Source of the DNA: Spiroplasma phoeniceum | Lineage (GTDB): Bacteria; Bacillota_I; Bacilli_A; Mycoplasmatales; Mycoplasmataceae | NCBI GenBank assembly: GCA_026239495.1 | Contig: CP110830.1 | Location: 744,001 to 808,000, forward strand | DNA length: 64,000 nucleotides | Reading direction: 5' to 3' | Part shown: positions 1 to 64,000 of the stretch, in pieces | Layout: the number at the start of each line of letters is the position of its first letter | How positions within the stretch are numbered: the first letter of the stretch is position 1 | The notes under the pieces: model-generated | What the model was told of the DNA's origin: nothing | What the model saw: only the letters and a program-made list of their open reading frames with translations | Databases searched by the model: none | Made by a program: the position numbers and the translations under genes

Positions 1-1084
1 TAATTGATATTCCTTGTTGTGTTAAATTAAAATATTGGTTTAATTGATTATTGTAAAATTCTAAAATATCTTTAACTTGTTCTAATGGCCCTTTAAATTG
101 TTGAGTAGCATTTGAGTGTGTATATTCAGCAACTTTATAGGCTTTTTTATCAAATGAATTATATATTCAAAAACTCGCTGCTGTTGTATGCCCTTTGGGA
201 CTAGTAGAATTTGCTAAGTCAACAACACCTAATAATTTAGTTGGTTGAATAATATCTGTTGCTTGCATAATATCAATATATCTTGCAAAGATTGACCCAC
301 TAGTATTGCCTGGTAAACCTCAACTTCATACTCTTGCTCTTTCAATATCTAATTGTTCTAATCTTAATTGTTCATTAACTTTATCTTGTGGTAATTCATA
401 ATTAAGTATTCAACTAGAATAATGAATAATAATCTTCATATTTCATTTTTCAATATATTTAATTTGTTCATATTTACTACGCATTATTTCTTCATTAAAA
501 GGTAATAATTCATTAAAATAACAAACAATATATCTTTTTAAGCTTTCAGGGTTACATGTATTAATTGTTATTTTATTTTGATAACCACGAATAGCAAATT
601 CTAAATCACTTAAATCTTTTTGTTGAAATTGGTCACATTCTTCTCGTCAATCAATAACTAATTTATATTTATTCAAATCAGCAAATGCTTTTAATTTTTC
701 TTTCCGACTTGGTGAATGTAAGCCTTTACAATATATTTTGCTATCATTTAATAAAGTAAAAGTAAAATTTGATAAATTAATAGTATAAGGTATATTATTT
801 TCATCTAACATATTTCATATATTTTGAAATACACTATCTTTTAAATCTTTACTCCAATACATACTAGCAATTATACAAATTGGTTCTTTAATTAATAAAC
901 TAATTTTTAATAATTCACCAAACATTTTAATATTTGAAATAGTCTTACCACTATATCGTGTCCCAATTTGATTAATTTCATTTACTAATTCATATTTCTT
1001 AGCAAATGGATATTTATTATCAATACTACTATTTTGTAATAACCAATAAGGAGTTTCTAACAAATAAGTAAAATGATTAAGCAT
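1..1084 (-). CDS. terL: Phage terminase large subunit (3' end beyond window)
   Basis: This is the ATPase-nuclease that cuts and pumps phage DNA into the prohead. Residues 41-48 read GTRYSGKT, a Walker A loop. An acidic Walker B-like stretch (LVIDWREE) follows near residue 145. A hydrophobic strand ending in Asp (LLGVVDLANS) near residue 285 fits the first carboxylate of the RNase H-like nuclease domain. The frame is open to the window edge when TGA is Trp. The chosen ATG overlaps the stop of the small-subunit gene; a GTG nine bases upstream is an alternative start. Terminase function is inferred from motifs and from the small-subunit partner upstream. Confidence 0.85.
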
Positions 1085-1086
1085 TA

Positions 1087-1476
1087 TTATCACTTTATTT
1101 TTTTAATATCTCTAATATCCGTTTGTAAATTAACTATTATTGGCTGTTGATTATTTAAGTTTAATTCTTGTTCTAACTGTTTTTCTTGTAGTGAATATTT
1201 ATAATTAAATGCTCGTTGTCAATATAATTTAGCACCATCAGGTGATTTCATCATAAAATTAATTATTTTAATTTCAATTCTATCAACTTGTTTTTCAAGT
1301 AAAGGAACTATCTTCTCACTCGCATAAGTATCATATCGTCATTTACGAGAAAGGTTCAATTTATTGGTTAAATCATTCAAAGTATAGGGAATATTAGGTG
1401 ATTTATTTTGCCAAAATTCATCTATTTTACGATAAAATGTTCGTAAACTTGCTGTTTTTGGATTAAATTCTTTCAT
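1087..1476 (-). CDS. Phage terminase small subunit-like protein
   Basis: 129 residues, intact, lying directly upstream of the large terminase with overlapping ends. The N-terminal half has the look of a helix-turn-helix (NDLTNKLNLSRKWRYDT), and the rest is charged and helical. Position and size fit the DNA-recognition subunit of a terminase. The assignment rests mainly on context. The UGA codons are read as Trp. Confidence 0.6.
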
Positions 1477-1564
1477 TTTTTACTCCTTTTTGCATATTAA
1501 AATTGCTATTATCTAAACAATATGATTAAATAAAAGAGTAATAAATAACTGTAAAAATGTATAA

Positions 1565-1589
1565 AAGAACTTTCACAAGTTCTTTTTAT
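1565..1589. terminator. Hairpin terminator
   Basis: AAGAACT pairs with AGTTCTT across a short loop and is followed by a T run; it can end transcription in either direction upstream of the terminase genes. Confidence 0.55.
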
Positions 1590-1611
1590 TATCTATATTT
1601 TACACCAAAAT

Positions 1612-1640
1612 AAAAAAAAGTAAAGTAATTTACTTTTTTT
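1612..1640. terminator. Second hairpin terminator, bidirectional
   Basis: An A-run, AGTAAA, a 4-nt loop, TTTACT and a T-run. The symmetric A/T tails suit termination on both strands. Confidence 0.55.
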
Positions 1641-1706
1641 AGTTAAATTAATTTGCTAATAATTAACAATTAAATTATAACACAATAAATAAAAAATAAT
1701 ATTTTT

Positions 1707-1841
1707 TTTAATTTTGTAGAAAACTCTTGATATTTATAAAAAACCTTGATTTTATTGACTTTTTACTAAATTACTATTTTTGCAAAAACCTTTATTTGAT
1801 AAGGGTTTTTGACTCCATCAAGAGTTTTCTACAAAATTAAA
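1707..1841. repeat. 135-nt unit bounded by perfect 25-bp inverted repeats (copy 1)
   Basis: Arms 1707-1731 and 1817-1841 are exact reverse complements. Inside is a smaller stem (AAAAACC / GGGTTTTT). A related unit with decayed arms lies at 60267-60401. This copy ends about 70 bases before an ISLre2-type transposase; the other has no transposase nearby. See findings. Confidence 0.8.
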
Positions 1842-1908
1842 ATATTTTTTTTTTGCATTTTTATTATTTTTGTGTTAATGTGTAGAACTAAGGAAAGAGG
1901 GTAAAAAA

Positions 1909-3249
1909 ATGATAAATATTGATAACATATTTTTTAAGAATTTTAATAATTTTTTAGATAAACAAAGTATTGAAATAATTCAACAAAATTTAGAAGATTG
2001 TGATGAATGAATTTTTAAAAATTATAAAATTAATGAAACTTTAAAAGAATTTAAAGATTATAAAGTAAAAGAAATAAAACCAAGAACATTAACTATTTTA
2101 AATGGGAAAATAACTTTTAAAAGAAGAAAATATTATAAAATTAATCCAGAAACAGTTAAAGAAGAATATATTTTTCCTTTGGATAAACTTTTAGTAATTA
2201 AAAAATGACAAAGAATAGATAATTCTGTTAAAGAAAAAATATTATCATTTATTGTTAATAAAAAAACATATCAAGATATTTTAGATACTATAGAACATGT
2301 AAAAATTTGTATAAAAACAATTTCAAATATTATGAAAAATGAAAAAACTGATAAAGAATATTATATTAATAAAACTGATAAAAAAATAAAGGTACCTCAT
2401 ACTTTATATATTCAAATTGATGGAACTTATTTAAAAATGTGAAATGAAAATAAAAAGGGGAAAGAAAAAATAAAAAAACATAGTATATTTTCAACTGTTC
2501 ATACTGGTTTTAATAAAACAAAATCAACTAAAAAAAGACCTGTAATTGCAAATAAATTAGGTGTTATAGAACTAGATAATATTCCAGAATATATTAAAAA
2601 AAATAGTAAATTAATTAATTTTGTTAGTAAATTACTTACATTAATTACCAGCTATTATGACATTAATGACAATATTGAATTTATGGTATTAGGAGATGGT
2701 GCACTTTGAATTAAAAATATGGTAAAATTTACTCAAGAATATTTTCCTAAAAATAAAGTACATTACACGATAGATAAATTTCACCTTACAAGTAGATTTA
2801 AAAAATTATATCCTTATCAAAGTAAAAACAAAGAAAACAGAGAAACATACCATAAAGCAGTCGATTATTTTTTTAATGGTAAATATGAAGAATTATTAGA
2901 ACGCGTAGAAAACAGGGATTCTTTTATAAAAGAATCAAAAATGAAATTCTTAAAAGAGACAATTAAATTAATTAAAAATAATGAAGAAAGTGTCAGAAAT
3001 CAAACATTATGAAATAATATTGGTTGTCATATTGAGGGTGATATATCACATTACTGTAAGGGTGTTTTGGTTAAAAAAGCAACTTATCATGAAAAAACTA
3101 TTAAAAATAAATTAAATACTAGTATGATGAATTTTAAAAATAAAATTAATTTATTTAATACTAATGAACCATTAGAAGAAAATAGAATTAATTATTTAGT
3201 TAATAATTTTGTAAATAATAGTTTACAATCAAACTTATATTTTTATTAA
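1909..3249 (+). CDS. ISLre2/UPF0236-family transposase
   Basis: 446 residues, open from ATG to TAA when TGA is Trp. Family hallmarks are visible: an IQIDGTYLKMW segment mid-protein and the GDGALWIK motif about 60 residues later, followed by the Y.IDKFHL motif. A purine-rich RBS (AGGAAAGAGGG) precedes the ATG. The last ~70 residues differ from the copy at 4082-5403: the GRGAKIY segment seen there is missing here and replaced by unrelated Lys/Asn-rich sequence, so activity is uncertain. Family membership is from motifs. Confidence 0.8.
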
Positions 3250-3398
3250 TTTTATCTAAATAAATTAAATAACTTTAATAAACATGTATTTTTGTCGTGG
3301 AAAAATTTAAAAATAATGAAAAAATATATTGACAACAAAATTAAAAGTAATACAATTTAATTAAGTAATTGTCATATTATTCCACAATTTCTAAGATA

Positions 3399-3985
3399 TT
3401 AATTAAAACCCTTAAATAATACATACAACCTTTCTTTTTCTTCCGCATGTATCATTTCATCTGTTCAGGCTGATATAATACCGCTACCTTTACCAACTTT
3501 ATCCATAATTCTATTACAATTAGCATAAACCACAAAAGAAATGCGAACACCACTAGGAAAAAAATCTCGCCGCCCTCTTTAACATTTTTAGGTCAAACAA
3601 CGCCATTTTCATTGTCAGGCCCTATATAAATCCCACATTTATCATATAGATATTTACATACATTAATTGTATCGCCAAATGTAGTATCTTCGTGGGTGTT
3701 GGCATATCTTCGTAAAATATTAGATGAAGCATCGGTAAAACTACAAGCAAAAAATAATTTTTCGGCTAAATGATTTCATGTTTTATTAGTACCACGCCCT
3801 GCTGAAACAAACTTAAAAAAAGTTGGCGAAGTAAAATATCGTGCATAACTATTACCAACAAAATCTTTAAATACTTCTCAATCAAAACCAAAATTATAGT
3901 CACTAAAATTTAAATCATATTTTTTATTTAAATGCTCATAACTAGTAATTCGTTTTTTTTTATTAATTTTGGTAAAATATTGCAT
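3399..3985 (-). pseudogene. Second phage terminase ATPase domain, frameshifted and truncated
   Basis: A strong RBS (AAGGAGGC) precedes the ATG at 3985. The protein carries a Walker A-like loop (SAGRGTNKT), and after a 1-nt deletion near 3581 it resumes with FFPSGVRISFVVYAN and a Walker B-like ISAWTDEMIHAEE. The frame ends at TAA (3399), well short of a full terminase, so the nuclease half is gone. It is not a copy of the terminase at 1-1084, so remains of more than one phage lineage are present. Confidence 0.6.
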
Positions 3986-4081
3986 TTTTAATTAGCCTCC
4001 TTTTTTTGATAAGATTATATTAAGTATCAATTAAGTATCATAATTTAAAATATTTTTTTAATTAAGAAAGTAAATTATAAA

Positions 4082-5403
4082 ATGGAATTAAAAAATAATT
4101 TATTAGTAAATTATAAAGAAAATAAAAGAATAGAAACAAACAATGAAACTAAAAATTGCTAATTGAAAGAGATAATGAGATATTTAAATTATATCAACAG
4201 GGAAAAATATTACAAGGATATAAGGTTGTATCAAAAATACCAAAAACAATTAAAACAGAAGATGGAGATATACCTTTAAAAAGACGAAGATATGTTAAAT
4301 ATGATGAATAAAAAAAAGAAAATATAAATCGTTATCCTTTAGATGAAGAATTAGGTTTAAAAAAATACCAAAGAAATAAACAAAATTTAATAAATAAAAT
4401 TAATTCATTTTTAGGCGATGGAAAAAGATATAAAGATATTTTAGATACTGTCGAAAATGCTAATATTAGTGAAAGAACAATATCTAATATTTTTAAAAAT
4501 GCAGATTTAGAAGAAACCGATTACATTAGTAATAAAAATAACAATAAAATTAAAATTCCAAATAATGTTTTATATATTCAAATTTATGGGGCTTTTGAAC
4601 CTATGTGAGAAAATAAAAAAAGAGTTTAAAATAAAATATTTGCTTCAACTATGCATGTTGGTGTTGATGAAGAAAAATCAACAAAAAACAGAAAAAAAAT
4701 GAAAAAGCAAAAAGGCGTTTTTCAAATGATTAATAAAAATCATAAGAATAAAAATGATAAATCTAATATTAATAATTTTATTGATAAAATTTTTAAAACA
4801 ATGGATACTTATGATATTAATGAAGATACTAAAATATTAATATTAAGTAATGGTGAAAAACAAATTAAAAAAATTTACAAAGCAGTAAAAGCAAAATATA
4901 AAAATAATAATGTATCATATAGTTTAGATAAATTTCATTTAGTAAAAAGATTTAAAGAATTATTCCCAAATCGTAAGAAAAACCGAATTTATAGATTAAA
5001 ATATAAATTATCAAAAATATATTTTTTTACTGGAAATTATGAATCATTATTAGATTTTTTAATGTGTCATTTGTCCTATGTTATTGATAATAAAAAGAAA
5101 ATTTTATTAGAAACTATTGAATTAATTAAAAATAATAAAGAAGGAATTGAAAATCAAGCATTAGAATATAATATTGGTTGTCACACGGAAGGTAATATAT
5201 CACACTACATTAAGGCAGTTAAGGGGCGTGGCGCGAAAATATATTGTAAAGAAACATTTATCAATATGTTAATTGCTTCAATGTTAAGACTTAATAGTAA
5301 AACAAATGAAGAAAAAAATGATAAAACTAATAAAAATAAAGAAAAAATTGAATTTAATATATTTAATTTAAATCAATCTAAAAAGCAATTTTTATCTTTA
5401 TAA
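4082..5403 (+). pseudogene. ISLre2/UPF0236-family transposase, broken
   Basis: Homologous to the gene at 1909-3249 but carrying early stops and frameshifts; stops lie at about 4157, 4308 and 4627. The 3' part from 4651 (250 residues) is still open and retains the family C-terminus (HTEGNISHY, GRGAKIY, NMLIASMLRLN). The DGT motif is altered to YGA. The 3' part also occurs, inverted, at 36700-37094. Confidence 0.8.
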
Positions 5404-5667
5404 AAAAATAAAAACCTTTTAAAATTAATAATAACTTTAAAAAGTATTTTTTAGTGTGTCAAAATTCATAAATTTATAAATTATTTTTTCAACTAAAAAA
5501 TATATTTTTAAAAAAGTTGCATTTTTTATAAATTTTGTTATCCTTTGTTCATAAGCGAAACTTAATTTGTTTCTAATTACTTAATTTTATTAAAAACCTC
5601 AAAATAATGTATACTACCAATATTTTATAGAAATTTTAAAATAATTAGATTAGTTTATGCAAGAAGC
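5404..5667 (+). other. ISLre2 3' non-coding end
   Basis: No gene is visible. The sequence is matched in reverse complement downstream of lepA (36700-36960), which shows that it travels with the transposase and marks the element's right end. Confidence 0.6.
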
Positions 5668-6087
5668 CTAATCATCGTTTTTATTTTTTCAATAATGGAA
5701 CTTAGTTTCTTTTCATTGATAAGTTTCATATACATATAACAAATTCAAATCAAGGTCTAATCTTAAATAAAAGTGGTTAGTACCATCGTTAATTATTAGT
5801 TCATCGTTGTGCACAATATTTTTAAATTTGTTTAAATCATATTTATTTTCACCTTTTCATACTACGCAATATCACTTATTATCAACTCCATTAAATGGTT
5901 TTTATTGTGGTGCTATTCATTCTAAATTGTCTTTAATAGTTTCATTTGTTGTATTTATTTGATTTTTTAATTTTAGCGCTTTTAATTCTTCTTTTGTATA
6001 TTCTTGTGGTTTATTACAAGCAACCAAACTTGTTGTGCTTGTTACTACTAATGATATTGCACCAATAATACTTAATAATTTTTTCAT
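5668..6087 (-). pseudogene. Spiroplasma lipoprotein, one in-frame stop
   Basis: The start has a Lys-rich n-region, a hydrophobic core and a lipobox ending LVAC, so the product would be a membrane-anchored surface lipoprotein. It aligns with the intact gene at 56625-57119 (KPFN.V.NK, YCVVWKG). One TAA replaces GAA (PQ*KPF) in the middle. The upstream region holds a (TA)6 tract and a terminator, as at the intact copy. Function unknown. Confidence 0.7.
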
Positions 6088-6129
6088 TCCAATTAATCCT
6101 CTTTTATGATATTTATTAACTTCTCAAAT

Positions 6130-6141
6130 TATATATATATA
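6130..6141. repeat. (TA)6 tract upstream of lipoprotein pseudogene
   Basis: Short dinucleotide run about 43 bases upstream of the lipoprotein start. The homologous tract at 57164-57186 is about twice as long. Confidence 0.75.
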
Positions 6142-6168
6142 CAAGGGTAAATTAGATAATAAAAACTA

Positions 6169-6195
6169 AAAAAGTGCTCATAATAAGCACTTTTG
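6169..6195. terminator. Hairpin terminator
   Basis: AAAGTGCT pairs with AGCACTTTT. The same hairpin with the same surroundings recurs at 57211-57240. Confidence 0.6.
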
Positions 6196-6549
6196 TTGAT
6201 ATTTTGATAAATAATTATTCATAGAAAAGATTACTACAAATATTTTACAAGAAGGACAAGTAATCTAATAAATAAATTACTTAGATGAATTATAAAATCA
6301 AAAATAAAAAAGAGATTTAATAACTTACAATGTTTCTTTTAACTGAGAATATGAAATAAAAAACCTTTCTAGGTTATTATTAAATAGACTCCTTGCGTAA
6401 CCTATTAAAAAATTGCAAATATTTGTAAAAAGACACTAATAGAAAAATATAATTTTAATTAATTATGTTTTTTATTTAAAAATTTAATATTTTGGCACAA
6501 CAAAAAATGAATTTATTATTTAAATTATTTAATTTTAAATAAATCTTCT

Positions 6550-7537
6550 ATTATAAATGCAAATTATAAATTGAAGCAATTAAATTAAATCTTAAACTAA
6601 ATCGTTTTCTTCGATTACGATATTTTTCTGTAATAATTTTAAATTTTTTAAGAATAGCAAAAATATTTTCAATAATAATTATCATTTTTGAAACTATTCT
6701 ATTAAGTTGTTTTTGGTAGTAAGAAAAAGGTTGAGGTTTTGGTATAAAAAGTATTTTTTTACTATTATTGATGAATTTAAAACACTAATAAATCAGGATT
6801 TTTAAAAATTTATCCAATTATTTTATTTATATTTTTTATAAAACCTCAACTTTTGTAATGCTATCTTGTTTTTTTGTACTTTATTTAAAGGGTTTTTCTT
6901 TGTTTTTTTTTGTAGGTATTAGAATATTATTGTGAATTTTTTGAATTCCTTGATAACCACTATCAACTATTAATTTGGTATTTTTTAAAATTGAGATTTT
7001 TGATTCTTTAAATAAAGCATAATCATGTTTTTTTCCAAGCGAAAAACTTGTTGCAATAATTTTTTTGGTTTCTTGTTCGATAATTAATTGTTTTTTAATT
7101 GTGTGTTTTTTCTTTTTACCAGAATAAGATTGTTTTTATCTTTTTTTTGGGCGTTGGATTGGGGTTTCGGTAGCATCAATAATAATAGTTTTATCATTAA
7201 AATAATCATTTATTAGTGCTTTTTTACCAGCAACTTGCTGAAAATCAGGGTGTTTAATTAAAATATCTTCAATTCACTTGATATTGCGATAACAACTAGA
7301 TTCACTAATATCAAAATTTTTAGCAAGATGGAAATAAGTCCGATATTCTCGTCAATACGATAAAGTCATCAGTAGCCGATTTTCTAGTGATAATTTATTA
7401 GTTTTGCCACCTTTTTTAAATTTTTATATTTCAGCTACTTGTAAAATATTTAACATTTTATTAAAAGTAGATTTTTTTGCTCCGGTTAATCGCAATAATT
7501 CTTTATCATTAATAAAATTAAATTTATCAAATTTCAT
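6550..7537 (-). pseudogene. IS5-family transposase, broken
   Basis: Recognisable by alignment to the intact copies. Inactivated by the MITE and by small indels. Confidence 0.85.
6715..6865. mobile_element. MITE-like 151-bp inverted-repeat element (copy 1)
   Basis: Begins GGTAGTAAGAAAAA and ends GCATTAC-type sequence inverted (GTAATGCTATC), with ~26-bp imperfect terminal inverted repeats. It splits IS5 orfB and is flanked by TTGTTTTT on both sides (6707-6714 and 6866-6873), an 8-bp target duplication. It has no coding capacity. Copy 2 is at 12535-12680. Confidence 0.75.
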
Positions 7538-7655
7538 AATTTTAATCTCCTATAATTTCTATTTTAATTTAAAAATATTTTATAGGAATTTTAAAATAAT
7601 TATATTAGGCTATGCAATAAGTCTAATATATAAAGTTAGGAGAAACATTTTTTAT

Positions 7656-7985
7656 ATGGCAAAGGGTAAAAATAAAGGAGCAAAAGACCATGATATTGAA
7701 TTTAAAACTAAAATTATTAACGAATATTACGAATATAATAAATCAATATCTTTAATATCTAAAGAATATGAAATAAGTACTGCAACTATTTCTAGGTGAA
7801 TTAATGTTTTCGATAAAGATAAAAAATTTGATAAACTAACATATATTAAAAAAATGCCAATTTTTAATAATCCGCATGATAAAACTATATATTTATTAAC
7901 AAAAGAAAATGAACAAATAAAAGCAAAAAATAATATGTTAAAAAATCTTGAATCTCTTCCAAAAACAAAAAAAAAAGATGAATAT
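7656..7985 (+). pseudogene. IS3-family transposase OrfA (3' end cut by IS5)
   Basis: 110 residues with a helix-turn-helix (KSISLISKEYEISTATISR) and then a Lys-rich coiled segment, as in IS3 OrfA proteins. Its last codons run into an A-run (AAAAAAAAAAGATGAAT) where orfB's ATG overlaps in another frame, the usual -1 frameshift arrangement. The IS5 at 7988 inserted a few codons after this point. Confidence 0.8.
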
Positions 7986-7987
7986 TA

Positions 7988-9055
7988 GACTTCTTGCGAT
8001 ACCTGGTTTTATTATTAAAATATTATTATAAAATATAATTTATGAGGATATTAAATTATGAAATTTGATGAATTTAAAAATATTAATGATAAAGAATGAT
8101 TAAGATTAACAGGAATAAAACAAGATATTTTTAATAAAATGTTAGATATTTTACAAGTAGCTGAAATAGAAAAATTTAAAAAAGGTGGCAAAGCTAATAA
8201 ATTATCACTAGAAAATCGATTATTGATGACTTTATCGTATTGACGAGAATATCGAACTTATTTTCATCTTGGAAAAAATTTCGGAATTAGTGAAGCTAAT
8301 TGTTATCACAATATCAAGTGAATTGAAAATATTTTAATTAAACACCCTGATTTTCAGCAAGTTGCTGGTAAAAAATCGCTAATAAATGATTATTTTAATG
8401 ATAAAACTATTATTATTGATGCTACCGAAAACCCAATCCAACGCCCAAAAAAAGACAAAAACAATCTTATTCTGGTAAAAAGAAAAAACACACTATTAAA
8501 ACACAAGTAATTATCGAACAAGAAACCAAAAAAATTATTGCAACAAGTTTTTCACTTGGTAAAAAACACGATTATGCTTTATTTAAAGAATCAAAAATCG
8601 CAATTTTAAAAAATACCAAATTAATAGTTGATAGTGGTTATCAAGGAATACAAAAAATTCACAATAATGTTATAATGCCCACAAAGAAAACTAAGAAAAA
8701 ACATTTAAATAAAGAACAAAAACAACATAATAGACTAGTTTCAAAAATAAGAATTATTATTGAAAATATTTTTGCTATTCTTAAAAAATTTAAAATTATT
8801 ACAGAAAAATATAGAAATCGTAGAAAACGATTTAGTTTAAGATTTAATTTAATTGCTTCAATTTATAATTTACAATTATTATAGTTATCATAAAAGATTT
8901 ATTTAAAATTAACGAATTTGAATAATAAAATAATTTTTCGTTGTGGCAAAATATTAAATTTTTAAATAAAAAACATAATTAATTAAAATTATAATTTTAT
9001 ATTAACCCCTTTTTACAAATATTTGAAATTATTTTAATGGGTTATGCAAGAAGTC
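7988..9055 (+). mobile_element. IS5-family element subtype B, reference copy
   Basis: 1068 bp between TA dinucleotides. The left end GACTTCTTGCGATACC and the right end GGGTTATGCAAGAAGTC form an imperfect terminal inverted repeat. It is inserted in the orfA/orfB junction of an IS3 element. Confidence 0.92.
8058..8884 (+). CDS. IS5-family transposase, two frames joined by -1 frameshift
   Basis: Frame 1 (8058-8510, 150 residues) has an N-terminal helix-turn-helix region (NKLSLENRLLMTLSYWREY) and the first catalytic Asp (IIIDATE). Near 8448 the sequence CCAAAAAAAG is a slippery A-run; a -1 shift joins a second frame running to 8884 that supplies the second Asp (VDSGYQG) and the Glu with the KYR.RRKRF tail (IIIENIF). 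This is the DDE layout of IS5-family transposases that need frameshifting. A GAGG RBS precedes the ATG. Both frames are open in this copy, which differs from the consensus by a handful of substitutions. Confidence 0.9.
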
Positions 9056-9940
9056 TATTATAAAACAAATTGATTTTATTAAAAATGAATTAAATAACAA
9101 CTCAATCTTACCATTAAGACGATTTTTAAAAATATTATGAATTTCATATGATACATGAAATAAATATAAAAATATTCACGAAAAATATGAATGAAAAATT
9201 GATTACAATATATTAGAAATAATTAAAATAATTTGAAAAAACAATAAAAATAAAAGTCATCGACAAACAAACCTTGATTTGGAAGAAAAAAAATAAAAAT
9301 ATCAGCAAGCACTGTATATCGTTATATGAAGATGTTACAAATATGTTCTGAATTTAGAATTAAACATAAAAAACGAATTAAACATTTTAATAATATGTTA
9401 CATGAACATAAAAAATACCCCTATTTACTTAAACATAATTTTCATTCTAATCAAATGAATCAAAAATGATCAATTGATATTACAATAATTAAAATATATT
9501 CATAATCAGTACATTTATTTTCTATTAAAGACTTATTTAGTAATGCAATTGTTGGATACTCATTAACAGTAAGGCCAAAAGTAAATTGAGTAATTAATTG
9601 TTTAAAACAAAGCTTAATTAATCGAAAAATTAAACCTGATCAATTAATAATTAATTCTGATCAAGGCATTTATTTTACTTCACATGCATATTTTGATTTA
9701 TTAAGAGATTATGGAGTAACTATAAGTATGCCTTGACGTGGAAATTGTTTAGATAATTCACCTATTGAAAATTGGTTTTCAATTTTAAAAACATAAAATA
9801 AAAATATAACAAAATACAAAAATTTTAATGAGCTAAAAAATGTGATAGACAATTATATTGTTGATTATAATAATTATAGAAGGGTTTTAAAATTAAAAAC
9901 GCCTCCAATTCAATTTGAATTAAAAAAAATTTTAAATTAA
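9056..9940 (+). pseudogene. IS3-family transposase OrfB (integrase core), broken
   Basis: Contains SASTVYRYMKML, the rve core with WSIDITIIK, INSDQGIYFTS and the signature GNCLDNSPIENWF. It is inactivated by a 1-nt deletion in an A-run near 9290 and by TAA codons near 9505 and 9796. The gene at 39970-40704 is a second copy. Confidence 0.88.
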
Positions 9941-10167
9941 AAAAATAATTTTCAGTTATTTGAAATTGTGCAAAACTTAATTACTTTATTTTTTTATAAA
10001 CAGTTTTTAAGAGACAGAATTTAATTACTGTTTATCACTTAAATTATATACCTATAAAAATAATTGTCAATAATTTTTAATTTAATTTTATAAATATTTT
10101 AAAAAGAATTCGAAACAAAAAAATGAAAAAATATACACATGTAAAATATGATGAACGAAATTTATTA

Positions 10168-11235
10168 GACTTCTTGCGATACCTGGTTTTATTATTAAAA
10201 TATTATTATAAAATATAATTTATGAGGATATTAAATTATGAAATTTGATGAATTTAAAAATATTAATGATAAAGAATGATTAAGATTAACAGGAATAAAA
10301 CAAGATATTTTTAATAAAATGTTAGATATTTTACAAGTAGCTGAAATAGAAAAATTTAAAAAAGGTGGCAAAGCTAATAAATTATCACTAGAAAATCGAT
10401 TATTGATGACTTTATCGTATTGACGAGAATATCGAACTTATTTTCATCTTGGAAAAAATTTCGGAATTAGTGAAGCTAATTGTTATCGCAATATCAAGTG
10501 AATTGAAGATATTTTAATTAAACACCCTGATTTTCAGCAAGTTGCTGGTAAAAAAGCACTAATAAATGATTATTTTAATGATAAAACTATTATTATTGAT
10601 GCTACCGAAACCCCAATCCAACGCCCAAAAAAAGACAAAAACAATCTTATTCTGGTAAAAAGAAAAAACACACTATTAAAACACAAGTAATTATCGAACA
10701 AGAAACCAAAAAAATTATTGCAACAAGTTTTTCACTTGGCAAAAAACACGATTATGCTTTATTTAAAGAATCAAAAATCGCAATTTTAAAAAATACCAAA
10801 TTAATAGTTGATAGTGGTTATCAAGGAATACAAAAAATTCACAATAATGTTATAATGCCCACAAAGAAAACTAAGAAAAAACATTTAAATAAAGAACAAA
10901 AACAACATAATAGACTAGTTTCAAAAATAAGAATTATTATTGAAAATATTTTTGCTATTCTTAAAAAATTTAAAATTATTACAGAAAAATATAGAAATCG
11001 TAGAAAACGATTTAGTTTAAGATTTAATTTAATTGCTTCAATTTATAATTTACAATTATTATAGTTATCATAAAAGATTTATTTAAAATTAACGAATTTG
11101 AATAATAAAATAATTTTTCGTTGTGGCAAAATATTAAATTTTTAAATAAAAGACATAATTAATTAAAATTATAATTTTATATTAACCCCTTTTTACAAAT
11201 ATTTGAAATTATTTTAATGGGTTATGCAAGAAGTC
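10168..11235 (+). mobile_element. IS5-family element subtype B, complete
   Basis: Complete 1068-bp copy between TA dinucleotides. Its right flank is the interior of another B copy, so the two are in direct tandem. Confidence 0.9.
10238..11064 (+). CDS. IS5-family transposase (-1 frameshift)
   Basis: Same layout as the copy at 8058-8884, with both frames open, the A-run slippery site and the catalytic D-D-E segments present. Confidence 0.88.
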
Positions 11236-11237
11236 TA

Positions 11238-12270
11238 TTATTATAAAATATAATTTATGAGGATATTAAATTATGAAATTTGATGAATTTAAAAATATTA
11301 ATGATAAAGAATGATTAAGATTAACAGGAATAAAACAAGATATTTTTAATAAAATGTTAGATATTTTACAAGTAGCTGAAATAGAAAAATTTAAAAAAGG
11401 TGGCAAAGCTAATAAATTATCACTAGAAAATCGATTATTGATGACTTTATCGTATTGACGAGAATATCGAACTTATTTTCATCTTGGAAAAAATTTCGGA
11501 ATTAGTGAAGCTAATTGTTATCGCAATATCAAGTGAATTGAAGATATTTTAATTAAACACCCTGATTTTCAGCAAGTTGCTGGTAAAAAAGCACTAATAA
11601 ATGATTATTTTAATGATAAAACTATTATTATTGATGTTACCGAAACCCCAATCCAACGCCCAAAAAAAGACAAAAACAATCTTATTCTGGTAAAAAGAAA
11701 AAACACACTATTAAAACACAAGTAATTATCGAACAAGAAACCAAAAAAATTATTGCAACAAGTTTTTCACTTGGTAAAAAACACGATTATGCTTTATTTA
11801 AAGAATCAAAAATCGCAATTTTAAAAAATACCAAATTAATAGTTGATAGTGGTTATCAAGGAATACAAAAAATTCACAATAATGTTATAATGCCCACAAA
11901 GAAAACTAAGAAAAAACATTTAAATAAAGAACAAAAACAACATAATAGAATAGTTTCAAAAATAAGAATTATTATTGAAAATATTTTTGCTATTCTTAAA
12001 AAATTTAAAATTATTACAGAAAAATATAGAAATCGTAGAAAACGATTTAGTTTAAGATTTAATTTAATTGCTTCAATTTATAATTTACAATTATTATAGT
12101 TATCATAAAAGATTTATTTAAAATTAACGAATTTGAATAATAAAATAATTTTTCGTTGTGGCAAAATATTAAATTTTTAAATAAAAGACATAATTAATTA
12201 AAATTATAATTTTATATTAACCCCTTTTTACAAATATTTGAAATTATTTTAATGGGTTATGCAAGAAGTC
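11238..12270 (+). mobile_element. IS5 subtype B copy lacking its left end
   Basis: Starts at position ~36 of the element (TTATTATAAAAT), directly after the right end of the preceding copy. The right end is intact. Confidence 0.85.
11273..12099 (+). CDS. IS5-family transposase (-1 frameshift)
   Basis: Both frames are open (first Asp in IIIDVTE). The left inverted repeat is absent, so the gene could act only in trans. Confidence 0.85.
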
Positions 12271-12272
12271 TA

Positions 12273-12308
12273 ATATTTTAATAATAAAACCAGGTATCGC
12301 AAGAAGTC
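12273..12308 (-). mobile_element. Inverted 36-nt IS5 left end
   Basis: Exact reverse complement of the first 36 bases of subtype B, placed after a right end. It is one of three places where left ends are found inverted. Confidence 0.85.
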
Positions 12309-12534
12309 TATTATTGTGACCCAGGCTCACCAAAACAAAAACCCTTAATTGAAAGAATAAACCGCGAATTTAGGAAACGATACCTTAAGGTAACAGATTT
12401 TAACCTTGTTACTCAAAAAAATAGATTGAGTAGTTGATGTTATAAATGAAAAATTAAGGCCTTGTTTAAATTGAATAACATCTAAAGAATTATTTTTAGA
12501 GAATTTTAAATAAGTTTATTTGAAGTAAAATTTG

Positions 12535-12680
12535 ATAGTATTACAAAAGCTTAGGTTTTATAAAAAATATAAATAAAATAATTAGATAACTTTTTAAAAG
12601 GTTGATTTATCAGTGTTTTAGAAATATATTTAAAATAAAGAATAATTTTTATACCAAAACCTAAATTTTTTCTTACTACC
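12535..12680. mobile_element. MITE-like 146-bp inverted-repeat element (copy 2)
   Basis: Same element as 6715-6865 in the opposite orientation, clearly similar over its length. Terminal repeats begin GATAGTATTAC and end TTCTTACTACC. It is flanked by a perfect 8-bp direct repeat TAAAATTT (12527-12534 and 12681-12688). No gene inside. Confidence 0.8.
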
Positions 12681-12689
12681 TAAAATTTA

Positions 12690-12810
12690 ATAAATTATTT
12701 TTCAGTGTGCTTAAATATGTTTAAAATAGACTAAACTTACAAATATTTTAATTTTTTTTTTAAAAAAATAGTTGCATTTATTTTAAATTATGTTATTATC
12801 ATAAAAACAA
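12690..12810. repeat. Intergenic repeat shared with 25010-25110
   Basis: Starts near AGTGTGCTTAAATATG and runs through AGTTGCATTTATTTTAAA. The same block lies at 25010-25110, and a looser version ends the ISLre2 copy near 5450-5560. Probably a degenerate IS end. No gene seen. Confidence 0.5.
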
Positions 12811-12852
12811 AGGAAAGAATTTGCTGCTTGAATTTACATAATACATAATATA

Positions 12853-13356
12853 AAGGTTCAATTTTTGTTGTTGATGATGGAATTAATGTTCTAGATGTGC
12901 CGTTATTAGGTAAATTACGTGGGCGAGCAATTTTAACACCCCATGCATTGAAATTATCACGTTTAATTAATAAAAGTGTGCCATAAATTTTAAGTAATAG
13001 AATTAATATTGCAAAAGAATTTGCTAATAAGTATAAAATTATTGTTGTTTTAAAAGAATATCAATCAATTATTACGGATGGTAATCGCGTGTATATTAAC
13101 GGTACTGGTAATCCATATATGGCTGTTGCCGGCATGGGTGATACGCTAACTGGTTTAATTGCTAGTTTAGTTGGTCAAGGTTCAAGTGTATGAATTGTTT
13201 GAAGCAGCAACTGTTGGAACGTATTTAAACGGGCTGGCTGGTGATGAAATTTCACAATACAAAAAACCACTGTTATCAACAGACATTATTAATCAAATTG
13301 GTTTTGTTTTAGCATATCTTATTGGAAGTGACGATTCGCTTAATTTCAAAAAATAG
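12853..13356 (+). pseudogene. nnrD: ADP-dependent NAD(P)H-hydrate dehydratase, broken
   Basis: Would repair hydrated NAD(P)H. Conserved pieces are visible: ILTPHALKLSRL, the IVVLKEYQSIITDG segment and the NPYMAVAGMGDTLTGLIASL nucleotide-binding motif. The 5' end is missing behind IS debris. There is a TAA near 12985, and a frameshift near 13170 separates the last ~60 residues (ELFEAATVGTYLNGLAGDE). It was a host gene; the loss probably followed IS activity. Confidence 0.75.
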
Positions 13357-13424
13357 TTATTTTGGTTATTTTGATAACTTTTGAATTTGCTATAATTGAT
13401 TAAAATGAAAGATGGAGAATAATA

Positions 13425-16400
13425 ATGCGCCAAATTTTAAAAAGTTATTTAAAATCATATTTTAAAAATTGAATTGAAGCCGGAGGTTTAATTCTTTTTA
13501 TTATCATTATTATTTCAACAATTGCCGGAATTTTATCAGGTGCTTTACAATATAAAATAAAATATAATGATTTAGTATATACATCTGAACAATGAGATTA
13601 TAATTTTAGTGTTGAAGATTATAAACCTAATTTTATGGAAGATTATTATTTACATAATAAGTTTATTGATAAAAATAAGCAAGAAATTAATGTTACAGGA
13701 TTTCCCCAAGCAATTTTAAATGAAAACAGTAGTTGGTGAAAAATAACAAAAAGTGTGTGTGGTACTCTTGCAAGTCCAGAATTACATCAAATTTGTTCAA
13801 CAAGTCAAATTATTACTAAATTAGCGGAAGTTGCTCAATATCGAGGAATGAAGCAAAATATTGATGGTGTTAATCCGATTGGATATCTTTATTTTAAAAA
13901 ATATAATTGAAATCAACCAAAAGAAATGGTAACACGTTTATTGCGACAAAAAACTTTTCCAGAATATTATGTTGGTGTTTTTGAAGCTATTTCTTTTAAA
14001 CAAGAAAGCGGGTTAAATTATACTTTAAAGATTACCCCTGCGGTAGTACAAAATCTAGAACAGACAGCCGCCGTTAATTTTAACCAATTGAAATTATACC
14101 AAGGACAGTTGCCAACAGTAGATGATGAAGCGGTTGTTAGTAGTTTATTTGCAGAGCAAAATCATTTAAAAATTGGAGATATTTTTCCAGTTATTCCGAA
14201 CAACTCAAAATTTAATTTAAAAATTGTTGGAATTGGAAATAATTTAGATAATTTTATTAAGCGGACAAGTTTTTTAAAAATTAATAGTAGCAATGATATT
14301 CGGAAATACGGTGTGTTATTTACAACTGAGCATTTCCAAACTCAATTGCAGGATGCAAATCTTCGTGGCGAGTTAGGGAATATTACTTTAAACCCAAGTA
14401 AAAAAATTTTAATTAAATTAAATTCAACAAATGCAATTTTAACTTTAAAAGAAAATTTAGAACAGGGTTATATTAATCCAACAGCAACCTTAATTCCATA
14501 TGAAAATAGTGATATTGCAATGCAAACGCAAAATATTAATATTCAAATTACTTTGTATAGTGCAATTGGTTCGGTGTTGTTACTTTTAGTTTTTGTTTTT
14601 ATTAATTATACAATGAAAAAAGAGATGAATAAAAATCGTCGCCAAATTGGAATTTTTAAAGCCTTTGGTTATCAAACAACGGAATTATCATGAATTTTTT
14701 CAACAAAGTTTTTTGTCACGATCCTATTTGGTATTATCTTAGGATATTGTTTTAGTATTCCTATTCAGTTATATGTTAATACATTATATACAAAAGGATT
14801 ATTAATTCCATTTAAATTAATTTATGTTTCCTTATGATTTATGCTAATTTTGTTTTTAGTTATCCCCATCTTTTTTGCTACTTTATCATTTTTATTTACA
14901 ATGAGTTATTTAAAAAAACCAAGTTTAGTATTAATTAATGGTGCTGGAAAAATGCATTTTTATGGTTTAATAATTGGGATTAAAAAAATTTTTAGTAAAA
15001 AAAGTTTCTTGTTTCGAATTCAATTAGCATTTACTTTAAAAGGATTTTGAAAATGAATGATTGTAATTTTTATTTTCTTTATTTCTTCATTACTCTTTAT
15101 CATTCAATTGAATGCCTCTGATATTTTTCGACAAATTGTTTATTCGTTTAGTAATGTTTATCAAAAAGATGTTGACCATCGCTTCCAATTTCCAAATTTA
15201 TTAACAATGGCAACAAGTCATCGAACTCCAATAGGAGAAGAAAAATTAAAATTAATAAATAATAATCATTTTCGAGTGTTACCAACAAGTGATGTTGAAA
15301 AAATACAAGCTGTTTCATTAGCAAAATTTAATGCATTAGCAACAGCGATTAATCATAATCCGACGGACAGGGAATTATGAACAAAACTATTTCTTTATCA
15401 GCCAATTTATCAGTCAGTTTATTTAACTGATTTAATTCAAGTTGTTAAAGATATAACAAATATAACAGGAGGAAATTTATCAGATTGAGGAAAAAAGATT
15501 GTTAATTTAAGTAATCTAATTGACCAGACACATATTAAGACAGTTGTTAGTTTTAATACATTGTATTATAATCCTCAAACAGAATTGCCAGTTCTTAATT
15601 TAGCTGTAACTCCAAGTAATCGTGAAACATCAGTGATTAGTGATCTTAATTTAAAAGGGATTGAACCAAATACTTGGACAAATTTTTATCAAATGAAAGG
15701 TGTTAAAAAAAATGTTATTAACGAATTGTTTGCAGCACCATTAACAAGAACACAAATTCCTGCAATTATTTCAGAAAAAATATCTAAATTAAATAATTTA
15801 AAAATTAATGACACTTTTGAATTTACTGTTAAAAATGTAAGATCTCCGTATAATATATCAATTGTTGTAAAGGGAATTAATAAAAACGATACAACAATAA
15901 GCAATGTTTTTATTAATGCTAATAATATTCGGTTTTTATTTTACGATTTTAACTATAAACCAGTCCCAAATTATTTTTATGATGAAGTTATTTCTAATGA
16001 AAAAATGATTTATGATAATATCAACCCAAAAGAATTGCTAATGGGGAAACAGGATTATAAGATTACATTGCAAAACTTAACAATTAATATTTTTAACCAT
16101 GATATTAAGGATAATATAGGAAAAATTATGACAACAATAACTAGTGATGGCAGTGATATTAGTATCTTTACGGGTCCAAATAATGTTGAATTAATTAACT
16201 TGCAAAAATTATTAGCATCGGCAGGCGCTGGGGTGTTAAATGATTCATTGTTAATTTTACAAGTATTAAATGTAATTATTATTTTCATTATTTTAGCAGT
16301 TATTACTTCTTCGGTAATTGATGAAGCTAAATCAGTTATTTTAACAATGCGAGCCTTAGGATATAAACCACGGCAAGTAAACTTTATTGTAATTGGTAAT

Positions 16401-16631
16401 TATGTTCTTGGTGTTTTATTTACCTTCTTCCTGGCATATATTATTTCCTTACTAATTTGGTACTTTGCTGTTAACATTATTTTAGAACAGTTTAAATTTG
16501 TTATTAATTTACCATTAAATTGACAAACACCATTAAAAGTTGGGACTATTATTAGTATTATTTTAATTATATCATGACTATTATCTATGTATTTAGTAAA
16601 AAAACAAAAAATAAATGAATTAACTGAGTAA
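13425..16631 (+). CDS. ABC transporter permease, FtsX type
   Basis: 1068 residues, open throughout when TGA is Trp. One N-terminal membrane segment (residues ~20-45) is followed by a large extracytoplasmic region. A first FtsX-type bundle of membrane segments spans about residues 365-510, then a second large soluble region, and a second FtsX-type bundle (three segments) lies near residues 945-1060. RRQIGIFKAFGYQ and ILTMRALGYKPRQV are typical coupling-helix motifs just after membrane segments. A GGAGAAT RBS precedes the ATG. No ATPase gene is adjacent in the window. Substrate unknown; the family handles lipoproteins, peptides or cell-division signals. Confidence 0.85.
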
Positions 16632-16638
16632 AATAGGT

Positions 16639-16905
16639 TATAATAAAATTATAAAATTTCAGATTAAATCGTTGATTTAGGAATAGTAATTAATATTCTT
16701 ATCGTCAGAGAGGTTATGATTGGTGCAAATAACTGGTAAGATATTAAGGAATTCACCTAATGAGAGCTGCTAATACCAGCCGGATTATTTAATATTAATG
16801 ATTCGTTAACTATAATTAAGACTATTTATTAGTAAAAAAAGGATGGTACCGCAAGAAATTGCTCCTTGTTTATATTTTTTTAATATAGACAAGGATATTT
16901 TTAAA
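16639..16905 (+). promoter_or_regulatory. Promoter and T-box leader controlling pheS-pheT
   Basis: A -10 box TATAAT is at 16639-16644. The leader has AGAGAGG early on, GAATTC in the stem I region (a possible UUC Phe specifier, 16750s), and the T-box antiterminator sequence GGATGGTACCGC at 16841-16852. A terminator stem follows (TCCTTGTTTATATT / AATATAGACAAGGA, 16863-16895, then T-rich). Uncharged tRNA-Phe would favour antitermination and expression of phenylalanyl-tRNA synthetase. The specifier choice is inference. Confidence 0.85.
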
Positions 16906-16937
16906 TTAATTAGACTTCAGCAAGAAAGGATTAAACA

Positions 16938-17975
16938 ATGGGAAAAGAATTAGACTTATTATTTACCCAAGCAACAAAAAACATTAAAGCAGCAAAAACG
17001 GTGGCGGAAGTTAATGCCGTTCAATTAAAATATTTAGGAAAAAAATCAATGTTGAATGATTTATTGAAAAAAATGAAAGATTTAACACATAAAGAACGAT
17101 TAACAATTGGTCAAAAAGCAAATCAAATTAAAGGAGAATTAACTGAATTATGTCAAGTTAAAAAAACCGAATTAGAAAATGCTTTATTAATTGCGACAAT
17201 TGAACAAGAAAAAATTGATTTATCATTACCGGGATATAATTTAGTATTAGCAACAAAGCATCCATTAAACCAAGTTATTGATGAAATTTCGCAATTATTT
17301 CAAGAATTAGGATATGATATTGTGTTTGGAACTGAAGTTGATGATGATGAATATAATTTTCGACGCTTAAATTTACCATTATGACATCCAGCTCGTGATA
17401 TGAAAGATACATTTTATTTGTCTAAAAACACATTATTACGAACACACTGTACCAATATGACAGCCCGCGCAATTTCAGAAATTAAAAGTAAAAATGAAAT
17501 AATTGCAATGATTTCAACTGGAAATACTTATCGCCGTGATGATGATGATGCTACACATTCACATCAATTTATGCAAGTTGATGGGTTTTTAGTTGCCCCA
17601 AATATCACTTTTGCTAATTTAAAATGAACAATTCAATACTTTTGTCAACGGATGTTTGGTGAATCAAAACAAATCCGTTTACGGCCAAGTTTTTTTCCGT
17701 TTACAGAACCATCTGTTGAAGTTGATGTTACTTGTGTTAATTGTCAAGGTAAAGGTTGTTCAATTTGCAAGCAAACTGGTTGAATTGAGATTATGGGCTC
17801 TGGGATGATTAATCCGCTTGTTTATCAAGCGTGTGGACAAGACCCAACATTAACTGGCTTTGCCTTTGGCATTGGGATTGAACGAATTGCGATGTTAAAA
17901 TATGGGATTGATGATATTCGTCGTTTTTATACAAATGACATCCGCTTTTTAAAACAATTTAAGAAATTTGATTAG
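16938..17975 (+). CDS. pheS: Phenylalanyl-tRNA synthetase alpha subunit
   Basis: 345 residues. An N-terminal coiled coil (1-85) contacts tRNA. The class II core contains [10 protein letters not shown] (motif 2 region), the Cys-rich loop [19 protein letters not shown]-like IMGSGM and motif 3 [13 protein letters not shown] near the end. It forms an alpha2-beta2 enzyme with PheT and charges tRNA-Phe. An AGAAAGGA RBS precedes the ATG. pheT starts 11 bases after the stop. Confidence 0.97.
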
Positions 17976-17985
17976 GAGGTTTAAA

Positions 17986-20379
17986 ATGATTATTACAAGA
18001 AGATGATTAAATAAATATATTGATTTTACTGATATTAGTAATGCCGATATTGTTGCTGCTTTAAATAGTTTAGGGTTTGAAGTAGAATGTACGCATAATT
18101 TTGATCGTAATAGTAATATTATTTGTGGTCGAATTCAAGTTGTTAATGAAATTCCTGATACGCATTTAAAGTTTTGTCTAGTTGATACAGGACAAGAATT
18201 ATTTGTTCCAATTGTTTGCGGAGCTAGTAACACAGCGGAAAATGGATATGTTGTCGTCGCTCGTCAAGGGGCAGTGTTAGCCGATGGCACAAAAATTGCA
18301 AAACGTGAAATTAAAGGATATCCTTCGGAAGGAATGATGTGTTCATTAAGTGAATTAGGAATTGCTGAAAAATATTTAACTCCAACCGAGCAAGATGAAA
18401 TTATTTTAACTTTTAATGAAAAAGAAGGTTTATATGATATGATTGGCTCTGAAGATGTTTTAACTAAAATTGGTTTAACTGATTATTTGTTTGAGATTGA
18501 TTTAACATTAAACCGCAGTGATTGCTTAAGTGCTTATGAATTAGCACGTGAATTAGCCCACTATTTTAAACGTGAATTATTTCCATTAGAATTAGAATCA
18601 ACAGAAAATTTAAAAGAATATCAAAATCCATTAAAAGTAGAAATTTCAACATCAGCAATTGAAACAGCAATTAGTGTTAATATTAAATTAACGCCGGGGA
18701 AAAATCCACTAAAATTATCAGATCGAATTTGGTTAAAAATTAATGAATATCAATCAAATGTAGAAGATCCATTTGGCGATTTAGCAATTAAAGCAACCCT
18801 TGAAACAGGGCGACCATTATTAATTTATGATTTTAATAAAATTAAAAACCCTTTAAAAATTACTGATGATTATGAAAATAAAACTTTTAATATTAAAAAA
18901 GGTGATTTAGTAGTTCTTGATGGGAATGAATTTGTAGAATTAATTGGTGTTCGCGTTAATCCGAATTATGCTATTAGTGCTACAACAACGGAGATAACAG
19001 TGTTAGCGCTCCATTTAAATCATATTATAATGCGTCAACAACAACGAAAAGTTGGCATTAGTAACATTAATTTACAACGTTATATCAAACCAATTAGTTA
19101 TGCTACTGTTGGATTAGGATTATCACGTTATTTATATTTATTAAAAATTAATGGCTTTTTAGCCGAGTTATCAGTTTTAAACTTTATTAAAGAATATAAG
19201 AAAACAGTTGAGCCAATTAACATTACTTTACTTGAGATTAATCAATTTATCGGCCATTCTTTTACCTTATTAGAAATTAAAGATTTATTAGAACGATTAG
19301 CTTTCCAATTTAAAGCAGAAGGTGAACAATTATTTGTGACACCATCATTAACTCGTACTGATATTTTTCAGAAAGCTGATTTGATTGAAGAAATTGCCCG
19401 CTTATTTGGTTATAAAAACATTGTTGCTAAACCACCAGTCTTACCAAATTTAGTTAAGGCTAAACGTCCTACTGAAAAAACAATTAAAAATTTTGAAACT
19501 TTCTTTTTAAATAATGGTTTTTATCAAGCAAAAACATATACGCTAGTTAAACAAGAAGAAATTACTCATTTTAACTTTTTTAATTATCAAAAACCATATC
19601 AATTACTATCGCCATTATCTGAAGAACATGCCGTAATGCGGTTAAGTTTAACAAATAGTTTATTAAACAGCGTTAAATATAATAATGCTCGAAATCAAAA
19701 AAATGTTAAGTTATTTACTGTTGAAAAAATTTATGTAAATGAGAAAAGTTATTATCATGGGGCATTTGTAATTCAAGCAGAAATTGTTCAAAATAAAATA
19801 ACAGGCGATAGTCTTTCTAATTCGTATTATTATATTAAAAGTTTATTGGAAGCTTATTTGCAAAGCGAACAAATTGATATTGATGAATTATCATATCAAT
19901 CAGCGCCAAAAAATAAAATTTACCACCCTTATCAAACTAGTCATTTTTTTTTAGGAAAACAATTATTAGCAATTATTGGTTTGATTCATCCTGGTTATCA
20001 AAAAGAAGTTGATTTAAAAAGTACAACTTATTTTGGCGAAATTAATTTTGAAGTAATTTTTAATTATCCGCATAAGAAACAAACATTTTTCACACCGCCT
20101 TATAAATTTAGTAAAAGTATTCGTGACATTTCAATTTGAGTACCAGTAACAGTAACCTACGAAAAAATTAAGAAAAAGATTTTAACAGGAGTTAAAAATG
20201 TTGTTGCAATAGAAGTGATTGACCAGTATTTTGATTATAAAGAAATGCCTAATCATGTTGCTTTAACAATTAGTTTTACATTTAATGATATGGCAAAACA
20301 GCTAACTGAAACAGATATTAACCAACAATTTGAACAAATTAAAATGAATTTGAAGAAATTACAATTACAAATTCGCTAG
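17986..20379 (+). CDS. pheT: Phenylalanyl-tRNA synthetase beta subunit
   Basis: 797 residues, normal length. The N-terminus (IITRRWLNKYIDF) leads into the OB-fold tRNA-binding domain (residues ~40-150, VCGASN, GMMCS). The B3/B4 editing region and B5 domain (ITLLEINQFIGH onward) follow, then the catalytic-like core, and a C-terminal anticodon-binding FDX-ACB domain (FTPPYKFSKSIRDISIW...). An AGGAGG RBS lies in the gap after pheS; the two are co-transcribed behind the T-box. Confidence 0.97.
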
Positions 20380-20459
20380 AAAAAAAATTATGTATTTGAG
20401 GATTAAGGTAATTTATTAACACTAAATCTATACTGTACCCAGTTTAGTAAGATATAATA

Positions 20460-21532
20460 GACTTCTTGCATAACCTAATCTAATTATTTTAAAATTCCTA
20501 TAAAATATTTTTAAATTAAAATAGAAATTATAGGAGATTAAAATTATGAAATTTGATAAATTTAATTTTATTAATGATAAAGAATTATTGCGATTAACCG
20601 GAGAAAAAAAGCTACTTTTAATAAAATGTTAAATATTTTACAAGTAGGCGAAATAGAAAAATTTAAAAAAGGTGGCAAAACTAATAAATTATCATTAGAA
20701 AACCGGCTACTGATGACTTTATCGTATTGACGAGAATATCGGACTTATTTCCATCTTGCTAAAAGTTTTGATATTAGTGAATCTATTTGTTATCGCAATA
20801 TCAAGTGAATTGAAAATATTTTAATTAAACACTCTGATTTTCAACAACTCGCTGGTAAAAAATCACTAATAAATGATTATTTTAATGATAAAACTATTAT
20901 TATTGATGTTACCGAAACCCCAATCCAACGCCAAAAAAAAGACAAAAACAATCTTATTCTGGTAAAAAGAAAAAACACACCATTAAAACACAAGTAATTA
21001 TCGAACAAGAAATCAAAAAAATTATTGCAACAAGTTTTTCGCTTGGAAAAAAACATGATTATGCTTTATTTAAAGAATCAAAAATCGCAATTTTAAAAAA
21101 TACCAAATTAATAGTTGATAGTGGTTATTAAGGAATTCAAAAAATTCACAATAATTTTCTAATACCTACAAAAAAAACAAAGAAAAACCCTTTAAATAAA
21201 GTACAAAAACAACGTAATAGAATAGTTTTAAAAATGAGAATTATTATTGAAAATATTTTTGCTATTCTTAAAAAATTTAAAATTATTACAGAAAAATATC
21301 GTAATCGAAGAAAACGATTTAGTTTAAGATTTAATTTAATTGCTTCAATTTATAATTTGCAGTTAGCATAGAAGATTTATTTAAAATTAAAAAATTTAAA
21401 TAATAAATTCATTTTTTGTTGTGGCAAAATATTAAATTTTTAAATAAAAAACATAATTAATTAAAATTATGTTTTTCTATTAGTGTCTTTTTACAAATAT
21501 TTGCAATTTTTTAATAGGTTATGCAAGAAGTC
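20460..21532 (+). mobile_element. IS5-family element subtype A
   Basis: Left end GACTTCTTGCATAACC, right end GGTTATGCAAGAAGTC, flanked by TA. It sits between pheT and phage early genes. Confidence 0.9.
20546..21371 (+). pseudogene. IS5-family transposase, broken
   Basis: A 1-nt deletion in GGAGCAAAAAAA near 20612 shifts the frame, and CAA has become TAA in the DSGYQG motif near 21129. Confidence 0.88.
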
Positions 21533-21534
21533 TA

Positions 21535-21668
21535 TTCTTATCAATTTGCGAAAAATCTTTTGGCACTAAAATATTAACAATTTGACTAACGATAGGTATT
21601 AAAATACTATATTTATGTAATTCATCATTATAAATATATAATGGTTTAATCTTATTTAATTGCATCAT
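21535..21668 (-). pseudogene. Phage early protein, 3' end removed by IS5
   Basis: Begins MMQLNKIKPLYIYNDELH and overlaps the end of the SSB gene, as in tightly packed phage operons. After ~45 residues it runs into the IS5 right end. No family recognised. Confidence 0.5.
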
Positions 21669-22061
21669 TATCACCAAATAATTCTTTAATATCTTCTGAA
21701 CTATAATTTATTTGCTCTTCTGCAATAATTTCATTTTTTTCAGATAATATATCTTTTTTTTAAAATCATTATTTGTATGTAAAAATTCATAATTAGATAA
21801 TTTAACTATTCAATGTATTTTATTGTCCTTATCTTTAAAAGATTGTAAAACACCAGTAATTGCTATTTGACTACCTTTTTGACAATATTTTTTTAAAATA
21901 ATTGCTTGTTTATTTCAAACTTGACAAGGTATAAAATCAGTTTCTTTTTGTTTTGAATATGGGCGTGCTATTGCTAAATTAAAGATAGTATATTCTTTAC
22001 CATTACTTTTTTTAATTTCTATATTTTTTGTTGTTCTACCAATTCCATTAAATTGATTCAT
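21648..22061 (-). pseudogene. ssb: Single-stranded DNA-binding protein, C-terminal frameshift
   Basis: MNQFNGIGRTTKNIEIK, FNLAIARPY, IPCQVWNKQA and GSQIAITGVLQSF follow the SSB OB-fold order, so this is a phage or host-type SSB that coats ssDNA during replication. An ideal RBS (AAGGAGGTGG) precedes the ATG. A lost base in an A8 run near 21768 puts the acidic tail (EDIKELFGDND) in another frame. The OB-fold itself is intact, so a tailless protein could still be made. Confidence 0.8.
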
Positions 22062-22135
22062 TATTCCACCTCCTTAATAGGTAATTTGTCATATTTTGAA
22101 TAATCATCATTTTTAAATTGTAATTTTCTATAATA
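22061..22135 (-). pseudogene. 3' scrap of a phage early gene
   Basis: The last ~23 codons (ending PIKEVE) lie upstream of SSB, with the stop overlapping the SSB start; the rest has been removed by the adjacent IS5. Too short to identify. Confidence 0.4.
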
Positions 22136-23203
22136 GACTTCTTGCGATACCTGGTTTTATTATTAAAATATTATTATAAAATATAATTTATGAGGATATT
22201 AAATTATGAAATTTGATGAATTTAAAAATATTAATGATAAAGAATGATTAAGATTAACAGGAATAAAACAAGATATTTTTAATAAAATGTTAGATATTTT
22301 ACAAGTAGCTGAAATAGAAAAATTTAAAAAAGGTGGCAAAGCTAATAAATTATCACTAGAAAATCGATTATTGATGACTTTATCGTATTGACGAGAATAT
22401 CGAACTTATTTTCATCTTGGAAAAAATTTCGGAATTAGTTAATCTAGTTGTTATCGCAATATCAAGTGAATTGAAGATATTTTAATTAAACACCCTGATT
22501 TTCAGCAAGTTGCTGGTAAAAAAGCACTAATAAATGATTATTTTAATGATAAAACTATTATTATTGATGTTACCGAAACCCCAATCCAACGCCCAAAAAA
22601 AGACAAAAACAATCTTATTCTGGTAAAAAGAAAAAACACACTATTAAAACACAAGTAATTATCGAACAAGAAACCAAAAAAATTATTGCAACAAGTTTTT
22701 CACTTGGTAAAAAACACGATTATGCTTTATTTAAAGAATCAAAAATCGCAATTTTAAAAAATACCAAATTAATAGTTGATAGTGGTTATCAAGGAATACA
22801 AAAAATTCACAATAATGTTATAATGCCGACAAAGAAAACTAAGAAAAAACATTTAAATAAAGAACAAAAACAACATAATAGACTAGTTTCAAAAATAAGA
22901 ATTATTATTGAAAATATTTTTGCTATTCTTAAAAAATTTAAAATTATTACAGAAAAATATAGAAATCGTAGAAAACGATTTAGTTTAAGATTTAATTTAA
23001 TTGCTTCAATTTATAATTTACAATTATTATAGTTATCATAAAAGATTTATTTAAAATTAACAAATTTGAATAATAAAATAATTTTTCGTTGTGGCAAAAT
23101 ATTAAATTTTTAAATAAAAGACATAATTAATTAAAATTATAATTTTATATTAACCCCTTTTTACAAATATTTGAAATTATTTTAATGGGTTATGCAAGAA
23201 GTC
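22136..23203 (+). mobile_element. IS5-family element subtype B
   Basis: 1068 bp, TA-flanked, separating two blocks of phage early genes. Confidence 0.92.
22206..23032 (+). pseudogene. IS5-family transposase, one stop
   Basis: GAA has become TAA at 22440 in the first frame (GIS*); otherwise like the intact copies. Confidence 0.88.
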
Positions 23204-23205
23204 TA

Positions 23206-23453
23206 ATATTCGGGGTAATTATTTTTATCATCTTTTGCATAACAATATTCTTGTAAAGTATCACAATTATGACATATTATAATATCTTCAAAATTCTCTT
23301 TATATAATTTTTGTTGTTTTAATTCTTCTAAATAATCTGTGTAATAAAATCATTTTTCAGTTTTTTAATTTCTTTATCTTTTTCAGCAATTTTTTTAATT
23401 GATTTGTTTTCTTCTTTAAGTTTATCAAATTTAATTGATTCTGTTATATTCAT
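23206..23453 (-). pseudogene. Phage early protein with CxxC, frameshifted, 3' end lost
   Basis: MNITESIKFDKLKEENKSIK begins a charged coiled-coil. A frameshift near 23350 is followed by a region with CHNC, a possible metal-binding pair. It is cut by the IS5 at 23203. A GGAGG RBS precedes the ATG. Function unknown. Confidence 0.5.
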
Positions 23454-23456
23454 TAT

Positions 23457-23768
23457 TAAATTTCCTCCAAATTCTTTTCTGCAATTAAAGTATCAATATA
23501 GTCATAAACCCTTTCTTCTGAATGACATTATTTTAATGCTTCATTAAATAAATCTTCATCTGTATAAAATTTGCCATTTTCATCTTTTCAAATATTATTC
23601 ACATCCTTGTCATTTAATATTGTTATTTTCTAAATCAATAATTGTTGTTAATAATCCTTGTTCATTTTCAACATTACTAGTAATTTTTGCCTATTCTAAT
23701 GTATAAAAGAATAAAGTTTTAAAATCACCATATTTACTTTTCATTACTAATAAATATCTTTTATTCAT
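23457..23768 (-). pseudogene. Phage hypothetical protein, broken
   Basis: About 100 residues (MNKRYLLVMKSKYGDFKTL... ending AEKNLEEI) with two TAA codons and one frameshift. Its stop overlaps the next gene's RBS/start region, fitting a compact early operon. No family recognised. Confidence 0.5.
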
Positions 23769-23780
23769 AATTTATTCCTC

Positions 23781-23954
23781 CTAATTATTTTTATCTAATG
23801 CTCAATGCTCATCAGTCATATTTTCAAATGATACTGAATAACTTTTAAGCATTATTTCATTTAATTTATTAATTATTTTTTATTTAACCTTTTCATAAAA
23901 ACCTCTTAAATTATTCCTTTTATTTTTTGGTCAATTTGTAATATTTTTATCCAT
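23781..23954 (-). pseudogene. Small phage protein, one stop
   Basis: MDKNITNWPKNKRNNLRG..., 57 codons with one TAA. Its start overlaps the end of the upstream gene exactly where, in the second phage copy, the resolvase gene begins (32621). The two phages share the junction but carry different genes after it. Confidence 0.45.
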
Positions 23955-24204
23955 CGGAAGCTAAATCTAAAATATCGTTAATTTTGTAATGTTGCATATA
24001 TGAATCAATAACATCTCACTTGTCTTTAAATAAATTTAATTACATTTTATATCATTATAAACATTGCAAATCATAATGCTTTTTATGATGTGAAATACGA
24101 CAATTAATAGGTTGACAATTAAATCAATCAAAAGATGTTTTTATTTCATTTCAAGTTTTATTAATATATTTACTTTTATATTCTGTAATTTTTTAATTCT
24201 CCTT
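23947..24204 (-). pseudogene. Conserved phage protein (homologue of 32576-32860), broken
   Basis: Closely similar to the intact 94-residue protein at 32576-32860 (TSFDWFNCQPINCRISHHKKHYDLQC, positions split by conserved Cys and His). It has lost its ATG (ATT in place), carries two TAA codons mid-gene, and its penultimate Trp codon region has become TAA. Confidence 0.6.
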
Positions 24205-24214
24205 TTTAACTCGC

Positions 24215-24242
24215 TGGCACTCACTCCCAAGTGAAAGTGCCA
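24215..24242. other. Hairpin (TGGCACT/AGTGCCA)
   Basis: Perfect 7-bp stem at the edge of a GC-rich non-coding island, just upstream of the early gene at 24204. Confidence 0.6.
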
Positions 24243-24275
24243 AAGAGAGAATTAGTTATATAAGTATTTACTACG

Positions 24276-24308
24276 GCCATCCGCTTCACTGGGGGGGTGA
24301 ACGATGGC
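24276..24308. other. Conserved hairpin (GCCATC/GATGGC)
   Basis: GCCATC pairs with GATGGC, with an inner TTCAC/GTGAA stem and a G-rich loop. The counterpart at 32972-33006 lies in the same place relative to the homologous gene, with the same outer stem but different inner bases. Confidence 0.7.
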
Positions 24309-24706
24309 GGCATGTTAATTGTTTGAATGTTGAATAATCCACAGTTGTTTTTTTACGCCAGAGATTTTTCTCTCTCTTCATTCACAACATTTCAGGTCAA
24401 AGCGTTCAGTTTTTAAAATAAATTCACTTGCACTTTGAAGAGTCTAGTGCTGGCTTTGTAGTTTGTAAAACCGATGCCACTTCTAAGAAGCAATATCTAT
24501 TGCAAATTTATTTACAAAGTGGCCATATCAATATTTATTGTCGTTTGATGTTGAACTCGCACTTATCACGATTATCGCAAGTTAGCGCGTCTATTATTTC
24601 CGGACTGATTACCGCTGGGCTAGACCGCCTATGTGGAAAAAAACACTTAGTTATTTATAAAATAACCGTTCCATTCCGTATTAAGTTGTTTTGTAAAATC
24701 AAAGTT
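24309..24706. other. GC-elevated non-coding island
   Basis: Clearly richer in G+C than all surroundings. No convincing gene on either strand: the open frame at 24428-24742 has no RBS or family features. Together with the adjacent hairpins this may be a phage replication origin or a structured RNA. See findings. Confidence 0.5.
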
Positions 24707-24916
24707 TTAAAATCCAATTTCATAATCAAAGATAATTTTTGAATTTTCCATTTTATGATAAAATTGCTGTTCTGTTTTATCTTTTACTTTGTTCAATAAA
24801 TATTTGTTTTTTTCACAAGTTCATAAAACTTTATTTGATAAAAATTATTCGGTAATGAATGATACTTTTTTATAACAATCATTAACATCACAAATTTTTT
24901 GTTGTTTAATTATCAT
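24707..24916 (-). pseudogene. Small phage early protein, one stop
   Basis: Strong RBS (AAAAGGAGGTGATG). MIIKQQKICDVNDCYKKV... about 69 codons with paired Cys residues (CDVNDC, later WTC) and one TAA near 24840. First gene of the early block after the terminator. Function unknown. Confidence 0.5.
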
Positions 24917-24949
24917 CACCTCCTTTTAGAGATTGTTTTATTTCAAATA

Positions 24950-24980
24950 AAAAAACAACCCTAACAAGAGTTGTTTTTTT
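24950..24980. terminator. Bidirectional terminator at phage block edge
   Basis: A 10-bp stem AAAAAACAAC/GTTGTTTTTT. It is followed by TTCATCGTACA, which also follows the equivalent terminator at 33532-33560. Confidence 0.7.
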
Positions 24981-25009
24981 CGAGCTTCATCGTACATTTA
25001 TACAAATTA

Positions 25010-25110
25010 TTTTTTATTGTGCTTAAATATGTTTAAAATAGAATAAACTTACAAATATTTTATTTTTTTAAAAAAAATAGTTGCATTTATTTTAAAGAGT
25101 CCTATTATCA
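25010..25110. repeat. Intergenic repeat shared with 12690-12810
   Basis: About 95 bases nearly identical to the block at 12690; probably a worn IS end. No gene. Confidence 0.5.
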
Positions 25111-25149
25111 ATCTAACAAGAAATACAAATTTGGAACTTGTATTTACAC

Positions 25150-25480
25150 AATGCAAAAATTTAAAAATATACTCATCATTTCATTCTAAATTAATTTAAA
25201 CAGCAAAATGTTTTAATGTCTGATCATCTTCAACAACAACTTCGCCAATAATTGTTGCAACAATATTAATTGCATTAAGATTTGGATGATAAGTAATTAT
25301 TCCCTTAATATTAACATCTTTAATTCCTCTAATATTAATCGAATAATCTAGTAATTCTGGGCTAATATTTAATGGTATATCGACAATAACTTGAGGTTGT
25401 TTAATAAAATCCTGTTTCTGTATAAATCATTTTGTTCCCTCATTATATTGTTGACTTTTGTTTCCAAATTTGAACAATCT
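25150..25480 (-). pseudogene. YceD/DUF177-like protein remnant
   Basis: A readable frame gives PQVIVDIPLNISPELL, INIRGIKDVNIKG and GEVVVEDDQTLKHF. This resembles the mollicute DUF177 (YceD) proteins linked to 23S rRNA accumulation. The start is lost, one TAA interrupts, and no rpmF follows. The assignment is tentative. Confidence 0.4.
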
Positions 25481-25585
25481 TACCCTAATAAATCTTTTGT
25501 TAAATTATTTATTAATATAATATAATATAATTATACATTTATTTTTATAAAATATAAATTTGCTGTAAAAAAATGAGGATCCAAA

Positions 25586-26428
25586 ATGAAAATTATAACA
25601 TACGAAAAAGAAAACCAATTAACTGATTTGCAAATTCAATTAATTGAAAAATTAAATAATGACATTCAGAGTGTTCTAGAGTTAACTATTAACGAATTAG
25701 CAGATATTCTTTTCATCAATACTTCTACTTTAAGTCGTTTAATTAAAAAATTGGGGTTTGAAAATTATAGTAAATTTAAAGTATGAGTTGCCGGAAAGTA
25801 TAATAATATCAAAGAATTTGATATACAAGAAAATGAGACAAATCTCCATAATATTATTGATAATATTTATAAACTGCATACTTATGCATTAGATGAAACT
25901 TATCGAAATTTAAAAGTTAATCAATTAGAAAAATTCATTGATAAAATTCATACTAGTGAACGAATTGTTATTTGGGGAATTAGTCGCCATAATTTAATTT
26001 GCGAAAATTTAAATTTACACTTAAATGTTTTAAAATATAACTCAACTTATCTTGTGAATTATTATGCCACAATTCAATTAATTGAAACTATTAGTGAAAA
26101 TGATTTATTAATTTTAATTTCAAAAAGCTTACAAGATGCTGAATATTATTTCCTAATTGAAATTGCAACAAAACGAAATGTTAAAATTATTTTATTAACA
26201 ATTAATAAAGAATATAAAGGACCACCTAATTTACAAAAACTAACCTTAGAGAATACTGAAATTATAAATTTTTATGTTGACAATCCCCGTTATGTTTCAC
26301 TGTTGATGCTAATTAATATTTTTTTTGGAATGTTAATTGCAAAATATCACCCTACTCATAACGAAGAATATCAAGATTATTATGCAGCCATCGATGAATG
26401 ACACGAATATATTAAAAAAATAAAATAA
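25586..26428 (+). CDS. RpiR/MurR-family transcriptional regulator with SIS domain
   Basis: 280 residues. The N-terminal winged helix (residues ~10-75) contains LTINELADILFINTSTLSR and the recognition helix LIKKLGFENYSKFK. A C-terminal sugar-isomerase (SIS) domain (residues ~100-235) has ERIVIWGISRH and NDLLILISKS. Such proteins bind a sugar phosphate and control sugar-use genes. A TATAAT-rich AT region and an AGGATCC-type RBS precede the ATG. It is monocistronic here, with a terminator at 26459. The regulated operon is not visible. Confidence 0.88.
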
Positions 26429-26458
26429 CTAGTGAATATCCTTTCAATAAAATTATAT

Positions 26459-26495
26459 AACAGAAAATTTTTGTCTCTTTTTTCTGTCAATTTTA
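26459..26495 (+). terminator. Terminator of the RpiR gene
   Basis: ACAGAAAA pairs with TTTTCTGT, and a T-rich stretch follows. Confidence 0.65.
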
Positions 26496-26521
26496 TTTTA
26501 GATATTCAAATATCTATTTTT

Positions 26522-26995
26522 CTATTTTTCATTGAATTTTACATTACCATCATTATCAATGATTAAGTCGGGTAATTTTTGTTCTTGACCATTTCAACGA
26601 TAAACTCATTTAAAATGAGCGCCATCATCTTTTTTTAACCAAAAATAAGTTACTGGTGCTTTTAAAGTAAATAAATTAAATAAATTTTTTCATCATTTTA
26701 TGATATAAGTTTATATTTATCATACTTATCAGCAATTTTTTCACTATTAGAATGTTTAAGTTTAATAACCCTTCAATTATTATTTTTATCACCTCGTCAG
26801 ACTACATAATAATATTTATCTGTGTTAAATGGAGACTATTGTGGTGCCATTAATTCTAAAATACCATATTTTGTAGTTATATTATTCTTTTCTTTTAGTT
26901 CTTTTAATTATTCTTCGGTGTATTGTGGTACTGTATTTACAAGCGACTAAACTTGTTGTACTTGTTCCAATTAAAGTGATTTTTCTGATACACTT
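26522..26995 (-). pseudogene. Spiroplasma lipoprotein, heavily degraded
   Basis: Homologue of 56625-57119: SLVAC lipobox, ILELMAPQ, YYYVVWRGDKNN, YRWNGQEQKLPDL. It has several frameshifts and TAA codons, and the start is destroyed. It marks an old phage-associated locus between rpiR and an IS5. Confidence 0.65.
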
Positions 26996-27084
26996 GGCCC
27001 TAATTTTTCGTTTTATTTTGTACAAACAACAGACATTTTGTGCTTTTGTGGTATTTACATTTTTAGAAACAAATTTTATTAATA

Positions 27085-28156
27085 GACTTCTTGCATAACC
27101 TATTAAAAAATTGCAAATATTTGTAAAAAGACAATAATAGAAAAATGTAATTTTAATTAATTATGTTTTTTATTTAAAAATTTAATATTTTGCCACAACA
27201 AAAAATGAATTTGTTATTTAAATTATTTAATTTTAAATAAATCTTCTATGCTAACTGCAAATTATAAATTGAAGCAATTAAATTAAATCTTAAACTAAAT
27301 CGTTTTCTTCGATTACGATATTTTTCTGTAATAATTTTAAATTTTTTAAGAATAGCAAAAATATTTTCAATAATAATTCTCATTTTTGAAACTATTATAT
27401 TACGTTGTTTTTGTACTTTATTTAAAGGGTTTTTCTTTGTTTTTTTGTAGGTATTAGAACATTATTGTGAATTTTTTGAACTCCTTGATAACCACTATCA
27501 ACTATTAATTTGGTATTTTTTAAAATTGAGATTTTTGATTCTTTAAATAAAGCATAATCATGTTTTTTTCCAAGCGAAAAACTTTTTGCAATAATTTTTT
27601 TGGTTTCTTTTTCGATAATTACTTGTGTTTTATTGGTGTGTTTTTTCTTTTTACCAGAATAAGATTGTTTTTGTCTTTTTTTGGGCGTTGGACTGGGGTT
27701 TCGGTAGCATCAATAATAATAGTTTTATCATTAAAATAATCATTTATTAGCTATTTTTTACCAGCTAGTTGTTGAAAATCAGAGTATTTAATTAAAATAT
27801 CTTCAATTCACTTGATATTTCGATAACAACTAGATTCACTAATATCAAAACTTTTAGCAAGATGAAAATAAGTCCGATATTCTCGTCAATACGATAAAGT
27901 CATCAGTAGCCGATTTTCTAGTGATAATTTATTAGTTTTGCCACCTTTTTAAATTTTTCTATTTCAGCTACTTGTAAAATATTTAACATTTTATTAAAAG
28001 TAGCTTTTTTTGCTCCGGTTAATCGCAATAATTCTTTATCATTAATAAAATTAAATTTATCAAATTTCATAATTTTAATCTCCTATAATTTCTATTTTAA
28101 TTTAAAAATATTTTATAGGAATTTTAAAATAATTAGATTAGGTTATGCAAGAAGTC
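27085..28156 (-). mobile_element. IS5-family element subtype A
   Basis: Reverse copy, TA-flanked, with ends GACTTCTTGCATAACC/GGTTATGCAAGAAGTC. It truncates the phage gene at 28159-28993. Confidence 0.9.
27246..28070 (-). pseudogene. IS5-family transposase, broken
   Basis: Contains single-base indels (for example a short T-run near 27950) relative to intact copies. Confidence 0.85.
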
Positions 28157-28158
28157 TA

Positions 28159-28993
28159 TTATATATTTTACTGCCCCGAATTAAATTAACATTTAATAGT
28201 AGATTTTTACCAATACCTTTTTTATGAAGATTAGTCATAATTTTATATCACTCATTAGTATTAATTTTGCTTATTTTATCAATATTTAATTCATATTCAA
28301 ACAATCATTTATTAACATTTTTTTCATTTACTCGTGGTATTTTTTTAACTAATTTAGGACTTATTTTTTGAATATTTTTCTCAATTTTTAATAAATTATT
28401 AATTGTTTCTAAATTAGAAAATTTAAAACCTTTATAAAAATCATTTCGGGCTAATTTTCCAATTTTATATAATATAATTTCATTATTAGCCTGCTTTTTA
28501 AAATCAAATATTAATTTATAAGATAAAACCTTTTTACCTGTAACTTGTTTTACAATATCTTCTAGGTTATTAGCAGTTATTAAACCTAATTTTTCAAGTA
28601 ATTTAGTTTATTTTTCTAATTTTAAAATTATAGTTGTGCGAGCAGCACGAGTTAATTTAACAATTCCACCAATTGCTGGCAACAAATTTAAGGCGGCACT
28701 TTTTGCTGTCGCTTCTGATGTTAATTTATCGTATATTTGATTTACGGCAAAATCGGTTACTGCTTATAATCCAAATGAGATAAATGCTGCGGCAAAATTA
28801 GATAATCCCGCGCCAAGACCAACAGCCGAAGCAATACCACAAGTTAAAACTGATAAACCAAGGGCCAAAACTTGAATTCCTAAAAATTATAATAATTGTA
28901 AACCAAAACTTTTTTCTTGTTGTTGGACTGATAATATAGTTGGATTTTTTTAACAGCATAAATAAGGGCTGTTTTAGATGTTCCAATTGGCAT
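28159..28993 (-). pseudogene. Phage protein with hydrophobic N-terminal region, 3' end cut by IS5
   Basis: ATG at 28993 (MPIGTSKTALIYAVKK), directly downstream of the capsid gene. Residues ~45-90 are hydrophobic (GIQVLALGLSVLTCGIASAV...). Then comes NLLPAIGGIVKLTRAAR and a long Lys-rich helical C-terminus. It has a frameshift/TAA near 28885, two further TAA codons, and no 3' end. The hydrophobic segment plus variable C-terminus recalls polymorphic toxin or ejection proteins, but this is not established. Confidence 0.5.
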
Positions 28994-29029
28994 ATCTATC
29001 AAACGAAAAAGTACTATTTTTTAGTACTA

Positions 29030-30258
29030 TTAAGAATTTTTAATTTTAACATCAATCGGATTTGTTTGATCAGTAGCGTTGTTTTTACCTTCAATTTGAA
29101 CTGCAACAGTTTTATTATTTGTAATATTAATTGGTCAATCTTAACCTTTACTTTAAATAAAGTAATCAAAATCACTTTCAGTTAAAGAACTATTTACTGC
29201 TTTTACTGCTTTTAAAACAACAGTTTTAAATTGTGGTTTTAACTGTTCTGGTATTGATTTTGTTGGGTCTGTAACATCTATAGTTGGTTTATCTAATTTA
29301 TTAATTTTACTAATATCAATTTTTGTAACAATATGTTTAACAATTCCCTTAGGTTCAACTACTGCTCCACCCAAATATAAAACTCTTTCCATAATCAAAG
29401 TATTACCCATACCAGTACCTAACGCATCAGCACCGATCTTTAATGGATTATGGTCTTTTTTGCGTAAAATAAGAGGGCCATATTTTTTACTAAATTTAAA
29501 GGCAATTGCATTAACTCCATTTGGCAATAATTCAATTGTTCCTTCTGAACCATCTTTATTAATAATTGGTAATTTTTTAGGAACCATATAGTATGTTTTT
29601 CCTTCAACAGTTTTCATTGCTCCACTTGTTGTGATTACACTATTTATTTGGTCGTTTGCCCCAAGTTGTAACTGTAATTTATTGCGAATTTCACGAATAA
29701 AATCATCCGAACCTAAAACAACTGTTTCTGACGGGGTAAAGCCATTTTCATATATTTTATCCATAATTTCATCGTGGATTTGTAAAGCGTTTGTATCATC
29801 TGCTTTTTGGCCTTGAATGGTTGTAATTGTTCCTTTATTAATAATTTCTAAAATTTTATTGCGTTTATAAGCAACCTCAGTATCTATTGCTTGCTCAATA
29901 TCAGCTCTGCTCAAAGATTAGAGTTAAAATCACTTTCTACAGGGTATAATTTACGAGCAAAAGTTAAAATTTTATCTAATTCAAAAATTTCATCATCAAA
30001 TTCTACTTCTGAATAATTTAATAATTTATCATCAGTATTAAATACTTGACCATTTGCCCCTAAACCTTCATTGTATTTAATATTTTTCTTTCTTTTATAT
30101 TTTAAACCAAAATTATTTGCTTCTTTTCACGCAAATAATGCTTCTCAACTAAATTTTTGTTGATAAGTTTGTAAATATCATTGTTCAAATGTTTATGGGT
30201 CTCTTTGTGTTGCTTGATTAGCAATATATCCGAAAATTCTTTGTGGGTTTTGTGCCAT
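29030..30258 (-). pseudogene. Phage major capsid protein with spiralin-like C-terminal domain
   Basis: MAQNPQRIFGYIANQ starts at 30258 with an RBS in the preceding AGAAAGAAGC. The body (ILEIINKGTITTIQ, ETVVLGSDDFIREI, TYYMVPKKLPI, GPLILRKKDHNPLKIG) reads as a coat protein and follows a scaffold-like gene. The last ~95 residues (KIDISKINKLDKPTI to the end) form a separate domain, nearly the same as in the unrelated capsid at 46603-49600. Defects: TAA at codon 22, a frameshift near 29912 and two GAA-to-TAA changes near the end. A small hairpin (AGTACT) lies after the stop. Confidence 0.7.
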
Positions 30259-30275
30259 AATTTACTTGCTTCTTT

Positions 30276-30734
30276 CTATTTATTAAATACATTGTCTGTA
30301 TCTAAAATATTTTTTTCTTTGTTTTCTACCTTTGGTGCGCCACCAGTGTTAACTGTTTTTACCTTAATTAATTCATCATAAACACTTTGCAATTATGCTT
30401 TAATGATTTCAATATCACCACTAATATCATAAGACTTTAATAAAATATTTTTAAATTCTTCATTATCAGTTAAAGAATTAATAAAGTCAATTACTTCAAT
30501 TTGTTTTAATTGTAGGGTTTGTTGTTCAATTTGTGAATTTAATTCAGTATTTTTTGTTTGTAGTTCGTTGATTTGCTGATTACTATTTTCTAAATTACTT
30601 GCATTAAATTCCTCTACTTCAACAGTATTTTCTAAAATAATTTCAGCAGTTTTAATATCTAAACTACCATATTAATTTTTAATAGGTTCATTATTTTCAT
30701 CAATAAGAACATATTTTACATTTTTTAATGCCAT
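30276..30734 (-). pseudogene. Phage scaffolding-like protein, two stops
   Basis: About 150 codons, rich in Gln/Asn/Glu, with a clear coiled coil (NLENSNQQINELQTKNTEL). It lies just before the capsid gene, the normal place for a scaffold that is expelled after prohead assembly. TAA codons occur near residues 20 and 115. Confidence 0.55.
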
Positions 30735-30746
30735 TGTTTTTTCCTC

Positions 30747-31145
30747 TTATTTTTTAATATTTGTATTTGTTCTTTTTCTAATCGCTTTTTGTATAATTTC
30801 AAAACTATCTACTCTAAAAGATAAAAAATAGCGCTTAGTTTTTATATTTAACTGATTAAATACTGAGCCTTTAATTTTTATCTCATCACCCTTTCTTAAT
30901 TTCAAAAACTCAGTTAAAATAGATGGGTTATATATTGATAATGTTGAGTAATTTAATCCTTCTCACTGACATTTAGCCGAACAAGCATCAACTTCAACAC
31001 CACCACAAACCAGTGCCTTAATTTTAGTTTTAATCGGATTTTCATGTAATCTAACAGTTAATTCTAATTTATTAACTTTTTTATTTTTTATTTTAGGTTT
31101 ATTATTTATTGATTTTTTAGGTAAATTACTTTTTGTTTGTGTCAT
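30747..31145 (-). CDS. OB-fold-like phage protein
   Basis: 132 residues, intact when TGA is Trp. A basic N-terminus precedes strands ending in LKLRKGDEIKIKGSVF and RYFLSFRVDSFEII, a pattern like SSB-type OB folds; two Cys (VDACSAKC) sit mid-protein. RBS AAGGAG is 9 bases before ATG 31145; a TTG at 31154 is an alternative start. Its start overlaps the end of the resolvase gene. A second copy, cut by an IS3 element, is at 39666. DNA binding is inference. Confidence 0.5.
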
Positions 31146-31447
31146 TTTTATCAACTCCTTTTGTTAAAAAATATTGTAAACATTTTCATGCATCGTGTTC
31201 GTGATCTGTCATTTTAATATTTCCTCTATAAATATAATTTTTCTTAGCAACTGGCGATTGTAAAATATATTTTAAATTAAATAGATATTTACATAAAACC
31301 TTTAAACCACCAATAAATTTAGGAGTAGACAGTGGGTTTGTTATTTTTAATCCCTTATGAAGTTGATAATTTTCAATTATTACAAGAACTTTATTTAAAT
31401 AAGAACAAGTTTTATTTTTAAATTAATTTAATATTAAATAGATATTA

Positions 31448-32515
31448 GACTTCTTGCATAACCCATTAAAATAATTTCAAATATTTGTAAAAAGGGGTTA
31501 ATATAAAATTATAATTTTAATTAATTATGTCTTTTATTTAAAAATTTAATATTTTGCCACAACGAAAAATTATTTTATTATTCAAATTCGTTAATTTTAA
31601 ATAAATCTTTTATGATAACTATAATAATTGTAAATTATAAATTGAAGCAATTAAATTAAATCTTAAACTAAATCGTTTTCTACGATTTCTATATTTTTCT
31701 GTAATAATTTTAAATTTTTTAAGAATAGCAAAAATATTTTCAATAATAATTCTTATTTTTGAAACTAGTCTATTATGTTGTTTTTGTTCTTTATTTAAAT
31801 GTTTTTTCTTAGTTTTCTTTGTGGGCATTATAACATTATTGTGAATTTTTTGTATTCCTTGATAACCACTATCAACTATTAATTTGGTATTTTTTAAAAT
31901 TGCGATTTTTGATTCTTTAAATAAAGCATAATCGTGTTTTTTACCAAGTGAAAAACTTGTTGCAATAATTTTTTTGGTTTCTTGTTCGATAATTACTTGT
32001 GTTTTAATAGTGTGTTTTTTCTTTTTACCAGAATAAGATTGTTTTTGTCTTTTTTTGGGCGTTGGATTGGGGTTTCGGTAGCATCAATAATAATAGTTTT
32101 ATCATTAAAATAATCATTTATTAGCGCTTTTTTACCAGCAACTTGCTGAAAATCAGGGTGTTTAATTAAAATATCTTCAATTCACTTGATATTGCGATAA
32201 CAATTAGCTTCACTAATTCCGAAATTTTTTCCAAGATGAAAATAAGTTCGATATTCTCGTCAATACGATAAAGTCATCAATAATCGATTTTATAGTGATA
32301 ATTTATTAGCTTTGCCGCCTTTTTTAAATTTTTCTATTTCAGCTACTTGTAAAATATTTAACATTTTATTAAAAATATCTTTTTTTATTCCTGTTAATCT
32401 TAATCATTCTTTATCATTAATATTTTTAAATTCATCAAATTTCATAATTTAATATCCTCATAAATTATATTTTATAATAATATTTTAATAATAAAACCAG
32501 GTATCGCAAGAAGTC
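31448..32515 (-). mobile_element. IS5-family element subtype B
   Basis: 1068-bp reverse copy with TA flanks, inside the resolvase gene. Confidence 0.92.
31619..32445 (-). pseudogene. IS5-family transposase, one stop
   Basis: GAA has become TAA in LSL*NRL (about 32290-32292); otherwise close to the consensus. Confidence 0.87.
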
Positions 32516-32575
32516 TATTATAAATAATAATACCGTTTTGTCCACTTCCGGCGGGTTCAATTGCAATAATATATT

Positions 32576-32860
32576 TTAATTTATTTGTTTTATTTTTTTC
32601 TCAATTTGTAATATTTTTCAACCATCTGTAGCCAAATATAAAATATCATTAATTTTGTAATGTTGCATATATGAGTTAATAACATCTCATTTATCTTTAA
32701 ATAAATTTAAGTACATTTTTTGTCCTTCTAAACATTGCAAATCATAATGATTTTTATGATGTGAAATACGACAATTAACAGGCTGACAATTAACTCAATC
32801 AAATGATGTTGTTATTTCATTTCAATTTTTATTTATATATTTACTTTTATATTTTTGCAT
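32576..32860 (-). CDS. Conserved phage protein, 94 residues
   Basis: Intact: MQKYKSKYINKNWNEI..., with two Cys (NCQPVNC), a His pair (ISHHKNH) and another Cys, a possible metal site. RBS AAAGAAAGAAA precedes the ATG. It is the first gene after the hairpin/GC island and overlaps the resolvase start. Its homologue at 23947-24204 holds the same position in the other phage block. No named family recognised. Confidence 0.6.
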
Positions 32861-32971
32861 AATATTTTATTTCTTTCTTTTTATTTTTTTAAATAAACAG
32901 AAAATCAATTTGTTGGTTAATATTTTTATATTTAGTAAGAATATTTGTATTTTGATTTAATTATCTTAATT

Positions 32972-33006
32972 CGCCATCCACCCCACTTTGTGGGTGAGTG
33001 ATGGCG
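32972..33006. other. Conserved hairpin (CGCCATC/GATGGCG)
   Basis: 7-bp outer stem plus an ACCC-CAC/GTGGGT inner stem. Counterpart of 24276-24308. Confidence 0.7.
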
Positions 33007-33361
33007 ATAATAAAATTCTATATTTAAACAGAGCTTATCCCCTACGGAAGTAAAACAAATTTACCCAGTTATTAATTACGCTTCATACATCCCTAGACAA
33101 CTTAATATAAATAAAATAACCTTTTGGAGTTCCAACCCTCTTTTTTTAGTGTCCGATATTGTTTTTTTGGTTTAACATCACTCTTTTTATGAAAACAAGC
33201 AAAAAACAAGCGCTCTGACATTTCGCAAGTGATTAATCTTGCAGAGAATTAAAGAAATAAATAGGAGAATAAATCCAGTCGCTTTTACACTTTCTTTAAG
33301 ACTTTGTGCCATAGATGGGTTATCCATCTTTAAGAATTAAAAAATATTAAGTTTTAGGGGC
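33007..33361. other. GC-elevated non-coding island, second copy position
   Basis: Richer in G+C than its surroundings, without a credible gene on either strand. It lies between the conserved hairpin and a long inverted repeat. The bases are mostly not alignable to 24309-24706 by eye, though the position is equivalent. Confidence 0.45.
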
Positions 33362-33500
33362 TGCATTATTAATTGGATAATATCTTTATTTAAAAGGAAA
33401 TTTATAAAAATATCCTTTATTTTGTGCAGTGAAAACAGAATAATATCTATTTTTATGATAAAAATTCTAAATTTAAAGATACTATCCGATGAATAATGCA
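33362..33500. repeat. Long imperfect inverted repeat, ~30-bp arms
   Basis: Arms 33362-33392 and 33468-33500 (both starting TGCATTATT when read inward) enclose about 75 bases that contain a smaller stem (AAAGGA...TCCTTT). No gene. Confidence 0.65.
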
Positions 33501-33531
33501 AATAAATTTATTTTTTTTAATATAAAAATAA

Positions 33532-33560
33532 AAAAAACAAACTCACAATAATTGTTTTTT
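33532..33560. terminator. Bidirectional terminator at phage block edge
   Basis: AAAAAACAA pairs with TTGTTTTTT; TTCATCGTACA follows, as at 24950-24980. Confidence 0.65.
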
Positions 33561-33577
33561 GACGGTTCATCGTACAG

Positions 33578-34090
33578 GACGCCTATCTTTTTCTTTACGA
33601 CTTGAATATTATTTATTTCATTTTTTAACATAATTAATATATTCATCATGAGATAAATAAATATTGTTATGAATTGTTGCTTTTTTTAATAAAGAATGAA
33701 AACTTTTAATAACAATATGATAATTTTTACCCATAGAAATTCTAATTTAATTAGACATACATTTATTATTATATATTTTTGATGTGTATTGAAATCCATG
33801 ATATGAATGAATTATGTTAGTAAGATCTTTTTTTGTTTGTTTAATTTTATTAATTGCAGCATCTAAATTGTTCATAACAATTTTGTTATCATTATATTTT
33901 GATCACTGCGCATCAACAATTTCTTTAGTATATCCATCAATTATTGCTGATTGATAATTTTTTTACCATTTCAAATTAAATAAGTTACATCAGTAAATAA
34001 AACTTTAAATTTTTCTTTAATTTTATTAAATTTACGATTTCCTAAATCAGGATATTTAATTATATTTTTATTTTTGGCCCTTTTTGCCAT
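33578..34090 (-). pseudogene. IS3-family OrfB remnant of a different element
   Basis: FKVLFTDVTYLIW, IDGYTKEIVDAQWS and IHSYHGFQYTSKIY match the rve core of IS150-like transposases, with the usual SDHG altered to SYHG. It lacks the 5' half and has TAA codons near 33755 and 33608. An RBS-like GAGGAGGTGC precedes an ATG at 34090, so a fragment might be translated. It is not a copy of the IS3 at 7656. Confidence 0.7.
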
Positions 34091-34176
34091 ATAAAAATGC
34101 ACCTCCTCTAAAAGTTTAGTAAAGTTCTTTTTTAATTTTATTTACTTTTTGGGGTTCACTCTATAATTTACTCTTT

Positions 34177-34644
34177 TTATAATGTTCGTGTGGACAAACT
34201 AATAATTTTTAATGTTTCTTCAATTTTATCTTTTAAATAATTTAAGTAATAATAATTAATGATTGATTCTCGTAAAATTTTAAGTTTGTTGTCATAATTA
34301 GCTTGTAGTTGTTTTTCATAATACTCAAAAATTCGTAAATTTTCTTGTCGCATGTTTAAATTAACTTTAAAATGTTGTCGATATAATTTGCGATATTCAT
34401 TAAGGGCACTACTAATAAGGTTATGAATAAATTCCGTACTATGATTAATAACACGCATAATTTGGTAAATTAACCCTTCGTGTTGTTGCAACTTAATTTG
34501 TTTTGTATTAAAAGTTTTTAAATTTTTTAATAATGTATACAACCAATCTTTTTTTGTATCAGAAATCTTTTCAACATTCGTAATTAAAGTTAATTCAGCC
34601 ATTAACTGATTGTAATATTCTGTAAAGTTAGTACTCACAAGCAT
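34177..34644 (-). CDS. Hypothetical protein, 155 residues
   Basis: Entirely helical and charged (VEKISDTKKDWLYTLLKNLKTF..., QENLRIFEYYEKQLQANYDNKL), with no signal peptide or membrane segment. Divergent from lepA with 225 bases between. Sequence quality and position suggest a genuine chromosomal gene, but no family is recognised. Confidence 0.65.
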   Translation of the reverse strand: MLVSTNFTEYYNQLMAELTLITNVEKISDTKKDWLYTLLKNLKTFNTKQIKLQQHEGLIYQIMRVINHSTEFIHNLISSALNEYRKLYRQHFKVNLNMRQENLRIFEYYEKQLQANYDNKLKILRESIINYYYLNYLKDKIEETLKIISLSTRTL

Positions 34645-34818
34645 TCCCCGTTCCGTTATATTAATAAAAACTAATAATTTTTTTTAAAAATAATTGTTTC
34701 AGAGTTTAATTTTTTAAATTGCATAATATATTATATCGTATTTATTTTAAAAATTTAATGTGACTATAATTATTTATTATTAAAATCTTCTATTTCAGGT
34801 TATTTTGCTAAAATTATG

Positions 34819-34824
34819 TATAAT
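34819..34824 (+). promoter_or_regulatory. lepA promoter -10 box
   Basis: TATAAT with an upstream TG (extended -10), about 45 bases before the lepA start; the RBS AAAGGG follows at ~34852. The -35 is not clear. Confidence 0.5.
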
Positions 34825-34869
34825 AAATATCAGAGATGTAACTGTTTATAGAAAGGGTTTTAATTTTAA

Positions 34870-36672
34870 ATGGATAAAAAATTAATTCGTAATTTTTCAA
34901 TTATTGCTCATATTGACCATGGGAAGTCAACCTTAGCAGACCGGATTTTAGAGTTAACAGGGGCAGTTGAAAAACGAGAAATGCAAGAACAATTATTGGA
35001 TTCAATGGATTTAGAACGTGAACGAGGAATAACAATTAAATTAAATTCTGTTCAGTTAAAATATCGTGCTTGAGATCAACAAAAGTATATTTTTCATTTA
35101 ATTGATACACCAGGGCATGTTGATTTTACCTATGAAGTTTCACGTAGTTTAGCAGCTTGTGAAGGAGCGATTTTAGTTGTTGATGCAGCACAAGGAATTG
35201 AAGCCCAAACATTAGCAAATGTTTATTTAGCAATTGATAATAATTTAGCAATTATTCCTGTTATTAATAAAATTGATTTACCATCTGCTGATCCAGACCG
35301 TGTCAAAGAAGAAATTGAAAATTTAATTGGAATTCCAGCAACAAATGCACCATTAATTAGTGCTAAGACCGGGTTAAATATTGAACAGGTCTTAGAAGCA
35401 ATTGTTAAAGATATCCCCGCACCGCTAGAAGGCGATGATAATAATCCATTGCAAGCATTAATTTTTGACTCATATTATGATAAATACCGTGGTGTAATGG
35501 TCTCAATTCGAGTTAAACAAGGAATTGTTCGCGTTGGTGAAAAAATAAAATTAATGAATACTGGTGCTGTTTATGAAGTTACCGAATTAGGAGTTAAAAC
35601 ACCAAAAGAAGCTAAAAAACACCAATTAGTTGCTGGTGAAGTAGGTTGATTGGTAGCAAGTATTAAAATGGTCCGTGATGTTCGTGTTGGCGATACGATT
35701 ACAACCGTTACTAATCCAGCTCAACAGCCATTACCAGGATATAAAAAAATGAACCCAATGGTATTTTGTGGATTATATCCAATTGATTCCGCTAAATATA
35801 AAGATTTAAAAGAAGCTTTAGAAAAAATTCAGTTATCCGACGCTTCCCTTGTTTATGAACCAGAAACATCACAAGCATTAGGTTTTGGTTTTCGTTGTGG
35901 CTTTTTAGGATTATTACATATGGATGTTATTCAAGAACGGCTAGAACGAGAATATAATTTAGAATTAATTGCAACTGCTCCATCGGTAATTTATCATGTT
36001 TATTTAACAAATAAGGAAATGATTAGTATTGATAATCCAAGTGAATTACCAGCTGTGCAAAAAATTTATCGCATTGAAGAACCATTTATCAAAGCAACTA
36101 TTATGACTCCTGATCAATATATTGGTTCATTAATGGAATTATGTCAAAATAAACATGGAACATATGTTAATTTAGAGTATATTGATGATACACGGCGAAT
36201 TTTAACTTATGAAATGCCATTAAATGAAATTGTGTTTGATTTTTTTGATCGATTAAAATCAATTAGTAAAGGTTATGCTTCGTTAGATTATGATTTTATT
36301 GGCTATCGTCCTAATAAATTAGTTAAAATGGATATTTTATTAAACAATGAAATTATTGATGCTTTATCAATTATTGTTCATCGGGATTTTGCTTATGGGC
36401 GTGGTAAATCCTTATGTGCAAAATTAAAAGAAATTATCCCTCGGCAAAATTTTGAAGTTCCAATTCAGGCAGCCATTAATCATAAAGTTATTGCACGAGA
36501 AGATATTAAAGCAATGCGTAAAAATGTCCTAGCAAAATGTTATGGTGGTGATATTACTCGGAAAAAGAAATTATTGAAAAAACAAAAAGAAGGAAAAAAA
36601 CGAATGAAAGAAATTGGCTCAGTTGAAGTCCCCCAAGAAGCTTTTATGGCTGTTTTAAAGTTAGATGATTAA
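34870..36672 (+). CDS. lepA: Elongation factor 4 (LepA), back-translocating GTPase
   Basis: 600 residues, full length. G1 is AHIDHGKS (residues 13-20), with the RGITI switch, G3 DTPGHVD, G4 NKIDLP and G5 SAKTG. EF-G-like domains II, III and V follow, and the LepA-specific C-terminus ([25 protein letters not shown], positions 455-480, and [21 protein letters not shown] at the end) is present. It acts on stalled or mistranslocated ribosomes. Two in-frame TGA codons confirm UGA=Trp. An intact host gene between phage debris on both sides. Confidence 0.98.
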
Positions 36673-36699
36673 TTGATATTGTTAGCAATTTTTTATTAA

Positions 36700-37094
36700 T
36701 AAAAAGTGATACAATTATTTGTAGTATACATTATTTTGATTTTTTAATAAAATTAAGTAATTAGAAACAAATTAAGGCTAGCTTATGACTAAATGATAAC
36801 AAAATTTATAAAAAATTCAACTTTTTTAAAAATATAATTTTTAATTGAAAAAATAATTTATAGATTTATGAATTTTGACACACTAAAAAATACTTTTTAA
36901 AGTTATTACTAATTTTAAAAGATTTTTTTATTTTTTATAAAGATAAAAATTGATTTTTAGATTTATTCAAACTAAATATATTAAATTCAATTTTTTCTTT
37001 ATTTTTATTAATTTTATCAATTTTTTTCATTAGCTTTACTATTAAGTCTTAACATAGAAGCAATTAACATATTGATAAATGTTTCTTTACAACA
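36700..37094 (-). pseudogene. ISLre2-family 3' fragment
   Basis: Reverse complement of about 5240-5600: the last ~45 codons of the transposase plus its non-coding right end. It is cut off by the IS5 at 37095. It begins within 30 bases of the lepA stop. Confidence 0.8.
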
Positions 37095-38170
37095 GACTTC
37101 CTGTTTAACCTATTAAAAAATTGCAAATATTTGTAAAAAAGACACTAATAGAAAAATATAATTTTAATTAATTATGTTTTTTATTTAAAAATTTAATATT
37201 TTGCCACAACAAAAAATGAATTTATTATTTAAATTCTTTAATTTTAAATAAATATTCTATGCTAACTGCAAATTATAAATTGAAGCAATTAAATTAAATC
37301 TTAAAATAAATCGTTTTCTTCGATTACGATATTTTTCTGTAATAATTTTAAATTTTTTAAGAATAGCAAAAATATTTTCAATAATAATTCTTATTTTCGA
37401 AACTATTCTATTGCGTTGTTTTTGTACTTTATTTAAAGGGTTTTTCTTTGTTTTTTTTTGTGGGTATTAGAACATTATTGTGAATTTTTTGAATTCCTTG
37501 ATAACCACTATCAACTATTAATTTGGTATTTTTTAAAATTGCGATTTTTGATTCTTTAAATAAAGCATAATCGTGTTTTTTACCAAGTGAAAAACTTGTT
37601 GCAATAATTTTTTTAGTTTCTTGTTCGATAATTACTTGTGTTTTAATAGTGTGTTTTTTCTTTTTACCAGAATAAGATTGTTTTTGGCCTTTTTTGGCGT
37701 TGGATTGGGGTTTCGGTAACACCAATAATAATAGTTTTATCATTAAAATAATCATTTATTAGTTATTTTTTACCAGCGAGTTGTTGAAAATCAGAGTGTT
37801 TAATTAAAATATCTTCAATTCACTTGATATTGCGATAACAACTAGATTCACTAATATCAAAACTTTTAGCAAGATGAAAATAAGTCCGATATTCTCGTCA
37901 ATACGATAAAGCCATCAGTAGCCGATTTTCTAGTGATAATTTATTAGTTTTGCCACCTTTTTTAAATTTTTCTATTTCAGCTACTTGTAAAATATTTAAT
38001 ATTTTATTAAAAGTAGCTTTTTTTTGCTCCGGTTAATCGCAATAATTCTTTATCATTAATAAAATTAAATTTATCAAATTTCATAATTTTAATCTCCTAT
38101 AATTTCTATTTTAATTTAAAAATATTTTATAGGAATTTTAAAATAATTATATTAGGTTATGCAAGAATTC
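37095..38170 (-). mobile_element. IS5-family element subtype A
   Basis: Reverse copy with worn ends (GACTTCCTGTTTAACC; GCAAGAATTC). It joins ISLre2 debris to phage DNA, with different flanks on its two sides, so it has probably served as a recombination site. Confidence 0.88.
37257..38084 (-). pseudogene. IS5-family transposase, broken
   Basis: An extra base in the T-run near 38020-38027 shifts the first frame, and further indels lie near the frameshift site. Confidence 0.85.
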
Positions 38171-38346
38171 TATTATTGCAATTGACCCTGCTGGAATTGG
38201 CCAAACGGGCATTATTATTTATAATGTTTTGCAAAAGAAAATAATTAATAATATTACTTTTAATTCCAAAAATAAAGAAGAAGCAATAAATAATATGTAT
38301 TTAATATTAAATTAGTTTAAAAATAAAATTTATTCTTATTTAAATA

Positions 38347-39413
38347 GACTTCTTGCATAACCCATTAAAATAATTTCAAATATTTGTAAAAAGGGGTTAA
38401 TATAAAATTATAATTTTAATTAATTATGTCTTTTATTTAAAAATTTAATATTTTGCCACAACGAAAAATTATTTTATTATTCAAATTCGTTAATTTTAAA
38501 TAAATCTTTTATGATAACTATAATAATTGTAAATTATAAATTGAAGCAATTAAATTAAATCTTAAACTAAATCGTTTTCTACGATTTCTATATTTTTCTG
38601 TAATAATTTTAAATTTTTTAAGAATAGCAAAAATATTTTCAATAATAATTCTTATTTTTGAAACTAGTCTATTATGTTGTTTTTGTTCTTTATTTAAATG
38701 TTTTTTCTTAGTTTTCTTTGTGGGCATTATAACATTATTGTGAATTTTTTGTATTCCTTGATAACCACTATCAACTATTAATTTGGTATTTTTTAAAATT
38801 GCGATTTTTGATTCTTTAAATAAAGCATAATCGTGTTTTTTACCAAGTGAAAAACTTGTTGCAATAATTTTTTTGGTTTCTTGTTCGATAATTACTTGTG
38901 TTTTAATAGTGTGTTTTTTCTTTTTACCAGAATAAGATTGTTTTTGTCTTTTTTTGGGCGTTGGATTGGGGTTTCGGTAGCATCAATAATAATAGTTTTA
39001 TCATTAAAATAATCATTTACTAGTGCTTTTTTACCAGCAACTTGCTGAAAATCAGGGTGTTTAATTAAAATATCTTCAATTCACTTGATATTGCGATAAC
39101 AATTAGCTTCACTAATTCCGAAATTTTTCCAAGATGAAAATAAGTTCGATATTCTCGTCAATACGATAAAGTCATCAATAATCGATTTTCTAGTGATAAT
39201 TTATTAGCTTTGCCGCCTTTTTTAAATTTTTCTATTTCAGCTACTTGTAAAATATCTAACATTTTATTAAAAATATCTTGTTTTATTCCTGTTAATCTTA
39301 ATCATTCTTTATCATTAATATTTTTAAATTCATCAAATTTCATAATTTAATATCCTCATAAATTATATTTTATAATAATATTTTAATAATAAAACCAGGT
39401 ATCGCAAGAAGTC
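38347..39413 (-). mobile_element. IS5-family element subtype B
   Basis: Reverse copy, TA flanks, inside the resolvase gene. Confidence 0.92.
38518..39343 (-). pseudogene. IS5-family transposase, 1-nt deletion
   Basis: The GGAAAAAATTTC run is one A short near 39127, which shifts the first frame. Confidence 0.87.
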
Positions 39414-39665
39414 TAATAAAGTTATTGTCATAATTGAAGACTATCAACTTCACAAAGGTTTAAAAATAAAAAATCCATTATCTACTCCTAAATTTATTGG
39501 TGGTTTAAAAGTTTTATGCAAATATTCTATTTAATTTAAATTATGTTTTTCAATCACCAGTTGTTAAGAAAAATTATGTTTATAAAGGAAATATTAAAAT
39601 TATAGAGCACGAACACGATGCTTGGAAAAATTTACAATATTTTTTATCAAAAGGAGTTGATAAAA

Positions 39666-39937
39666 ATGTCACAAACAAAAAGTAATTTACCTAAAAAATC
39701 AATAACTAATAAACCTAAAATGAAAAATAAAAAAGTTAATAATTTAAAATTAACTGTTAGATTACATGAAAATCCGATTAAAAATAAAATTAAGGCGCTG
39801 GTTGCTGGTGGTGTTGAAGTTGATGCTTGTTCGGCTAAATGTCAATGAGGTGGATTAAATTACTCAACATTATCAATATATAACCCATATATTTTAACTG
39901 AGTTTTTGAAATTAAAAAAGATGATGAGATAAAAATT
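39666..39937 (+). pseudogene. OB-fold-like phage protein, truncated by IS3
   Basis: Second copy of 30747-31145 (MSQTKSNLPKKS..., VDACSAKCQW). It runs to KDDEIKI and then into the IS3 end at 39938. RBS AAAGGAG precedes ATG 39666. Confidence 0.6.
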
Positions 39938-40705
39938 TGCACAGTTTCAAATAACTGAAAATTATTTTTTTAATTTAAAATGCTTTTTAATTCAAATTGA
40001 ATTGGAAGCATTTTTAATTTTAAAACCCTTCTATAATTATTATACTCAACAATATAATTATCTATCATATTTTTTAGCTCATTAAAATTTTTGTATTTTG
40101 TTATATTTTTATTTTCTGTTTTTAAAATTGAAAACCAATTTTCAATAGGTGAATTGTCTAGACAATTTCCACGTCGAGACATACTTATAGTTACTCCATA
40201 ATCTCTTAATAAATCAAAATATGCATTTGAAGTAAAATGAATGCCTTGATCAGAATTAATTATTAATTGATCAGGTTTTATTTTTCGATTAATTAGGCTT
40301 TGTTTTAAACAATTAATTACTCAATTTACTGTTAGCCTTACTGTTAGTGATTATCCAACAATTGCACTACTAAATAAGTCTTTAATAGCAAATAAATATA
40401 CTTATTCTGAGTATATTTTAATTATTGTAATATCAATTGATCATTTTTGATTCATTTGATTAGAATGAAAATTACGTTTAAGTAAATAGGGGTATTTTTT
40501 ATGCTCATATAACATATTATTAAAATGTTTAATTCGTTTTTTATGTTTAATTCTAACCTCAGAACATATTTGTAACATCTTCATATAACGATATACAGTG
40601 CTTGCTGATATTTTTATTTTTTTTTCTTCCAAATCAAGGTTTATTTGTCGATGACTTTTATTTTTATTGTTTTTTCAAATTATTTTAATTATTTCTAATA
40701 TATTA
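39938..40705 (-). mobile_element. IS3-family element, partial
   Basis: The end TGCACAGTTTC matches the right end of the element at 7656-9972. Only the orfB side remains; the rest is cut by the IS5 at 40706, whose other flank is unrelated phage DNA. Confidence 0.8.
39970..40704 (-). pseudogene. IS3-family transposase OrfB, partial with stops
   Basis: Second copy of the OrfB at 9056-9940: SASTVYRYMKML, NSDQGIHFTS and MSRRGNCLDNSPIENWF. TAA codons lie near 40347 and 40400, and the 5' end is missing. Confidence 0.87.
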
Positions 40706-41774
40706 GACTTCTTGCGATACCTGGTTTTATTATTAAAATATTATTATAAAATATAATTTATGAGGATATTAAATTATGAAATTTGATGAATTTAAAAATA
40801 TTAATGATAAATAATGATTAAGATTAACAGGAATAAAACAAGATATTTTTAATAAAATGTTAGATATTTTACAAGTAGCTGAAATAGAAAAATTTAAAAA
40901 AGGTGGCAAAGCTAATAAATTATCACTAGAAAATCGATTATTGATGACTTTATCGTATTGACGAGAATATCGAACTTATTTTCATCTTGGAAAAAATTTC
41001 GGAATTAGTGAATCTAATTGTTATCGCAATATCAAGTTAATTGAAGATATTTTAATTAAACACCCTGATTTTCAGCAAGTTGCTGGTAAAAAAGCACTAA
41101 TAAATGATTATTTTAATGATAAAACTATTATTATTGATGTTACCGAGACCCCAATCCAACGCCCAAAAAAAGACAAAAACAATCTTATTCTGGTAAAAAG
41201 AAAAAACACACTATTAAAACACAAGTAATTATCGAACAAGAAACCAAAAAAATTATTGCAACAAGTTTTTCGCTTGGAAAAAAAACATGATTATGCTTTA
41301 TTTAAAGAATCAAAAATCGCAATTTTAAAAAATACCAAATTAATAGTTGATAGTGGTTATCAAGGAATACAAAAAATTCACAATAATGTTATAATGCCCA
41401 CAAAGAAAACTAAGAAAAAACATTTAAATAAAGAACAAAAACAACATAATAGACTAGTTTCAAAAATAAGAATTATTATTGAAAATATTTTTGCTATTTT
41501 TAAAAAATTTAAAATTATTACAGAAAAATATCGTAATCGAAGGAAACGATTTAGTTTAAGATTTAATTTAATTGCTTCAATTTATAATTTACAATTATTA
41601 TAGTTATCATAAAAGATTTATTTAAAATTAACGAATTTGAATAATAAAATAATTTTTCGTTGTGGCAAAATATTAAATTTTTAAATAAAAGACATAATTA
41701 ATTAAAATTATAATTTTATATTAAACCCTTTTTACAAATATTTGAAATTATTTTAATGGGTTATGCAAGAAGTC
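40706..41774 (+). mobile_element. IS5-family element subtype B
   Basis: TA-flanked. The left flank is IS3 and the right flank is the tail of a capsid gene, so it marks a rearrangement junction. Confidence 0.9.
40776..41603 (+). pseudogene. IS5-family transposase, broken
   Basis: GAA has become TAA at 40812; TGA (Trp) has become TTA near 41037; there is an extra A in the GGAAAAAAAACAT run near 41280. Confidence 0.88.
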
Positions 41775-41776
41775 TA

Positions 41777-41871
41777 TTACAAATGATAAAACTGTTGAAG
41801 TTCAAATTGAAGGTAAAAATAACGCTACTGGTCAAACAAATCCTATTGATGTTAAAATTAAAAATTATTAA
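41777..41871 (+). pseudogene. Capsid C-terminal (spiralin-like) domain fragment
   Basis: Last ~31 codons (ITNDKTVEVQIEGKNNATGQ...), nearly identical to 49506-49600. It shows that a third capsid gene of this type existed here before the IS5 at 40706. Confidence 0.75.
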
Positions 41872-41877
41872 TAAACA

Positions 41878-42511
41878 ATGAATTTATTAATATTAAGAGT
41901 TTTAACTTTATTAGTATCTAATTTAGAAAATAAACCTTTAATAAGTAAATTTGTAAATTTAATTAATAGAGTTAATAAAATTCAAAATAAAGTATTAAAA
42001 CCAATTAATTATATTACTGATAAATATAATAAAATTACAAATAAAGTTGAAGATACTTATCAATGGTTAAATCCTTTTACTTATTTAGATTTAATTAAAA
42101 AAGGTCATAAAAAAGAAATACAACAAATATTAAGTCAATTAGAAAAAGATAATAATATTAAAAATAGAGAACAATTTAAAAATGAAAATTATCTAAATAC
42201 TAATTGACAACCTTTAAATAGTAGTTGACTTGATAGTGGAATGTTTAATATAACTAATAAATTAACTTTAACAGGTAATTTAACTATTTTAATATATACA
42301 AAAACACCAAAGCATCCGAAATTTTATGGACCTTATGTTTATCCTAGTGTTCCAGTTGAAATTTGAAAATTATTAAGTAATGCTGTATCTAATGCAGGGG
42401 CTTTATTTTGGCTTTATTGATTAAGAAAATGATTACCTAGTCATTTAAGAAATTATATTAAAAAACGATTACCACAAGCATTAAAAGAAAAATACCCAAA
42501 AGGAAATATTA
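41878..42511 (+). pseudogene. KTSC-like phage protein, 3' end cut by IS5
   Basis: MNLLILRVLTLLVSNLENK..., 211 codons open to the IS5. The C-terminal half (LTLTGNLTILIY, YGPYVYPSVPVEIWKLLSNA, GALFW.YWLRKWLPSHLRNY) parallels the intact protein at 49618-50526 and recalls the KTSC pattern (Y.Y..VP...W..L..A.S.G..F). It starts 6 bases after the capsid stop. Confidence 0.55.
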
Positions 42512-43579
42512 GACTTCTTGCATAACCCATTAAAATAATTTCAAATATTTGTAAAAAGGGGGTAATATAAAATTATAATTTTAATTAATTATGTCTTTTA
42601 TTTAAAAATTTAATATTTTGCCACAACGAAAAATTATTTTATTATTAAAATTTGTTAATTTTAAATAAATCTTTTATGATAACTATAATAATTGTAAATT
42701 ATAAATTGAAGCAATTAAATTAAATCTTAAACTAAATCGTTTTCTACGATTTCTATATTTTTCTGTAATAATTTTAAATTTTTTAAGAATAGCAAAAATA
42801 TTTTCAATAATAATTCTTATTTTTGAAACTAGTCTATTATGTTGTTTTTGTTCTTTATTTAAATGTTTTTTCTTAGTTTTCTTTGTGGGCATTAGAACAT
42901 TATTGTGAATTTTTTGTATTCCTTGATAACCACTATCAACTATTAATTTGGTATTTTTTAAAATTGCGATTTTTGATTTTTTAAATAAACCATAATCGTG
43001 TTTTTTACCAAGTGAAAAACTTGTTGCAATAATTTTTTTGGTTTCTTGTTCGATAATTACTTGTGTTTTAATAGTGTGTTTTTTCTTTTTACCAGAATAA
43101 GATTGTTTTTGTCTTTTTTTGGGCGTTGGATTGGGGTTTCGGTAGCATCAATAATAATAGTTTTATCATTAAAATAATCATTTATTAGTGATTTTTTACC
43201 AGCGAGTTGTTGAAAATCAGAATGTTTAATTAAAATATCTTCAATTCACTTGATATTGCGATAACAATTAGCTTCACTAATTCCGAAATTTTTTCCAAGA
43301 TGAAAATAAGTTCGATATTCTCGTCAATACGATAAAGTCATCAATAATCGATTTTCTAGTGATAATTTATTAGCTTTGCCACCTTTTTTAAATTTTTCTA
43401 TTTCAGCTACTTGTAAAATATCTAACATTTTATTAAAAATATCTTGTTTTATTCCTGTTAATCTTAATCATTCTTTATCATTAATATTTTTAAATTCATA
43501 AAATTTCATAATTTAATATCCTCATAAATTATATTTTATAATAATATTTTAATAATAAAACCAGGTATCGCAAGAAGTC
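42512..43579 (-). mobile_element. IS5-family element subtype B with A-like patch
   Basis: Full-length reverse copy with TA flanks. A stretch in the first frame (about 43195-43240) reads like subtype A (HSDFQQLAGKKS), a gene-conversion tract. Confidence 0.88.
42683..43509 (-). CDS. IS5-family transposase (-1 frameshift), apparently intact
   Basis: Both frames are open by inspection, and IIIDATE, DSGYQG and IIIENIF are present. Residue 4 is Tyr rather than Asp. Confidence 0.82.
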
Positions 43580-43581
43580 TA

Positions 43582-44190
43582 ATAAATTTTCTTTTCACCA
43601 AAATATTTATCACTATCATTTTTTGCTTTAATTATAACCGAAGTATTTGTTTTATTAACTAATTATAATTGTGTTATATATAATGTTGGGTTTAAATAAT
43701 TTAATTCATTTAAAATTGCTTCATTATCATTATTTATTAAATTTAAATTAAAATTTTTAATAGTTTTATTTAAATTAATTTTTTCGCAGCATTCATAAAC
43801 ATTATGATCTCCTTAACCTCAATACAGTTTATTATTTAAAACAATACCAAGAGAATGAATACCACTATCAGTTCTGATGACAATTTTTTCACCTGTTGCT
43901 GGGTCATGCTCATAAACATTATTATCATATGAACCAAAATAAATTTTATTATTTAACACAACACCAGAAGAATCAATACCACCATTTGTTCTGATGACAA
44001 TTTTTTGTTGTTTCAATGTTTCATTATTTTCTCTTTTTTATCTATTTAAATTTTCTAAATTATTTATTTGTAAATTAATATTATTGTTTTTGATATTTTT
44101 TTCTTTTTGATAATGACTAGCGGCAATTGTTGTTGGAACAGCAGTGTCACTAATTGTTAATACACTTAATAAATTTAAAAGTTTTTTCAT
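43582..44190 (-). pseudogene. Secreted repeat protein, several stops, 3' end cut by IS5
   Basis: The N-terminus has a signal peptide (MKKLLNLLSVLTISDTAVP). Two ~38-residue repeats follow (IVIRTNGGIDSSGVVLNNKIYFG and a near copy with GIHSLGIVLNNKLYWG), like the blades of PQQ/YVTN-type beta propellers. TAA codons lie near 44040, 43815 and 43662. Probably a cell-surface protein; function unknown. Confidence 0.6.
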
Positions 44191-44247
44191 TTTATATAAT
44201 TTCCTTTATTTTATCTTGAAACTTTTTATCAAGATCTATTGACATTA

Positions 44248-45322
44248 GACTTCTTGCATAATCTAATCTAATTATTTTAAAATTCCTATAAAATATTTTT
44301 AAATTAAAATAGAAATTATAGGAGATTAAAATTATGAAATTTGATAAATTTAATTTTATTAATGATAAATAATTATTGCGATTAACCGGAGCAAAAAAAA
44401 GCTACTTTTAATAAAATGTTAAATATTTTACAAGCAGCTGAAATAGAAAAATTTAAAAAAGGTGGCAAAACTAATAAATTATCACTAGAAAATCGGCTAC
44501 TGATGACTTTATCGTATTTACGAGAATATCGGACTTATTTTAATCTTGTTAAAAGTTTTGATATTAGTGAATCTAGTTGTTATCGCAATATCAAGTGAAT
44601 TGAAGATATTTTAATTAAACACTCTGATTTTCAACAACTCGCTGGTAAAAAATCACTAATAAATGATTATTTTAATGATAAAACTATTATTATTGATGCT
44701 ACCTAAACCCCAATCCAACGCCCAAAAAAAGACAAAAACAATCTTATTCTGGTAAAAAGAAAAAACACACCATTAAAACACAAGTAATTATCGAACAAGA
44801 AACCAAAAAAATTATTGCAACAAGTTTTTCGCTTGGGAAAAAACATGATTATGGTTTATTTAAAGAATCAAAAATCGCAATTTTAAAAAATACCAAATTA
44901 ATAGTTGATAGTGGTTATCAAGGAATTCAAAAAATTCACAATAATGTTCTAATACCTACAAAAAAAACAAAGAAAAACCCTTTAAATAAAGTACAAAAAC
45001 AACGTAATAGAATAGTTTCAAAAATGAAAATTATTATTGAAAATATTTTTGCTATTCTTAAAAAATTTAAAATTATTACAAAAAAATATCGTAATCGAAG
45101 AAAACGATTTAGTTTAAGATTTAATTTAATTGCTTCAATTTATAATTTGCAGTTAGCATAGAAGATTTATTTAAAATTAAAGAATTTAAATAATAAATTC
45201 ATTTTTTGTTGTGGCAAAATATTAAATTTTTAAATAAAAAACATAATTAATTAAAATTACATTTTTCTATTAGTGTCTTTTTACAAATATTTGCAATTTT
45301 TTAATAGATTACGCAAGAAGTC
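44248..45322 (+). mobile_element. IS5-family element subtype A
   Basis: TA-flanked, right end slightly worn (GATTACGCAAGAAGTC). It separates two phage blocks. Confidence 0.9.
44334..45161 (+). pseudogene. IS5-family transposase, broken
   Basis: Two GAA-to-TAA changes (44370, 44704), TGA-to-TTA near 44519, and an extra A in the run near 44395. Confidence 0.88.
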
Positions 45323-45324
45323 TA

Positions 45325-45830
45325 TTATCAATATCTACTCATATTGAAATACAAAAATATTTATTAGATAAAAAATGTAAAGCAATTATATCTGCAATAG
45401 TATTATTACTAACTACATTTTTTGCTTTAATGCCGTTTTTTCCTAATTTATTTAATCCTAATTGATTTGGTTTACATGTAGATGTTTATAATTGAACTGA
45501 TAAAATTATTATTACTTTAATACCCCCTACTTTTGGTTTAGCAAATTGGAGTATTGCAAAATACCTAAATATGGTAAAGTAATTAAAATTATAAATAGAT
45601 TAATTCCTTGAATAATATTAATTTATTGGGTTATTAAAACATTAACAAAAATATTTTTTCATAATACTAAATGTGAAGAATGTAAAAAGTCTAAAAATGA
45701 TGGTGATTTAGAATATAAAAAATATAAACAGCAAATAAAAAATGAAAAGGAACAAAAAAAGAAATGAAAAAACAAATCAAAAGAAATATTGAAAAAATGC
45801 GAATGGATAAAAATATTTGTTGAATGATAA
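45325..45830 (+). pseudogene. Phage membrane protein, frameshifted, 5' end lost
   Basis: Three hydrophobic segments (AIISAIVLLLTTFFALMPFF; a second near IIITLIPPTFGLA; a third IPWIILIYWVIKTL after a frameshift near 45575), then CEEC and a Lys/Glu-rich tail. It lies at the start of a structural block; a holin or ejection-pore role is possible but not shown. Confidence 0.5.
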
Positions 45831-46060
45831 TTGATGGTAAAGAGTGTTTTGAAAAAGTAAGTAAAAATTGAAATGGTATTGGTGTTCCTGCGTGTGAAGA
45901 ACATACTAAAATATTCCAAGAATTAATGAAAGAAACTTATGATTATGGTGTTAATAATCAAAAAGAATATTTAGATCAATATGAAAAAGGTTTTAAAAAA
46001 GTTATTGAAGAAACTAGAAAAAAAATTAAGAAAAAATATCCACAATTTTACAAAAATTAA
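45764..46060 (+). CDS. Hypothetical phage protein, 98 residues
   Basis: Intact: MKKQIKRNIEKMRMDK..., with WMIIDGKECFEKVSKNW and VPACEEHTK (Cys/His). Overlaps the end of the previous frame. It is helical and basic at the C-terminus. No family recognised. Confidence 0.55.
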
Positions 46061-46128
46061 AATGATGGTAATATGGTGACGATATTTTTTGAAATTTTCT
46101 ATAAAAAAATAATGGAGGGATTAAAGTT

Positions 46129-46599
46129 ATGAAAGACTTTAAATATGATTATAAAGATGGTATGACAAAAAAAGAAATAGACGCTTTATTACAACAAAAA
46201 GAAAAGCATACTTTATCTAATGTTGCACCTGAAATTGAAACTCGTATTAAAAATGAAACTGAAAAATCATACACAGAACAAATTAATAGTTATCAATCAA
46301 AAATAAAAGAATATGAGTTATCACAAGTACCACAAGAAAATCGTAAATTAGTTGAAGAACTATTAAATAGTGGTAAAGATATGGAATATATTAAAACTAA
46401 TTTTAAAGATTTAGTTGAGAAAAAACCAACATTAGATATGAAAAACCTAATAAATGGTGGTATTCAAATTAAAGATGAAAATATGTTTATTGAAGAATTA
46501 ACACAAAAAATTAAAACTAGTTTAGATGAAAATAAAGATATTCCTATTAATGAAAGAATTAAAAACTTAGTTCAAAAAGAATATCAGAAAGGAAAATAA
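46129..46599 (+). CDS. Phage scaffolding-like protein
   Basis: 156 residues, intact. Long helical, acidic/basic pattern (TRIKNETEKSYTEQINSYQSK, positions ~45-65) with no hydrophobic core, ending in a basic KEYQKGK tail. RBS GGAGGG precedes the ATG.  The capsid gene starts 3 bases after its stop. Scaffold role is inferred from position and composition. Confidence 0.6.
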   Translation: MKDFKYDYKDGMTKKEIDALLQQKEKHTLSNVAPEIETRIKNETEKSYTEQINSYQSKIKEYELSQVPQENRKLVEELLNSGKDMEYIKTNFKDLVEKKPTLDMKNLINGGIQIKDENMFIEELTQKIKTSLDENKDIPINERIKNLVQKEYQKGK

Positions 46600-48002
46600 A
46601 ATATGGCATCAATTATAGGATTACATGAAGGATTTGTTATTTGTAGTGGAGTTGCAAACTTAACAAAAGAAGGACATTTATTATTATCAGCACAAGAAAT
46701 GCGAGTAAAAGATATTTTATCAAATCCTGATTATTATACTTTTCATCGTTTAACAGCAGCAGCACAATCAAGTCCTAATATGGAAAGTTCAGATTATGCA
46801 GTTGCAATTTATACAATACCTGAACGATTATTTTATGGTGATTCAGAATGAAACCACGAAAAAGGAAACCCAAAACAAAATCAAAATGCTAAGCGTGGTC
46901 GTTTAGTAATTGATCATACTATTGGTTTAAAAACACAATGAAGAAGATTTGATTTAGATCGTTTAAAAATACCGACCCATCATTACGAGGGGGGTTAGTA
47001 GCAAAATGAACAGGTTCAATTACAGAAAATATGATGTTTAATTTAGAATTATACTTTTTAAAAGGTGTAATTGATAATTATATTGCTAGATCTAAATTTA
47101 ATCCTGATTATGCTTTTGTTTATGATACAAGTAAAATTAAAAATCAACAATATGCATTAGATTTAATGTATAAATTAGCACATCGTATGACTGATGAAAC
47201 AAGAAAAATTAATGCATCTCAAATTGGTACAAATACTATTGATTGAGAAATGATTTGAGAACCACATTCATATTTAGAATTAACACGAGCATATACTCAA
47301 TTAATCGGTGAAAATATTTCAGCAAATACAATGGTGACTGGTACTTTATTCCAAGATAAAGTTTTAGGTTATATGGTTTCTAAATCATTATGACTTGGTC
47401 AAAATATTAAACCTTTGCATGGTAAAACATCAGATAGACAATTAGAGGTTAATTTACAAGGAATGAATAGAACTCGTGGCTTTGATTTATCTATTAATAA
47501 TAAAATAGAAGAATTGGTTATTCATAGAGATAATGCCGCAATGATTACTATTTTTACTGAAAATATTAGTTATGTAGATAATGATATACAAGAACCTGCA
47601 TTTACTAGTCGGGTATTATTTTCATTACCTGCTTTAACAAGACCAGAATTACGTTTCTTAATTGTTAAAGAAATGTTTACAGAACAAGAACAAATGGATG
47701 CTATTGCTCGCTTATGAGATAATACAAATCCAACTGGTAATTCATGACAAAAATATAATGAATTTACTGGTGAATGAGAAAATGAATTAACTTATCAATT
47801 ATTAGATTATGATCCAAATTATAAAGATTTTTATAATCCTGAATTTAAAAATGCAATGCAAAATACTATTAACAATATTAATAATTTAACAGAAGATCAA
47901 AATACATTAAATATGGATGTTAAGAAAAAATATTATGAATTCTTTGGAATTACTCCATATAATCTTGACAAAGCAGAAATTAAAAAATTATTTGATAAAG
48001 TA

Positions 48003-49070
48003 GACTTCTTGCATAACCCATTAAAATAATTTCAAATATTTGTAAAAAGGGGTTAATATAAAATTATAATTTTAATTAATTATGTCTTTTATTTAAAAAT
48101 TTAATATTTTGCCACAACAAAAAATGAATTTATTATTTAAATTTGTTAATTTTAAATAAATCTTTTATGATAACTATAATAATTGTAAATTATAAATTGA
48201 AGCAATTAAATTAAATCTTAAACTAAATCGTTTTCTACGATTTCTATATTTTTCTGTAATAATTTTAAATTTTTTAAGAATAGCAAAAATATTTTCAATA
48301 ATAATTCTTATTTTTGAAACTAGTCTATTATGTTGTTTTTGTTCTTTATTTAAATGTTTTTTCTTAGTTTTCTTTGTGGGCATTATAACATTATTGTGAA
48401 TTTTTTGTATTCCTTGATAACCACTATCAACTATTAATTTGGTATTTTTTAAAATTGCGATTTTTGATTCTTTAAATAAAGCATAATCGTGTTTTTTACC
48501 AAGTGAAAAACTTGTTGCAATAATTTTTTTGGTTTCTTGTTCGATAATTACTTGTGTTTTAATAGTGTGTTTTTTCTTTTTACCAGAATAAGATTGTTTT
48601 TGTCTTTTTTTTGGCGTTGGATTGGGGTTTCGGTAACATCAATAATAATAGTTTTATCATTAAAATAATCATTTATTAGTGCTTTTTTACCAGCAACTTG
48701 CTGAAAATCAGGGTGTTTAATTAAAATATCTTCAATTCACTTGATATTGCGATAACAATTAGCTTCACTAATTCCGAAATTTTTTCCAAGATGAAAATAA
48801 GTTCGATATTCTCGTCAATACGATAAAGTCATCAATAATCGATTTTCTAGTGATAATTTATTAGCTTTGCCACCTTTTTTAAATTTTTCTATTTCAGCTA
48901 CTTGTAAAATATCTAACATTTTATTAAAAATATCTTGTTTTATTCCTGTTAATCTTAATCATTCTTTATCATTAATATTTTTAAATTCATCAAATTTCAT
49001 AATTTAATATCCTCATAAATTATATTTTATAATAATATTTTAATAATAAAACCAGGTATCGCAAGAAGTA
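48003..49070 (-). mobile_element. IS5-family element subtype B
   Basis: Full length inside the capsid gene. The left (here right-hand) end is mutated from GAAGTC to GAAGTA. Confidence 0.9.
48174..49000 (-). CDS. IS5-family transposase (-1 frameshift), apparently intact
   Basis: Both frames are open by inspection. CGCCCA at the slippery site has become CGCCAA, which lengthens the A-run. Confidence 0.8.
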
Positions 49071-49605
49071 TAGTATTAGATAAAAATTTAACTACGCCAC
49101 AGAAACAAAGAGTTTTAGCATTTATGCGTTCTATTATGGTATTAATTGATGGCAAAAATGATTATCCAATTCAAATAAATTCAGCAGGTATTTATTTACC
49201 AGTTAATGAAATTGTAAGTGGTGGTAATATTTATTTACATATTAATGCAGGTATTATTGATAATCAAAATATTAATGATAAAAAAATATTAATTAAAAGT
49301 AATTCTAAAATTGATATTAGTAAAATTAATAAATTAGATAAACCAACTATTCATGTTGCAGATCTAACACAAGCAAAACCAGAACAGTTAAAACCACAAT
49401 TTAAAGATGTTGTTTTAAAAGCAGTAAAAGCCTTAGATAATTCTTTAACTGAAAATGATTTTGATTACTTTATTGAAAGTAAAGGAGAAGATTGACCAAT
49501 TAATATTACAAATGATAAAACTGTTGAAGTTCAAATTGAAGGTAAAAATAACGCTACTGGCCAAACAAACCCTATTGATGTAGTAATTAAAAATTCATAG
49601 TATAT

Positions 49606-49633
49606 AAAAAATAGGAATTAACCTATTTTTTTA
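49606..49633. terminator. Bidirectional terminator between convergent genes
   Basis: AAAAATAGG pairs with CCTATTTTT. It lies between the capsid gene and the gene at 49618-50526, overlapping the latter's stop. Confidence 0.7.
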
Positions 49634-50526
49634 TTTTTTATAGTATTTATTGGATGTTTAATTATATTAATTTCTTTTTTAAGTTCTTTATAAAGATTAA
49701 TTGTTTTTGGTTTTGATATTATTTTAGTATGTAAATTTTTATATCCTGTTTTTAGATTAGTGGCATATTCTCGATGTTGATTTAATCAATTTTTATTATC
49801 AATATAGTGCTTATGATTATTTAATTTAGCATCTTTTGTATTGTAAAAATTATTACTATAACGATTTATTTCTTTATTTAATTCTAATAGGTTTTTATTA
49901 ATACGACTTGCTCTTAATTTAACATCACCGCCACCTTTATTTTGTTGTGTATATATTTGTCAATTAACGTATTCTCTTAATTCGCTGCGTAATCAAACGT
50001 GTAATCACATATTCCAAAATACAGACCCTGCACCACTTCCATTTTTACCAGTTGCTGATTTCATTGCTTGTCATACTTGAATGTGTACTTTTGGATATGT
50101 ATAAGATCCATATCATCTTCTTTGTTTATCATTATCACTTTGAATTAAAATAGTTAAATTACCTATTAATTTTTGTTTATTAGTTATTTGAAACAAACCT
50201 TTTTTACATCAACTACTAGATAATATAGTCCAATTACTTTCTATTGGAGTTAATGATTTTACAATTTCTTTATATTTATTTTTATCTAAAAAACCAATAT
50301 CTTTTAATTGTATTTCTAAATTTTTAGGTATTTTTGCTAATAAATCACTTAATATATTTGGGTTTAAATAATATTGAATTTGTGATAATTGATGTTCAAT
50401 ATCTTTAATACTTTGCAAAATTGCTTTTATTTTATAATTCCCATATTTTTCTAATAATTTTATAATTATTAATGCTATTTTTGGGTTTTCTAAAATACTA
50501 GTAATTAATGTTAATAATTTTCACAT
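49618..50526 (-). CDS. KTSC-like phage protein, intact, antisense to structural genes
   Basis: 302 residues with all TGA as Trp and no defects. The N-terminus (MWKLLTLITSILENPKIALII) is hydrophobic, then helical. The middle third (LIGNLTILIQ, YGSYTYPKVHIQVWQAMKSA, GAGSVFWNMWLHVWLRSEL) matches the KTSC pattern in spacing. The C-terminus is basic. It is the same family as 41878-42511, but on the opposite strand relative to the capsid. KTSC membership is inference. Confidence 0.6.
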
Positions 50527-50585
50527 TTTTTGACACTCTCATTATGGTGATTATATAATGGGTGATGACAAAAAGAGGTATAAAA

Positions 50586-52040
50586 ATGGATAATAAACAA
50601 GAAATAAATTTTAATGAGTTAATTAATAAAACTGAATATTTAAGTTACTTAGAAACAGGAAAATATAAAATATTACAAGAACAAAAATATTATATTGATA
50701 TTCCTTGAATTATTGCTAATAGAAAAGCGGCTCCGTTAACTATTGGACAAGGCTTAATGTTTAATTGTGATAATGATGATACGCAAGATTGAATAGAAGA
50801 ATGATATGAAAAAAACTATGTTTATTCTAAACTATATCAAAATTAATTAGCAAATAGTTTATATGGTCGTAGTGTAATGTATTTATTAAAAACATAAACT
50901 GGCGATTTAACTATTGATGTTGCTCCAATTATTTCAAATGTTCGTATTGCTAAATATTCAGAAATAGAACAATATGCTGAAATGTGAATATTACCTGCTC
51001 AATCTGATTATATGTGATATCAAAGAGTACAATTTTATCCTAGAAAAGCAAAAATAACTTATTATACAGCAAAAGATTTAGAAATTGGAATTTGACAAAC
51101 TTATGGTGAATTAGAAAGTAAATTAAGACCAGTTTCTACAATGTAATATAATACGGGCATTAATATATTACCTATTGTTGAATTTACAAATTTACCTAAA
51201 TTAGTGCATGGTACAAAAACAACAGTAGATGCCACCCCTGATTGTTTACCAGTATTTAATTTAATTAAAGATGTTCAAGATAATATTTATTATAAAAGAA
51301 TTGAAAGAATTATAAATCGTACTCATTTTGTAGGACAAAAAGATACTACTCATTCACTTGTTGATAATGGTAAGGGCGATGAAGAATTAGTAAGTGCTGA
51401 TGCTATTATTACTAGTACAGTTCAACAATATGCTATGACTGGTACTACTGGTGTTGGTTTAATTCATGCTCAACAAAATTATACTGAAATAACTATTGAT
51501 AGTGATTATTCTATGAATATGATTTATAAAGGTGCAGGATATGATTATGATAAATTTGGTTCTGTTAATTATACTAATAAAACACAATCATTAATGAATG
51601 GTAAAAATGATTTACAAACAACTAAAAATAAAAGAGCATTAAGATTACCAAAATTATATAGATTATTTGATTATATATTTAGACATTATAAAAAATGAGA
51701 TAACTTAAATGATGATAATCCAAATAATGATAATGTTAGACCTTATACGATAGAATTTATTGATATAGATATTGTTGATGATATTACACAAGCTGATGTT
51801 ATTGATAAAAGAATTAGTAATTGAACTATTACTCATGTAGAAGCTATTAATAAACAATATAAGGTGACAAATAAAAAAGCACGAATGATGTTTGAAGAAA
51901 TTAAAACAGAACAAAAAGCACAATTAGAGCAAGAAATGTCATATATGGATAATGAAGACAATCAAACAAGAGAAGAAGATATTAAAGGAGATATACAACA
52001 ATGCAAGTACCTAATATTAATAGTATTTTTAAAAACTTAA
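50586..52040 (+). pseudogene. Phage portal protein, three stops
   Basis: 485 codons. Typical portal features: IPWIIANRKAAPLTIGQG at the start, NVRIAKYSEIEQYAEMWI, LPIVEFTNLPKLVHG-type strand and the acidic Glu-rich tail. TAA codons are at 50844, 50895 and 51144; the frame is open after that. The portal is the ring through which terminase packages DNA. RBS AAGAGG precedes the ATG. The next gene starts 39 bases before its stop. Confidence 0.7.
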
Positions 52041-53256
52041 ATGAAAGAATAATGGATAATAGTGTTAGATCTGATTTAACTAAATTAGATATTGATATTA
52101 AAAGTAATTATTTCTTTTTTTCATTTATTATTAAAACTGGTTTAGTAAATATTACTGATAAAGATTTTCAACCTAATAATGGAGTACCACAAAACTTTAC
52201 TCAAATGTCTCAAATATTTACTGGTAAAGAGGGAATTGTTGCACAATGAAAAAATGCAATTAAAATTAGATCTAGACATATCCCTGATATTTGAAATTAT
52301 GATTTTTTACAAAAAGAAAAAGATTCATTTACTTATTTTTTTGATGATTTTAAAAATAGTTTAACTGATAAAGTTAGTTATTTATATATTACTAGTACTG
52401 AAAAAACTTATTTATGAGATGCAACAAAACAAGTTTTTATTAACAAAGAAGAACCTGAAAATAATTATCCAATTAATGATGTGTGAGAAAAAATTAATAA
52501 TGAAAATGATTTTAATGTTTATGTTATTAATTTACAAAAAATTAATAAAGCATTAGATAATTTTGATATTAAAAGAAAATTTAAAGGTGATGCTTATAAA
52601 TGTCATATTGTTAATATTAATGATAGTGTTGAGTTTTCTAAATTAGGTGGTGAAGAATATTTTGGTGAATATAATGATTGATATCTTGATCGTACAATTA
52701 CGGTTGAAACTACTTATAATTTTCAAAGAGAAGATTTTTTAAGATTTTATTTAGTTCCTTTACAATCTGATAAAGAAGATGTTGATGATAATTTATTAAT
52801 TTTTATATCAAATGCTCAACCAAAATATAATGACTTAAATGAATTAGTATATTGAAATATTACTTTTAGTTATGTTAAATATTATATTAATACTACTGGG
52901 CAAACTATTCAACAATTCTTACAATTTTCAGCAGCATGTGAAGTTTATGTAATGCCTAAAATAAGTTGAGATAAATTAGGTATTCCAAAAGATTATGAAA
53001 TTAATGAAAAATTTACTGGTGATAATGGTATTAAAAGTATTCAATTAACTTTATTATGTAATAATGGTTTTACTGCACCAATTATTTTTGGTCGCCCTAT
53101 TGAAAATTTAGGCAAATGAAATGAAAAAGTATATCCACAAAGAAGATTATTTATTGATGATTTAAAAATTCCAGTAGCAGATAGTTTAACAAAATCATCT
53201 AAACCATTAACTACTTATTTATTAACAAATGGAATTCCCGCTATTAATGGTCAATA
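52001..53256 (+). pseudogene. Phage structural protein after the portal, 3' end at IS5 debris
   Basis: 418 codons open from ATG 52001 (RBS AAGGAG): MQVPNINSIFKNLNERI..., rich in aromatic residues and beta-like (YVKYYINTTGQTIQQF, LTTYLLTNGIPAING). It stops where IS5 sequence begins. With 53676-54671 and 55935-56602 it may once have been one very large tail or collar gene. Role inferred from position. Confidence 0.55.
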
Positions 53257-53375
53257 GACTTCTTGCGATACCTGGTTTTATTATTAAAATATTATTATAA
53301 AATATAATTTAATATCCTCATAAATTATATTTTATAATAATATTTTAATAATAAAACCAGGTATCGCAAGAATTC
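53257..53375. mobile_element. 119-bp palindrome of two head-to-head IS5 left ends
   Basis: The first ~55 bases of subtype B are followed by an 9-nt centre and the same ~55 bases inverted (one worn base in the right arm). TA flanks. Confidence 0.85.
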
Positions 53376-53673
53376 TATTGAAAATATTTTTGCTATTCTT
53401 AAAAAATTTAAAATTATTACAGAAAAATATAGAAATCGTAGAAAACGATTTAGTTTAAGATTTAATTTAATTGCTTCAATTTATAATTTACAATTATTAT
53501 AGTTATCATAAAAGATTTATTTAAAATTAACGAATTTAAATAATAAAATAATTTTTCGTTGTGGCAAAATATTAAATTTTTAAATAAAAGACATAATTAA
53601 TTAAAATTATAATTTTATATTAACCCTTTTTTACAAATATTTGAAATTATTTTAATGGGTTATGCAAGAAGTC
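53376..53673 (+). mobile_element. IS5 subtype B 3' fragment
   Basis: From IENIFAILKK in orfB to the intact right end. The 5' two-thirds of the element are missing. Confidence 0.85.
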
Positions 53674-53675
53674 TA

Positions 53676-54671
53676 ATATGATAATTGATTAAAAAGAAAA
53701 CAAGGTCAATCTAATCAATAAATTAAAAAGAATTATGAAGGATATTTAAATACAGATAGAAAATTAACCCAAGCAACTAACCCAAATAATTTGACAATTA
53801 AAGATGTTGCTTTAAATTATAAAGGTAATAAAGTTATTAAAGATTTTGATGTACGAGCAAATGGTTATTTTAAATATAATGTTGATATTGGACATAATAC
53901 AATTAATCCAAGTAAAAATCGTGGTAAATTAAAAGATATGTTAAATTTATTTAGTGTTATGGTTAATCATATTATTTCATTGCCAATAGATATAACAGAA
54001 AGTATCGCATGAACTCAAAGAGATATTCCTATTGTTGGTAAATTTTCAAATGCAATAAGTTTAGGTATTCCTATTTATTGAAAAACTATTGATAATAATA
54101 CTAATAATTTATATCCAAATATTAAAACAGGAATTCCTTTATTTATTGGTAAAGCAAATTATACATTTTATGATGAAAGTTATTGACCTATTATTGAAGA
54201 TAGTACTAATCCAAAAGCAAAAAATCAAGGTAATATCCCTTTAGATGCATTTAGATATAATACTCAAGATGAGGTTAATGATATCATCGGTGCTAGTGAA
54301 AGTAATACAAGTTGAGCATTTACTTTAACCGATAAAATAACAGCATCAAGATGAAATAAAAAAACAAAACAAGAAATAAGTAAACAAAATTGAATTAGTA
54401 GTGTTTTTATTCCTGAAATTTATAAACATGAAGATAAAGATTATTTATTTTTAATGAATGAAGAAAGTATATCATTACCAACTATTTTAAGAGAAGATGA
54501 GGTAAAAACCGATATTATTGGTAGTGGTAAATATATTATTGATGCAGTTGGTTTTTATAATTTAGGTAAAACTGCCTGTCGTGTTTATATGTTTTCAGAT
54601 GATATTGATTTATTTGATCCATATTCAATTATGAGTTATTTTGTTAGTTTACAAACTACAAGTTTATATAA
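53676..54671 (+). pseudogene. Phage tail protein fragment
   Basis: Readable from KNYEGYLNTDRKLTQATNP through IIGSGKYIIDAVGFYNLGKT to the IS5 at 54674; one TAA near 53720. Aromatic and beta-rich like phage tail proteins. No start of its own. Confidence 0.55.
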
Positions 54672-54673
54672 TA

Positions 54674-54847
54674 GACTTCTTGCGTAACCTAATCTAATTG
54701 TTTAAAAATTCCTATAAAATATTTTTAAATTAAAATAGAAATTATAGGAGATTAAAATTATGAAATTTGATAAATTTAATTTTATTAATGATAAAGAATT
54801 ATTGCGATTAACCGGAGCAAAAAAGCTACTTTTAATAAAATTTTAAA
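54674..54847 (+). mobile_element. IS5 subtype A 5' fragment
   Basis: The first 174 bases of subtype A, including the transposase start. It abuts the next element's right end. Confidence 0.85.
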
Positions 54848-54849
54848 TA

Positions 54850-55932
54850 GACTTCTTGCATAACCCATTAAAATAATTTCAAATATTTGTAAAAAAGGGT
54901 TAATATAAAATTATAATTTTAATTAATTATGTCTTTTATTTAAAAATTTAATATTTTGCCACAACGAAAAATTATTTTATTATTCAAATTTGTTAATTTT
55001 AAATAAATCTTTTATGATAACTATAATAATTGTAAATTATAAATTGAAGCAATTAAATTAAATCTTAAACTAAATCGTTTTCTACGATTTCTATATTTTT
55101 CTGTAATAATTTTAAATTTTTTAAGAATAGCAAAAATATTTTCAATAATAATTCTTATTTTTGAAACTAGTCTATTATGTTGTTTTTGTTCTTTATTTAA
55201 ATGTTTTTTCTTAGTTTTCTTTGTGGGCATTATAACATTATTGTGAATTTTTTGAATTCCTTGATAACCACTATCAACTATTAATTTGGTATTTTTTAAA
55301 ATTGCGATTTTTGATTATTTAAATAAAGCATAATCATGTTTTTTTCAAGCGAAAAACTTTTTGCAATAATTTTTTTGGTTTCTTGTTCGATAATTACTTG
55401 TGTTTTAATAGTGTGTTTTTTCTTTTTACCAGAATAAGATTGTTTTTGTCTTTTTTTGGGCGTTGGATTGGGGTCTCGGTAACATCAATAATAACAGTTT
55501 TATCATTAAAATAATCATTTATTAGTGATTTTTTGCCAGCGAGTTGTTGAAAATCAGAGTGTTTAATTAAAATATCTTCAATTCACTTGATATTGCGATA
55601 ACAACTAGATTCACTAATATAAAAACTTTTAGCAAGATGAAAATAAGTCCGATATTCTCGTCAATGTGATAAAGTCGTCGGTAGCCGATTTTCTAGTGAT
55701 AATTTATTAGTTTTGCCACCTTTTTTAAATTTTTCTATTTAAGCTAATTGTAAAATATTTAACATTTTATTAAAAGTATCTTTTTTTGCTCCGGTTAATC
55801 GCAATAATTCTTTATCATTAATAAAATTAAATTTATCAAATTTCATAATTTTAATCTCCTATAATTTCTATTTTAATTTAAAAATATTTTATAGGAATTT
55901 TAAAATAATTAGATTAGGTTATGCAAGAAGTC
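54850..55932 (-). mobile_element. Hybrid IS5 element: B right part, A left part
   Basis: The right end and the 3' half match subtype B; from about 55250-55340 onward it matches subtype A, including the A-type left end. A recombinant between subtypes. Together with 54674-54847, both outer ends of the complex are left ends. Confidence 0.85.
55021..55846 (-). pseudogene. IS5-family transposase, hybrid, broken
   Basis: Has a 1-nt loss in the CATGTTTTTTTC run near 55340, GAA-to-TAA at 55741, and another TAA near 55318. Confidence 0.85.
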
Positions 55933-55934
55933 TA

Positions 55935-56602
55935 ATAATTCAGTACGAGATTGATTAACTCTTTATTCAATTAGTTATTTAAACCAATATATTGATGATG
56001 ATATCGTATATGAATGACCTGTTAAATTACCAGACCCACCACCAAGTATTAATTTCTATCCAATACCAATTATATTAAGTAAAGCAGACAGTAAACTAAA
56101 TGCTAAAAGTACATGAGATGGATGATCTGCTACACCTGATTATAAAAATTATCCACAAGATATAATATTATTTGATTTTGGAACATTTGGAGCGACTAAT
56201 TGACAACAAGTTAAAGATAATTATGATGAATTTGAGTTTGGTAATGATTGATTTATAAGAATATGAGGAAGACCAAATGGCAACCGCCCCAATGGTAATT
56301 ATGTAAATAAATCATTAGGGAAAAGATATATTATTAAAATAGAAAATATTAATGAAAGTGGATATACTATTTTTAATAATTTAGAATAAAAAAATTATCC
56401 ATGACATCCAAACCGAGATTATTAAGGTTATCATTTTAAAACACAAATTATTTTTTATAATGAAGGTGTTAAAATAAAAATGAAAGTTAAATATGAATTG
56501 TATGTTAAGGGCGGTAATTATGAAATTTTAGGTGAAACTGTTGAAGCAAATTTTGAAATTAATACTATTGCAGCTACATATATTAGGTTAAAAGAAAAAT
56601 AG
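55935..56602 (+). pseudogene. Phage tail protein, C-terminal part
   Basis: Continues 53676-54671 in sequence character: VRDWLTLYSISYLNQYIDDD, PVKLPDPPPSINFYPIP, then DFGTFGATNWQQVKDNY and a beta-rich end (MKVKYELYVKGGNYEILGE). TAA codons lie near 56388 and 56425. It ends TAG 56602. Confidence 0.55.
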
Positions 56603-56624
56603 GGATAAAACCCTGCTTTTTTTA

Positions 56625-57119
56625 TTATTCATTAACTTTTATATTACCTTTATCATCAATATCTAAATTAGGTAATTTTTGTTCTTCACCATTTCAACAA
56701 TAAACTGATTTAAAATATGAACCATTATCAGTATATCAAGTATTAGTTGTGTTAATAATTCCCTCTTTAATTAATAATGTATAATAACGAAATCGTGGTG
56801 GTTTAAAAATAAGAATATATTTATCATAATTATCTATTTTTTTTTCACTATTTGTATCATTCAAAAATTTAGTAATTTTTCAACTATCATTTTTATTACC
56901 ACGCCATACTACATAATAATATTTATTATTAACATTATCAAATGGTTTTTCTTGTGCTGCCATTAATTCTAAAATACCATCTTTTGTAGTTATGTTATTT
57001 TTTTCTTTTAAATCTGCTAATTCTTTTTCATTATATTGTGTTGTATTACAAGCAACTAAACTTGTGGTACTTGTTCCTACTAATGTAATTGCACCAATGA
57101 TACTTATTAATCTTTTCAT
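56625..57119 (-). CDS. Spiroplasma lipoprotein, intact
   Basis: 164 residues. The signal peptide has a lipobox (SLVAC, Cys ~24). The mature part has GILELMAAQEKPF, KYYYVVWRGNKNDSW, and YCWNGEEQKLPNLDI near the end. Processed and lipidated, it would sit on the outer membrane face. It is convergent with the tail gene. Broken relatives are at 5668-6087 and 26522-26995, all beside phage DNA, so it is probably phage cargo altering the cell surface (inference). A (TA)n tract lies 45 bases upstream. Confidence 0.75.
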
Positions 57120-57163
57120 TTATACCAACCCTCTTTTTCTGCTACTTTATTAACTGGTCACAT

Positions 57164-57186
57164 TATATATATATATATATATATAT
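57164..57186. repeat. (TA)11.5 tract upstream of lipoprotein
   Basis: 23 bases of alternating TA placed where the promoter is expected. The homologous tract at 6130-6141 has 6 repeats. Repeat-length change could tune or switch expression. Confidence 0.8.
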
Positions 57187-57210
57187 GTGTGCAAGGGTAA
57201 ATTAGTTAAT

Positions 57211-57240
57211 AAAAAAGTGCTAATAATAAGCACTTTTGTT
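57211..57240. terminator. Hairpin terminator
   Basis: AAAAAAGTGCT pairs with AGCACTTTT. Same as 6169-6195. Bases 57241-57456 hold no gene that I can see. Confidence 0.6.
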
Positions 57241-57456
57241 TATATTTTGATAAATAATTATTCATAGAAAAGATTACTACAAATATTTTACAAGAAGGAT
57301 AAGTAATTTAATAAATAAATTACTTAGATAAACTATATTATTTTTTTATATAAAATCAATAAACAATATTATTTTAACCATTTTTAATTAAATTGTTGAT
57401 TATTTTTATGTTGATGTTAAGATGGTGTCGTAAAAATTAAGAAAGGAAGATAAAAT

Positions 57457-57795
57457 ATGAGTTATGAAATCTTAATTGGTATCTGGGTTGGAGTTACTTT
57501 TGGTGGTATTTTAGGTTATAAAGGTTTGGAACTTTTAATTAAAAAAGTAACTAAAAATAAACTTAAAGAGTCTACAAATAAAGTAGTAGGACAAGAAACA
57601 TTAGAGGCTATTCATTTAGGTTTATTAGATTATGCGAATAGTAATGGTCGTAGTAATACAGAATGGGCTAATGTTTTAGAAATGAATAAACCTATTAGTG
57701 AAGAAAAGTTTAATCAGATTGTTAAAGTCCAAAGATCAAAAACACCAATTTCTAAAAAAGATATTAAGTTATCTAATAAAACAATTAAAGTCTAA
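57457..57795 (+). CDS. Small membrane-anchored phage protein
   Basis: 112 residues, intact. One N-terminal membrane segment (ILIGIWVGVTFGGILGY), then a basic helical domain (LLDYANSNGRSNTEWANVLEMN). RBS AAGAAAGGAAG. It uses TGG for Trp, unlike most neighbours. It lies before the connector gene; a holin or minor structural role is possible. Not recognised. Confidence 0.55.
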   Translation: MSYEILIGIWVGVTFGGILGYKGLELLIKKVTKNKLKESTNKVVGQETLEAIHLGLLDYANSNGRSNTEWANVLEMNKPISEEKFNQIVKVQRSKTPISKKDIKLSNKTIKV

Positions 57796-57810
57796 AAAAG
57801 ACTTTTTTTG
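57787..57810 (+). terminator. Terminator overlapping the stop codon
   Basis: AAGTC pairs with GACTT, then a T7 run. Confidence 0.6.
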
Positions 57811-58087
57811 TTTATAATGGTGATGCGAAGAGGTGAATTATGGCAGATATAACAAAATTAGAAAGTTTTAAATTAATAACATTAGAAGAGTTTAAAAATT
57901 GAGAGGGTTTTGATAAATTAGTAGCACAATATGGGAAGAAACTTTATGATGATAATATTTCAAATTATTTAATTGAGGGAATTACAAGAGCAAGTTTGCA
58001 GTTAGATAGTATTTGTGGTTATAGTTTAGAAACGGAGTTTCCATTACTTGATCCAAATAATGAAATTGATAAAAAACGTATTAATTA

Positions 58088-59155
58088 GACTTATTGCGAT
58101 ACCTGGTTTTATTATTAAAATATTATTATAAAATATAATTTATGAGGATATTAAATTATGAAATTTGATGAATTTAAAAATATTAATGATAAAGAATGAT
58201 TAAGATTAACAGGAATAAAACAAGATATTTTTAATAAAATGTTAGATATTTTACAAGTAGCTGAAATAGAAAAATTTAAAAAAGGTGGCAAAGCTAATAA
58301 ATTATCACTAGAAAATCGATTATTGATGACTTTGTCGTATTGACGAGAATATCGAACTTATTTTCATCTTGGAAAAAATTTCGGAATTAGTGAAGCTAAT
58401 TGTTATCGCAATATCAAGTGAATTGAAGATATTTTAATTAAACACCCTGATTTTCAGCAAGTTGCTGGTAAAAAAGCACTAATAAATGATTATTTTAATG
58501 ATAAAACTATTATTATTGATGTTACCGAAACCCCAATCCAACGCCCAAAAAAAGACAAAAACAATCTTATTCTGGTAAAAAGAAAAAACACACTATTAAA
58601 ACACAAGTAATTATCGAACAAGAAACCAAAAAAATTATTGCAACAATTTTTTCACTTGGTAAAAAACACGATTATGCTTTATTTAAAGAATCAAAAATCG
58701 CAATTTTAAAAAATACCAAATTAATAGTTGATAGTGGTTATCAAGGAATACAAAAAATTCACAATAATGTTATAATGCCCACAAAGAAAACTAAGAAAAA
58801 ACATTTAAATAAAGAACAAAAACAACATAATAGACTAGTTTCAAAAATAAGAATTATTATTGAAAATATTTTTGCTATTCTTAAAAAATTTAAAATTATT
58901 ACAGAAAAATATAGAAATCGTAGAAAACGATTTAGTTTAAGATTTAATTTAATTGCTTCAATTTATAATTTACAATTATTATAGTTATCATAAAAGATTT
59001 ATTTAAAATTAACGAATTTGAATAATAAAATAATTTTTCGTTGTGGCAAAATATTAAATTTTTAAATAAAAGACATAATTAATTAAAATTATAATTTTAT
59101 ATTAACCCCTTTTTACAAATATTTGAAATTATTTTAATGGGTTATGCAAGAAGTC
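58088..59155 (+). mobile_element. IS5-family element subtype B
   Basis: 1068 bp. The left end carries one change (GACTTATTGC). TA flanks; inserted in the connector gene. Confidence 0.92.
58158..58984 (+). CDS. IS5-family transposase (-1 frameshift), intact
   Basis: Both frames are open; catalytic segments present. One Ser-to-Ile change in the second frame. Confidence 0.87.
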
Positions 59156-59332
59156 TATTGTGTAAAAATTGCTTGTTGTTTACAAACTCAATATTTAATA
59201 AGAACTGGGATTGAATATTCTAGTGGTGGTAAAAATAGTAGTGATGGTGTAGCAAGTTATACATATGCTAGTAATATGAAGATAGAATTTTCCCCTGATG
59301 TTATAAGTTTATTAGAAAAAAGCAAAGTTTTA

Positions 59333-60251
59333 TAAATCACAAACTATAACTAAAATAAACCCTGATAATTATGGTTTTAAAAATGAATATCATACTTGAT
59401 TTGGTCGCCCTGATACTAATCATAAAGATAGACCAATTATGTTAAGTGAAGCAGATTCTAATTATGTATGAAAAAATAGTATTTTTAAATCTAATACTTT
59501 ATCTATTATTCCGTGATATGATACTGAAAAAAGTGGAATATGACAAATTGAAATATCAAGAGAATTATTAATAAGTTATATTGATAATTATGTAAAAAAT
59601 TTAGTAATTAAAGTTGATAATAAATCAGTGGTATATAATTCTAATAATGAGTTATCAGTTCCTTTTGACAATGAAACTATTTATGAAGAAAATGGATTAT
59701 GAAAAGCAAAACAAGGTGGCGATATTCCATCAGATATTATTAAAGATAGTGACTTAAATAAAGATTATATTGAAAAAGTTGATGGTAAATATATTGTAAA
59801 AACATCACAAGATATTAATCTTAAACAAGATAAATTAGTAAGTGGCACAAATATTAAAACTATTAATGGTAATTCATTATTAGGCAGTGGTGATATATCT
59901 ATTGGTAATAATGATTGAGAAGTTGTTAATACTAGTGATTTTAAACCTAATGATACTCAATATATTTTACCAATCACCCCTAATGGAATATATAAATATA
60001 AAGTTTAATTAGGATATTTAAAAGAAAATAAAACTATTTATAAAAGTTCATTAATTTTTAGTGAAAAAAACTTTGATAAAAATTATGATGTAGTAGTTGG
60101 AAATACCTTTCAATTTTCAGGTTTACCTATTTTTACAATATCTATTAGTTTAAGAAAAGGTTATCAAAATTCTATTATTAATTTATTAAATCAAAATAAT
60201 GTTAAATATGAAATACAAACATTAAATATTGAAAGAAAAAAAGTAAATTAG
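59333..60251 (+). pseudogene. Phage tail fibre/receptor-binding protein
   Basis: Mid-protein LVSGTNIKTINGNSLLGSG is the classic short motif at the junction of phage fibre shafts, and it is preceded by DIPSDIIKDSDLNKDYIEKVDG. No clear start codon is left, and a TAA interrupts near 60006. It would contact the host surface. Confidence 0.75.
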
Positions 60252-60266
60252 AATGTAAATATTTTC

Positions 60267-60401
60267 TTTAATTTTGTAGAAAAATCTTGATATTTATAAA
60301 AAAACTTGATTTTATTGACTTTTTAATAAATTAATATTTTTGTAAAAACATATATTTTATAAGGGTTTTTAACTTTATTAAGAGTTTTCTACAAAATTAA
60401 A
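60267..60401. repeat. 135-nt inverted-repeat unit (copy 2)
   Basis: Clearly related to 1707-1841 along its length, but the arms now carry a few mismatches. It ends about 70 bases before the S1-domain gene, the same spacing copy 1 has to its downstream gene. Confidence 0.8.
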
Positions 60402-60469
60402 GCAAAATTAAAGAATTATTTTCACCATTTAAATATATAATTAGTTTATAAAAGAAGAAAAATTATATT

Positions 60470-60796
60470 ATGTATGACAAAAATAGCAAAATTATTGTAA
60501 AAATAACAAACATTACACCTTATGGCACTTTTTGTAGAGCAGAAAGAGCTGATGGTTTAATTCATATTAGTGAAATTTCAGATTATTATGTAAGAGATAC
60601 AAGAGACTTTTTTGATATTGATGATGAAATTGAAGTTGAAATTATTGATTTTGATTCAGTTAGAAAACATCTTAAATTAAGTTATAAAAAATGTCATCCT
60701 GAATTATTGAGAAATGATAATGATAAAATCAAAGAAACTTCACCTAATTTAGAAAAGTTATTAAATACAAATTATTTATTAGAAAAAGAAAAATAG
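60470..60796 (+). CDS. S1-domain RNA-binding protein
   Basis: 108 residues, intact. An S1 domain spans residues ~5-70 (KIVVKITNITPYGTF-like start, ADGLIHISEISDYYV, FDIDDEIEVEIIDFD, RKHLKLSYK), then a short Lys/Glu tail. Similar to the small S1 proteins (general stress protein 13/YugI type). It may bind RNA or ribosomes. Own promoter region contains the inverted-repeat unit; a strong terminator follows. Confidence 0.8.
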   Translation: MYDKNSKIIVKITNITPYGTFCRAERADGLIHISEISDYYVRDTRDFFDIDDEIEVEIIDFDSVRKHLKLSYKKCHPELLRNDNDKIKETSPNLEKLLNTNYLLEKEK

Positions 60797-60819
60797 TCTT
60801 TATATGACTATTTTTTTTC
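60789..60819 (+). terminator. Strong terminator
   Basis: AAAATAGTC pairs with GACTATTTT, then a T8 run; overlaps the stop of the S1 gene. Confidence 0.75.
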
Positions 60820-60822
60820 ATT

Positions 60823-60972
60823 TTATTTATTTTCTTTGTTGTGTAATATATAAAAATTGATAAGATGTTCTATTCGTTGTGAGTTGGTATATAATTCAGG
60901 TAATTCATTTCAAACTTTTTCTTTTTTTTCATTTAAGTAAACATTTATATTACGAATTAATTTTCTTTTCAT
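60823..60972 (-). CDS. Small basic phage protein, 49 residues
   Basis: MKRKLIRNINVYLNEKKEKV..., with a strand-helix-helix look (VYLNEKKEKVWNEL, SQRIEHLINFYI) like ribbon-helix-helix DNA binders. RBS AAAGGAGA. It is the last gene of the leftward early operon, 12 bases after the methyltransferase stop. Binding role is a guess. Confidence 0.5.
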
Positions 60973-61159
60973 AAATAATCTCCTTTAAATAAATAATGTA
61001 GTTTGAATATTACTCAATCTTTGTTTTGCTAATTTATAATATTTTTCATTAATTTCTATACCAATTCAACGCCGATTTAATTGTTCACAAGCAATAGCGG
61101 TTGTACCACTCCCTAAAAAGCAATCTAATACAGTATCACCAACTTTACTATGTTTATTA

Positions 61160-62226
61160 GACTTCTTGCGATACCTGGTTTTATTATTAAAATATTATTA
61201 TAAAATATAATTTATGAGGATATTAAATTATGAAATTTGATGAATTTAAAAATATTAATGATAAAGAATGATTAAGATTAACAGGAATAAAACAAGATAT
61301 TTTTAATAAAATGTTAGATATTTTACAAGTAGCTGAAATAGAAAAATTTAAAAAAGGTGGCAAAGCTAATAAATTATCACTAGAAAATCGATTATTGATG
61401 ACTTTATCGTATTGACGAGAATATCGAACTTATTTTCATCTTGGAAAAATTTCGGAATTAGTGAAGCTAATTGTTATCGCAATATCAAGTGAATTGAAGA
61501 TATTTTAATTAAACACCCTGATTTTCAGCAAGTTGCTGGTAAAAAAGCACTAATAAATGATTATTTTAATGATAAAACTATTATTATTGATGCTACCGAA
61601 ACCCCAATCCAACGCCCAAAAAAAGACAAAAACAATCTTATTCTGGTAAAAAGAAAAAACACACTATTAAAACACAAGTAATTATTGAACAAGAAACCAA
61701 AAAAATTATTGCAACAAGTTTTTCACTTGGTAAAAAACACGATTATGCTTTATTTAAAGAATCAAAAATCGCAATTTTAAAAAATACCAAATTAATAGTT
61801 GATAGTGGTTATCAAGGAATACAAAAAATTCACAATAATGTTATAATGCCCACAAAGAAAAATAAGAAAAAACATTTAAATAAAGAACAAAAACAACATA
61901 ATAGACTAGTTTCAAAAATAAGAATTATTATTGAAAATATTTTTGCTATTCTTAAAAAATTTAAAATTATTACAGAAAAATATAGAAATCGTAGAAAACT
62001 ATTTAGTTTAAGATTTAATTTAATTGCTTCAATTTATAATTTACAATTATTATAGTTATCATAAAAGATTTATTTAAAATTAACGAATTTGAATAATAAA
62101 ATAATTTTTCGTTGTGGCAAAATATTAAATTTTTAAATAAAAAACATAATTAATTAAAATTATAATTTTATATTAACCCCTTTTTACAAATATTTGAAAT
62201 TATTTTAATGGGTTATGCAAGAAGTC
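61160..62226 (+). mobile_element. IS5-family element subtype B
   Basis: TA-flanked, inserted in the methyltransferase gene. Confidence 0.92.
61230..62055 (+). pseudogene. IS5-family transposase, 1-nt deletion
   Basis: The GGAAAAAATTTC run is one A short near 61447; further substitutions include C-to-A at ~61861 and G-to-T at ~62000. Confidence 0.87.
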
Positions 62227-62829
62227 TATTAATTTGTAATTTAATTAAATTAATATCTTTAACAGTAGGATGCTTAATAGTTCCTATAAATTGATTATTA
62301 CTATTAGTAGCTTGATAAATAGTTTTCATGTCTTGATTTCAAACATTACTATAACTAATTGATTTTTTGTAAATATATAAACATAATTCTTTATCTTTAC
62401 GATATGAATTATTAGTAGGTACATCATTTGTTTTTTGATAAATTATTAATTCAAACTTTAAATTATAATTTTCTATTTCAATTAAATATTCTTTTAATTG
62501 TTTTTTTGATAAATAAATTATAAAATTTGGTTTTTTAATAATTCGCATTCATTCTTTAAAATATGATGGTATATTAAAACTATCAATAAATTCACCTTGT
62601 AAAAATTCAAGTTCTCTTTTCCGAATTTGATATTGAATATTAGATGTATTAGGATCATTTAATTTTTTTAAGTTATATTCAATATGTTTTTCTTTATTTT
62701 CTAATTTTTTAACAATATCAGGGTAAAGGTAAGGTGGATCAGTTAATATTAAATCAATACTTTTATCAGGTATTGTTTTTAATATTTTTAATGATTCACC
62801 AAGTATTAATTCGCCTAGATTAGTTTTCA

Positions 62830-63314
62830 TTATTTACTTTCATAATTAGCAATAATAATGGCATCTCGTAAATGATTATTTATTTTTTGATTATTATAAA
62901 ATCAACCCTTACCATATTGATAAGTTAAATTATTATCTTTATCAAATTCTCATAAACAACTATCATTATATTTACTCAAATTCTCCATATTTTTAATCAC
63001 TGATTTAGTATGTTTTGGTGATACTCAATTAAATTTAATTTCTGAAATCATTTTAAATCGTATAATAAGGTCTTAAATTACACCCAATAATCTTAATAAA
63101 TCGTCTCTATCTTTTGAACCATTAGCAGATATAAATAGACAATTTTCAATATTTAAAATAAATTCTGTATATTTTCCTATTATTGTTAATATAAAATCTT
63201 TTTGGTTTAATCATCATTTATCAGTAAATTCATTTTTTCAATTAATTTATTATCTTCAAAAACAACAATACCAGTAGTACCAGTTCCTGATGGATCAATA
63301 CCTATTTTTATCAT
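62830..63314 (-). pseudogene. RuvC-like phage Holliday junction resolvase, broken
   Basis: MIKIGIDPSGTGTTGIVVF gives the first catalytic Asp and the Gly-rich strand. WVSPKHTKSVI and NNHLRDAIIIANYESK give the C-terminal helix with the last Asp. It resolves recombination or packaging branches. A 1-nt frameshift near 63233 and a TAA at ~63073 inactivate it. It overlaps both neighbours, as expected for an early operon recT-resolvase-methylase. Confidence 0.75.
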
Positions 63315-64000
63315 GCGCATACATCCTCATCATTGTTATTATTAGCTACTGATACTACATTTGAGATATCTTCTTCTTTAACTACATTATCTTTTGTGTC
63401 CGCTATTTCTGTATAAGATTGGGAATTTATATTATTTGATAATTGTTCATCGCTCATCTGCCCCCTATTTTTGGCAACAGTAATATCATTAAAAGGTATA
63501 TAATCAAAATTACCATCTTCTTTTATTTGTTTTTCATCTAAATCAATATTATTAATATCAACGCCTAATTCTTGGGCTAATTTACGATATAATTTTGCTT
63601 CAACCATTTCTTTTGGTCATTTATTTCAAGGTGAAAAATCACTATTGCCGCTTGGACTACTACTTTTTAAACGGTCAATATCTGCTTTTCTTAATAAAAT
63701 GCCTTTTGTTTCACCAGTTAAACGATTAACCCCAAAAGCATAAGCACCAATAATGTTTTCATATTGACTTGTATTTGTCATAAAATCTATTTCATGTAAT
63801 TTTGGTTTTTGTAAATCAGTATCTCATACAAATTTTTCATTTTTATAAATAATTCCTCGTTTTAACATTCAATGTTCTTGTTCCATTCTTTTTTGAAAAA
63901 CAGAACTATCAATAATAGTTGTTAATTTATTTTTAAATGGAATAATATTAAAATATTTTCCAAATATTAAACCTTTATTACTTAAATTAATAATTCCTAG
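63308..64000 (-). CDS. recT: RecT-family single-strand annealing protein (5' end beyond window)
   Basis: About 230 C-terminal residues are visible: IIGAYAFGVNRLTGETKG, LLRKADIDRLKSSSPSG and FSPWNKWPKEMVEAKLYRKL, a RecT hallmark. A long acidic low-complexity tail follows (VVKEEDISNVVSVANNNNDED). With UGA as Trp it ends at TAA 63308-63310, overlapping the resolvase start. It anneals complementary strands during phage recombination. Confidence 0.85.

Follow-up and report, generated by a model that had tools for sequence, protein, structure and literature searches.

Two GC-rich islands in the early regions of Spiroplasma phage elements very probably encode real structured RNAs, termed here RNA-A and RNA-B. 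The pattern of base pairing points to an RNA product of the phage's early strand; this signal is clear in RNA-B and weaker in RNA-A. Considered as a whole, the data are best explained by a structured RNA from this strand together with RNA-started replication, an explanation that falls somewhat short of an even chance.

Location and copies of RNA-A

The source genome is a 2.18-Mb Spiroplasma genome in one contig, and the window analysed here is its 64,000-nucleotide stretch from 744001 to 808000; coordinates below are those of the window. Read along the minus strand, which is the phage strand, the element starts with the prophage end and a terminator-like repeat, continues with an 80-aa first gene (gene 1) and the GC-rich island, and then enters the early genes, which include RecT or ERF, SSB, and a protein named RuvC-like by its depositors. 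RNA-A is a large conserved structure between gene 1 and the early operon, at 24210..24675 (minus strand; ~470 nt, with approximate limits and unmapped ends). Covariance models find ~28 family A copies of the island at 24215-24706 in the genome. The G+C content is 0.37-0.39 over 24200-24650 and ~0.20 in the flanks on both sides, in line with the contrast to the surroundings that an earlier note on this DNA had described; the second island is milder, at 0.29-0.30 against ~0.20. High G+C within an AT-rich genome is a usual mark of structured RNA.

Several parts of RNA-A can be placed on the minus strand. The conserved core, matched by covariance model R2, spans 24354-24574. The hairpin HP1 (24275..24310; stem GGCCATCCGCTTCAC...GTGAACGATGGCGG) has the outer stem GCCA(T)C/GATGGC that is common to RNA-B. 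A second strong hairpin, HP2 (24210..24250; consensus TCGCTTTGGCACTTTCAC/GTGAGTGCCAGCGA), lies immediately 5' to the ribosome-binding site that serves the following early gene. The window copy of this locus is decayed, and intact relatives exist. Gene 1 (24681..24916, minus strand), which has 80 aa in phages and no Pfam or PHROG match, carries an in-frame stop here; this is the stretch that had been read, correctly, as a small gene or decay. The next gene is broken, leaving the 5' part of a homologue of a shared 94-aa early gene at 24064..24204 (minus strand).

Island A matches Spiroplasma phage MaM-2019a, a 19-kb dsDNA phage of S. poulsonii, at ~82-85% DNA identity, and this phage alone among 50,697 phage records. 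In its three deposits (OL689226, OL689227 and OL689230) RNA-A is carried at the same position as in the window, with the 80-aa first gene on one side and the early RecT/SSB operon on the other. There the region is either unannotated or called hypothetical proteins, and no RNA is recognised. A first guess, that the hairpin was an SpV1 origin or packaging hairpin, was dropped as there is no similarity to SpV1-type plectrovirus records.

RNA-B and its relation to RNA-A

The second element carries, in the region of 32860, an RNA of ~580 nt whose sequence is unrelated to RNA-A and of which covariance models find 33 copies in the genome. Its main domain (32916..33352, minus strand; ~437 nt) has a long-range closing stem, with 17 pairs counted, and contains the core matched by model R1 (33106-33301, minus strand). 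The 5' domain (33363..33499, minus strand) is a long imperfect stem of ~28 bp, GCATTATTCATCGGATAGTATCTTTA / TAAAGATATTATCCAATTAATAATGC, with a folding z-score of about -7 to -8 on either strand. The HP1 of RNA-B lies at 32971..33007 (minus strand; CGCCATCCACCCCAC...GTGGGTGAGTGATGGCG), and its inner stem is exchanged between copies: CACTCAC/GTGAGGTG, CCGCTCAC/GTGAAGCGG, and a wholly different one in the copy L130. The paired hairpins of the earlier note, with the same outer stem GCCATC/GATGGC and differing inner stems, are thus present at both loci.

HP1 and its flanks are alike in the two RNAs, and the remainder is different. Kinship beyond HP1 was rejected, as model R1 finds no RNA-A copy. 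Both RNAs precede the same early gene, which in the second element is an intact frame of 94 aa (32576..32860, minus strand); the proposed homology of the early genes therefore holds, with the reservation that the window copy below 24204 is a decayed one. Family A shows local module exchange as well, its copies differing in an upstream domain and an optional insert.

Of 60 genomes from the host family, the same 8, which represent eight related species of a single genus, hold RNA-A and RNA-B; in a class-wide sample of 149 genomes the family A model has no match outside the source genome. In IMG/VR, one contig carries RNA-A and two carry RNA-B. Island B has no match among the 50,697 phage records, and among named organisms a 22-nt motif of RNA-B is found in S. 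phoeniceum and S. poulsonii. Two proteins link RNA-B elements (L158:104-8837 and L156) to MaM-2019a: one of 408 aa, in which the C-terminal ~96 residues match the capsid protein of that phage (up to 87%), and another that shares 93% identity with a portion of a MaM-2019a gene (L002:6165-6953). These elements, in which a terminase is not recognised, are possibly a phage satellite or a sister phage.

Evidence for conserved structure

In RNA-A, 94.3% of cells are paired over 44 sequences, as compared to 34-43% in slid controls, in which one strand is shifted by 1-3 columns. RNA-B has 123 pairs over 25 sequences, with 96.8% of cells paired and 47-54% in the slid controls. The earlier proposal that changed but still paired bases reflect a functional structure is borne out by cells altered on both sides. 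In 20 family A members outside the model seed there are 52 such cells, as compared to 17.6+-2.9 in shuffles (0/500) and 18.4+-6.6 under a tree-based null in which the tree and each column's count of changes are preserved (0/300); the alignment of these members was fitted to the model and hence leans towards it, a bias that the slid and tree controls remove only partly. In RNA-B the corresponding values are 31 cells against 9.8+-3.3 in shuffles (0/500), with 1/300 under the tree null. In the 44-sequence A set, which includes decayed copies, pairing clearly exceeds the tree null, and double changes do so by a less clear margin (11/300). Pairing is supported by the tree-aware null in all three alignments.

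Individual helices illustrate these exchanges. In RNA-A, P1 changes from GTCGT/ACGAC to GTGGT/ACCAC, and P2 from AAATAAATTTGC/GTGAATTTATTT to AATTAAATTTGC/GTAAATTTAATT. P3 is found as GCATT/GGTGC, GCACT/AGTGC, GCATT/GATGC, and GCACC/GGTGC, while the free-running hairpin P4 occurs as AGAGAG..CTCTCT, AGACATATATATGTCT, and GTGTATATACAC. In the most divergent A member (L200), the strands of P2 and P3 are entirely different yet complementary. An RNA-B hairpin changes from GCAAG/CTTGC to GCGGG/CCCGC. The structure therefore extends beyond the single hairpin of the earlier note, which was right that a structure exists and set its extent too small for the ~470 nt and ~580 nt found here.

Methods that do not start from specified helices give weaker results. 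Single-sequence folding z-scores are -2.3 for A and -1.9 for the main domain of B, the long stem of B being the exception; RNAalifold on the gappy alignment A1 gives a poor global structure; and a scan for covariation between all pairs of columns, judged by a tree-based null, yields no pair at E<0.05. This last outcome is attributed to swapped modules and two deep clades, which dominate the columns, and specified helices were tested instead.

One alternative would be decayed protein-coding sequence with incidental hairpins. Short peptide-like stretches do occur in single copies, and the prophages of this genome are full of pseudogenes. Against this, six-frame translation of many copies of island A meets stops and frameshifts in all frames, with none open across copies, MaM-2019a records included; variability shows no three-base periodicity; and the changes are compensatory. 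Two CDS annotated in MaM-2019a (984-1163 of OL689226, or L001; 737-862 of OL689227, or L003) fall inside RNA-A, and their frame is broken in other copies; such hypothetical proteins are probably not genes. Island B likewise holds no gene, as the earlier note had stated for both islands. That note named lack of covariation, or a coding frame conserved across homologues, as grounds for abandoning its proposal; covariation is present and no frame is conserved. The coding explanation therefore retains a very small probability.

Strand of the folded product

A further alternative to RNA is a structure formed in DNA (a cruciform, or a single-strand initiation or packaging site). The hairpins are strong on both strands, and the strand test for A is weak in full alignments, where G-U and A-C cells number 27:21 and 78:65, as compared to 27:5 in hand-picked helices. 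In RNA-B, by comparison, G-U cells are three times as frequent as A-C cells (72:25), which makes RNA from the phage strand the most likely folded molecule. In P2 of RNA-A, tandem U-G/G-U pairs persist (30 and 43 of 44 sequences); read from the opposite strand, the same positions would hold A-C mismatches. A DNA-level structure is accordingly considered improbable, and for the packaging signal that the earlier note had listed among its options nothing speaks specifically.

Prophage end

The string TTCATCGTACA is found at 24986 (24986-24996) and at 33566 (33566-33576), as previously described. Similarity between copies ends ~7 nt past it in 30+ loci, with unrelated flanks beyond, and it is therefore assigned to the end of the prophage, outside the structure. 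In the window, the two ends comprise an AT-flanked inverted repeat, resembling a two-way terminator, plus TTCATCGTACA (24950..24996), and an inverted repeat plus TTCATCGTACA (33526..33576), neither assigned to a strand. The bidirectional terminator proposed earlier belongs to this end as well; its stem with A- and T-runs is visible by eye at the junction, and a strict consensus scan does not score it.

The ~7 nt after TTCATCGTACA are type-specific (ttatac, ggacgcc, cgatgcc, tgatac) and form the border of the inserted elements. As the flanks vary among copies, insertion seems untargeted. The three MaM-2019a phages each carry a different transposase (UPF0236, IS30-type, and IS285-type) in the same place between terminase and early region; the transposase sites are L001:17758-19098, L002:17566-18741, L003:17549-18886, and, in the window, 1834-3293. 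It is as if the transposases serve as exchangeable integrases.

Possible role in replication

The best-fitting function is tentatively that of an RNA-based origin or an early control element. Transcription of the early strand through the island would yield RNA-A with the early operon directly after it, and the second element would carry the unrelated RNA-B at the corresponding place. The phages may replicate as circles without a recognisable initiator protein, the early transcript folding into an RNA that would prime or license replication at this site, in the manner of ColE1 RNA II or of RNA-based mycobacteriophage prophage origins. The AT-rich stretch just 3' of HP1 is a candidate melting or priming site. 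RNA-A and RNA-B may thus be replication origins, a possibility that stays below the level of the probable.

This possibility is ranked first on the following grounds: no initiator family is found, a circular relative exists, a third phage type has a repeat array at the locus, and mycobacteriophages offer a precedent. Pfam and PHROG searches of the early proteins recognise RecT/ERF, SSB, and the RuvC-like protein and no initiator, helicase, or primase family, a result to be read as absence of evidence, as several small early proteins match nothing. The circular relative is pSciBLH13-2 (NZ_CP047430.1), a 22.3-kb S. citri plasmid that is collinear with MaM-2019a over most of its length and carries RNA-A. 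It has no ORF of at least 100 aa recognisable as a plasmid Rep or Par gene, and as its long genes are broken in the deposit, a broken rep gene might be missed. The record is that of a MaM-2019a-like phage genome with an IS30-type transposase and many broken late genes.

Two other phage-bearing S. citri plasmids represent the third phage type (L161:2613-3330, L162:29617-30351). Here, right after the same first gene stands a 25-nt stretch that RNA-B also has, around GATGGATAACTCATCTATGGCAC in one of its hairpins; the match is exact in one plasmid and off by one base in the second. A tandem AT-rich array comes next (in L161, an 81-bp unit x3.6). Arrays of AT-rich tandem repeats are a typical feature of origins, and this one could instead be a partition site. 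With RNA-A, RNA-B, and the array at the same locus, the locus looks like an exchangeable replication module. A broader proposition would treat RNA-A, RNA-B, and an iteron-like array as interchangeable replication modules at one locus of dsDNA Spiroplasma phages and a related element type, with the two RNAs as protein-free origins; it is doubtful.

The GC-skew check suggested by the earlier note reveals no clean origin/terminus switch along the phage genomes. With late genes read on one strand, each of the three MaM-2019a genomes (L001, L002, L003) shows two sign changes in third-position GC skew, which is positive near 4-9 kb and 15.6-17.5 kb and negative at 10.9-15.4 kb. No conserved DnaA box is present, one near-match in A being altered in many copies.

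A second possibility, unlikely in our estimate, would be cis-acting control of the early operon, either by antitermination or attenuation in an HK022 put-like or EAR-like leader, or by translational or processing elements of the downstream gene. In favour of this, the early operon follows closely on both RNAs in the same orientation, HP2 of A stops immediately ahead of the ribosome-binding site for the gene that follows, stems resembling terminators occur before the RNA, and NSRO-P1 has an 11-of-12 promoter match at position 29-56. On the other side, RNA-A follows gene 1 rather than standing at a transcript start, promoter and terminator scans are at chance level overall, and there is no Rfam match. 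The known put and EAR elements are far smaller than RNA-A and RNA-B.

Under any of these functions, the two families are large structured RNAs absent from Rfam and highly repeated non-coding elements (~28 and 33 copies), and their presence would account for stretches that lack annotation, or carry a wrong one, in many citri-clade genomes and in the MaM-2019a deposits. Given the deep natural variation among copies, both structure and function are open to direct tests either way. If the origin proposal is true, they are RNA-based replicons in Mollicutes phages, testable through their covarying structures; RNAs that drive replication would offer a rare view of RNA-started phage replication and, in a genus for which genetic tools are scarce, a compact module for building vectors.

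Comparison with known systems

A search of the literature found no paper describing RNA-A or RNA-B, which is weak evidence given that most subscription journals lay outside its scope. In Rfam 15 (including GOLLD, ROOL, OLE, and phi29 pRNA), no family matches at the gathering threshold over the whole window, and sub-threshold matches appear only in permissive searches.

GOLLD and ROOL offer a likeness in kind, which raises the alternative that RNA-A and RNA-B are trans-acting large structural RNAs, abundant in infection, with no direct role in starting replication. Their size (~470-580 nt), multi-helix architecture with covariation, phage location, and swapping of peripheral modules resemble those large, elaborately folded phage-encoded RNAs and their variable modules (PMC12286853). 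In contrast to GOLLD and ROOL, which are reported frequently near tRNA islands, they sit in the early region directly upstream of early genes, the 64-kb window contains no tRNA, and neither sequence nor structure matches such a family in Rfam. This alternative is also judged unlikely, and it ranks equal with the early leader, after the RNA-based origin.

For the RNA-based origin, the likeness to ColE1 RNA II is one of proposed logic only, a structured transcript that would prime replication by host enzymes; unlike that system, no RNA I-type counter-transcript is identified for RNA-A or RNA-B, and there is no Rfam match. A precedent is the set of RNA-based prophage origins of mycobacteriophages RedRock, Alma, and LadyBird (PMC7157519). 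A parABS cassette of the kind that adjoins those Wetzel-type origins is not seen here, with no ParA-like ORF in MaM-2019a or pSciBLH13-2, and conserved secondary structure is not described for the mycobacteriophage origins in the portions of that paper drawn on here. Shared features, within the same portions, are a few hundred bases of non-coding phage DNA (with transcription observed in the mycobacteriophages), the lack of a repA (here, of a RepA-like initiator gene among the early proteins searched), and a circular extrachromosomal prophage form, represented here by the single record of pSciBLH13-2.

Follow-up and report, generated by a model that had tools for sequence, protein, structure and literature searches.

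Two left ends of an insertion sequence (IS) that face each other around a short centre raise the question of how such a structure can arise and how it can move. The palindrome under study is located in a window of 64 kb, by which we mean the whole stretch of DNA that was analysed (positions 744001-808000; the genome is 99.75% complete and consists of one contig with 2,179,570 bases). The LepA protein (TIGR01393) of this genome shares 92% identity with that of Spiroplasma poulsonii MSRO_BK, the nearest named match of the 80 retained from a collection that may lack the window's own record. Open reading frames (ORFs) were read with genetic code 4 (TGA = Trp), which opens long ORFs. A preliminary description of the window had reported a 119-bp palindrome of two IS5 left ends at 53257-53375, and our analysis confirmed it with a small shift. 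The palindrome comprises 121 bp (53256-53376), in which two 56-nt left ends of an element of type A surround a 9-nt centre, TGAGGATAT. The sole mismatch concerns the right tip (GAATTCT versus GAAGTCT). This was the only palindrome in the 64-kb window to pass a scan for arms of at least 25 nt with a loop of at most 16 nt and at most three mismatches. It belongs to a longer unit that lacks most of the transposase gene:

53256..53376, unstranded: palindrome of A-left against A-left (56 + 9 + inverted 56 nt)
53256..53674, plus strand: class II unit of 419 bp, consisting of the palindrome, IS-A positions 773-1070, and the right end
53377..53674, plus strand: 3' fragment of IS-A, terminating in the right end
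53253..53255, plus strand: AAT, left 3-bp repeat of the unit
53675..53677, plus strand: AAT, right 3-bp repeat of the unit

The ORFs 52001-53254 and 53791-54687 adjoin this unit and an IS complex described below, and judged by eye their frames seem to run on across both inserts. A label of phage-like structural genes for the surroundings of the unit was withdrawn, because the neighbouring ORFs gave no match in PHROGs or Pfam (52001-53254 and 53791-54684) save for one to an unnamed family (51204-52037, E 0.0006).

Copies of two related elements of the IS5 family occur frequently in the window, namely type A (IS-A, 1070 bp) and type B (IS-B, about 1075 bp). Complete copies are located at:

7987..9056, plus strand: complete IS-A of the parent type, 1070 bp, flanked by ATT and ATT
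20459..21533, plus strand: complete IS-B, 1075 bp

The transposase of IS-A is split into ORF1 (150 amino acids) and an ORF2 in the -1 frame, which overlap at a run of seven A. This run, CCCAAAAAAAGAC (window 8440-8460), recurs in further copies of IS-A within the window and is a probable programmed frameshift site for the transposase. With E 2.4e-17 and 2.1e-33, respectively, the two ORFs match NCBIfam NF033581 (`IS5 family transposase'); both scores stay under the curated cut-off for whole proteins, as expected for queries that are halves. Pfam HTH_Tnp_4 and DDE_Tnp_4 are matched above the cut-off. The IS5 label given earlier therefore holds for the transposase, and the matches of the split ORFs to NF033581 and DDE_Tnp_4 identify it as an IS5-type DDE enzyme. 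Matching 3-bp ANT triplets (AAT, ATT, or AGT) flank nine of the ten complete IS-A copies in the window and two of the four IS-B copies, one of the latter holding an insert. A 3-bp ANT target duplication presumably links the parent elements to the ISL2-like group of the IS5 family. Across the genome, exact end matches number 278 for A-left and 266 for A-right, palindrome arms included.

A DNA search of the genome with the palindrome revealed at least 11 scattered A-left palindromes, 10 of them full-length and one interrupted. Such searches score the best 40 candidates per genome, and the counts are therefore minima. Class I consists of solo palindromes of 121 bp (L003, L004, L007, L008, L009), which carry AAT on both sides in all five cases. 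In class II (L001, which is the window copy, L002, L005, L006, L010, L016), the palindrome is followed by a 3' part of IS-A with its right end, so that the units span 213-419 bp. The inner tip of the palindrome meets the IS sequence at an ANT triplet in all six units, and the triplets outside the whole unit match in five, with L010 as the exception. L002 and L005 have their junction and one base variant in common. A C at position 43 is present in one arm of L009 and in both arms of L010, and an exact-pattern search of the genome found no other left end with it. This distribution fits a correction of one arm by the other, that is, arm-to-arm copying. The A-left family may descend from one founder. 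We considered the window palindrome for this role, as its symmetry apparently extends into the flanks (53247-53385), and dropped the idea since the target triplet together with some chance matches can account for the extra symmetric letters. As a side observation, the flanks of L006 and L008 resemble, by eye, the ORF 63308-63886 on the minus strand of the window, which matches a RecT-like single-stranded DNA annealing protein (phrog_148, E 3.2e-11).

The preliminary description had counted three independent cases of head-to-head ends, all with the same polarity. This left-only polarity does not hold: a synthetic B-left/A-right palindrome query and its follow-up led to right-end palindromes at five places (L051, L052, L053, L054, L062), and we discarded the notion of a left-only phenomenon. 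L053 is an A-right palindrome of 130 bp with identical arms, L062 a B-right palindrome of 144 bp whose arms are identical outside the loop, and L051, L052, and L054 are A-right/B-right hybrids or mosaics. In L054, the palindrome is followed by IS-A positions 594-1070. The same two variants occur in both arms of L053. Elsewhere in the genome their exact pattern is found once, and there it belongs to the right end of a fragment of IS-A (positions 428-1070) at 663941. In a separate arrangement at L055 (1-1551), the left tip of an inverted IS-A abuts position 428 of a second IS-A, and the second bears the right-end variants of L053.

For each of the four ends, we listed the inverted repeats located no more than 130 nt away and ranked them by stem and then by short loop. 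Counted from the tip, the top-ranked repeats are located at 49-73 (A-left), 58-73 (A-right), 27-49 (B-left), and 58-87 (B-right); for B-left, a second repeat ties on the 7-bp stem with a longer loop. In four of four ends, the palindrome centre is the centre of the top native repeat, at 61.0, 65.5, 38.0, and 72.5 nt from the tip, respectively. In the complete window copies, these repeats are found at:

8035..8059, plus strand: native hairpin of A-left, 8-bp stem and 9-nt loop, centre of the A-left palindromes
8984..8999, plus strand: native inverted repeat of A-right, 8-bp stem without loop, centre of the A-right palindrome
20485..20507, plus strand: native inverted repeat of B-left, 7-bp stem and 9-nt loop, centre of the B-left palindrome
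21447..21476, plus strand: native inverted repeat of B-right, 12-bp stem and 6-nt loop, centre of the B-right palindrome

The B-left case had been predicted. A synthetic query for a B-left palindrome with 60-nt arms found none in the genome. The hairpin rule predicted a B-left palindrome of 75 bp beforehand, and a matching pattern was found at one place in the genome (L072), while the reversed control of the pattern had zero genome matches. L072 is a solo B-left palindrome with ATT/ATT flanks and brings the end palindromes to a total of 17, of A-left, A-right, B-left, B-right, and A/B hybrid kind. It carries one variant in both arms, which is also present at eight other places. The arm variants of L053 and L072 suggest that both arms were derived from one end, and the hybrids indicate that switching between different copies occurs, too.

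The stems at the palindrome centres are AT-rich and 7-12 bp long. Among the 70 inverted repeats of IS-A with a stem of at least 8 bp, only two have a loop of at most 9 nt, and both serve as centres. With stems of at least 7 bp, IS-A has 205 and IS-B 253 inverted repeats, only three of which are local (loop of at most 9 nt) in each element. For one of the three in IS-A (829-847) and one in IS-B (919-945, 9-bp stem) no palindrome is known so far, and the hairpin rule would predict palindromes of about 465 bp (A-right) and about 287 bp (B-right), respectively; the other two of IS-B are used. Since our palindrome searches favour short-loop products, the hairpin rule is suggestive rather than cleanly tested. 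The A-left hairpin encloses, by eye, an AGGA and stops at the ATG (8035-8061 with the ATG). The enclosed motif is a likely ribosome-binding site of the transposase, which the hairpin could also hide.

Matching ANT triplets flank 13 of the 17 elements. As AAT and ATT make up nearly all of the flanks, about half would match by chance, and the probability of the observed number is about 0.025 (binomial, two common triplets). Among the right-end palindromes, the triplets match at L051 and L053 and fail at L052 and L062, as they do at L010. At L054 they match around the palindrome and differ around the unit, which is why this locus was counted as failing. Empty sites, here paralogues with 95-99% identity across the junction, were found for four of the 17 site queries, namely L004, L007, the L002 unit, and the L016 unit. 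For L004 and L007, the site belongs to a gene of IS3 type (match to NF033516 below the cut-off, E 3.3e-9), and the L002 unit is inserted in an IS-B copy whose empty form exists. For the remaining 13 queries no close unoccupied paralogue was found, eight of these being without any match; weaker matches at 81-87% (L005, L051, L052) and 66% (L008, L009) were not counted. The earlier suggestion that the palindrome could itself be mobilised through its two recognised left ends is thus supported by the solo 121-bp copies, all five with 3-bp repeats and two with an unoccupied paralogue.

The other two head-to-head sites of the window exist as well, each at slightly shifted positions, and do not support one common cause for all three:

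12272..12309, minus strand: nucleotides 1-38 of the A left end, inverted and placed after a right end (at 12271), in a nested cluster (10167-12309)
54673..54848, plus strand: first 176 nt of IS-B, with the left end outward
54849..55933, minus strand: inverted chimeric IS, which provides the outer B-left end

The cluster at 10167-12309 is composed of an IS-A, an IS-A without its first 35 nt, and, in inverted orientation, nucleotides 1-38 of a left end. On either side of it lies a part of an IS30-type element, and between these two parts about 737 bp are absent compared to L072; the IS30-type assignment comes from a relative in L072 that matches NF033563. This arrangement looks like a nested insertion cluster with a deletion. 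An insertion hot spot at positions 36-38 of the left end was also considered and dropped, because the exact companion junction, a right end joined to left-end position 36, is unique in the genome, with its one occurrence at the 12272 site. A repeat of roughly 150 bp with the ends GGTAGTAAGAAAA...AAAACCT is present at L016 (around 1600-1750), in the window (12540-12700), and at L052 (1160-1330), in one case inserted inside a palindrome; it possibly represents the ends of IS30-type elements or else a MITE of the same type. The complex at 54673-55933 does have left ends at both outer borders, as had been described, and they are of type B. Its inverted IS is B-type in the 5' and A-type in the 3' part with a mosaic zone between them (largely of type B as far as about position 461 and of type A beyond about 476, with 11 of 126 diagnostic sites misfitting), a pattern that points to recombination between the two IS types. 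AAT is found outside both left ends. The complex may have moved as a left-left unit or may stem from a nested insertion with loss of the remaining IS-B.

We consider it probable that the end palindromes are palindromic MITEs that were born by fold-back priming at a native hairpin and then moved by transposase. In a first step, a single strand with one IS end would fold at the native hairpin near this end; the fold would prime a polymerase, and the end would be copied to its tip, resulting in an end, a hairpin, and an inverted end. This step would have taken place independently at no fewer than four different IS ends. In a second step, suggested by the repeats and the empty sites, the IS transposase would pair the two identical ends in trans and move the palindrome, with duplication of a 3-bp ANT target. 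Finally, a palindrome that had landed within an IS could contribute its outer tip, which would move together with the right end of this IS as a longer unit; the window copy (53256-53674) would be such a unit. A palindrome still inside an IS with both IS halves was not seen. We infer the mechanism as well as the mobility from the sequence of one genome.

For the third step alone, a homologous deletion between the left end of an IS and a palindrome within the same IS is a possible, if doubtful, source of the composite units. The 56-nt left arms are direct repeats, and the product would be identical. But L002 and L005, which occupy two places, have the same junction and the same variant, and an IS-B with a known empty form houses the L002 unit; together this argues that the units move as such. 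Moreover, L054 contains a right-end palindrome and has no left-end arm to recombine.

As for the birth of the palindromes, recombination between inverted copies had been one of the two mechanisms proposed in the preliminary description, and it persists as the main rival to fold-back priming, albeit an unlikely one. In its specific form, a deletion would occur at a short repeat between nearby IS copies in opposite orientation; since a native inverted repeat within the IS is a direct repeat between inverted copies, the deletion product looks identical. Inverted IS pairs are indeed common in the window, and the A/B hybrids L051, L052, and L054 show a switching between different copies. However, such a deletion could use any of the 205 (A) or 253 (B) repeats, of which only three each are local, an argument that is weakened by the blindness of our searches to products with long spacers. 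In addition, the exact variant pattern of the L053 arms is found at only one other place.

The other proposed mechanism, one-ended transposition or an intramolecular insertion of the IS into itself, would produce head-to-head ends directly. The junction of the inner palindrome tip to the IS at an ANT triplet in all six composite A-left units agrees with it. But the inner junction of the palindrome itself is at the native hairpin and not at an IS tip, the solo palindromes have matching 3-bp repeats in five of five cases, and right-end palindromes are present. We therefore rejected a programmed one-ended transposition, which is not needed and appears very improbable. An assembly artefact is scarcely conceivable and was rejected, given 17 palindromes of five kinds with distinct flanks and variants, 13 of them with matching 3-bp repeats, in a one-contig assembly of 99.75% completeness.

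The assignment to the MITEs rests on several features of the palindromes (75-144 bp) and the composite units (213-605 bp, with only the 3' part of the IS). Neither contains a complete transposase gene, their terminal inverted repeats (TIRs) are common with the resident IS in that the tips match A or B ends, and their target duplication is of the parent type (ANT match in 13 of 17). Movement in trans by the parent transposase would account for the dispersed near-identical copies. The usual explanation of a MITE is a transposon that has lost its interior, and the Cardinium MITE discussed below is of this kind. The pairing of two copies of the same IS end by a transposase is familiar from the composite transposons Tn10 and Tn5; these carry two IS copies plus cargo, whereas the palindromes described here are two ends alone. 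REPINs belong to another transposase class and to extragenic REP palindromes, and they are not known to have DDE transposon ends or an ANT duplication. In common with our elements, their mobile unit contains one short sequence twice, in inverted orientation. REPINs are mobilised by RAYT transposases (PMC3116915).

According to the available part of the source, a Cardinium MITE of an IS982-family element is a shortened element similar to its parent in the inverted repeats and in the part adjoining the left repeat (PMC9769881). Like this MITE, the palindromes are short, without transposase gene, bear the ends of a resident IS, and coexist with intact parent copies; unlike it, they have the same end on both sides and are palindromic around its own hairpin. 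The PATEs of Haloquadratum walsbyi are likewise small, transposase-free, palindromic, and transposon-derived, and in the portion of the paper at hand they are of IS605 type, with neither TIRs nor target duplication (PMC3119063). Our elements differ from them in being palindromic in their entirety and in having TIRs, 3-bp ANT repeats, and an origin from an IS5-family transposon with its transposase. Fold-back inversions in yeast, in the accessible excerpt, also represent inverted duplications via single-stranded DNA hairpins (PMC7467729), but those are chromosomal rearrangements and not mobile elements.

The palindrome family is known from one genome. Among the matches listed for 13 congeners there was no full-length A-left palindrome. 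The related genome G008 gave many partial matches, the best of which covered positions 27-121 among the best 40 of 269 candidates, and a scan of ten 20-kb stretches of it gave palindrome arms of 25-28 nt only, none of which, judged by eye, consisted of IS ends. Searches of plasmids and phages with the palindrome DNA, and of genome contigs and viral contigs with the exact pattern of the palindrome centre, gave no match. An IS-rich Spiroplasma has only four IS5 copies, according to the part of the report that was accessible (PMC13375240). Among the titles and abstract openings listed in a literature search that reached few subscription papers, none concerned palindromic elements made of one IS end; the literature covered included a MITE review (PMC10969869) and PMC4853749. 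The novelty of such elements is provisional.

Use of two equal ends by a transposase is not a given, since piggyBat elements built with a pair of left ends or a pair of right ends had no activity in the part of the study available (PMC11707139). The palindromes described here suggest that such a pair, be it of left or of right ends, can serve an IS5-type transposase. By a modest preference, we extend this to the view that any IS end with a local inverted repeat of approximately 7 bp or more may be a birth site, so that one end would suffice and the birth of a MITE might be predicted from the sequence of the IS. Hairpin-centred palindromes have come from all four ends of the two IS elements, one of these palindromes having been predicted beforehand, and this would make MITE birth a testable, sequence-predictable process.
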